Source of the DNA: a virus
Direction: 5' to 3' (one strand)
Virus record (IMG/VR): IMGVR_UViG_3300042883_000289
Coordinates: 1 to 31,771 of that record
DNA length: 31,771 nt
The notes under the pieces: model-generated
Database searches by the model: none
Told to the model about the DNA's origin: nothing
Seen by the model: the letters and a program-made list of their open reading frames with translations, nothing else
Position numbers and translations under genes: made by a program
Part shown: positions 1 through 31,771 of the stretch, piece by piece
Layout: every line of letters starts with the position of its first letter
Numbering within the stretch: the stretch's first letter is position 1

Positions 1-74
1 TAACCATTCTGTACTTGTTTAACAGTTGCCCAACCATTACAGTCAGATTGATTCTGTGATATCCCGTATGGCAT
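1..74 (-). CDS. 5' fragment of the prohead protease gene (duplicate copy)
   Basis: Start codon ATG at 74-72 and the first 24 codons of the protease gene. The complete gene is at 29976-31718, and this fragment exists only because the contig ends overlap. Its start lies 2 nt after the TAG stop (77-79) of the 84-aa gene, showing that the two genes are consecutive in one operon on the circle. Confidence 0.9.
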   Translation of the reverse strand, partial: MPYGISQNQSDCNGWATVKQVQNG

Positions 75-127
75 TACTAATCCACATCAGGTGTTAAGAC
101 ACGCATTGTGTGACTACTAGAACTTGT
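1..127. repeat. Terminal 127-bp direct repeat, left copy
   Basis: Identical, base for base, to 31645-31771. It sits across the start of the prohead protease gene and the end of the 84-aa gene, which is not a plausible natural genome end. A length of 127 equals a common maximum assembly k-mer, so I read it as the overlap left when a circular graph is written as a linear contig. The true circle would be 31,644 bp. Confidence 0.95.
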
Positions 128-331
128 GATTGCATAGACAGTTTCGTTACTTGGTACAAACAGTTCAATGGTTGCGTTGTTAGATAAGTGCAAACCATTT
201 GACGCAGTTACATCATTGCCACCAATATAAAGAGAACCAGACGATGAATGAAGATAACAATGGCGTGGAATGTTGTCTGCTGCCACGACCAATGTTGGTG
301 ATGTAGTTACTGTTACTGCGATTGACTTCAT
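77..331 (-). CDS. Small virion-associated protein, 84 aa (unknown)
   Basis: The start ATG overlaps the portal stop by 4 nt (ATGA), and the stop lies 2 nt before the protease start, so it is an intact member of the head operon between portal and protease. The protein is rich in Ser, Thr and Val with alternating hydrophobic residues (SIAVTVTTSPTLVVA near the N-terminus), suggesting an all-beta fold and no membrane segment. Short beta proteins in this position in other phages can be head decoration or fibre-like proteins. That is inference from position and composition; I do not recognise the family. Confidence 0.8.
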   Translation of the reverse strand: MKSIAVTVTTSPTLVVAADNIPRHCYLHSSSGSLYIGGNDVTASNGLHLSNNATIELFVPSNETVYAITSSSSHTMRVLTPDVD

Positions 332-1515
332 CGTGGTGGTTCCTTATCTGTTCCAAGTGTAGGAAGATCGCCACCCTCAACACCAGCCATAGGTGCGCCA
401 GCAACACCAAGAACAAACTGATCACCACCGTCATATGGTTCACGGTTCTCCATTGCTCGCGCTTCGTTCGGTGTAAGTGTTCCAGACATAATCATTGACT
501 GCTGTGCGCGTACACGGGTTGAAAGATCTGCGCGTTGAAACTCGTCAGCATTGAAACGAACACGCTCACCCATCGGCAACATTTCTGACAGCACATCTTC
601 AAGCCTTCTCATATATGGCAACAAGGTGTAGCGCACAAAGTTAATACCAGCAGACTCAATGTTCTGATACGTCTGTGAGTCTCCACCAGTTCCGTTAATC
701 AAATGCAATGGCACACGATAGGTACGGGCAATGTCACGCACGATTGCTTCACGATGTTCAAGCATTTGCATATCGGCAGCAGACGTTGTAACTGGTCTCC
801 ATTTTAAACCGTTCGTCAAGACAGCAGGTCTGCGTCGTTTGTAATGCGCATCTTCCCACGTGTCACGCAATACTTCTGCTGCATCTTTAGACATTGCCTG
901 ATCTGTTTCCAATACAGATGATGGTGTAGCACCTTCGCCATAAAACTGCGCAAGGAATCTATCCATAGCAATAGACATTCCAATAGTGTTGCGTTGTGCT
1001 TCAAGCGGTGAGATAGGTCGTAAGCGATCTGGAAGATCTAACCACGAGACTTGACGTATGTGTTCCTTTGTCATTCGTGTTTTGTTGTATGTGTAAATGA
1101 TCTCATCATTGTCAATAGTTAATGCAACTGACTTCGGTTCAAGGTTCCGCATCTCAACAGGTAATCCATTAGAACCAATAGGTGCATAGATAAAGTCCAC
1201 ACCGTGTAATGCGATCATTGCGCAAGCCTGATGAATGAATTGATACATCGTCTGGTATGTATTTGGTTTAACAAAGACAGATGGTGTAGGTAGTTTTTCT
1301 ATTCGCCCATTAACGTCACGGACAAGATCTAACGGCATTGACGCAATTGAGTCTGCAATTAAAGTAACGCTGGCAAGAACAGCAGACGATGCCAACGCTG
1401 TTACTTCATCAACAATTTCTCCAGAGTAATTATTGAAAGCAGGTCGTGTTGTTACCTGATATGGATCTATGGAGATAGGCAGCCCACGTCGTTCTGTTTT
1501 TCGCCAAACACTCAT
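328..1515 (-). CDS. Portal protein (HK97/phage_portal family), 395 aa
   Basis: The portal forms the dodecameric ring at the capsid vertex through which DNA is packaged and to which the tail attaches. Length (395 aa) fits HK97-type portals. The stretch around residues 35-70 (ALASSAVLASVTLIADSIAS) is the N-terminal helix typical of this family. The segment near residues 255-275 (IARTYRVPLHLING) and the following QTYQNIESAGINF block match the conserved core, and the late LPYMRRLEDVLSEML is the stem region. It lies directly after the large terminase and a 58-aa membrane protein and before the protease, the classic head-gene order. Its ATG overlaps the preceding small gene by 4 nt. Confidence 0.93.
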   Translation of the reverse strand: MSVWRKTERRGLPISIDPYQVTTRPAFNNYSGEIVDEVTALASSAVLASVTLIADSIASMPLDLVRDVNGRIEKLPTPSVFVKPNTYQTMYQFIHQACAMIALHGVDFIYAPIGSNGLPVEMRNLEPKSVALTIDNDEIIYTYNKTRMTKEHIRQVSWLDLPDRLRPISPLEAQRNTIGMSIAMDRFLAQFYGEGATPSSVLETDQAMSKDAAEVLRDTWEDAHYKRRRPAVLTNGLKWRPVTTSAADMQMLEHREAIVRDIARTYRVPLHLINGTGGDSQTYQNIESAGINFVRYTLLPYMRRLEDVLSEMLPMGERVRFNADEFQRADLSTRVRAQQSMIMSGTLTPNEARAMENREPYDGGDQFVLGVAGAPMAGVEGGDLPTLGTDKEPPR

Positions 1516-1688
1516 GCTGATAATCCGCCTGCCACGATCAGAAGTATTCCACCCACTATGAATGCAATCCCCAAAGAGAATACAGCAATTCCATACATCA
1601 ACGCTACAAACCCCACTACTTCAAGCAGTGTGCTGAAGATCATTCGTGGCTCTCTTATTTTCTTTGTAAGTTTTCTAATCCCAAACAT
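1512..1688 (-). CDS. Small single-pass membrane protein, 58 aa, between terminase and portal
   Basis: Read directly from the minus strand. It starts at ATG 1688, inside the last codons of the large terminase gene and in another frame, and ends in TGA overlapping the portal ATG as ATGA. The N-terminus is basic (MFGIRKLTKKIREPRM), followed by a long hydrophobic stretch (VVGFVALMYGIAVFSLGIAF then IVGGILLIVAGG), long enough for one or two membrane passes. The exact fit between two certain genes, with overlaps at both ends, argues it is translated. Function unknown. A membrane protein between terminase and portal is unusual; inner-membrane tethering or superinfection exclusion are speculative roles. 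Confidence 0.75.
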   Translation of the reverse strand: MFGIRKLTKKIREPRMIFSTLLEVVGFVALMYGIAVFSLGIAFIVGGILLIVAGGLSA

Positions 1689-3183
1689 TCAATACCTGTG
1701 GTTCTGTTCCTGTGCGTGGTCGCGAGTTCGCGCGATCCAATGCCATCACCATAGCAATACACGCGTCAATCTTTCGCTTTGACTTTCCCTTAGATAGTCG
1801 CCAACCGTTCTCTGTCATACGTTGCGCTGCTGATAACACTTGGTCTGTAAACGTTGGGGAACCATCGTGTGCTACACGGTTAGATACTATTAGTTCGTAA
1901 GCGTTACCACAGGCAGGGATCATTCGTGAACTTGTCTGTGGATACTCAACCATTGGCAGACCATCATCGGCAAGGATCTCTGCTGACCGTTGAAAATACG
2001 CAGGGTCATAAGCAAACTCTTGAACGTTGTAATTCAAATGAAGATCGCGCAGATACAGTTCCACATCGGCAACATCAACACCCTCATCTGAGGGTTGCCA
2101 AATCTTTGAACGAATAGCGAACTTGCCTTCATCGTTCTTCTGTACGGACACTATTGCTATTGAGTCATGCTTTAACGCCATGTCAATACCAACGTATGTT
2201 GGGCTGTCCCGATCAAACTCAACTTCACACACTGACTGTTCCCACGCACCGACAGGTAGCCATGATTCTTGCGAACGCACCCACTGGTTCAGACGCCAAC
2301 GACGAAACGCCATCTCAGAACTTTGCTTTGTAGCACTTAAAAGATCTTCAGGATCTAGCAAGCCTTCAGCCACGTTCGGATTAGAGATATGCCATTGACG
2401 TTCATCATCAATTTTGCAATCTGCTTTTGCTTCCCACCACCAGAAACCGAACGCGTCATCATCAACTTCTTTCGCTGCGACACTCTTGCCGTATTGATAC
2501 AACTGACCGCACACTGAATCAAGGTCATAGCCTGCTGTTGTAATTGAAACGACTAATGGTTCAAGACGCGCACCAGAACCAAGAGTCATCTGGTCATACA
2601 AGTCTGCTGTCTGCTGGTTCCACAACTCGTCAAACAAAACAAGTGAAGGGTTCAGACCAGCCTGACCACGAAACTCTGACGACAACACGCGGAACACAGA
2701 ACCAAATCTTGGCATCTCAATAGCGTCGCGATACACATTGCATTCCTTTGACAGAATTGGTGAGTTCATTATCTGTGCCTTTGCTTCACCAAAGATAATT
2801 CGTGCCTGCTGACGATCACCTGCAACAGCGTAGATCTCCGCACCTGCTTCACCAGCAACCATTCCATACACGGCAATAGCAGAACCAATAAGTGACTTAC
2901 CTTGTTTGCGTGGCAACCCAATAAGCGCGCGACGATAACGCAAGCGACCATCTTCACGACGTTCATACAAAGAACGAAGTAACCACTGTTGCCATTCAGT
3001 GAATTCCAAAGGCAAGCCAGCGCGGAAACCTTTTAACACCGTGAAGTTATCTAGAGCAAAGTCAATGATCTCATCACCATCGGTGACTTTATTTTGTCTA
3101 GGCGTATAGAAAGCAGGTTGCCATTTGGCTTTAGGATCTAGCGCGTTTCTGCGCGATGCGTTTGTTAAGTTCTGCGAATCCAC
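1675..3183 (-). CDS. terL: Terminase large subunit (Terminase_1 family), about 502 aa
   Basis: Packaging motor: an ATPase plus a nuclease that cuts concatemeric DNA and drives it into the prohead. Walker A-like PRKQGKSL lies near residues 91-98, Walker B VLFDE near 182-186, and the nuclease-domain acidic motif YVGIDMALKHDS near 331-342, with later conserved segments before the C-terminus. I chose GTG at 3183 because GGAAGGA lies about 10 nt upstream. The longer reading from GTG 3243 has no clear ribosome-binding site and would overlap the small terminase by 113 nt. The remaining overlap of about 50 nt suggests translational coupling with the small subunit. The last codons overlap the 58-aa membrane protein gene. 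Confidence 0.93.
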   Translation of the reverse strand: MDSQNLTNASRRNALDPKAKWQPAFYTPRQNKVTDGDEIIDFALDNFTVLKGFRAGLPLEFTEWQQWLLRSLYERREDGRLRYRRALIGLPRKQGKSLIGSAIAVYGMVAGEAGAEIYAVAGDRQQARIIFGEAKAQIMNSPILSKECNVYRDAIEMPRFGSVFRVLSSEFRGQAGLNPSLVLFDELWNQQTADLYDQMTLGSGARLEPLVVSITTAGYDLDSVCGQLYQYGKSVAAKEVDDDAFGFWWWEAKADCKIDDERQWHISNPNVAEGLLDPEDLLSATKQSSEMAFRRWRLNQWVRSQESWLPVGAWEQSVCEVEFDRDSPTYVGIDMALKHDSIAIVSVQKNDEGKFAIRSKIWQPSDEGVDVADVELYLRDLHLNYNVQEFAYDPAYFQRSAEILADDGLPMVEYPQTSSRMIPACGNAYELIVSNRVAHDGSPTFTDQVLSAAQRMTENGWRLSKGKSKRKIDACIAMVMALDRANSRPRTGTEPQVLNVWD

Positions 3184-3607
3184 CTGCTGTCGTTCCTTCC
3201 GATGAAATGTTACCGCGTTCAGTAGGGCTGAAGCCAAGATCACCTAACAGAGAAGTGATGAGCCGATCCAGTTCACGCAGACCACGACGATCACGCCACG
3301 AAGAAGGATCAACAGCGACACGACCACGCATCACCATTCGTTCATCAATCAACTCACAACAGATCAACATTAATTCAGAGTCCACAGTTGGCTTTAACCA
3401 GACAGCACCAGATTGCCACATACGTTCCCACAGTTCTGTTCCGTATTTGCCTAACGGTCTTTGCGGTTCAGGAACCTTGTCAGGCTCAACAGAAGGAAGC
3501 ACAACGACGTTCTTTGGCAGGGCGCGCTTAGAAGGATTCCCAAGCCTTTCCTTACGTTCAACTGGTTTCGGTTTCCTTCCCGATCCTTGACCACCCATTT
3601 CAGACAC
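3131..3607 (-). CDS. terS: Terminase small subunit (P27 family), 158 aa
   Basis: DNA-recognition partner of the large terminase. The N-terminus is glycine- and lysine-rich (GGQGSGRKPKP) and is followed by RLGNPSKRALP, the hallmark GNPxKRxLP motif of P27-type small terminases. The C-terminal LGFSPTERGNI matches the LGLTPxxR motif of the family. It is immediately upstream of the large subunit and overlaps it. The start is GTG at 3607; an in-frame ATG at 3598 is an alternative start. An HNH endonuclease lies just upstream, a pairing common in cos-type phages where HNH proteins assist terminase cleavage (established for some families, inferred here). Confidence 0.88.
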   Translation of the reverse strand: MSEMGGQGSGRKPKPVERKERLGNPSKRALPKNVVVLPSVEPDKVPEPQRPLGKYGTELWERMWQSGAVWLKPTVDSELMLICCELIDERMVMRGRVAVDPSSWRDRRGLRELDRLITSLLGDLGFSPTERGNISSEGTTAGGFAELNKRIAQKRARS

Positions 3608-3819
3608 CAGCCTGTTCTAACGCTCTAGGCGAAGCCCACCCAAAAGATGGTCTGAGATATCGCGCCAACCTTCCCCACACGCTTAAAACACCAGAGAGCG
3701 ACCAATCAACCGAATCGGGCAGCAACAAAAACAAGTTAATTCGCGGATACGTGCGTTTGCTCGGCGTCAGGGTTCCCCTGTCAGGCGCATAGGAAAAAAG
3801 GGTATGGGGGCTAGGGGTA
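3608..3819. other. Intergenic region upstream of small terminase; possible packaging (cos) region
   Basis: About 212 nt between the HNH stop and the small terminase start. One minus-strand frame stays open through it (an ORF beginning at 4115), but upstream that frame runs antiphase through the HNH gene and its product is Pro/Thr/Gln-rich with no recognisable motif, so I do not call it. Visible structure: CCTGACAGGGGAACCCTGAC near 3769-3790 on the minus strand combines a CCTGAC direct repeat with a CAGGG-GAA-CCCTG hairpin, and a T6 run lies nearby. Being next to HNH and both terminase genes makes this the best place to look for a cos site. That is inference only. Confidence 0.3.
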
Positions 3820-4143
3820 CTAGGTCTGTTTTGGGTTTGGGTTTGGCGGTCTGTTGCCTCTGCTGGAATTACAGGATCGGTGGGCAGGGGCGAGAGGGCT
3901 GGCAGGGTCGCCTGCGATGACGTGGTCTGCTGTCCAAGGATCGTTGTGTCTTGCTGTTTGTCCACATAGCCAGCAGTGGGTCGCTGTGTCTCGTATGGCT
4001 TTGGCTCTCTTGCGGTACTCACCTGCATAGTGTGGTCGTTTCTTCTTTGGGTGTTTGGTTTCGTATAGTTTGGCACAGCGTTCGCAGCGTGTTGTCTTTG
4101 TCGTGAGTGTTCCACAGTTCAGGCATGGTCTCTGGATAGGCAT
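3820..4143 (-). CDS. HNH endonuclease, about 107 aa
   Basis: Small zinc-supported nuclease. An N-terminal CxxC...CxxC pair (CLNCGTLTTKTTRCERC) is followed by CWLCG, then the ββα-metal core DPWTADHVIAGDPASPLAP with the catalytic DH, and AHRSCNSSRGN completing the HNH fold with another Cys. The chosen ATG (4143) lies 11 nt after the glycosyltransferase stop; a longer in-frame start at 4206 would overlap that gene by 51 nt. Directly upstream of the terminase genes, it fits the HNH proteins that work with terminase during packaging in HK97-like phages. A homing-endonuclease role is less likely because it is part of the operon. Confidence 0.85.
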   Translation of the reverse strand: MPIQRPCLNCGTLTTKTTRCERCAKLYETKHPKKKRPHYAGEYRKRAKAIRDTATHCWLCGQTARHNDPWTADHVIAGDPASPLAPAHRSCNSSRGNRPPNPNPKQT

Positions 4144-4154
4144 TGGGTGTAGGG

Positions 4155-5012
4155 CTAATGCTTGCGATGTTTGTCGCTGATGATCTTCGGCACTGTGTGG
4201 TTCCAATCAACGCGGTGGTGTAACCGCTTATGGGTCGTACCCATTAGTGAGACGGTTACTGATGATGGTTGCATCATTACTGTGTACATAGACTTCATAT
4301 AGGTTCCAGCGTCTAGGTACATCTCGGTCATACCGCCAGCGACCTTCTGTGTTGTCTGTACGTTTGTTTGTAGTGCGGTGGTGGTGAAGAACATATGTCC
4401 GCGCGCACCGTTCACGACATAGGTGTTCACGTCGTCGTTCATTCTTCCTACGAACTCCAGTGGTGGTTCTGTTCTTAGTAGCCATGTATTCATGCACTTA
4501 CGCAGTAGTGGCTTAGTAACAACACCTTCTATTCCGCCGATGTGGTCACCACCTTGGGACATTGCGAACGATGTGGCACCTGTATCTTCTAGGAAGTCAA
4601 TCATTGCTTCCATGATCTGGTCTAGAGATGTGGTGTCTTTCTTCCGCAGTTTGTTCTCTGATACCAGTCTGAAGAAGATCGCTGTGTAGTCATCGTCAAG
4701 TTGCATATGGTAATCAAGCCCTAACTCTTTAGCGATGAGGAAGGACTGGTTACGTGCGAACACTGTGGCGCGTCTGTCGGCTCTGGTGTCTGCAATGTCA
4801 AACAGTTCTCCTGCTTTGGCTTTGTCAAACTGGATTACTTTGTCGCCATACAGTCTGAAGTATTCGTCTGCGGTCTTATCTTCGTTATCAATGATGAGGT
4901 ACACATCACCTGTGTAGCCACATTCTTGTAGGCGTTGCAGTGTTAGTTGTTCGTGTGGTCTGCCGTGAGTTAAGATGAACATGGCGAACTTCTTGCCCTT
5001 GCTAGTTATCAT
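4155..5012 (-). CDS. TAGT-like DNA-base glycosyltransferase, about 285 aa
   Basis: Nucleotide-sugar glycosyltransferase of GT-A type. Numbered from ATG 5012: a first β-strand with FILTHGRP (about 12-19), a second strand VYLIID (about 37-42), the FARNQSFLIAKELG segment (about 85-98) that places the sugar-nucleotide site, and the metal-binding LDDD (about 105-108). Later, FVGRMNDDVNTYV carries a second acidic pair, and the C-terminus is His-rich (HKRLHHRVDWNHTVPKI). This layout matches TET-associated glycosyltransferases (TAGT), which decorate hydroxymethylated bases in phage DNA. The ParB-like gene directly upstream overlaps it by 11 nt. I chose ATG 5012 rather than 5084 because the first 24 residues of the longer form are low-complexity and overlap ParB. 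No TET, hydroxymethylase or DNA methylase is visible in the window, so the substrate is uncertain. Confidence 0.75.
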   Translation of the reverse strand: MITSKGKKFAMFILTHGRPHEQLTLQRLQECGYTGDVYLIIDNEDKTADEYFRLYGDKVIQFDKAKAGELFDIADTRADRRATVFARNQSFLIAKELGLDYHMQLDDDYTAIFFRLVSENKLRKKDTTSLDQIMEAMIDFLEDTGATSFAMSQGGDHIGGIEGVVTKPLLRKCMNTWLLRTEPPLEFVGRMNDDVNTYVVNGARGHMFFTTTALQTNVQTTQKVAGGMTEMYLDAGTYMKSMYTVMMQPSSVTVSLMGTTHKRLHHRVDWNHTVPKIISDKHRKH

Positions 5013-5778
5013 CGTTGTCCATGATGTCGTGGATTGTCTGGTTGAACTTGGCGTATCCGTTCGCGATGGCGTCGTCAGCGTCAATGATTACTAGCACTGA
5101 TTGTTCCATTAGTTGTTGGATCTCTTTTGTTTGGTGTGGGTAGAACTCTGCAATCTTTCCGTAGTTGAATCGTGCGTGTCTCCACGTTGCTGCTGTGAGG
5201 AAGTTCTTGACGTCTTGCGGTATGTCGGCTTGCTGTATCTCTTGGGTAAGTTTTTCGGCGCGAGTCATATCAACTAACTCATTAACGTGTGGTTCTTCTC
5301 CAACTATTTCGTATTGTGGGATCTTGACCTTCTGTGTAAACATAGATTCAGATGGTTCTATTCCTTCGTGCGCTAAGTCCTGAAGGATTCTGTCTAGGTC
5401 GTCACCGTCGTATCCGCTACCGATGAAGCCAAGATCAGATGTGGCGAGTTCTTTTAGTAGGTCTGCCAGTGCGTTGTCGTCGTAGGTGGCGAGATCGTTG
5501 GTGCGGTTGTCGGCTAGAAGGATACGCAGTGCGCGGTCATCGTCACAGTCCACGAACGTTGCTGCGATCTCTTTCCAGCCAAGTGCTTTTGCTGCTTTGA
5601 GTGTGTGGTTCCCTGCTAAGACGTGACCTGACGAACGTTGCACAACGATTGGTCTGTACTGTCCGTTGTCTTTTAACGATTCGCTGATGGCACCGATGTC
5701 TCCCTGTCGCACGTTGCGTGGGTGATTCTTAACCGAACCTATTGCGATGGCGTTGTGCGCCAGTTCTTCTCTGATCAT
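5002..5778 (-). CDS. ParB-like nuclease-domain protein, 258 aa
   Basis: Residues about 10-110 form a ParB/sulfiredoxin-type domain: NHPRNVRQGDIGAISESL, then GQYRPIVVQ, then VLAGNHTLKAAKALGW, then LADNRTNDLATYD. The C-terminal part (residues about 145-245) has the pattern FLTAATWRHARFNYGKIAEF and LMEQSVLVIIDADDAIANG, which I associate with ParB-like proteins found beside DNA-modifying enzymes rather than with partition systems. No ParA is present, so plasmid-like partitioning is unlikely. Its overlap with the glycosyltransferase suggests a functional pair, perhaps DNA targeting or sensing of modified bases. The start has GAAGGAG about 6 nt upstream. Confidence 0.85.
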   Translation of the reverse strand: MIREELAHNAIAIGSVKNHPRNVRQGDIGAISESLKDNGQYRPIVVQRSSGHVLAGNHTLKAAKALGWKEIAATFVDCDDDRALRILLADNRTNDLATYDDNALADLLKELATSDLGFIGSGYDGDDLDRILQDLAHEGIEPSESMFTQKVKIPQYEIVGEEPHVNELVDMTRAEKLTQEIQQADIPQDVKNFLTAATWRHARFNYGKIAEFYPHQTKEIQQLMEQSVLVIIDADDAIANGYAKFNQTIHDIMDNDDN

Positions 5779-5808
5779 GATGACTCCTTCTAAGTGTCAT
5801 CATCATAG

Positions 5809-5892
5809 TCATTCGGTAAATAAGCCTGCCACGAGTATCAGCATCATTATTAGATACACGGCTGCGAACACGATGAAATACTTGTTAGTCAT
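5809..5892 (-). CDS. Putative 27-aa membrane peptide
   Basis: Read from the minus strand. ATG at 5892 overlaps the end of the upstream coiled-coil gene (ATGACTAA), and the peptide is MTNKYFIVFAAVYLIMMLIL followed by VAGLFTE: basic/polar start, about 20 hydrophobic residues, acidic end, i.e. a single-pass membrane peptide. It is one of several such peptides joined by overlaps in this operon. Translation is not proven; function unknown. Confidence 0.45.
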   Translation of the reverse strand: MTNKYFIVFAAVYLIMMLILVAGLFTE

Positions 5893-6040
5893 ACGCGGTT
5901 CGTTCTAGTCGTCTGCACTCTGCTTCTAGTTCTTTAATGCGTGTCCGTAGATGCTCAACAAGATCTATTGATTGTTTGTCTAATAGTTCGGGTGTGTTAG
6001 CGCGAACGTACGCATTGCGCATTTCGTTCTCGTCAGTCAC
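5885..6040 (-). CDS. Small coiled-coil protein, 51 aa
   Basis: The likely start is GTG at 6040, which overlaps the stop of the 25-aa membrane peptide as GTGA and has GAGG 5 nt upstream. An alternative ATG at 6067 would give 60 aa but would overlap that peptide. The C-terminal half (DLVEHLRTRIKELEAECRRL) is a heptad-like, charged helix. Function unknown; the neighbouring SSB and ParB/glycosyltransferase genes suggest early or DNA-metabolism expression. Confidence 0.6.
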   Translation of the reverse strand: MTDENEMRNAYVRANTPELLDKQSIDLVEHLRTRIKELEAECRRLERTAYD

Positions 6041-6114
6041 TTGCCTCTGCCCAACATGAATCCGCATAGGAACACGGAAGTGATCATGATGATTAGCGTT
6101 AGGAAGTCAAGCAT
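6037..6114 (-). CDS. Putative 25-aa membrane peptide
   Basis: ATG at 6114 is fused to the SSB stop as TGATG, and its own TGA overlaps the next GTG start (GTGA). The peptide MLDFLTLIIMITSVFLCGFM plus LGRGK is a hydrophobic segment with a basic C-terminus. Junctions at both ends are of the same kind used by certain genes in this genome, which is the main reason to call it. No function can be assigned. Confidence 0.45.
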   Translation of the reverse strand: MLDFLTLIIMITSVFLCGFMLGRGK

Positions 6115-6461
6115 CAGAAAACTTCTTCAGCCACCATGTAAGACTCAACCGCGTCAAAGCGCAACTCAATACCTACCGCGTCAGCGATTAGTTCGTGCTT
6201 CTTCTTCTTCTCGCCATCTTTGGTTTGGTAATCGGATACGTCAAGCCTGCCTGACACGATGACTCTGGTGCCTGTGTGGATTGACTTGATGACGTTCTCA
6301 GCGAGAGATCCGAAGGCAACGATGTTGTGCCACGATGTTTTCTTGTTTTCGTCGCGCCCGTAATCGGTTGCTACTGAGAACACTGCAATTGGTTTCTCGT
6401 CTTTGCTGTATCGCAGTTCGGGATCGCGACCTACGCGCCCGACAATAGTGATGTTGTTCAT
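6114..6461 (-). CDS. ssb: Single-stranded DNA-binding protein, 115 aa
   Basis: Binds ssDNA during replication and recombination. The OB-fold begins with MNNITIVGRVGRDPELRYSK, followed by IAVFSVATDYGRD, the conserved WHNIVAFGSLAENV strand-helix, and TRVIVSGRLDVSDYQTKDGE. At 115 aa it is shorter than bacterial SSB and lacks the long linker, but it ends in a short acidic-hydrophobic tip (AEEVF) reminiscent of the protein-interaction tail. GAAGGAAA lies upstream of the ATG. Annealase and exonuclease partners are encoded at 12.0-13.5 kb. Confidence 0.95.
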   Translation of the reverse strand: MNNITIVGRVGRDPELRYSKDEKPIAVFSVATDYGRDENKKTSWHNIVAFGSLAENVIKSIHTGTRVIVSGRLDVSDYQTKDGEKKKKHELIADAVGIELRFDAVESYMVAEEVF

Positions 6462-6474
6462 GGTGTTTTCCTTC

Positions 6475-6687
6475 TCAGAGTTCTATTCCCTGTTGTAAGT
6501 GTATCCGTAAGCGGTCTGCCTGTGCGGTTAGATCTCTGTTCCGTTGTTCTAGGTATTGAGTGCGCTCAATAATAGATATCAATTCGGTAGATGCTTTATC
6601 AAGTCGCTCACGCAGTTCTTCATTAGCAACGCACAGTGAATCAATACGTTCTTCAAGCAACTCTATGTGGGTGGCTTCTTGTTCCAT
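6475..6687 (-). CDS. Coiled-coil protein, 70 aa
   Basis: Almost entirely a predicted coiled coil with regular leucines (HIELLEERIDSLCVANEELR then YLEQRNRDLTAQADRLR). Start ATG 6687 lies within the end of the previous gene (25-nt overlap), with AAGGA 9 nt upstream. Followed after 13 nt by ssb. Unknown function; probably an oligomeric accessory protein. Confidence 0.7.
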   Translation of the reverse strand: MEQEATHIELLEERIDSLCVANEELRERLDKASTELISIIERTQYLEQRNRDLTAQADRLRIHLQQGIEL

Positions 6688-6803
6688 TTGTCAATTTCCT
6701 TCTCTATTCGTGCAACTAGGTCACACAGTAAATCTTCTTCAGTGCCACGCGCCACTGTTCTTTGTAGAAAATGTAATACCAGTTGTAGATCATTGCGTGT
6801 CAT
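6663..6803 (-). CDS. Small hypothetical protein, about 46 aa (up to 61 aa)
   Basis: Helical, amphipathic protein (TRNDLQLVLHFLQRTVARGT then LLCDLVARIEKEIDKW). I prefer ATG 6803; GTG 6848 in the same frame would give 61 aa, and neither has an outstanding ribosome-binding site. It sits between the DUF932 gene and the 70-aa coiled-coil gene and overlaps the latter. No family recognised. Confidence 0.5.
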   Translation of the reverse strand: MTRNDLQLVLHFLQRTVARGTEEDLLCDLVARIEKEIDKWNKKPPT

Positions 6804-6874
6804 AAGCGGTTCAACATAGCAGTACGCGCCATGACTTGGGGGTGTCACAGCGCGTACTACGAATGTTAAATGTA

Positions 6875-7879
6875 TCAGTTCAGGACTGCGTACAAGAGTT
6901 GTGTTGCCTTACGATCCGCGAGTTCGGTCTTACCTGTTAGGGAATCAACCATTGTCCGTTCAACCAATACGGTGTCGCCACGAGTAGGTCTCATATGTTG
7001 GCGGTGAGTGTTTACCGCTTGGAGAACACCGAACCCTGTACCGCGCCAAGGTGCTACACGAACGTCGTTCTGCCAGAGGTTCTGAAACTCAAAGCGAACG
7101 TTCTCTGCGCGAGACACTGCCTGCTTAGATTCTTCGTCGTTCAAGGGAACGTGACGATCAACGAAAGTCTGAAACTGTTTGTCACTGACCTTCATCGCGA
7201 GAAGTGCGGTGATCTCCTGTGTGAACTCGTCAGCCATCGTGTGAACGATCTGTAATGCTGCGCGAGCATCGCCAAGACGTAGAGCAGACTTGGAAGTATG
7301 TCTGATTGATATCTCTTGTCCGTGTTCGCGTAACGCACTGTTGCGTGTGTTGTCGCATACCACGACTGTGACTGTTCGTTTGTATGTTGTTGCGATAGAT
7401 CCGTTGAACGATGTTGTAGCAAGCAGGTTCGGGCGGAACTCTACGTCAGCCACTTTGTAGTTCTCTGGCATCTCAATCTGTACCCAAGCAATTGCACCGT
7501 TCTTTAATAGTCCTGCTGATCCGATAACTAGCGAGTCATCAAGAATGTTGCCGACTGATGTGAGTAGCCATTCATCGTATTGATGTGGTTCGTATGTTGG
7601 CGAGACAACACCTAGAACGTCGTATGTGTCATTGCGAACAATGGCAACGCGGTTAGGCACTTGACGATCTTCACCATCTGCGCCGACCACAAACATCGGT
7701 TCCTTCTGTGCTTCCCAATGGAACAGTCTGCGTCGCACATCTTCAATCGGTATCTGCCCTGTGTAGTGGTTCGCTTCTTCTCCTTGTTCGCTTGCTTTGT
7801 AATGCCACGCGGTTCCGCGCTTGTCTGTCATGCCAACCAGAACATTCTGATTAAGCCATTCTGCTGTTTCTGTACTCAT
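6875..7879 (-). CDS. DUF932 / phage-plasmid protein TIGR03299 family, 334 aa
   Basis: Found widely in phages and plasmids; role not established, though often near recombination genes. Recognisable features: N-terminal STETAEWLNQNVLVGMTDKR, the central VRNDTYDVLGVVSPTYEPHQ motif, a β-rich block (GAIAWVQIEMPENY), and VVVCDNTRNSALREHGQEIS. The start ATG 7879 is supported by AGGAAAC 7-8 nt upstream and by a 4-nt overlap with the preceding membrane-protein gene; a longer frame to 7966 overlaps that gene and is unlikely. Single-copy member of the early operon ending in ParB/TAGT. Confidence 0.85.
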   Translation of the reverse strand: MSTETAEWLNQNVLVGMTDKRGTAWHYKASEQGEEANHYTGQIPIEDVRRRLFHWEAQKEPMFVVGADGEDRQVPNRVAIVRNDTYDVLGVVSPTYEPHQYDEWLLTSVGNILDDSLVIGSAGLLKNGAIAWVQIEMPENYKVADVEFRPNLLATTSFNGSIATTYKRTVTVVVCDNTRNSALREHGQEISIRHTSKSALRLGDARAALQIVHTMADEFTQEITALLAMKVSDKQFQTFVDRHVPLNDEESKQAVSRAENVRFEFQNLWQNDVRVAPWRGTGFGVLQAVNTHRQHMRPTRGDTVLVERTMVDSLTGKTELADRKATQLLYAVLN

Positions 7880-8061
7880 TTGTTGTTTCCTTTTCTTGAT
7901 GAGAATTGTTGTCTGCGTGGAAGCAGAAAGATTGCTGTTGTAAAGAAGATGCCGAACCAGTACCAAGATATTGATGCGGTGCTTTCTTCTAGTCCGCCAC
8001 CTGCTATCGCTGCTGCGATGAACGATGCGAAAGATAATGTGCCTTGAATCTTTCTTTTCAT
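7876..8061 (-). CDS. Small two-pass membrane protein, 61 aa
   Basis: Linked by ATGA overlaps at both ends. A basic N-terminus (MKRKIQ) precedes hydrophobic segment one (TLSFASFIAAAIAGGG), a short acidic loop (EEST), hydrophobic segment two (WYWFGIFFTTAIFLL) and a basic tail. The predicted topology is a hairpin in the inner membrane. It lies in the early-gene chain, far from the endolysin, so a holin role is less likely than host takeover or exclusion. Function unknown. Confidence 0.7.
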   Translation of the reverse strand: MKRKIQGTLSFASFIAAAIAGGGLEESTASISWYWFGIFFTTAIFLLPRRQQFSSRKGNNK

Positions 8062-8270
8062 GGTGCTAGTTCCTGTCCCTGTGTCATTGCGGTTTGTAGA
8101 TCTTCTTCAATCAGTGACGAGTTCCGCCAGAGTTCTTTGAAGTGTCTAGTCATCACGATCATTGCTAGATAGGCGTTCGCGGTTTCGGAATCTATCTGTG
8201 AGAGTTTGATGTATGTCTCGCTGGCGTTATTGCCTACGACGTTCATCATTGCGTCTTTGATGTAACTCAT
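8058..8270 (-). CDS. Hypothetical protein, 70 aa
   Basis: Joined to its neighbours by ATGA overlaps at 8267-8270 and 8058-8061. Mostly helical (ETYIKLSQIDSETANAYLAM then LIEEDLQTAMTQGQEL), soluble, slightly acidic. No family recognised; part of a seven-gene chain of tiny proteins downstream of the 9.2-kb promoter. Confidence 0.7.
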   Translation of the reverse strand: MSYIKDAMMNVVGNNASETYIKLSQIDSETANAYLAMIVMTRHFKELWRNSSLIEEDLQTAMTQGQELAP

Positions 8271-8455
8271 TTGCTTCCTTCTTTGTTATCTTCCGCGAGT
8301 TGCGTCATTGATGCGAACGTTCCTGAGAGTTCGTTGGCTGCATCTTCTACATCTTCCCAACAGCCTGATGAGATTGCTTGTTCAATCTGTCGCATTACTT
8401 CTCGTGCATATTTGAGATCTGTGCGGAAGGTTTTTTTGTTGTGTGTCGTACTCAT
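8267..8455 (-). CDS. Hypothetical helical protein, 62 aa
   Basis: ATG 8455 overlaps the stop of the previous gene as ATGA; the longer in-frame start at 8509 lacks that support. Sequence pattern: a basic N-terminus (TTHNKKTFRTDLKYAREVMR) then an acidic, helical part (QIEQAISSGCWEDVEDAANE). Possibly a small DNA- or protein-binding adaptor; no recognised family. Confidence 0.65.
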   Translation of the reverse strand: MSTTHNKKTFRTDLKYAREVMRQIEQAISSGCWEDVEDAANELSGTFASMTQLAEDNKEGSK

Positions 8456-8667
8456 TTGGTTTCTTCTTCCTTGTGTGCAACGAAGTCCATCACCATCTCT
8501 GATCCGCAAAGTGCGTAGGTATTACGTCCACCGATCTTTCGTCTGACGATGGTGTTGCCGTGTAGGTGAAACCACCCTTCAACTTTCTTCCACTCGTAGT
8601 TGTAAGTCATGTAAATAAGTGTTCCGCGTTTCGCGGTTGGTGTGAGGTCGTGTGTTGAGAGAATCAT
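8452..8667 (-). CDS. Hypothetical protein, 71 aa
   Basis: ATG 8667 overlaps the upstream stop by 4 nt. The sequence is aromatic-rich and likely β (YNYEWKKVEGWFHLHGNTIV then GGRNTYALCG). An internal ATG would give 52 aa, but the ATGA junction favours the longer form. Unknown function. Confidence 0.65.
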   Translation of the reverse strand: MILSTHDLTPTAKRGTLIYMTYNYEWKKVEGWFHLHGNTIVRRKIGGRNTYALCGSEMVMDFVAHKEEETK

Positions 8668-8897
8668 TGTGCTGTCTCCTTCGTTGGAATCATGTAAGTC
8701 TCAACCGTCATGATTGCGCGGATCTCATACTGAATCTGACTAATGAGTGCTTGTGCTTCTTCTTCGCTTTGAAACGCTCTAGCCAATCTTGGGTGGGTTG
8801 TTTCCGTAATGCGATCTTTACAAACCGAACGTAAGAAACGACGACTGCGGTTGGGGTTCGTTGATGAACTGAGTTTGATGATGTATGTAGTTTTCAT
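8664..8897 (-). CDS. Hypothetical protein, 77 aa
   Basis: Second gene after the 9.2-kb promoter. Basic N-terminal half (TNPNRSRRFLRSVCKDRI) and an amphipathic helix (FQSEEEAQALISQIQYEIRA). ATGA overlap with the next gene; GAAGGAA upstream of its ATG. No recognisable domain. Confidence 0.7.
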   Translation of the reverse strand: MKTTYIIKLSSSTNPNRSRRFLRSVCKDRITETTHPRLARAFQSEEEAQALISQIQYEIRAIMTVETYMIPTKETAQ

Positions 8898-8908
8898 TGT
8901 TCCTTCTC

Positions 8909-9181
8909 CTACTTGCTTTCCGTGAATACGTAATCAAGCATTTGCTGGAATGAATTTTTACGTTCAATCGTTCTAATCATTTCGTCATAGACACTTCCGA
9001 TTCCGTTGATGTTTGAATCAACATAATTCGCTGTGCCTGTGTCGTTGAGTCTTACTAAAGCAGCGGTTGCTTTTTCAATAAGATTGTCTAGGTGATTCTT
9101 GATCTGCACGTTTGCTAGCAGCACTGCGCGTTCGGTCATATGACGGTTGTTGTCTATGAATGTTTCAATATCTGACTTCAT
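8909..9181 (-). CDS. Hypothetical helical protein, 90 aa
   Basis: First gene of the operon that starts at the 9.2-kb promoter, with GAGAAGGAAAACC just before its ATG. All-helical appearance (MKSDIETFIDNNRHMTERAV and NHLDNLIEKATAALVRLND), then a Gly/Asn-rich turn and a final helix. No family recognised. As the promoter-proximal gene it should be among the most strongly expressed of its unit. Confidence 0.75.
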   Translation of the reverse strand: MKSDIETFIDNNRHMTERAVLLANVQIKNHLDNLIEKATAALVRLNDTGTANYVDSNINGIGSVYDEMIRTIERKNSFQQMLDYVFTESK

Positions 9182-9200
9182 GGTTTTCCTTCTCTAAGTC

Positions 9201-9254
9201 TCGGTTCCTTACTCCCGATGTATTCATCATATACCTAATAGCGACCTATTGCCA
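9201..9254 (-). promoter_or_regulatory. Promoter with palindromic box and 5' leader hairpin (9.2 kb)
   Basis: Minus-strand reading: TGGCAATAGGTCGCTATT (9254-9237; inner AATAG-N4-CTATT palindrome), 5 nt, -10 TATGAT (9231-9226), exactly 6 nt, then ATCGGGAGTAAGGAACCGA (9219-9201). The last element can fold into a short hairpin and would begin at about +1. TTAGGTA (9238-9232) lies in the spacer. The arrangement matches 15.2 kb position for position. It drives the 90-aa gene at 9181 and the operon downstream. Promoter function is inferred from alignment and the actinobacterial TAnnnT -10 consensus. Confidence 0.65.
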
Positions 9255-9266
9255 GTCTTTCTTTTT

Positions 9267-9285
9267 ACCCTTACCAGATAAGGGT
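9267..9285. terminator. Hairpin between Rpf gene and 9.2-kb promoter
   Basis: Perfect 7-bp inverted repeat ACCCTTA / TAAGGGT with a 5-nt loop, 48 nt after the Rpf stop and just upstream of the next promoter. There is no U-tract in the minus-strand transcript (A-rich instead), so it would be a tail-less terminator or an mRNA 3'-end stabiliser, both reported in actinobacteria. Function is inferred. Confidence 0.35.
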
Positions 9286-9333
9286 TTGACTAATAGGTTC
9301 GCTGGCTGGCTCTAGGAACGCGCCGAACTCCCA

Positions 9334-9813
9334 TCAGCCTGCTTTATACGGACTGCCCGACTCGTGCAGGGAGAACGCCACAGAACGGGCAATGCGCCTC
9401 TTTACGAGCCTCACAGGGCGAGCGCAATCCAAAGCACCCCAACCACCTAAGCCGACAGGGAACACAAAGCGACCATTACGGTGCGTGAATCCCCAGAGCG
9501 CAATCCGATTAGCAACCACGATCTGTTCCTGTTTCGTTGCGTAATGCGGTGCGCGAGCGAACTGACGACCACCGAACGCAATCCAAGTAGAGCGCGCGAT
9601 GCCTAGACCACCAGACCAGTTGCCACCGTTCTTCCAATCGGAATGTGTTTCACAATGTGCAAGACGATCTATGAACTTAATTGATAGTTCATACTTACGA
9701 CGTTCAGACATTCTTGGAAGTTCCTGCGTGTGTGCGTAAGCAGTAGATGGCGGAAACATTAAGCCAATAAATAATAGTGATGTGATGAATAGTTTTCGCA
9801 AAGGTAATTCCAA
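9334..9813 (-). CDS. Secreted Rpf-like transglycosylase, 159 aa
   Basis: Resuscitation-promoting-factor-type lytic transglycosylase that cleaves peptidoglycan glycan strands. N-terminal Sec signal peptide: basic start (LRK), hydrophobic core (LFITSLLFIGLMF) and AYA cleavage site near residues 25-27. The Rpf domain follows: FIDRLAHCETHSDWKNGGNW with catalytic Glu about residue 55, then SGGLGIARSTWIAFGG and QEQIVVANRIALWG. C54 and C130 could form the Rpf disulfide. The start is a TTG directly after the TGA of the replication gene, which is weak but coupled. Unusually, it sits at the end of the replication operon instead of beside the endolysin, and it is exported during infection rather than held for lysis. 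Confidence 0.85.
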   Translation of the reverse strand: MELPLRKLFITSLLFIGLMFPPSTAYAHTQELPRMSERRKYELSIKFIDRLAHCETHSDWKNGGNWSGGLGIARSTWIAFGGRQFARAPHYATKQEQIVVANRIALWGFTHRNGRFVFPVGLGGWGALDCARPVRLVKRRIARSVAFSLHESGSPYKAG

Positions 9814-10581
9814 TCATTGGCGCGCGCGTATCTCGTCATAGATCTTCTTGCAAGGTTCAATCACTCGCGGTTCAAAGAGACTTATGATGTCTAGACATTC
9901 TTCCCAAGACTTACGTTGATGCGCGAACGGAACAACACGGTCAAGAGCCTCATCTAGATGCAAGTCCTTCCGAACTTGCGTAGTCGTACATTCTTCAGTG
10001 TCATCTTCCCACCGACCTTGACGAAGCCAAGTAGCAGGGTGGGCGATGTACTTCTTGTCTATCTCAGTCTTGGCGTACTTGTCAACTGCTATTAGTAATG
10101 TGTCTAACGACGGTGCATTTGGTTTAAGCATCACGGATAGGAAAACATTTCTTGCTGCAACCTTCGCAACACGTCGCGGATATTTATTCCAAAACAGGTC
10201 AAACGATGATGAAAGATCCTTTGACGGTTCCTTACGGTTCTTATATAGATACAAGTGTTCAACGTTAGGGGTTTGTTGATCGCTAGTTTCCCCTTTCTCA
10301 CTTTCCCCTTTCTGAGTTATACCTTTATTGAGTTGATAGATCGTGCGATTACCACGCCCGTTTCCCTTCTCAATTATTTCTAACAAGCCATCTTTAATCA
10401 TCTGCCTAACAGAAGCACTTACCCACGTTTCTGTTGTGCGCGCTTTTAGTGCAAGAGTTTTCTGCGAAGGAAAGCAACTGCCTTCATCATTCGCGAAGTC
10501 TGCTAACGCAAGATGCAACAACAAACGTCTGCCCTCATACGGTGATGATTCCCAAACGAAACTTATCCAGCGAACACTCAC
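9814..10581 (-). CDS. Replication initiator-like protein with N-terminal winged helix, 255 aa
   Basis: The N-terminal region (residues about 20-85) is a helix_turn_helix_36 type domain as in phage/plasmid replication proteins: LHLALADFANDEGSCFPSQK, then a wing after KDGLLEIIEKGNGRGNRTIY. A polar linker follows. The C-terminal part contains FDLFWNKYPRRVAKVAARNV and IAHPATWLRQGRWED, a pattern common in phage replisome organisers (DnaD-like context). It probably marks the origin and recruits host helicase, since no phage helicase or polymerase is encoded. Start GTG 10581 overlaps the previous stop (GTGA). Confidence 0.8.
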   Translation of the reverse strand: MSVRWISFVWESSPYEGRRLLLHLALADFANDEGSCFPSQKTLALKARTTETWVSASVRQMIKDGLLEIIEKGNGRGNRTIYQLNKGITQKGESEKGETSDQQTPNVEHLYLYKNRKEPSKDLSSSFDLFWNKYPRRVAKVAARNVFLSVMLKPNAPSLDTLLIAVDKYAKTEIDKKYIAHPATWLRQGRWEDDTEECTTTQVRKDLHLDEALDRVVPFAHQRKSWEECLDIISLFEPRVIEPCKKIYDEIRARQ

Positions 10582-11045
10582 AGTTCTCCTTCTTCATTTA
10601 TCAATCTCAACAGCGCACCTAACGTAGATAGGCGACCCACGATCAAACCATCAGTTGTGTCGTCTGGCATGGCAACCATTACGAACGGTCTTGGATCTCC
10701 GATTGCGCGCCCCTGTTCGCTCTGTTGTTCCGCGAGTAAGTACCTTGTCCACATCGGTGCAATCTGTTTCCCTGCTTTTACTTCTACACGAAACGCACCA
10801 CCCCAATGTTCTTCGTGTCGTGTGTTAGCACCTGCGATACCAAGTGTCTGTCGTGCGCGTCGTGCTTTCGCATCTCCTTTCGCGCGGTTACGTTTCCCAC
10901 GCGCAACAGGATCGCCACAACCAGCGACACGACGTTTGCCATCACGACCTTCTCTGCCTAACGTTCCGAATAACGGACAACTCTTGTTGCTGCACTTTTC
11001 CTTATTGCCTTCACATTCGGCTTTCGGTTTCAAGTTGCTAGTCAT
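10578..11045 (-). CDS. Putative PD-(D/E)XK nuclease / resolvase-like protein, 155 aa
   Basis: The N-terminus has four Cys in CEGNKEKCSNKSC plus CGDP, a likely zinc-binding knot. A very basic stretch follows (RGKRNRAKGDAKARRARQTL), then HWGGAFRVEVKAGKQIAP, where E-V-K matches the ExK core of PD-(D/E)XK nucleases, and a final αβ segment (PFVMVAMPDDTTDGLIVGRL). Holliday-junction resolvase-like enzymes occupy this position in many actinophages. An upstream acidic residue of the motif is not certain, so the call is moderate. Start ATG 11045 is preferred over the longer lysine-rich extension to 11078. Confidence 0.5.
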   Translation of the reverse strand: MTSNLKPKAECEGNKEKCSNKSCPLFGTLGREGRDGKRRVAGCGDPVARGKRNRAKGDAKARRARQTLGIAGANTRHEEHWGGAFRVEVKAGKQIAPMWTRYLLAEQQSEQGRAIGDPRPFVMVAMPDDTTDGLIVGRLSTLGALLRLINEEGEL

Positions 11046-11253
11046 ATTCTTCTCCTTCTTCTTCTTCCATCTCTGCACAGGGACACTGCACAGATTCCAA
11101 ACGTATCAACCTAAAACACAAATCAGCGAACACCTCAGTTGTCATAAGTATCTCAATGTTGGCGTGTGTTTCTTTTAGACCAACTGCCACCATCATTTCC
11201 TCAATGCTGCGCGGTGACAACATACGCGTCTTACCTTGCTTCCACTCAAACAC
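11038..11253 (-). CDS. Hypothetical protein, 71 aa
   Basis: GTG 11253 overlaps the end of the WhiB-like gene by 8 nt, with GAAGGA about 9 nt upstream; its end overlaps the nuclease-like gene by 8 nt. Middle segment is helical (SPRSIEEMMVAVGLKETHAN) and the tail is strongly acidic (AEMEEEEGEEYD) with CPC just before it. No recognised family; co-expression with whiB suggests a regulatory or replication accessory role. Confidence 0.65.
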   Translation of the reverse strand: MFEWKQGKTRMLSPRSIEEMMVAVGLKETHANIEILMTTEVFADLCFRLIRLESVQCPCAEMEEEEGEEYD

Positions 11254-11500
11254 TTTTCCACTTCCTTCTCTCGCTGCGTATCAGGTTGCGTTCGTTCGGT
11301 GTATGCCCTGCGTACATTCCCCAACGATCTTCTAGATCTTCCCATTGTAGTGCGAACTCTAAACACTCTTGCTGAACAGGGCATTGGTTACACATCACAC
11401 GTGCGCGTGTCCAAACCTTTTCGCTTTGTGCGTACTCAGGGAAAAAGATTCGTGAATCAGCACCGACACAAATAGCAAGCCTGCGCCATTCGTCAATCAA
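11246..11500 (-). CDS. whiB: WhiB-like Fe-S transcription factor, about 84 aa
   Basis: WhiB-like proteins bind a [4Fe-4S] cluster through four Cys and act with the primary sigma factor; they are confined to actinobacteria and their phages. Cluster ligands visible: C11 (AICVGADSRIFFP), C37 and C40 (VMCNQCP), C46 (QQECLEFAL), i.e. C-Xn-CxxC-X5-C. The turn RWGMYAGHTPNERN (canonical GxWGG-like) and a basic C-terminus (RSERRKWKSV) follow. I prefer TTG 11500, which has GAAGG about 9 nt upstream; TTG 11533 in frame gives 95 aa. Phage WhiB proteins are known to interfere with host WhiB2 in mycobacteriophage TM4. It may control the TTAGGTA-associated promoters described here, which is untested. Confidence 0.93.
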   Translation of the reverse strand: MIDEWRRLAICVGADSRIFFPEYAQSEKVWTRARVMCNQCPVQQECLEFALQWEDLEDRWGMYAGHTPNERNLIRSERRKWKSV

Positions 11501-11846
11501 ACTGCTTACCTTCAATGATATAAGTCTCACCAAGTGCGGTTATCTCACACACCTGCTGTTGCTGTCCGAAGGAACTTGTGCGTGTTTCGCCCGTTGGTAC
11601 AATGAATTCTAGTTTCCGTAGTTCGCTGCAACGTTTCCAGTAGCACACACGCTGATCAAACATCGTTGTCTCCTTCCATCGTGTATCCATTCCTGCTTCT
11701 TCATCGGTTAAACCTGCATTGGTGTAGTACGTCCACAGCAAACGATCTCGCTGTGAACCTTTCTTTACGAACGCGTCACGGTTCAACTGTGATGTTGCAG
11801 GATCGGAACGACGCGCTGCTGTGAATAGTCCTAGTTGCTCGCTCAT
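11493..11846 (-). CDS. Winged-helix DNA-binding-like protein, 117 aa
   Basis: Begins QLGLFTAARRSDPATSQLNR, a signature often seen at the N-terminus of phage winged-helix proteins, then RDRLLWTYYTNAGLTDEEAG and RVCYWKRCSELRKLEFIVPT forming the helix-turn-helix and wing, and ends with ITALGETYII. Likely DNA-binding or regulatory. ATGA overlap with the upstream gene; its end overlaps the start of whiB by 8 nt, so the two putative regulators are translationally coupled. Confidence 0.65.
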   Translation of the reverse strand: MSEQLGLFTAARRSDPATSQLNRDAFVKKGSQRDRLLWTYYTNAGLTDEEAGMDTRWKETTMFDQRVCYWKRCSELRKLEFIVPTGETRTSSFGQQQQVCEITALGETYIIEGKQFD

Positions 11847-12052
11847 TCTGTTACTACCAATCCAAGTTTTGTTTCCTTAACGTCTAGCACTGTGATCTCA
11901 GGTTCATTACTAATCATGTTAAGAATCACATCAAGCGCAGTCGCGGTGTATTCGTTACCGAACGTTGTTGAGTAATTCGGTATAGCCACAACCATCGTGA
12001 CCTTGTATAGATGACTGTCAGAGATCTCTACTGCGTTTGCTATTTCACTCAT
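11843..12052 (-). CDS. Hypothetical protein, 69 aa
   Basis: ATGA overlaps with both neighbours (annealase upstream, wHTH downstream). β-rich composition (SHLYKVTMVVAIPNYSTTF then EITVLDVKETKLGLVV). No recognised family; its location suggests a recombination accessory protein. Confidence 0.65.
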   Translation of the reverse strand: MSEIANAVEISDSHLYKVTMVVAIPNYSTTFGNEYTATALDVILNMISNEPEITVLDVKETKLGLVVTE

Positions 12053-12609
12053 TCGCTTTCCTCACTCTCTGTTTTCTCGCGGATCATTGCAGCAATTAGC
12101 AACGTTGCCTCAGCCTTAGTTATTTCATCAACAGATGTAATGTCCCTACCAAGTTTCTCCTTTGCGTACGGAACAAACTTCTTGTTTAGTTTTAAGTCAA
12201 TAACAAGTTTGCCTAACGTTCCACGTTGTGCGTCAGACATTAGATCCGAAGAATTATTTACCACCACGTTTGTAGTTGTAGTCGTAGTGCGTTGCGCTTT
12301 CTGCATCTCCTCACGTGACGGGCGTTTCTTCATCGCGTAATTTGCGTTTGCAAGTCCGCGTCCAATTGCGCTGGTCTCTGCATTTTCCACGAACGATGTC
12401 CGATTCACAGGTGACGCATCGCGGACTTCTTCTGCGAAGCCAGTTGATACAAGATCACCGCCACGTTCAAAGTAGATGTATGCCTTGAACACGATGATGT
12501 TGTCCTCACGATGTGCAATCTCTGTTATGACCGCACCATCAGGGTGATCACTCCAGAACTGTGTTAGTCGTTCTTCCACTGTCGCGTATTGCGATAAGTC
12601 AAACTTCAT
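12049..12609 (-). CDS. Erf-like single-strand annealing protein, 186 aa
   Basis: Partner of the YqaJ exonuclease immediately upstream, forming a two-component phage recombination system in which the exonuclease resects ends and the annealase pairs complementary strands. The conserved core is present: TVEERLTQFWSDHPDGAVIT, the β-strands IIVFKAYIYFERGG, STGFAEE and the ERF-type VENAETSAIGRGLANANY. A Thr/Asn/Val linker (TTTTTTNVVVNN) separates a C-terminal helical domain (DLMSDAQRGTLGKLVIDLKL) resembling the small ssDNA-annealase C-terminal modules. ATGA junctions on both sides. Family assignment (Erf versus a related superfamily) is not certain. Confidence 0.72.
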   Translation of the reverse strand: MKFDLSQYATVEERLTQFWSDHPDGAVITEIAHREDNIIVFKAYIYFERGGDLVSTGFAEEVRDASPVNRTSFVENAETSAIGRGLANANYAMKKRPSREEMQKAQRTTTTTTNVVVNNSSDLMSDAQRGTLGKLVIDLKLNKKFVPYAKEKLGRDITSVDEITKAEATLLIAAMIREKTESEESE

Positions 12610-13553
12610 TTTGTTTCCTTCTTTCCTTTTATCCGCATCACACGATACGGAAACCCATCACGCTCAAACTGCGTAACTACTTCTGGATACTCGCTGCGTA
12701 GCGCAACTAGATCCAATGACTTCTTGCCTGCTTGTTGTTTCCAAGAAACTACCTGCACACCATTGATTAAACCAATTTCATTCGTTAGTAGGTGACGTGC
12801 AATCTCGTCGCGCGCAACCTTCTCTGCTTCTTCTGCTTCCTTCTTGATTCGCTTTGCTTCTTGTAACGCCTCTATGACCTTCATCATTTCGCTTGGTAGT
12901 TCTACTGACGTAGGTTCTGCGCGGACAAGTGTTGCTATCTGTTCCGCAGTGAAGTCGTTAATGAAGTCTGTAATGCCTGTGCCGTTATCTATCGCAGTGC
13001 AGAACATCTCTGCTTCACTTAGTAGCGCATCAATGGCGTGTTCGTTTCTTTCTAGTTCTACCACTGCCAAGTTCTGACGCGCATCAAGAACAGAGAAGAA
13101 CACAGGAACGTTTAACACCGCCATCTGTGACCAGCCCTGCCACCGCCACTCAATCGGGAGATCGTCAGACGACGCAATTGTGTATCGCGTTGTTGTCTTA
13201 CATTCAATCTGTACCGTTGGTGACTGTTCGTTATCAACTGCGTCGCTGTTTATGTTCCACCTGCCTGACCGATACATCACCTCTGGTGTGTGTAGAGAGA
13301 TCTTCAAGATGCGTTCAGCCTCAGTTACTAGCGGTGCCTCTAGAACGTTGCCACGATGGAACGCCATGTTGAAGCCACCTACTACTGGTGTAGTTACTTT
13401 GTCGTGGTATAGATCGCCACGAGACTTAAAAGGTGAATCGTTCATCAACGCTGGTGCATCACTGCCACCAAGAATTGCTTTGCCGTTCTCATCTTTCTGT
13501 CTGCCGTGTAGCCATTCAATGCTTCCGTGTTTTGGTTTGGGTATTAGTTTCAT
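12606..13553 (-). CDS. YqaJ-type recombination exonuclease, 315 aa
   Basis: λ-exonuclease superfamily (YqaJ domain). N-terminal GSIEWLHGRQKDENGKAILG then GGSDAPALMNDSPFKSRGDL is the typical start with the invariant GGSD/GAS motif. The FHRGNVLEAPL segment carries catalytic Glu about residue 72. D104 (NSDAVD) and E117-x-K119 (QIECKT) complete the PD-(D/E)XK site, and WRWQGWSQMAVLNV follows as in the family. The C-terminal third is helical (EALQEAKRIKKEAEEAEKVA). Start overlaps the previous gene (ATGA), and it is coupled to the annealase by ATGA. Confidence 0.9.
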   Translation of the reverse strand: MKLIPKPKHGSIEWLHGRQKDENGKAILGGSDAPALMNDSPFKSRGDLYHDKVTTPVVGGFNMAFHRGNVLEAPLVTEAERILKISLHTPEVMYRSGRWNINSDAVDNEQSPTVQIECKTTTRYTIASSDDLPIEWRWQGWSQMAVLNVPVFFSVLDARQNLAVVELERNEHAIDALLSEAEMFCTAIDNGTGITDFINDFTAEQIATLVRAEPTSVELPSEMMKVIEALQEAKRIKKEAEEAEKVARDEIARHLLTNEIGLINGVQVVSWKQQAGKKSLDLVALRSEYPEVVTQFERDGFPYRVMRIKGKKETK

Positions 13554-13864
13554 TTCCTGAACTTCCTTATTGAGAATTTGCTTGGGGACTTTTTATTGAC
13601 TGTTGATTCGTAGAGCGATAACCATTCATCGCAGATAGTAAAACCGTTTGCATCTACTGGATAGGCAGCGATTCTTAGAACGCTTCGTGTGTCGTCGTCA
13701 AAGACATAGACGTTGATATCAGCAAAGGTTTCTTCATCAAGTGCGAAGGCAGTCCACCAATCATCATCGTCTTTATCTAGGTTGTGTTTGTCACCGATGT
13801 TTTTTGCGAACGCGCGTAGCACGTCTTCATACTGTGTAAGTGTTTCTATGGTTGATGCTTTCAT
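13550..13864 (-). CDS. Hypothetical acidic protein, 104 aa
   Basis: Strongly acidic middle (HNLDKDDDDWWTAFALDEET), β-rich (INVYVFDDDTRSVLRIAAYP), with a basic C-terminal tail (SPSKFSIRKFRK). Coupled by ATGA to the exonuclease gene. The acidic, DNA-mimic-like composition could indicate an inhibitor of a DNA-binding host protein, which is speculation. Confidence 0.7.
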   Translation of the reverse strand: MKASTIETLTQYEDVLRAFAKNIGDKHNLDKDDDDWWTAFALDEETFADINVYVFDDDTRSVLRIAAYPVDANGFTICDEWLSLYESTVNKKSPSKFSIRKFRK

Positions 13865-14031
13865 TCTGATCTCTTTGTAATAGATGGGTGTGTCACTTCT
13901 ATGAACGTTCGGAAGTCCCGAAGGGAAACGACGAACTGTTCACCTGTCTGGCGGTTCCGTATTTCCGCGAATAGATCGCGCAACATAAGTACGTCAAACA
14001 ATGCAGCGTGGTTTGGTAGGCGCACGATCAT
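13861..14031 (-). CDS. Hypothetical protein, 56 aa
   Basis: Read from the minus strand. ATG 14031 shares one base with the stop of the upstream gene (TGATG), and TGA 13863-13861 overlaps the next ATG. Protein: MIVRLPNHAALFDVLMLRDL then FAEIRNRQTGEQFVVSLRDF and a short tail. FAEIRNRQTGEQFVVSLRDF suggests a small β-hairpin/SH3-like fold. It fills the gap between two clear genes. Function unknown. Confidence 0.7.
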   Translation of the reverse strand: MIVRLPNHAALFDVLMLRDLFAEIRNRQTGEQFVVSLRDFRTFIEVTHPSITKRSE

Positions 14032-14213
14032 CAGGTTCTCACGATCTCGTAGTTGTGTAACGCAGTAAAGACTTCCTCAACATCGTCAATGTCTATGCCG
14101 CGTCGTTTCTTCATTAACGTCAGCGCGTCATAAAGATTGTCTGCGATGTTCCGCCACTGATTGCGTTCCGCAATCACATCTTCTAGGTAGTCCCTCATTA
14201 CTTCTTCGTTCAT
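14031..14213 (-). CDS. Hypothetical helical protein, 60 aa
   Basis: Acidic N-terminal helix (NEEVMRDYLEDVIAERNQWR) then NLYDALTLMKKRRGIDIDDV. Its ATG lies within the last codons of the 59-aa gene (4-nt overlap), and its stop forms TGATG with the next gene. Pattern resembles small phage proteins with a single helix-loop-helix; no specific family recognised. Confidence 0.7.
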   Translation of the reverse strand: MNEEVMRDYLEDVIAERNQWRNIADNLYDALTLMKKRRGIDIDDVEEVFTALHNYEIVRT

Positions 14214-14389
14214 AGCATCGCTGCTTTCACCGCAGTCTCAAAGCGATCACGATCAAAGCGTGGATTGTCTTGCTGCATTGCTCTGCACATTAAACTAACG
14301 ATCTGCCAAGCAACAACGGTGTCACCGTCGTTCTCTCCCAAGATCCTTCCGATGTCTTTGGCTAACTCTGTGTATGTTTTCTTTGTCAT
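14210..14389 (-). CDS. Hypothetical protein, 59 aa, first gene of recombination operon
   Basis: Translated by eye. ATG 14389 is preceded by GAGAAGGAAACA, a strong ribosome-binding site, and is the first start after the 14.4-kb promoter. Helical protein (MTKKTYTELAKDIGRILGEN then VVAWQIVSLMCRAMQQ and RDRFETAVKAAML). It ends ATGA into the next gene. Function unknown. Confidence 0.75.
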   Translation of the reverse strand: MTKKTYTELAKDIGRILGENDGDTVVAWQIVSLMCRAMQQDNPRFDRDRFETAVKAAML

Positions 14390-14409
14390 TGTTTCCTTCT
14401 CTCTTTTCC

Positions 14410-14441
14410 ATCGGTTCCTTACTCCCGATAGTTAGACCTTA
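14410..14441 (-). promoter_or_regulatory. Promoter with conserved 5' leader hairpin (14.4 kb)
   Basis: -10 TAAGGT (14441-14436), exactly 6 nt, then ATCGGGAGTAAGGAACCGAT (14429-14410), a 5-bp ATCGG/CCGAT stem with a 10-nt loop GAGTAAGGAA. The same element in the same register occurs near 9.2 and 15.2 kb. The region upstream lacks the good AATAG-N4-CTATT palindrome but has an inverted repeat with TTAGGTA at 14479-14502. It serves the operon from 14389 down to the Rpf gene. Confidence 0.6.
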
Positions 14442-14478
14442 GTTTGTAGGTGTCGCCCTGTTAGGCATTCTCTGTTTA

Positions 14479-14502
14479 GTTGTTAAGCGTGTACCTAACA
14501 AC
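14479..14502. promoter_or_regulatory. Inverted repeat containing TTAGGTA, upstream of 14.4-kb promoter
   Basis: GTTGTTA (14479-14485) and TAACAAC (14496-14502) are perfect 7-bp arms around a 10-nt centre that includes the TTAGGTA heptamer on the minus strand (14498-14492). It directly follows the SprT-like gene. Could be an operator or the end hairpin of the preceding transcript. No U-tract follows. Confidence 0.35.
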
Positions 14503-14508
14503 GCGGTG

Positions 14509-15216
14509 TTAGTTATTTATGTCGCGTGTTGGCAGTACCCAATCTATGTGTTGTTCGGCTTGACCTTGAATAATGTAATCCACTGAATATCCCCACGTGC
14601 TTACTTTCGCAAATGAGATCTGGCACTTCCAACGTTGTTGCCATACGTCGCGCAAGCAATGATAGAACTCTCGTGAGTGAACATCACGCGCGCCATTGTC
14701 CTTACGCTTCGGCGGTACTGCGCAGTGGGCTAACTCGTGCGCTAACACTTCCCACACTCTCCTGCTTCTGTTCACGCTCTGATCGGGATCTACATTAACT
14801 TGAATATGATTAGCGCGACTAAGCGCGTGACCGTATTGCTTGCCACGATTCTGTGCGCGAACAATATCAATTGACGGAAGTGCTTTGCCGTTGTGATACG
14901 GCTGCATTAGTTTCCATATCTTCTCTGCTTCCTTGTGAATCATCTTCGCGCGCTGTGCATCAATGCGTTGCTGTTCTTTCTTCGGTGCAACTTTCTTTGC
15001 AACTGTTGCGCGCTTTGCTGTTGCGCGTTTCGTTGCTACAACTTTCTTGACTGCGCGTTTCTTTTCTAACGACGGTGCAACGCGGTGTACTAACTTGCCT
15101 GTGTCTGCTGAACACGGTAAGCAGTAACGACGTACATCATTCATTCGTGGTCGCGATGGCGCGAGTAATCCGCTGTCACAGATCTCACATTTCCATCTGA
15201 CGTTCTTCGTAGCCAT
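14509..15216 (-). CDS. SprT-like zinc metalloprotease with zinc ribbon and histone-H1-like linker, about 235 aa
   Basis: Three parts. Residues about 8-37: a zinc ribbon with C10, C13, C32 and C35 (KCEICDSG ... RYCLPCSAD). Residues about 52-81: a Lys/Ala/Val/Thr-rich basic segment of histone H1/AlgP type (KRAVKKVV, ATKRATAKRATVAKK). The C-terminal SprT-like peptidase has helix VWEVLAHELAHCAVPP with HExxH at about 160-164 and a third ligand near H180 (DVHSREFYHCL). SprT/Spartan proteases digest proteins crosslinked to DNA. The basic linker would tether the enzyme to DNA. ATG 15216 is preferred over the ATG at 15237 because AGAAGGAG precedes it. It is a one-gene transcription unit between the 15.2-kb and 14.4-kb promoters. 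Confidence 0.82.
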   Translation of the reverse strand: MATKNVRWKCEICDSGLLAPSRPRMNDVRRYCLPCSADTGKLVHRVAPSLEKKRAVKKVVATKRATAKRATVAKKVAPKKEQQRIDAQRAKMIHKEAEKIWKLMQPYHNGKALPSIDIVRAQNRGKQYGHALSRANHIQVNVDPDQSVNRSRRVWEVLAHELAHCAVPPKRKDNGARDVHSREFYHCLRDVWQQRWKCQISFAKVSTWGYSVDYIIQGQAEQHIDWVLPTRDINN

Positions 15217-15235
15217 AATTTCTCCTTCTCTTAGC

Positions 15236-15289
15236 ATCGGTTCCTTACGCCGATAACTACATCATAGCATGAATAGGTACCTATTCCCA
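15236..15289 (-). promoter_or_regulatory. Promoter with perfect 14-bp palindrome and 5' leader hairpin (15.2 kb)
   Basis: Minus-strand reading: TGGGAATAGGTACCTATT (15289-15272) with perfect palindrome AATAGGTACCTATT, 5 nt, -10 TATGAT (15266-15261), exactly 6 nt, ATCGGCGTAAGGAACCGAT (15254-15236; 5-bp ATCGG/CCGAT stem). It aligns with the 9.2-kb promoter without gaps up to the hairpin loop, which is 1 nt shorter here. TTAGGTA also occurs just upstream (15300-15294). It drives the SprT-like gene. The palindrome covers the -35/spacer region, so binding there would most simply repress. Confidence 0.7.
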
Positions 15290-15427
15290 ACCATACCTAA
15301 TGTGCTGATGTTGCAGCCTTTGCTAAATAGCACAATGGCGCGATCAGACCGAAACCTGACCACGCCATGCGCCAACCTGTGTCGGAGAAGGAACGACAAC
15401 AACAGGTCTGGGACTACTCACAATAGT

Positions 15428-15709
15428 TCAACGCGACACAAGCGCGCCATCAACTATCTCAAACACAACAGCACTCATACGCTTCACCATGCAAACAGGA
15501 ATGTGCATAACGTTGTCAATCATTTCTTCCTGACGATCCCACGACTGAACAATCGTAATGTGATCAGCCTTGCCACCATCACTTGCTGCAATAAGAAAAC
15601 CAACAGTGCGCACAATGCGCTCACCTTCAGTATCAATATCACCGATGTGTGTCCACTGCGTAGATGATTGATGCGCATCAGCCCACTCAACAACAACGAT
15701 GGTATCCAT
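15428..15709 (-). CDS. Conserved small phage protein, 93 aa
   Basis: Pattern typical of a widespread phage hypothetical family: VVVEWADAHQSSTQWTHIGD, RTVGFLIAASDGGKADHITI, then VMHIPVCMVKRM. The predicted fold is a small β-barrel. ATG 15709 forms TGATG with the metallophosphoesterase stop, so they are translated together. Function unknown; about 130 nt of non-coding sequence follow to the 15.2-kb promoter. Confidence 0.7.
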   Translation of the reverse strand: MDTIVVVEWADAHQSSTQWTHIGDIDTEGERIVRTVGFLIAASDGGKADHITIVQSWDRQEEMIDNVMHIPVCMVKRMSAVVFEIVDGALVSR

Positions 15710-16788
15710 CACCAACCTTCTTTCTTTCTATCCATACAAAACACAGGTGCTTGAAACGTGATGTTCTTCTCTGGCGTAATCAAAGCCAACGCCTGCTGTG
15801 GTTGTTCAAAACCAAAACCCATCAACATCGCATACTCGTCGTATCCCTTCATAGATCCGTTCACAACCATTGAAGGTGTACTGATGTACTGATGCCAATG
15901 TCCAAGCCACATAGTCTTGAACGTCTTACCAGTTTGCAAATACCTTCCTTCTTTGCGCGCGCGCATACGCATGATTGGTGGATAGATACCACCGATGCCA
16001 CCGCCACCAGAAACTTGATCGCCATGTGTAATAAGATGACCGTGTTCATAGATCTTGATAAGTGCATCTGCACTTTCGGGAATAGAAAATGTAACGCGTT
16101 TGTCTTTAGTGAATTGACGTTCAACCATCTTCGCTACCAACCAGTCATAGTTCGTTCTCACGCGCTGCTTCATACGTGGCTTGCGTGTAGTCCGCCCGTG
16201 ATTACCAACAACCGATACAACGTGGCATCGTTTGAACTCGTTGGCTAGAAGTTCCACAACTCCAGAGATCTGTTCAGACCAGAACAGCAACGACCCAATC
16301 ATCGTGTCCTCATTAGTCAAAGAAAGTTCCTCGTGAATATCACCAGTAAAAATATCGCCACCAAGAATAAGAACAACACCGTCATAGGTAACGCCTGAAA
16401 GATAATGCCGAGCAAGTTTGACGACGTTCTGTGCCCAACGTTCTAACCGCATCACCGCGATCTCACGACTGTAAGCGTTTAAGCCTTCCATCTCAGAAGG
16501 ATCTACAACCTCATCAAAGTGTGTATCGGAAAGCATCACGACAAGAGTGCCTGCGGACTTCTTCGGTGACGCTGGAGAAAGCCAATGCGGAACAGTGAAG
16601 GTCTGAGCCTCTGCTGTTTCAACAATGCTAAGGGATCGTTCAATCAGTTCTAACTTGTCAGTCAGTTTAATGTTCTGAATAGATAAAGCATCACGCTGCT
16701 TCCTTACCTTGATGAGTTCAAGTTTCTCGCCAAGTTCTATTTCTTCGTTAATGTCATCTTCAAGGGACACGTTGTCCGTCCAATCCAT
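15709..16788 (-). CDS. Calcineurin-like metallophosphoesterase, 359 aa
   Basis: Dinuclear-metal phosphoesterase. Five family motifs are visible: LSDTHFDE (D88, H90), GGDIF (D145), GNHGR (N196, H197), THGD (H255) and GHWHQ (H297, H299). The first 70 residues form a charged coiled coil (EELGEKLELIKVRKQRDA-like), an N-terminal extension that may mediate oligomerisation. Phage enzymes of this type include DNA or nucleotide phosphatases/nucleases; the substrate cannot be told from sequence. It follows and overlaps a small HTH protein by 29 nt, an arrangement suggesting a DNA-related role. Confidence 0.88.
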   Translation of the reverse strand: MDWTDNVSLEDDINEEIELGEKLELIKVRKQRDALSIQNIKLTDKLELIERSLSIVETAEAQTFTVPHWLSPASPKKSAGTLVVMLSDTHFDEVVDPSEMEGLNAYSREIAVMRLERWAQNVVKLARHYLSGVTYDGVVLILGGDIFTGDIHEELSLTNEDTMIGSLLFWSEQISGVVELLANEFKRCHVVSVVGNHGRTTRKPRMKQRVRTNYDWLVAKMVERQFTKDKRVTFSIPESADALIKIYEHGHLITHGDQVSGGGGIGGIYPPIMRMRARKEGRYLQTGKTFKTMWLGHWHQYISTPSMVVNGSMKGYDEYAMLMGFGFEQPQQALALITPEKNITFQAPVFCMDRKKEGW

Positions 16789-17014
16789 AGCGAACTATTC
16801 CGCCATTGTTTCTGTATTCGCTTATGCGTCGTGAGTCAAGTTCAATCTTGCGTAGGGCTAACGCTCGCGATATTGATCCAGCAGGAATGCTGGCATTGTG
16901 CATAGCCGTTATGAAGTCGCGTAGATCTTCACCTTCTAGTTGGCTAATAACGCGTTCAATCTGACTGCGCTTTGTTGCATTGACTTGTGTAGTTATTTCG
17001 TCGGCAAGACTCAT
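16760..17014 (-). CDS. Small HTH DNA-binding-like protein, 84 aa
   Basis: First gene after the 17.05-kb promoter. The C-terminal half reads as a helix-turn-helix: NASIPAGSISRALALRKIEL then DSRRISEYRNNGG, comparable to phage 'SxISRALxxxGIxxSxxxVxRYR' proteins. Preceding helices are amphipathic (RSQIERVISQLEGEDLRDFI). It could autoregulate the overlapping promoter region or act with the metallophosphoesterase. GAGAAGGAACACCT precedes the ATG. Confidence 0.7.
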   Translation of the reverse strand: MSLADEITTQVNATKRSQIERVISQLEGEDLRDFITAMHNASIPAGSISRALALRKIELDSRRISEYRNNGGIVRYGLDGQRVP

Positions 17015-17036
17015 AGGTGTTCCTTCTCTTGCAGCG

Positions 17037-17080
17037 AGTGTACCTAACGTCAGGAACGGCTGTCACTGAACCTATTAGTC
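17037..17080 (-). promoter_or_regulatory. Promoter upstream of the HTH/metallophosphoesterase operon (17.05 kb)
   Basis: -35 GTGACA (17066-17061), 18-nt spacer, -10 TACACT (17042-17037), followed by a short leader and a strong ribosome-binding site before ATG 17014. TTAGGTA (17047-17041) overlaps the -10 region. The 13-mer GACTAATAGGTTC lies just upstream (17080-17068) and recurs exactly on the plus strand at 9288-9300, beside the 9.2-kb promoter. There is no ATCGG hairpin here, so the leader differs from the other three promoters. Confidence 0.5.
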
Positions 17081-17291
17081 ATTTGCTTATTTCAATGACC
17101 TGATGATCCTCAATATGGCGGTCAAACTTCTTATCCAAATCCATAACAGTTCTGTAAATCAACCGCTGATGATCAACAACAAGTGCGTGATCTTCTTTAT
17201 TTTCCTTCCGCGACCTTTGAATTAAAGTCACAAGGACAGAACCAACCAAACCCAGAACAGCAGAAAGCACAACCGCAACACCCGAATCCAC
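17079..17291 (-). CDS. Membrane protein, holin-like, 70 aa
   Basis: One N-terminal transmembrane segment (GVAVVLSAVLGLVGSVLVTL) followed by a basic stretch (IQRSRKENKED) and a charged helical tail (DLDKKFDRHIEDHQVIEISK). This layout is typical of small single-pass holins or their partners next to endolysins. GTG 17291 lies 1 nt after the endolysin stop. Which of the three small membrane proteins around the endolysin is the true holin cannot be told from sequence. Confidence 0.65.
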   Translation of the reverse strand: MDSGVAVVLSAVLGLVGSVLVTLIQRSRKENKEDHALVVDHQRLIYRTVMDLDKKFDRHIEDHQVIEISK

Positions 17292-17292
17292 A

Positions 17293-17832
17293 TCAGTCCC
17301 CTAAGACCTTAGGAACAACATCACCAAGAACGTACTGCCAATGCCATAGTTCAAACTCGCCAGACTTCGGATCGTCACCCTGAAGATAGAAACCATACGC
17401 AGGCGCGTTCGCACACAACCATTCAGCAACCTTGCCATTGGTAACGTTTAGATCAATGGCTAGTCCCCAACCGTGATTGCTTCCCTTCTTCCCTGTCGGA
17501 TCTGGTGCAGCACTAGGTGACTTACCCTTCTTCAAATACCAAGTCTTGCCACCGAAGGTACGAGTGATCTGCGGTACACGACCACCATCTTCAAGCGCGT
17601 AGCGATCCTTGAACATAGATAACTGACCTTGGTACGAACGATAGTCACCAATGTTAATTAGTTTGATTCCATCGGCAACTGCTTTCTTGTTCATCGCGTT
17701 AAACGCACGAGCAGCACCAGTCCACATATGTCCGCCAATAGAGATCTTCGCAAGAAGTCCTGCTTCAAGTTTCCCGTTGATCTGCGACTTCAAAGCCGTA
17801 GGCAACACCAATGCCTTGTATGGATATTTCAC
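17293..17832 (-). CDS. Endolysin, peptidase M15 (VanY/L-Ala-D-Glu or D,D-carboxypeptidase type), 179 aa
   Basis: Zinc peptidase cutting peptidoglycan peptides. Conserved signature: GDYRSYQGQLSMFKDRY (substrate-binding Arg), GSNHGWGLAIDLNV with zinc ligands H120 and D127, and ELWHWQYV with catalytic Glu (about 161) and zinc-ligand H164. No signal peptide, so it needs a holin for release. No separate wall-binding domain. GTG 17832 overlaps the upstream stop (GTGA). Flanked on both sides by small membrane proteins, which makes this the lysis cassette. Confidence 0.9.
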   Translation of the reverse strand: MKYPYKALVLPTALKSQINGKLEAGLLAKISIGGHMWTGAARAFNAMNKKAVADGIKLINIGDYRSYQGQLSMFKDRYALEDGGRVPQITRTFGGKTWYLKKGKSPSAAPDPTGKKGSNHGWGLAIDLNVTNGKVAEWLCANAPAYGFYLQGDDPKSGEFELWHWQYVLGDVVPKVLGD

Positions 17833-18065
17833 TTTGATTCCTTAGGCGCAGGCGCAAACGCTTCGTTGATCTCCTGCGTAGTTAGTTTGCCATCAACACT
17901 CGCCCGCGCAAGACGTTCAACAACTTGTGCTACTGCGGAGAAACCAGCAATGATTGCACCCTTAGTGATATCAACGCCAAGCATTGCCGACCCTGTGACA
18001 ATAGCCATAGCGTTTACAATGAAGGTAGAGATGATTCTTTGAATGATTGAAAGTGCGGTATTCAT
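17829..18065 (-). CDS. Membrane protein, holin candidate, 78 aa
   Basis: Two hydrophobic helices (STFIVNAMAIVTGSAMLGVD and GAIIAGFSAVAQVVERLA) and a C-terminal charged tail (LTTQEINEAFAPAPKESK). Similar small proteins with a hydrophobic N-terminal half and TxxEIN tail lie before endolysins in actinophages. GTGA coupling to the endolysin gene makes it the first choice for the holin. Confidence 0.7.
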   Translation of the reverse strand: MNTALSIIQRIISTFIVNAMAIVTGSAMLGVDITKGAIIAGFSAVAQVVERLARASVDGKLTTQEINEAFAPAPKESK

Positions 18066-18086
18066 AACAACGATGTTAGCAGAATG

Positions 18087-18251
18087 TTATTCGTCACCCG
18101 AAAGACTGAACGCGAAAAGTTGCACAACAAACGCGCAGATAGTAATCCACAAACCAATCGTTCGTGTAGATCCACTTAAAGTTGCTAAGACAATAATGGC
18201 ACCACCCCAAGTCCAAGCCGAATCGCGAATGAATGCAAACAACTTATTCAT
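18087..18251 (-). CDS. Small two-pass membrane protein, 54 aa
   Basis: ATG 18251 with AGGAAACC upstream, overlapping the end of the mucin-like gene; a longer in-frame start (18302) is unlikely. Two hydrophobic segments: TWGGAIIVLATLSG and TIGLWITICAFVVQLFAF, separated by STR; acidic end (SGDE). Part of the lysis region; could be a second holin or antiholin. Confidence 0.7.
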   Translation of the reverse strand: MNKLFAFIRDSAWTWGGAIIVLATLSGSTRTIGLWITICAFVVQLFAFSLSGDE

Positions 18252-19482
18252 TTGGTTTCCTAACTGGCATAACAGGTACCAGCAACAACGCTGACGCAAC
18301 AATGATAACTCGTCGCTGACCGATTGTCACCGCACTACCAACAGCAACATACGTATCGGTGTGACCGTCAAACACGTTGATCTCTTTCTCAAAGATCTCG
18401 CGAACTTCAACAACTTGATTCTGTATTGCAGAAACAATTGCTGCACCTTGTTCGTCTGTCAAACTTCCTTCATCAACCGCGCTAAGGATCTCAGTGACTT
18501 GTTCCGTAGTTGCCGATGCGATAACCGCGCGATCAGAAGAAAGCAGGACAGCCTCACTCTTGCCAACACCGTCGCTAATGATTGTTGTAATTAGTTCGCG
18601 AATCTTCTCTGGCGGTAACGCACTGGCTGACGCAACAAGATCAAGCACCTGTTCATCTATGGCGTCACTAACTATCGGCGCAACGGTTGTCGTTGTAGTT
18701 GGTATGGTTGTGGTTGATGAAGTGGTTGTTGAGGTACTTGTTGATGTTGTTGGCAGCGCGACTGTGGTTGTGGTTGTTGTGGGATCTACCGTTGTGGTTA
18801 GTACGTTCGTTGTGGTTGTTGTAGGCAACGTTGATGTTGTGGTCGTTGATGTTGTTGTTGTCTCTGAGACTGTTGTTGTGGTGGTCGTTGTAGATGTTGT
18901 TGTTTGAGGCAACGTTGTAGTCGTCGTTGTTGTAGTTGGCGCAACCGTTGTCGTCGTCGTACTCGTTGTTGAAGTAGTTGTTGTACTTGTAGTTGTCGTG
19001 GAAGTAGTTGTGGTGCTACTCGTCGTAGTTGATGTTGAAGTCGTCGTCGTAGGCGCAACCGTAGTAGTCGTAGTTGTAGTAGGCGCAACCGTCGTAGTCG
19101 TCTGCATAGAACCAACACCATTGAAACTCAACTCATACTGAACGTTCCAACCGTTACCGCTACGCCACACATCAGGTTGATAACAACAAGTACCAGCGCG
19201 CAAACGATACTTGCCAGCAGGGATCTCAATAGAAATAAAAGATTGCAAACCAAAGTGATCGTCGTTAGTTATTAGTTCAACACCTGCTTCGTTGTATAGC
19301 CACAGTTGCGGATCTGAATTAGATCCTTCAATCATGTAGGTCTGCGCTATGAACTGTGTTGGTTCTTCGTATTCAAACCAGTAGTCCGTAGGTTCAGTAA
19401 TTATCGGGTTGATTGCGTATGCAGGAACGCTAGAACTAAAAATGACGAGCAGTGCCACAGGCGCAAATACAAGCCAACGCAC
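18244..19482 (-). CDS. Secreted, membrane-anchored mucin-like Thr-rich protein, 412 aa
   Basis: Domains in order. Signal peptide 1-23 (RWLVFAPVALLVIFSSSVPA then YA). A β-sandwich, PPC-like domain about 40-125, with PQLWLYNEAGVELITNDD and EIPAGKYRLRAGTCC, including adjacent Cys. A Thr-rich stalk about 128-268 (TTTTVAPTTTT units). A helical domain about 270-370 (EKIRELITTIISDGVGKSEA). A final hydrophobic segment about 391-406 (VIIVASALLLVPVMPV) before a basic tail (RKPNE) anchors it in the membrane. Such a signal-stalk-anchor protein is normally a host surface protein; here it is tucked between fibre and lysis genes. It could mask receptors (superinfection exclusion) or serve as a glycosylatable surface element. 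GTG start forms TAGTG with the preceding stop. Confidence 0.8.
   Translation of the reverse strand: MRWLVFAPVALLVIFSSSVPAYAINPIITEPTDYWFEYEEPTQFIAQTYMIEGSNSDPQLWLYNEAGVELITNDDHFGLQSFISIEIPAGKYRLRAGTCCYQPDVWRSGNGWNVQYELSFNGVGSMQTTTTVAPTTTTTTTVAPTTTTSTSTTTSSTTTTSTTTTSTTTTSTTSTTTTTVAPTTTTTTTTLPQTTTSTTTTTTTVSETTTTSTTTTSTLPTTTTTNVLTTTVDPTTTTTTVALPTTSTSTSTTTSSTTTIPTTTTTVAPIVSDAIDEQVLDLVASASALPPEKIRELITTIISDGVGKSEAVLLSSDRAVIASATTEQVTEILSAVDEGSLTDEQGAAIVSAIQNQVVEVREIFEKEINVFDGHTDTYVAVGSAVTIGQRRVIIVASALLLVPVMPVRKPNE
18679..19101 (-). repeat. Low-complexity Thr-codon repeat (mucin-like stalk)
   Basis: About 141 codons, overwhelmingly ACN (Thr) with Ser, Val, Ala and Pro spacers, encoding units such as TTTTVAPTTTT. 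All four Thr codons are mixed, so the repeat is kept at protein level rather than being a simple DNA microsatellite, though it remains prone to length variation by slippage and to assembly error. Confidence 0.9.
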
Positions 19483-19538
19483 TACGCCACTATCAACGCT
19501 GTAGCCATACCAATAACAGCAACCGCTACTTCATTCAC
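19482..19538 (-). CDS. Putative 18-aa membrane peptide
   Basis: GTG 19538 and the fibre-gene stop share one base (TAGTG), and its own TAG shares one base with the GTG of the mucin-like gene (again TAGTG). The encoded peptide MNEVAVAVIGMATALIVA is hydrophobic. Very short, so only the symmetrical junctions support it. Alternatively it is a non-coding spacer whose length happens to fit. Confidence 0.3.
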   Translation of the reverse strand: MNEVAVAVIGMATALIVA

Positions 19539-20185
19539 TAGACAGCACCAATGTCTTCTACAATCAACTGACGGCGAGTAGTTGCTGCGCCGTAAGCGCT
19601 GGCTGTGCTACTGCCTGTTGCTGCTGTTGCTACTAATACTGTTGAACCTGCCGTAAAGGTAGTCACAAATTGAACTACGACTATTTGACCGTCTGACGGG
19701 TTGGGCATTGGCTCGGGTTCTGACAACGCCTGTACTGTTCCTGCAAGGTTTGTAAGCCGAACACGAAACGCAAGAAATGTAGGTGTAGCAGCCCCAATTT
19801 GTATAAGTGGTTCGTAGTAAGTGACGCGGTAGTAACGGTTAGCAACTGCCGTAAACGCAGGCGCGGTAATTTGTACTGCTTCGGTAGTTGTCAAACCTGT
19901 TGCGGTGGTTACCTGCGCAAATGACACTAATCCTCTTGGTGCTTTACCATCACTAGAAGCAATCTCTACCCATGCTGAACCTGTGTATGACTGCAACACA
20001 TTCGTATCATCAAGATAACAGGTCATGCCTTCCGCAAGTGTTGGTTCACCTGCACCACCAAACGCTGCATCACGGGCTGTTGATGTTGCGAACCGCATGA
20101 TGGCTTGGTCAGCAAGATAACCATTAACATCTGCTGCTGTTAATTTCGTGAACGATGCGAAAAGTTTCGCACCTAAACCAGCCAT
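19538..20185 (-). CDS. Tail fibre / receptor-binding associated protein, 215 aa
   Basis: N-terminal helix (LGAKLFASFTKLTAADVNGY) followed by FATSTARDAAFGGAGEPTLA, EGMTCYLDDTNVLQSYTGSA and WVEIASS, the 'A/RDAAF...EGMxCYLxDTxxLQxYxGSAWVEI' pattern that recurs in actinophage tail fibres and minor tail proteins. The C-terminal part is a β-rich domain (residues about 90-210) that may bind the receptor. Start ATG shares one base with the preceding stop (TAATG). Confidence 0.7.
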   Translation of the reverse strand: MAGLGAKLFASFTKLTAADVNGYLADQAIMRFATSTARDAAFGGAGEPTLAEGMTCYLDDTNVLQSYTGSAWVEIASSDGKAPRGLVSFAQVTTATGLTTTEAVQITAPAFTAVANRYYRVTYYEPLIQIGAATPTFLAFRVRLTNLAGTVQALSEPEPMPNPSDGQIVVVQFVTTFTAGSTVLVATAATGSSTASAYGAATTRRQLIVEDIGAV

Positions 20186-20355
20186 TAGTTACCTGTCCAT
20201 TCTTCTGCTGTGTTACCTTCAGCAACCCACGCAAGATACGCAATGTCATTTTGTCCTTCGCCTAATGTCCACACAATACCGTCATGACTAATACGCAATA
20301 CATTTGTAATCACTTCATCAAAACGATTTGCTATCTGTAAATAATAAACAATCAT
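20185..20355 (-). CDS. Small tail-fibre-associated protein, 56 aa
   Basis: Recovered by translating the gap between two fibre genes; both junctions are TAATG, sharing one base with each neighbour. Sequence MIVYYLQIANRFDEVITNVL then RISHDGIVWTLGEGQNDIAY and LAWVAEGNTAEEWTGN. The ending Y-LAWVAEGNTxxE resembles the conserved C-terminal 'YxxWxAEGNTPxp' of phage fibre and fibre-assembly proteins. Probably a fibre chaperone or fibre tip fragment; inference from motif and place. Confidence 0.75.
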   Translation of the reverse strand: MIVYYLQIANRFDEVITNVLRISHDGIVWTLGEGQNDIAYLAWVAEGNTAEEWTGN

Positions 20356-21512
20356 TACAACTCCGATTCTGCCACATAATGAAAAACTGCACCATTTGCA
20401 CCCGTTGTAGGAATGATGAATCTAATACCTGAATCGCCTATTTCGCCAAGTGTGTATGTTGATGTTCCAGCACCAATACTGTCCACTCTGTTTGCTGCGC
20501 CAGTTGAGGGGGCATATAAAACTACATTTGGCGCAATCCTTTTGGTAACACGAAATTGGAAAGCAGAGGTTGCGCCATAGGCTGCATTGTAAAAATGAGT
20601 TAGCGCACCATTTTGTGTTGCGGTAGCAGGACTTACTCCCTGTGTATAAGATTTTTCGTAATACCGTTGGCAAGCAGCAAGATCATCAGCAAACGATTTG
20701 AACTCAAATGGTGTAGCAACAGAACCAACAGTTAGTTGTGCGCCAGTGATATGCCACTTGTTGCTTGTTGATGATGCCAAGTTGGTTTGACCAACAGCAG
20801 TATTAGCATTTACTGCTGCCCCCCAAGTTGTTTGCAATGTGCCTGATGTGTAGTTGCTTCCTGCTGCTAACCAAAAATTGACTTCAATTGAAGCACCGTT
20901 ATCATTGTTTAATGTGCCTGTGACATCAGCAGGAAATGTGAGTGTTTTGTATTCCCAAGTATTAGAAGCATTAATGGTGTACGACTTGCTGACAGACCTT
21001 GTATTGTCTAAATCACCTATTTCAACAATGAAGGTGCCTGTTTGAAAAGACGCAACCCAAAACGAAAGTGTAAGTGTTTGCGCTGACGCTGTACCTTTGC
21101 GGATTGCTTGAAGGTTTTGCCCTTCTATTATTTGTTGAACAATAAGAAAATCTCCAGCAGCAGGTGAAGCATCGGCTGTTGTGCATTGCATTCTTAAACA
21201 GTTGCGAAATCCTGAACCAGTGGGCGCATCAGCAAGAGTTGTTTGCGACCAAGTACCTATTGAGTTAATACGAGTATTCCACCTGTCAGCCGTGTTGTAT
21301 CCAGTAGTAGTTAAACCTGTTACGACTGTGCCAACTGCTGAACGCTGTGTAACCTGCATAGCCCCATTGATAAGCAAATTGCCTGAAGAAGAACCAGTGA
21401 ACAAAACAGCATCAACTTGGTCAGCAATAGACTTCATAGCGGTTGCACCATCAGTTACATAATCAGTAGATGACGGGTAAGGGATCGCGAAGTTAGTTGT
21501 TGTGCCAGCCAT
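20355..21512 (-). CDS. Tail fibre protein with carbohydrate-binding-like domain, 385 aa
   Basis: N-terminus TNFAIPYPSSTDYVTDGATA then MKSIADQVDAVLF is the standard start of actinophage fibre proteins (attachment helix). SGNLLINGAMQVTQRS then TADRWNT begins a domain shared by many phage fibres. A jelly-roll region (LTLSFWVASFQTGTFIVEIG, FPADVTGTLN) looks like a carbohydrate-binding module. Near the end FADDLAACQRYYEKSYTQGV is the widespread fibre motif ELxxCQRYYEK. It likely determines host recognition. Confidence 0.85.
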   Translation of the reverse strand: MAGTTTNFAIPYPSSTDYVTDGATAMKSIADQVDAVLFTGSSSGNLLINGAMQVTQRSAVGTVVTGLTTTGYNTADRWNTRINSIGTWSQTTLADAPTGSGFRNCLRMQCTTADASPAAGDFLIVQQIIEGQNLQAIRKGTASAQTLTLSFWVASFQTGTFIVEIGDLDNTRSVSKSYTINASNTWEYKTLTFPADVTGTLNNDNGASIEVNFWLAAGSNYTSGTLQTTWGAAVNANTAVGQTNLASSTSNKWHITGAQLTVGSVATPFEFKSFADDLAACQRYYEKSYTQGVSPATATQNGALTHFYNAAYGATSAFQFRVTKRIAPNVVLYAPSTGAANRVDSIGAGTSTYTLGEIGDSGIRFIIPTTGANGAVFHYVAESEL

Positions 21513-21519
21513 ATGTTCC

Positions 21520-22059
21520 TTAAAGAATAGTCCAGATCAGATTGCTCCATGTTACACCAGCAGGAACGTCACCCCAAGTAAGGGTAGGTGTCACGTTGTT
21601 CCAAGGCTGTGAGAATCCCACAGGAGAAAAGTACAAGTCAATGTGATGCGTGGTCGTAGTAATCCTGTGGTCAATGCCTTCAACAAAAAGGTTTTTTTGT
21701 ACGATAGGTGGCGTTCCGTATTTGAAAGACTTGACTACGGCAACGAAGTCACCAATGTCTAACGTTGATACAGAAGTACGTTCGGTTGGTGTTAGTGCGT
21801 GCATATTTATTGATAGTCCTGTGTACCAAAAGTTTGGTTCACTACGAATAAAATAGTCAGCCAAGATAGCAGCGTCAGTATTGGTGGCTAAAGGTGCTTC
21901 TTGGATTGTAATGCTTTGAACGCCGTAATTTTCAACTGACTCAGGCGCAATAGTGGTTTGCTCTGTTGGTGTTGGTTGAGCAGGGTTAGGGGCAACGACA
22001 ATGGTAACTTCGTTAATAATGCTGTCAGGGCGTATAGAGGTTTTTCTAACAACAGACAT
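21520..22059 (-). CDS. Minor tail protein, C-terminal partner, about 179 aa
   Basis: Begins MSVVRKTSIRPDSIINEVTI; the segment SIINEVTI and NFWYTGLSINMHALTPTER with DIGDFVAVVKSF match the C-terminal half of siphoviral minor tail (tail-tip) proteins, where a LEVxYED...IINEVTV stretch is normally continuous. Its upstream neighbour ends with LEVIYE, so the two may be halves of one ancestral gene now split. ATG 22059 is preferred over TTG 22065; AGG lies about 8 nt upstream. Confidence 0.7.
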   Translation of the reverse strand: MSVVRKTSIRPDSIINEVTIVVAPNPAQPTPTEQTTIAPESVENYGVQSITIQEAPLATNTDAAILADYFIRSEPNFWYTGLSINMHALTPTERTSVSTLDIGDFVAVVKSFKYGTPPIVQKNLFVEGIDHRITTTTHHIDLYFSPVGFSQPWNNVTPTLTWGDVPAGVTWSNLIWTIL

Positions 22060-22067
22060 AAACAAAC

Positions 22068-22871
22068 CTATTCATAAATGACTTCAAGCGTTTCATATGG
22101 TATCTGTGTTGCATCTAACGGATCGTCACCAAAAATAATAGTGGGTGATAACTCCGTTGAGTTCGGTGTTCTTTCTTCCCAATAGAAAACACCATTGCGA
22201 TCTATATACATTCTGCCCTGTTCAGCAGTAGCAATAAGATCGTTGAAATATGCAAGAGGTGTTTGTGTGTTAATTGCAATACTAGAAAGGTTTGCAACAC
22301 CAGTAGCGATAACAGGTGCAGGAAGTGTTGGGAAACCAACCTCAGGCAAACCTAAGATTCTGTCCACTCTTGCACCCGAAGATTCAGCAGGCGGTGTTAG
22401 ATCGTTAATAGTTGTCGTAGTCAAGTTAAGAAAAGCATCAACACCTTCAACGTAAATCATGTTGTGATTGTCCATACTAAACTGCGTGTTGTATTGAATA
22501 ATCAAACCAACGAATATGTATTCACCATTGCGTGAGATGCGTACTGCGCGACGTGGTTCAAAGCCAAGCCTTCCACGATCAACATTCCAATACGGGCTTG
22601 CACTGTTAGCAACGCTGAACTTGTCTTGACCTAGAAGATCGTCAATGACAATGCTGCAAGTACCTGCACCAAACTGTGCGTCTTGACTATTACGCCCACG
22701 CTTAATAGAAACACTTGTCACATACTGTGTTACATCATTAAACGTTGTAGATCCTTCTAGAAAGTCCTCATCAAGAATGCCAAGATCGTCATCGTCAAGG
22801 GTAAAAACATTTTGATAGAAACCAGCATCAAGTTCTACAAGGTATGTACCAATGTCATTTAAGCCACCCAT
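22068..22871 (-). CDS. Minor tail protein, 267 aa
   Basis: Starts immediately after the tape-measure stop. Contains DVTQYVTSVSIKRGRNSQDA and FGAGTCSIVIDDLLGQ, EPRRAVRISRNGEYIFVGLI then QFSMDNHNMIYVEGVDAFLN, and TPLAYFNDLIATAEQGRMYI with DRNGVFYWEERTP. This is the familiar layout of the minor tail protein encoded after the tape measure in actinophages (distal tail/hub-like role). It stops early (LEVIYE) compared with longer homologous proteins, with the rest probably in the next gene. Confidence 0.8.
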   Translation of the reverse strand: MGGLNDIGTYLVELDAGFYQNVFTLDDDDLGILDEDFLEGSTTFNDVTQYVTSVSIKRGRNSQDAQFGAGTCSIVIDDLLGQDKFSVANSASPYWNVDRGRLGFEPRRAVRISRNGEYIFVGLIIQYNTQFSMDNHNMIYVEGVDAFLNLTTTTINDLTPPAESSGARVDRILGLPEVGFPTLPAPVIATGVANLSSIAINTQTPLAYFNDLIATAEQGRMYIDRNGVFYWEERTPNSTELSPTIIFGDDPLDATQIPYETLEVIYE

Positions 22872-25559
22872 CTATGACACCTGAATATCTATCGCACCTG
22901 AACGTCTATTAAATTTGCGTAGTTCAGCAACAAGCAAGTCAGGCAATGTATTGTCCGCGATCTTGCTGTTGATAGTTATGTTGTATGTATCTCCACCAGT
23001 GTTCAGTCTGTCTAGTGGGATTATCGCTTCACTTCCTGCTTCACCAATCATTGCAACCGTTGGTCTGTTAACAATTCCACCGTCAGCCATGAATGGCATA
23101 AATGATGAGAAGTCAATTCCTGAGAAGTCAATGTTTGAGAAGTCCATGTTTGAGAAGTCAATACTTGGCAAAACCATCATGCCACCGCTAAAACCATTTT
23201 GACTACTACCGCCAGTAATAGGTGCTGTAATTCCTGTGGCTATTTGTGCGTCACGTTCCTGCTGCGCTGTTGTTCCTTTCGCAGCAGTAGCAAGATCTTT
23301 CTTTGCTTTTTCTAATTCCCTAACAGCATCTTTCTGTCTGTCATAAGCATCAGTAAGCAAATCAATAGCATCACGCTCTGCTTTCTGTGCGTCAGTTAAT
23401 TCTTTCTGTGCATCTTTGTATTTCTGTGAATCAGTAGCAGCACCATTAACTACGTCATTGAGTTCGTTCTGTTTGTCAATAACATCTTGCTGTGCATCTT
23501 TCAATGCAATCTGTGCATCTTCTTGATCCAGAATTGCAGTAGTCAAGTTTTCTTCTGCATCTCTTATTGCTTCAGGTGTTGCTAATGCTCTTGCATCATT
23601 TACTTTTTCGGTTGCATCGGCTTGTAGATCTAACGCATCTTCAAGTTCTTTCTCTGCCCTAGTAATGGAAGAAGTACGCATTGACTTACGTGCAGCAACA
23701 ACAGCCTTCTGTGCATCAGCAACTTTCTGTGATGCGATAGCCAATTCACCTTCGGCTGCAGATACAGCCTTGCCAGACTTTAAGTCATCTAATGTTTTTT
23801 GTGCGTCAGCAACACTGCGCGTAGCGTCACGCAAAGATAATGTTGCGCGAACAGCAGAACGGTTAGCGTCAGCAAGATCGCGTGTAGCAACAGCAGCCTC
23901 TTTACTTCCTGCACCGTAGCCTTTACTAATCTTGTTGAACTTGTCTTGTGCTACACGAACATCATCTGTTGCGTTAGCAAGTGACAGTTGCGCACTCTCA
24001 ACATCTTTTAACGCTTGCTTATGTTGTTTTGTTTCTTGGTCAAACTGTTTTAACGCTGACGTGTATTTTTCTATTGCTGTCTTTGCTTTTTCTATTGCAG
24101 TAGTGCCTTTACCACCGCCAGTAGGAAGTACAGGTGTCTTAGGTGGCTTAGGAAGTTTCTTTGAATCTATTGGTTGGAATCCTTCAAACTTGCGGAAGTC
24201 CGCAGCACTAGCAACTTTCCCAACCGACTTTGCTACTTTGTCAAAGCCAAGACTTATATGGTCAAGCGTTTTTACATCATCAACAAATGGCAATAAATTG
24301 TAGGCACGAATAAATAAGTTAAGTGATCTAATTACATTGTTAATTTGGAACTCAACAATGTTAGCGATCCCATTAAACGCTAACTTAAATGCAGGAACTA
24401 AACTGCTAAGGAACTCACGAAAGCCTTTGAACCTCAAAGCCAACGCAACAATTGCAATAACAATTAAACCCATGAGTGCAGGGATACCAGCAAATGCAAC
24501 GTTAAGTGCAACAGCAGTACCAGTTGCAGCAGTACCAAAAAGAGTCATCGCAATAGTAGCGAGAGTTTGTAACGCTGTGTAAAGACCTACTGCAACATTT
24601 AATGCCACAACAGCAGCAACTACTCCATAGACAAGGTTGCCCCAACCATCTAACTTGCCAAGTGCTTCTAAGCCTTGTTCACCCAAATACTTAAAGCCAG
24701 CACCCAATCCCTTTGCGCCAACGATGTCAGAGAACGTTCTAAACACAGGCAACAGATTATCGTTAATAAAACCAAGAACAGTTTTGAATGCAGGCAGTAA
24801 CGCTGTACCTAGTTCAGCAGAGATGTCTTGGAATGTCGCCATCAATGTTCTTTGCATATTTGCAACACCATCGGAAGTTCGCGAATAGTCACCCTGTGCA
24901 AGTGCGCTGTCTTTAAGTATTAAAGAGTAAGCAGCCTGTGTTTTTGCCAAAACACTTAATGGTCCTTTACCATCATAAAGTTTTAGTGTTAATGCTTCTT
25001 GTTTAAGACGCACATCATTGATTGCAATACCAAATCTTTTGAGTGGTTCCGATTCTCCCGATAGACCAGAACGAATAGCCATCAGTGCTTCTTCAACAGG
25101 AACGTTATTAAATGATGCAAGATCTCCAGCGAGTTGCACCATCTTCATACTCATTTGTGCAGCAGCCTCACGAGTAGTTCCGAACGCTTGAAGCAAGTTA
25201 CCGAATGTGCCAGCAGCCTCTAATGCTTTTTGATTAGAGATACCCATTGACTTTGCTGCGTTACTAGCGAAGTCTTGAACACCTTTTGCTGAGTCACCAA
25301 AAACAACATTTACTTTTGACATTGATTCTTCAAGGTTTGAACCAGCGTCAATAAGTTTTTTGCCGATTACTCCCGAAACTATTGAGGCTGCTGCACCAAA
25401 CTTTGCAAACTGTGCGATCCCTTTATTGACTACTGCGGTTGTATTTAACAAACCGAAAGCCATCTTGTTGCCAGCACCTTCAAGTTTCTTGAAGTCGCGA
25501 ATTGCTTTGTTTACTCCACGCCCATCAAATGAGGCAATGATTGGAACACTGATAGCCAT
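22872..25559 (-). CDS. Tape measure protein, 895 aa
   Basis: Sets tail length and fills the tail tube. N-terminal region (residues 1-230) is the conserved TMP start (AIRDFKKLEGAGNKM, QALEAAGTFGNLLQAFGTTR). Hydrophobic membrane-active helices lie about 300-375 (GVVAAVVALNVAVGLYTALQ, IPALMGLIVIAIVALAL). A long coiled-coil repeat region about 480-770 is built of DAQ/A-L heptads (VADAQKAVVAARKSM, DAQKELTDAQKAERDA). The C-terminus has FSNMDFSNIDFSGIDFS repeats and the classic DGGIVNRPTVAMIGEAGSEA. At about 0.15 nm per residue the tail would be near 130 nm. Start shares one base with the upstream stop (TAATG). Confidence 0.95.
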   Translation of the reverse strand: MAISVPIIASFDGRGVNKAIRDFKKLEGAGNKMAFGLLNTTAVVNKGIAQFAKFGAAASIVSGVIGKKLIDAGSNLEESMSKVNVVFGDSAKGVQDFASNAAKSMGISNQKALEAAGTFGNLLQAFGTTREAAAQMSMKMVQLAGDLASFNNVPVEEALMAIRSGLSGESEPLKRFGIAINDVRLKQEALTLKLYDGKGPLSVLAKTQAAYSLILKDSALAQGDYSRTSDGVANMQRTLMATFQDISAELGTALLPAFKTVLGFINDNLLPVFRTFSDIVGAKGLGAGFKYLGEQGLEALGKLDGWGNLVYGVVAAVVALNVAVGLYTALQTLATIAMTLFGTAATGTAVALNVAFAGIPALMGLIVIAIVALALRFKGFREFLSSLVPAFKLAFNGIANIVEFQINNVIRSLNLFIRAYNLLPFVDDVKTLDHISLGFDKVAKSVGKVASAADFRKFEGFQPIDSKKLPKPPKTPVLPTGGGKGTTAIEKAKTAIEKYTSALKQFDQETKQHKQALKDVESAQLSLANATDDVRVAQDKFNKISKGYGAGSKEAAVATRDLADANRSAVRATLSLRDATRSVADAQKTLDDLKSGKAVSAAEGELAIASQKVADAQKAVVAARKSMRTSSITRAEKELEDALDLQADATEKVNDARALATPEAIRDAEENLTTAILDQEDAQIALKDAQQDVIDKQNELNDVVNGAATDSQKYKDAQKELTDAQKAERDAIDLLTDAYDRQKDAVRELEKAKKDLATAAKGTTAQQERDAQIATGITAPITGGSSQNGFSGGMMVLPSIDFSNMDFSNIDFSGIDFSSFMPFMADGGIVNRPTVAMIGEAGSEAIIPLDRLNTGGDTYNITINSKIADNTLPDLLVAELRKFNRRSGAIDIQVS

Positions 25560-26197
25560 TAGAAACCTTTTCCGAATTGTCCAAGAACGTTACGCACTTG
25601 ACTGCTAGCGCGTTTGCTTTGCACTGCTCGTGACTGTGTGTCGTTTGCAATCTCTACGCTGTACTGAGATTCAATCTTGTTAAGTATGTTCATAACGTTC
25701 TGGATAACTTTCGGCATTGCTTTAATGACAGTAGGGAACATTACACGAGAGTTTGGTTGCCCACGTTTTGTCTTATTCAAATTAGTAATGAACGATGCAG
25801 CGTTGGGTGTTTTAGTATTCTTTGCAAGATCGTAAATAGATCCAGCAGCATCAGTTTGTTTAATACGCAAAATAGTGTAGGTACCATCTGACCTTCTTCT
25901 GCTTGAACCAGTATCAGCCTTCACGCCACGCTTTACTTTTGATTGTTGATATCTAGGGAATGATGCACCAGCAGAGTCAGGTGACTTCCTACCACGTTGA
26001 GTTCTTCCGTACTTAGCCCAGTTAGTTCCACGCTTTGAATCCCAAGGTTCTTTTGGAAATTCATTCTGAACCGCAAGGACAATAGGTTGTGCAGAATCAA
26101 TTAACTCTTTACGGATCTCTTTGAATACCTCTCGCTCAAAGCGTTGCAAATATTGAATCGTTGATTGAACACCATGCACTGCGGTTATCTGAGCCAT
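25559..26197 (-). CDS. Neck/minor tail protein, possibly HK97 gp10-like, 212 aa
   Basis: Located between the tail assembly chaperones and the tape measure. The N-terminus (VQSTIQYLQRFEREVFKEIR then KELIDSAQPIVLAVQNEFP) resembles the helical start of HK97 gp10-like neck proteins; the centre is very basic and aromatic (RYQQSKVKRGVKADTGSSRR). The usual place for such proteins is before the tail terminator, so the position is atypical and the family call is tentative. ATG 26197 is 9 nt after the GT stop. Confidence 0.5.
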   Translation of the reverse strand: MAQITAVHGVQSTIQYLQRFEREVFKEIRKELIDSAQPIVLAVQNEFPKEPWDSKRGTNWAKYGRTQRGRKSPDSAGASFPRYQQSKVKRGVKADTGSSRRRSDGTYTILRIKQTDAAGSIYDLAKNTKTPNAASFITNLNKTKRGQPNSRVMFPTVIKAMPKVIQNVMNILNKIESQYSVEIANDTQSRAVQSKRASSQVRNVLGQFGKGF

Positions 26198-26206
26198 GCA
26201 GTTATG

Positions 26207-26667
26207 TTACAGCAACTTGTCTAACTCAGAAAGAATGGCAGCGTTTGACTTTGGTTTGCTTCTTCGTGACTGCGGATTGTTTTTCCAATTTAGATAGAAG
26301 AACATTGCGTCAAGATGACTCTCTGGTTCTGTCAGCAACACCGAAACAGGTATGCCTGTTTCAACCGCAAGGAATGCGATCAGGAAGTGGGCTGACTCAT
26401 CTCCAAAGGGATTGCTTCACCATCGGTTTCTGCAATCTTTATTTCCTCAATCAATGCAATCCAGTCAGGATCAAACTGTTGTGATGTTTCTCTGCGTCGT
26501 TTCTCAGAATGCCAAGCAAGCCAAGCGAGATCTGTCAGGCGTAGTTCTTGTTCAAACTTTGTAACGCTTCGCGACCATACGCGTTCAAACGCTACGAAGT
26601 CAGCGAACACTGCTTCAACATTCTTTTCTGTTCCGTCGTTATATACGACAGTCATTGCTATTTTCAT
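26207..26667 (-). CDS. Tail assembly chaperone GT, made by -1 frameshift, 153 aa
   Basis: Zero-frame codons 26667-26404 (88 aa, ending I-P-L) continue after a -1 shift at the heptamer C CCT TTG (26410-26404) into 26404-26210 (65 aa), stopping at TAA 26209-26207. The extension reads GDESAHFLIAFLAVETGIPV, SVLLTEPESHLDAMFFYLNW and KNNPQSRRSKPKSNAAILSE plus LDKLL, a soluble helical domain with an aromatic DAMFFYLNWKNNP and a basic end. Paired G and G-T chaperones with a -1 slip just before the tape measure are standard in siphoviruses; GT recruits TMP and tail-tube subunits. Confidence 0.85.
26380..26667 (-). CDS. Tail assembly chaperone G, 95 aa
   Basis: Zero-frame product. Contains AVFADFVAFERVWSRSVTKF and ELRLTDLAWLAWHSEKRRRE, then FDPDWIALIEEIKIAETDGE, the pattern of actinophage chaperones. 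Stops shortly after the slippery heptamer (…EMSQPTS). ATG follows GAGAAGGAAAACAAA. Lies directly after the major tail protein gene and is expressed in excess over GT in other systems. Confidence 0.88.
   Translation of the reverse strand: MKIAMTVVYNDGTEKNVEAVFADFVAFERVWSRSVTKFEQELRLTDLAWLAWHSEKRRRETSQQFDPDWIALIEEIKIAETDGEAIPLEMSQPTS
26404..26410 (-). promoter_or_regulatory. -1 ribosomal frameshift site CCCTTTG
   Basis: The heptamer C CCT TTG has the canonical X XXY YYZ form in the chaperone G frame: P-site CCT re-pairs as CCC and A-site TTG as TTT. Shifting opens 65 further codons ending just before the next gene. Without the shift, the zero frame ends eight codons later. Confidence 0.85.
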
Positions 26668-26697
26668 TTTGTTTTCCTTCTCTTGAAGTTTGTAAAA

Positions 26698-27105
26698 CTA
26701 GGCAACTATCTTAGTGATTGTTCCACCAGTGAACGACAACGTTGTCATAGACAATTCACCAACAGCACCAGCAACAGGTGTATGTGAAGCAAGGTATGCA
26801 CCAGTGATGGTGTACTGAGGGTTGGTTGCCCCTACTACACCAGATCCTGCTCTAATAACAAGAGTGGTAGTTGTACCAACTAAAGGATAGATAGTGGCTT
26901 CAACGTTTGCTGCTGCATAATCCTGCATCAACGCAACTTCAACAGACAGGTTCTGCAACCCACCAGTGAACGTGTGACCAGTAGAACCAAACGCAGTTGT
27001 CTCAACACTGTCAATTTCATAATTCAATGTCACGCTATTTGCATGATCACTAAGTTGAACTGAGTTGATTGTAATAAAAGCGTCTGTGAGAACTAACTTT
27101 GCCAT
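26698..27105 (-). CDS. Major tail protein, 135 aa
   Basis: Tail-tube subunit. β-rich: LTDAFITINSVQLSDHANSV, TLNYEIDSVETTAFGSTGHT, TGGLQNLSVEVALMQDY, GELSMTTLSFTGGTI. The motif 'LSDHANSVTL...VETTAFG...GGLxxxSVEVALxQDYAAAxVEATIYPLVG' is the short major tail protein family common in actinophages. Position between tail terminator and chaperones fits. Being short (135 aa), it lacks an Ig-like decoration domain. Confidence 0.88.
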   Translation of the reverse strand: MAKLVLTDAFITINSVQLSDHANSVTLNYEIDSVETTAFGSTGHTFTGGLQNLSVEVALMQDYAAANVEATIYPLVGTTTTLVIRAGSGVVGATNPQYTITGAYLASHTPVAGAVGELSMTTLSFTGGTITKIVA

Positions 27106-27108
27106 GAT

Positions 27109-27279
27109 CTATTTGTCCTTTGATTCTGTGTTTTCTTCGGTCTTTTTTGCGCTGACAATTGCGATGTGTCCGCCATCAATCAACGCTTGTATGTTAGCAC
27201 CAACAAGTGCGTCGTCGTCAATAGTCTGACCTTGTTTTCCAAGTGTTAAACGATCTGAAATAATCTTGTATGAACTCAT
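27109..27279 (-). CDS. Small head-tail region protein, 56 aa
   Basis: Read from the gap before the major tail gene: ATG 27279, TAG 27111-27109, 3 nt before the next ATG. Sequence MSSYKIISDRLTLGKQGQTI, then DDDALVGANIQALIDGGHIA and IVSAKKTEENTESKDK. The 'G..I.DDxLxGxNIxxLIxGGHIAxV' pattern is found in small proteins of actinophage neck regions. Likely a real structural accessory gene; exact role unknown. Confidence 0.8.
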   Translation of the reverse strand: MSSYKIISDRLTLGKQGQTIDDDALVGANIQALIDGGHIAIVSAKKTEENTESKDK

Positions 27280-27287
27280 TTGTTTTC

Positions 27288-27698
27288 CTATGCGTGAACT
27301 GTAAGTGATAATTGTATTTCCAAGAACTCAGCGCCTGCTTCACCAAGACTTGAAATGTCTGCACCTGATGGTACTACTAATGTTTGACAAACTCCACCAA
27401 GAGTCTTATCTGCTTCAAGGCAGGCACGAATTGACTTTGTGCCAGAGTACGAAAGGAAGTCATCAAGTAATGCGAACGCTGTGCGATCCGTGTAGCGACC
27501 TACAACAACATGAATGATGAACGTCATAACAACATCACCGCCACCGAACGCGCGATGGTATTCAACTTGTGTTAATTCAGGATAGGCGAACGGTGGTGTG
27601 TTGATTTGTTCCGTCTGGTATGAGTACGCACGAAGCCCTGAGATAGTCGCCAGACGTGTCTTGATGCCTTCAGCGACTTGCGAAACGGTTGCAGGCAT
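27288..27698 (-). CDS. Tail terminator-like / neck protein, 136 aa
   Basis: VSQVAEGIKTRLATISGLRA then EQINTPPFAYPEL, FGGGDVVMTFIIHVVVGRYT, DRTAFALLDDFLSYSGTKSI and EIQLSLTVHA: the helix-β order of tail terminator (gpU-like) proteins that cap the tail tube and join it to the neck. It follows the head-tail adaptor, the expected position. Start shares one base with the preceding stop (TAATG). Confidence 0.75.
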   Translation of the reverse strand: MPATVSQVAEGIKTRLATISGLRAYSYQTEQINTPPFAYPELTQVEYHRAFGGGDVVMTFIIHVVVGRYTDRTAFALLDDFLSYSGTKSIRACLEADKTLGGVCQTLVVPSGADISSLGEAGAEFLEIQLSLTVHA

Positions 27699-28294
27699 TA
27701 GGCAACAACTAACTGTCTGTATGGCATTAGATAGTCGCGCACGTCAGGATCAACGGCACGAACGGTGATAGCCATATCTGCGAAACCGACAACGCCTAGT
27801 GCAGAGTTGTAACGCGCGAAACCGCGCATAGCGAGAAGCACACAAGCCTCACGAACGTCGTCAGGGACAGATGGCCAACCAAAGGTTCCTGTGAGTTGAA
27901 CTGATGGTCTTTGTGGATCGTTAAACAATGGAAAAGTTTTTGAACCAATCGCTACGATCTTTCGGTATGGAACACCAGTTAATGAAGTATCAGTTGGGTT
28001 CAACATATAGTCCGATGCAGACCACGTTGTTGAGAACGTTTGATTGCCTAGATCATCAGTCTTAATTACTAAGCCAGTTGTGTTAGCAAGATCTGGAATG
28101 GCGCAGTAGTAGTCATACCTTGTAAAGACTTGAATTGTCTTTAATGTTTGATAGAAGAACGTGCCACAGTATCCGTCAATGCGTCGTGACGCACCCTCAA
28201 TAGAGTTTTCTAGAAGTGTGTCGTCAGCGTTATCGGTTAGACGCAATGCTGCTTTGATCTCTGCAAGTGTGCAGTAACCATTCGTGATTGCCAT
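27698..28294 (-). CDS. Head-tail adaptor (HK97 gp6-like), 198 aa
   Basis: Ring protein below the portal. N-terminus GYCTLAEIKAALRLTDNADD then TLLENSIEGASRRIDGYCGT is the characteristic 'YCTxxxvkxxLxi...D..l..aI.aASr.id..cgr.F' signature. The middle is β-rich, and the conserved PSVQLTGTFGWPSVPDDVRE then ACVLLAMRGFARYNSALGVV completes the family. The preceding small protein and the capsid gene upstream give standard order. Confidence 0.85.
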   Translation of the reverse strand: MAITNGYCTLAEIKAALRLTDNADDTLLENSIEGASRRIDGYCGTFFYQTLKTIQVFTRYDYYCAIPDLANTTGLVIKTDDLGNQTFSTTWSASDYMLNPTDTSLTGVPYRKIVAIGSKTFPLFNDPQRPSVQLTGTFGWPSVPDDVREACVLLAMRGFARYNSALGVVGFADMAITVRAVDPDVRDYLMPYRQLVVA

Positions 28295-28300
28295 TGTGCT

Positions 28301-28510
28301 TTAACCTTTGCGCTTTGTTACGCGTGGCGTGACTGCCCGTTCTGCTTCTGGTTCAACAGATGCCAATTCTTTTTCAGAATACTTTTCCGCATACTTATGA
28401 ACATATCCACGTTGCGCGAGTGCTTCATCAACTTGTTTCACGCGATCTTTCAAACCACGTTGCACATAGCCTGCGCGTTCAAATAATAGTGATTCAATAT
28501 GTTTTGACAT
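28301..28510 (-). CDS. Small head protein, 69 aa
   Basis: ATG 28510 preferred (TTG 28525 would add five residues). SKHIESLLFERAGYVQRGLK then DRVKQVDEALAQRGY matches a small actinophage family encoded between capsid and adaptor ('LxxERxGYxxRGLxDRvxqVdexLxxxG'); the rest is an acidic-basic tail ending TKRKG. Probably helical and capsid-associated; biochemical role not established. Confidence 0.75.
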   Translation of the reverse strand: MSKHIESLLFERAGYVQRGLKDRVKQVDEALAQRGYVHKYAEKYSEKELASVEPEAERAVTPRVTKRKG

Positions 28511-28532
28511 TGTTTCTCGTTTCAAGTTTGTT

Positions 28533-28552
28533 TGGTAGTCCCCACACTACCA
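28533..28552 (-). terminator. Hairpin after the major capsid gene
   Basis: Perfect 7-bp arms TGGTAGT / ACTACCA around a 6-nt loop, in the 62-nt gap between the capsid stop (28573) and the next start. A second possible pairing, GTTTGG with CCAAAC, surrounds part of it. No U-tract follows. Such hairpins after capsid genes often act as partial terminators or RNA-processing/stability elements that raise capsid expression over downstream genes; inferred here. Confidence 0.5.
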
Positions 28553-28572
28553 GCCAAACATTACCTAGTTCG

Positions 28573-29889
28573 TTAGAACGTTGGTGTGACGAGTCCAGTT
28601 CCACCGATGAGTGAGAACGCGTTTGGATAACGGTTTGCGGTGAACGCGCTGTATCCATAAACGATCATTGTCACATCAAGTTCAGCAGCCTTTGGTTGCT
28701 CAAAGCGAAGCATCATTGGCTCACCAGATCCTTGTTCAAACAAGTGTGCTTCTTGTGTGTTACCAAGAATGATCACGTCCTCATTTGCGCCTGCACCGTT
28801 AGTGGTGATGACGTTTGCATCAGTAATTACTGGCAAGCCAAGAATGGTGTAACCACTATTGCCATACACAGGTGCGCCATTACCAGAAGCGATTGCAGGC
28901 TGACCATTGAAGTTTGGAACAGGAACGGCAAGTGGTCGCTTCTGATCGTCAAGTGCAGCCAAGATGAATGCAAGTCGGCGTGGGTGCATCAACATGAAGT
29001 TTGGTCCAGCGAAGTAGTTGGTCTGAATCCGCTGAATTGCGTCAGCAAGTTTTGGATACAACTCTGCAACAGTTGGTGAAGCATCTGTGTAAGTAACCAC
29101 CTGAGTGATTACGTTTGTCAATGATGTTGCACTTGTCGTTACGAACAGGCTGTCAAGGTTTGTGTGGTATGCGGAAACAAGGTCTGCCATTACTAGCGAA
29201 TCAATGTTTGTGCCACGCTCAATTGACTGACGTGAAACGTTCTGCTGACCTGCAACAGTTACGACTGAAACATCAAGTTTCGTGTCGTCCATGTTTGTTT
29301 CTTGAACGGCAGCACCTTCGGTCTGTACTGCGGTTGCAGAACCTGTGGTGACTTTGCTGATGCTAATGACCAAGCCTTCATTTGGAAGTTGGTGCTTGCG
29401 AGCAACGTCAAGGAATGGGCGACCAGCGCGAGCGAACGGTGCAGCCAATTCAGTAAGGAATTGTGGAACGATCAGACCAGCGAAGTTTGCTGATGTGACA
29501 TCGCGTCGCTCAACTCTTTCTTCACCCATGTGACGTGCAAGGCGTTGCTGTGCTTCAAAGTCATTATTGAACTGTGCTGCATAAGCATCTTTCAAGAATG
29601 ATGTGCTTGCCTGTGGCGCGTAGGTGCGTGGCTCTGACTTCACTGCTGTGGTGTTGAACTCAACGCCGATCTCTTTGCGGATCTCTTTTGATTCAATGGC
29701 GCGCTTCTCTAATTCAACGTGCTGTTCAATCTGTCCGTCAAGTGCGCGAACTTCGTCAAGCACTGATGCAATCTTTGCATCTTCATCGGTTGATAGTTCA
29801 CGCTTCTCGTCTTGTGCGATAACGGTGATTTGTTCTGCTTGTGCAAGAAGGGCATTGCGCTTCTCTGCGAGGGTATCTGAATATGACAT
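28573..29889 (-). CDS. Major capsid protein (HK97 fold), about 438 aa
   Basis: Residues about 1-95 are a coiled-coil scaffold/delta domain (SDTLAEKRNALLAQAEQITV, DGQIEQHVELEKRAIESKEI) of the kind removed by the prohead protease. The mature part has the phage_capsid pattern: FAGLIVPQFLTELAAPFARA, GRPFLDVARKHQLPNEGLVI, SRQSIERGTNIDSLVMADLV, FAGPNFMLMHPRRLAFILAA and GYTILGLPVITDANV. ATG 29889 is preferred (AAAGGAAT 9 nt upstream); the frame extends to a TTG at 29931. Confidence 0.93.
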   Translation of the reverse strand: MSYSDTLAEKRNALLAQAEQITVIAQDEKRELSTDEDAKIASVLDEVRALDGQIEQHVELEKRAIESKEIRKEIGVEFNTTAVKSEPRTYAPQASTSFLKDAYAAQFNNDFEAQQRLARHMGEERVERRDVTSANFAGLIVPQFLTELAAPFARAGRPFLDVARKHQLPNEGLVISISKVTTGSATAVQTEGAAVQETNMDDTKLDVSVVTVAGQQNVSRQSIERGTNIDSLVMADLVSAYHTNLDSLFVTTSATSLTNVITQVVTYTDASPTVAELYPKLADAIQRIQTNYFAGPNFMLMHPRRLAFILAALDDQKRPLAVPVPNFNGQPAIASGNGAPVYGNSGYTILGLPVITDANVITTNGAGANEDVIILGNTQEAHLFEQGSGEPMMLRFEQPKAAELDVTMIVYGYSAFTANRYPNAFSLIGGTGLVTPTF

Positions 29890-29975
29890 GGTGTTTATTC
29901 CTTTATAGGTGTATTGGTTTTTGTTTTCCAAAGTGACCTACGAAGTGAACCGTGTTCGGCTTCTGGTCGGCTGTG

Positions 29976-31718
29976 CTATTTGTGGCGAGCAATTTCAATC
30001 TGGCGTTTGCGCAGACTGAGTGTGTTCGTCGCAATGATGGTAGCAACATCTTGTTTTGCGCGCAACTCTGCAACGGTACTTTCGTATGCAGGGAAGGTAA
30101 CTACTGAAACATCAAACAATTGCACTTCGCGTAGTTCGCGTGTGCGACGATCATCTGACCAGTTATCTTTGACGGTACGGAATGCGAAACTCATTTGGCT
30201 AATGTCGCCACGACGTAGGGCAGAGATTAAACGCGCAGCATCAGGATTCATTGGGTCAAGATCCGATTCAACAAGAAGTCCACGATCATCTTCAGTAAGG
30301 ACAAGTGTGCCTGACTTGGTACGCGCTAGTGGTACACCTTCGTGATCTATGAGCAAGCGAACATCTGCACCGTCGTTAAGTGTTTTTGTAAATGCCCCAC
30401 GACGTACAAACTCTGTGAATGGTAGTGGTTCCGATGGTGAGTCAAACACTGCTGCATATCCAATAAGTTTCGTGCCATCTTCCGATGCGCGAACTTCCAT
30501 GTTGGAGAAAGCCACACGACGTGTTTCGGTTTCGTCACGCACTACCCAATTGATTGTATTTGTTTCGGTCATAGTATTGCGAATGTTATCAAATGAACTT
30601 GGTGCTGTGCGACTATCTGAGAACTTTGGGTGTCCACTATTTAAGAGATCGTTGTCTTGTTTGTAGTTCGGATTCTCTGGCTTGCCTTTTTCAGATAGGT
30701 AAAGGAACGCATTGACTCTTGCCATAGCCCATTGAGCACGTGTCATGTTTGGTCTGTGAGAAGTAGAGAACGCACCTGCACCGCGTCGCCATACGGAACG
30801 TAAAGAACCAACACCAACCCGTGTCCAGTCAGGTCGTGCTTCTTCTTTCATTCTTGCATTGTGTTCTGATGCTTTGGTTTGCAAACTTTTCTCTACGGCA
30901 TCGCCAAGTTCAATCTTTCCTTCTTTGTCCGATGCTGATCCTGATGGATTCTTTTCTGAGCCAAAGATCTGATCTTTCTTAGGTGCAGGTGCGCGTTGTT
31001 CTTCTAATTGCCCAACGACACGTTCTGCGTATTCCATTGCTCGTGTTGCTTCACTCTTTGTTGTTCCCGATCCCCAAAGCAAGTGCGCAACCATACCTGC
31101 GGTGATGTCTCCTTCTTTGACACCTTCTGCTTCTAGATCAACCATGTGTCGGGCAATCCAAGGTGCTATCTTCCGCCACTTTGCTTCAGTAACATTTCCT
31201 GTTGCCATTGCTCGCGCATCTTCAACGGTTTGTGGTTTCAGACCATCACCTGACAATCCTTCTTCGTGGTACTTCAAACCACGCTTAGCGTTTGCGCGCA
31301 TGAACTGAGGTGCGGAAAGATTGACCGCGCGATCTTCTTCATATTCTTCTTCATCTTCTTCTTCATCTTCGTATGGTTGCCAAGCATTACAATAGAACGC
31401 ACCATCAACATATTCATTCCATCTTGTGCAATATGCTTTCGTTCCTGTTTCGTCTTGGTTGCTTTCGTCGTAGTAAGCACAGTTGCCACACGCTCTGCCT
31501 TCGGGAACGTCATCAGCAAGTGCAGGTCTGTAATTACTAGGTAGTGCGCGCACTTCACCAATCGGTTCAATATCTTCGGTAATTGATGCAGCAACCATAT
31601 TGTCTATTGCATCTTGCTTAGAAACATGACAGCCAATAGTTTCGTAACCATTCTGTACTTGTTTAACAGTTGCCCAACCATTACAGTCAGATTGATTCTG
31701 TGATATCCCGTATGGCAT
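29976..31718 (-). CDS. Multidomain prohead protease (S78 family) with N-terminal Cys module, 580 aa
   Basis: C-terminal residues about 385-560 are an HK97-type prohead protease: KLIGYAAVFDSPSEPLPFTE, LLIDHEGVPLARTKSG (H459) and GDISQMSFAF (nucleophile S510), ending with VQLFDVSVVTFPAYEST. Upstream are other modules. Residues 10-45 (CNGWATVKQ ... GCHVSKQDAIDNM) are a motif shared by phage head proteins. C77, C80, C97 and C110 in a CxxC-x16-C-x12-CxW pattern resemble HiPIP-like Fe-S sites. An acidic run lies at 117-129. Residues about 150-245 hold GDGLKPQTVEDARAMATG and AGMVAHLLWGSGTTKSEATR; 295-360 hold SVWRRGAGAFSTSHRPNMTR. Internal ATG 30572 could yield the 198-aa protease alone. Such fused architectures occur in actinophages; module roles are unknown. 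Confidence 0.88.
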   Translation of the reverse strand: MPYGISQNQSDCNGWATVKQVQNGYETIGCHVSKQDAIDNMVAASITEDIEPIGEVRALPSNYRPALADDVPEGRACGNCAYYDESNQDETGTKAYCTRWNEYVDGAFYCNAWQPYEDEEEDEEEYEEDRAVNLSAPQFMRANAKRGLKYHEEGLSGDGLKPQTVEDARAMATGNVTEAKWRKIAPWIARHMVDLEAEGVKEGDITAGMVAHLLWGSGTTKSEATRAMEYAERVVGQLEEQRAPAPKKDQIFGSEKNPSGSASDKEGKIELGDAVEKSLQTKASEHNARMKEEARPDWTRVGVGSLRSVWRRGAGAFSTSHRPNMTRAQWAMARVNAFLYLSEKGKPENPNYKQDNDLLNSGHPKFSDSRTAPSSFDNIRNTMTETNTINWVVRDETETRRVAFSNMEVRASEDGTKLIGYAAVFDSPSEPLPFTEFVRRGAFTKTLNDGADVRLLIDHEGVPLARTKSGTLVLTEDDRGLLVESDLDPMNPDAARLISALRRGDISQMSFAFRTVKDNWSDDRRTRELREVQLFDVSVVTFPAYESTVAELRAKQDVATIIATNTLSLRKRQIEIARHK

Positions 31719-31771
31719 TACTAATCCACATCAGGTGTTAAGACACGCATTGTGTGACTACTAGAACTTGT
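31645..31771. repeat. Terminal 127-bp direct repeat, right copy
   Basis: Second copy of bases 1-127. It contains the start of the protease gene and the last 17 codons of the 84-aa gene. Removing one copy closes the circle with no change to any reading frame. Confidence 0.95.
31721..31771 (-). CDS. 3' fragment of the 84-aa gene (duplicate copy)
   Basis: Last 16 codons plus stop of the gene annotated in full at 77-331. Present only because of the contig-end overlap. Confidence 0.9.
   Translation of the reverse strand, partial: TSSSSHTMRVLTPDVD

Follow-up and report, generated by a model that had tools for sequence, protein, structure and literature searches.

Promoter-linked hairpins at predicted transcript starts in a group of uncultured phages

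Why would a phage place nearly the same small hairpin in front of three separate operons, each time at the same distance from the -10 element, and is such an element read as RNA or as DNA? The window (the whole stretch of DNA that was analysed) represents an uncultured phage; its record has 31,771 bases and 45.8% G+C. Its minus-strand genes include those for portal, terminase, protease, capsid, tail, replication and recombination functions. It also encodes a WhiB regulator, as did 14 of 14 contigs searched from the same phage group. WhiB is taken as a mark of actinophages (PMC10202952), and the hosts of this group are therefore almost certainly actinobacteria; the window phage itself is best described as an uncultured, freshwater-type phage whose host can be placed to the level of this phylum. 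A search of a genome collection for the host matched one short contig, in a bin labelled Proteobacteria, and was uninformative. Pontimonas phage phiPsal1, the nearest named phage by terminase, showed no such hairpin leaders. The features of the window used below are as follows.

9226..9231, minus strand: -10 element TATGAT of promoter A
9200..9219, minus strand: hairpin A, ATCGG GAGTAAGGAA CCGAG, 4 bp plus an A.G mismatch, predicted to start at +1
9187..9192, minus strand: Shine-Dalgarno (SD) sequence GAAGGA of the 90-aa gene
8909..9181, minus strand: first gene of operon A, 90 aa, no family match
11285-11488: WhiB regulator
14436..14441, minus strand: -10 element TAAGGT of promoter B
14410..14429, minus strand: predicted 5'-terminal hairpin B, ATCGG GAGTAAGGAA CCGAT, 5 bp
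14394..14399, minus strand: SD GAAGGA of the 59-aa gene
14210..14389, minus strand: first gene of operon B, 59 aa, no family match
15261..15266, minus strand: -10 element TATGAT of promoter C
15236..15254, minus strand: predicted 5'-terminal hairpin C, ATCGG CGTAAGGAA CCGAT, 5 bp, 9-nt loop
15223..15228, minus strand: SD GAAGGA of the SprT-like gene
14509..15216, minus strand: SprT-like gene, first in operon C, start ATG at 15214-15216
15709..16788, minus strand: exonuclease gene upstream of promoter C, used as synteny anchor (phrog_284, E 3e-45)

All three sites share one composite: TANNNT, exactly 6 nt, ATCGG, a loop made up of 3 or 2 nt plus TAAGGAA, and CCGA(T). An earlier note on this DNA had described these minus-strand sites, including a loop shorter by 1 nt at C; the whole arrangement was confirmed (loops of 10 nt at A and B, 9 nt at C), and the composite had 0 matches in 100 dinucleotide-preserving shuffles of the window. 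The proposed stem of ATCGG with CCGA(T) forms 5 bp at B and C, but at site A the outermost pair is broken (ATCGG/CCGAG) and 4 bp remain. Each gene does have its own ribosome-binding site; the distance of 20–25 nt given for it was wrong, since the SD GAAGGA lies 7–10 nt past the hairpin, and what lies 24–26 nt downstream of the loop AAGGA is the start codon, with the hairpin ending about 19–21 nt before the ATG. Downstream of the 59-aa gene of operon B are RecE-like exonuclease and replication genes, and the first gene of operon C is called SprT-like on a Pfam score of 24.7 bits, slightly below the cut-off. By folding energy, hairpin B had a z of -2.55 and two of the three window leaders folded no better than shuffles. 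Window stems of 4–5 bp are thus weak by this measure, and the case rests on comparison with relatives. A fourth candidate from the scan, at 6492 on the minus strand, proved to lie in coding sequence, at the C-terminal end of the preceding gene, where it is conserved as protein, and Rfam at gathering score matched no family in the window and four relatives.

Among close relatives, three contigs found by search with the RecE-like protein (L007, L008 and L009) had the element at the same places as the window, with different -10 letters and spacers, and L019/L035 had it at place A. The -10 element at place A was TACGCT in L034 and L035. Genes downstream of the place-A leader differed among the window, L009, L034 and L035, which indicates that the leader is not bound up with any particular gene. 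Searches by sequence alone were less productive: an exact 16-mer scan of viral contigs returned only coding coincidences, and a gapped ATCGG..TAAGGAACCGA scan returned mostly coding matches, the real ones being L019 and the relatives already known. Another contig, L036, carried copies at all three places with the stems CGCGG/CCGCG, CCGG/CCGG and CCGG/CCGG, each retaining the same TAAGGAACC and an unchanged TAAGGAA loop. Including L036, the fourth pair counted from the loop was T-A, G-C or C-G within the window clade, and UAAGGAA with the closing CC was invariant in 11 of 11 sites. These stem changes were read by eye because MAFFT misaligned the loop in two alignments. They indicate that the loop is constrained while the stem is kept through compensating changes. 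Stabilisation alone does not explain so strict a UAAGGAA loop in this clade.

More distant relatives were reached through the exonuclease adjoining site C, for which 80 contigs had a homologue, most of them showing about 76% identity for this protein. A set of syntenic leaders was obtained by taking, in every contig, the first gene to follow the exonuclease, a selection that ignored hairpins. Among the non-redundant syntenic leaders with a -10 element, 26 of 39 had a strong stem (200 shuffles: mean 5.5, maximum 12), and no clear hairpin was seen at the remaining 13 promoters. In these distant WhiB-encoding phages the geometry of -10 and hairpin persisted with different stems and loops, for example TATGGGG-aaata-CCCCATA, TATCGGGC-aaca-GCCCGATA and TGTTGGTG-aaaa-CACCAACA. 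The loop AAGGA, which the earlier note took as a key feature, therefore holds for the window clade, whereas the A-rich loops of distant relatives lack it. Across 213 non-redundant leaders, perfect stems started 5, 6, 7 or 8 nt past TANNNT in 26, 33, 32 and 19 cases, as against 3, 5, 5, 4 and 6 cases at spacings of 0–4 nt and 0–2 cases at each spacing of 9–21 nt. A distance of 5–8 nt puts the stem at +1 as predicted from the -10 box, and the start of the hairpin is probably fixed relative to the -10 element because this box sets the transcription start. Similar results were obtained with an independent set of contigs gathered by the 17-mer AGTTCAAGAGGAGGACT only, again ignoring hairpins: the geometry was found in 25 of 68 new sites (shuffle mean 0.48, maximum 2) and in 1–2 sites at other spacings. 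Read at the level of sequence, dozens of related phages keep a hairpin at the predicted 5' end with different, still-pairing letters.

The hairpin also followed the promoter. Where the SprT-like gene is first in its operon, promoter and hairpin are both in its leader; after insertion of another gene in front of it, the SprT leader has retained only its SD region, and the hairpin stands before the gene that now leads the operon. Leaders of SprT-like orthologues thus indicate that the hairpin goes with the promoter and not with the gene. Consistent with this, an upstream gene within 25 nt was present for 2 of 53 hairpin leaders compared with 53 of 148 others (p 1e-6). In related contigs the stem was conserved where promoters were, which is what the check for compensatory changes proposed in the earlier note had looked for.

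We then asked in what form the element is read. In an alignment of 20 distinct hairpins, whose rows were chosen partly by pairing, 97% of cells were paired and 21 double-sided changes were observed; none of 500 shuffles reached this level and slid controls were not close. Within one contig, two or three hairpins often differed from each other in both stem and loop (L082, L104, L111 and L169). Single internal mismatches were G-U in 7 cases and A-C in 2, small numbers that are suggestive only. Stems that covary, differ inside one genome and include G-U point to an RNA structure rather than an operator: what is kept is pairing and not sequence, and the one half-site at fixed spacing expected of a DNA operator palindrome was not found. 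The conserved hairpin at the predicted transcript start that the earlier note proposed is strongly supported by these compensatory changes. As read from the sequences, its geometry, the keeping of pairing over sequence and the attachment to promoters are properties of the element itself.

Of the three functions suggested in that note (mRNA protection, timing of translation or binding of a phage protein), protection fits best. We favour, with moderate confidence, the reading that the element is a 5'-terminal mRNA-stabilising stem-loop like those of ompA and mycobacterial gyr. An RNA stem-loop would form, starting at or close to the first transcribed nucleotide, and would leave the 5' end without a free single strand. 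Decay that depends on the 5' end (pyrophosphate removal, entry of RNase E/J) may thereby be slowed, which would give longer-lived phage operon mRNAs. In the window clade, the UAAGGAA loop would most likely have a role on top of this, keeping a 30S subunit bound at the 5' end in the manner of a STAB-SD, and translation would begin at the separate downstream SD.

A ribosome-centred alternative, rather unlikely in our view, gives the loop the leading role: 30S subunits would be recruited to UAAGGAA at the 5' end as a standby or STAB-SD site, translation from the SD further downstream would be raised, and the stem would serve chiefly to display the loop. It would account for the invariance of UAAGGAA and the closing CC at 11 window-clade sites even though the stem changed in L036, AAGGA is able to pair with the 16S tail, and SD-like or polypurine sequences close to the 5' end stabilise Bacillus mRNAs and mycobacterial katG mRNA (PMC2358910). 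However, the 5' hairpins of distant relatives have AAATA, AAAC or CAATA loops that could not pair with 16S rRNA. In addition, a reading of the sites finds the ATG near the loop absent or out of frame in most of them, so the loop does not appear to be a second start signal; a leader peptide starting at the ATG of CCGATG was rejected on the same ground. Distant relatives do show an SD in a hairpin loop, in a second, separate structure. In most of them a small stem-loop of the form xxxTC-AAGAGGA-GGyyy has the SD in its loop, and its outer three pairs covary: they form in 72, 68 and 60 of 74 cases, where shuffles reached at most 53, 52 and 40, and the covariation score was reached by 0 of 500 shuffles. 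This second hairpin occurs also at genes inside operons. The window clade does not have it; there the first hairpin has the SD-like loop instead.

A further possibility, which we consider doubtful, is that the hairpin is bound by an RNA-binding protein of phage or host origin, or that it acts as a nut- or put-like antitermination element, read by RNA polymerase where the operon transcript begins. Small hairpins near the starts of early transcripts are known from lambda nut/boxB and HK022 put, and the format of 5 bp and 5 nt resembles boxB. The phage hairpins are likewise small and close to operon promoters, and the loop of the window clade is strict. In contrast to lambda and HK022, no protein-reading loop is conserved throughout this phage group, and both loops and stems vary within single genomes (the four contigs named above), so that in most members recognition of all of them by sequence would be beyond a single protein; the lack of an Rfam match also speaks against a known element of this kind. 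An operator overlapping +1 and bound by a dimeric phage regulator is very improbable. Inverted repeats at promoters are often operators, and covarying arms alone would also fit a shifting dimer specificity, but a single operator protein could not explain unlike stems in one genome, as an RNA stem can. There are several palindromes per genome, with loops of 4–10 nt and 1-nt loop changes between sites; the loop is always oriented one way; a DNA site predicts equal numbers of G-U and A-C mismatches where 7 and 2 were counted, though these numbers are small; and a better operator candidate, AATAGGTACCTATT, lies separately at -35. Recent duplication of a promoter cassette with a functionless hairpin, suggested by 18 identical bases common to A and B, is hardly credible, since flanks are unrelated, the -10 and 6-nt spacer differ between copies, and pairing conserved over diverged sequence in relatives already contradicts it.

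The stabilising stem-loop that we favour has precedents in host genes. A 5' stem-loop is described as protecting the gyrase mRNA of M. smegmatis in the account given in PMC2358910, and the stem-loop of E. coli ompA is reported to stabilise its mRNA (Emory 1992, as cited in PMC7509114). The likeness consists of a sequence-tolerant hairpin at the extreme 5' end followed by an SD, and gyr is in addition actinobacterial. In contrast to these single host genes, the phage element occurs at several promoters per phage throughout a lineage, with the position of the stem set by the -10 element, and whereas ompA and gyr hairpins stabilise mRNA, for the phage hairpins stabilisation is what we infer. As for the loop, window-clade leaders resemble STAB-SD and polypurine stabilisers in having, besides the SD used for initiation, a further SD-like sequence in the 5' UTR, and only this clade does so. 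The STAB-SD of cryIIIA was reportedly described by Agaisse and Lereclus in 1996. The phage version differs in that a predicted 5'-terminal hairpin holds its SD-like sequence as part of the loop, and in that the hairpins of distant relatives lack such a loop sequence.

Single protective hairpins at 5' ends have been known for decades, and the lineage-wide, promoter-built, covarying version appears to be new; full-text literature on such leaders in phages or actinophages gave nothing relevant, which is weak evidence of novelty as subscription journals were missing. We tentatively suggest that this lineage may mark its messages with a two-part code, a structural cap hairpin at the 5' end of operon transcripts and, at many gene starts, a second hairpin with the SD in its loop, so that phage transcripts would persist and go on being translated as those of the host are degraded, the two parts being merged in the window clade. 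Actinobacteria and their phages abound in fresh water, and phages of 'Ca. Planktophila' were cultured in 2023 (PMC10202952), which makes the idea of a 5' hairpin testable by transcript mapping.

The earlier note had likened the window element to the start-associated sequences (SAS) of cluster K mycobacteriophages, and this likeness stood in part, for a different structure. SAS is a fixed sequence 3–7 bp before the start codon (PMC3203893; SAS also in PMC12699233), and the ESAS repeats of the same cluster were reported without support for base pairing (PMC3203893). Both phage groups have short repeats at non-structural actinophage operons, and GGG-ATAGGAG-CCC has outer symmetry around an SD-like core. 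However, the window element lies at the predicted +1, about 25 nt from the start codon and not within 3–7 bp of it, and its stem covaries; the 13-bp SAS consensus GGGATAGGAGCCC had no match in the window at up to 2 mismatches and one chance match at 3. The layout of SAS rather resembles the second hairpin of distant relatives, such as AGTTC-AAGAGGA-GGACT a few nt before the ATG, and by the model of this covarying, SD-presenting hairpin the SAS of mycobacteriophages, which are unexplained, could be understood in terms of base pairing.

Relatives of the window phage carry, ahead of many genes, a second hairpin with the Shine-Dalgarno (SD) sequence in its loop and arms that covary, of the form xxxTC-AAGAGGA-GGyyy (L036-L115, L125-L211). 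This SD hairpin is located at gene starts, including those of operon-internal genes. In three leaders the SD hairpin and the 5' hairpin, the stem-loop at the predicted transcript start, form a single hairpin:

L097, near 3925, merged-hairpin leader
L077, near 8624, merged-hairpin leader
L095, near 3297, merged-hairpin leader

The layout of these leaders was TAGAAT, 6 nt, ATGAC-AAGAGGAG-GTCAT, with ATG next.

Distinct from the 5' hairpin, inverted repeats were observed at about -35 of promoters A and C:

Window 9237-9250, minus strand, AATAGGTCGCTATT, promoter A
Window 15272-15285, minus strand, AATAGGTACCTATT, promoter C

Relatives have ATAGGCACCTATT at this place. The repeats are likely an operator or activator site common to both promoters.

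L117 (RFVF01000189.1), a 4.2-kb contig from a MAG labeled Proteobacteria, encodes a phage exonuclease (61% identical); this contig probably comes from an actinophage and was misbinned.

With regard to genome form, two genes lie on one strand at opposite ends of the window record:

1-1515, portal
29976-31718, head protease

Because of this arrangement, the record may represent a circularly permuted, near-complete genome despite its linear classification. Besides, the protein encoded at 4155-5084 (minus strand) strongly matched phrog_842, a phage glucosyltransferase family whose substrate is modified DNA, a similarity suggesting that the phage DNA may be glycosylated.
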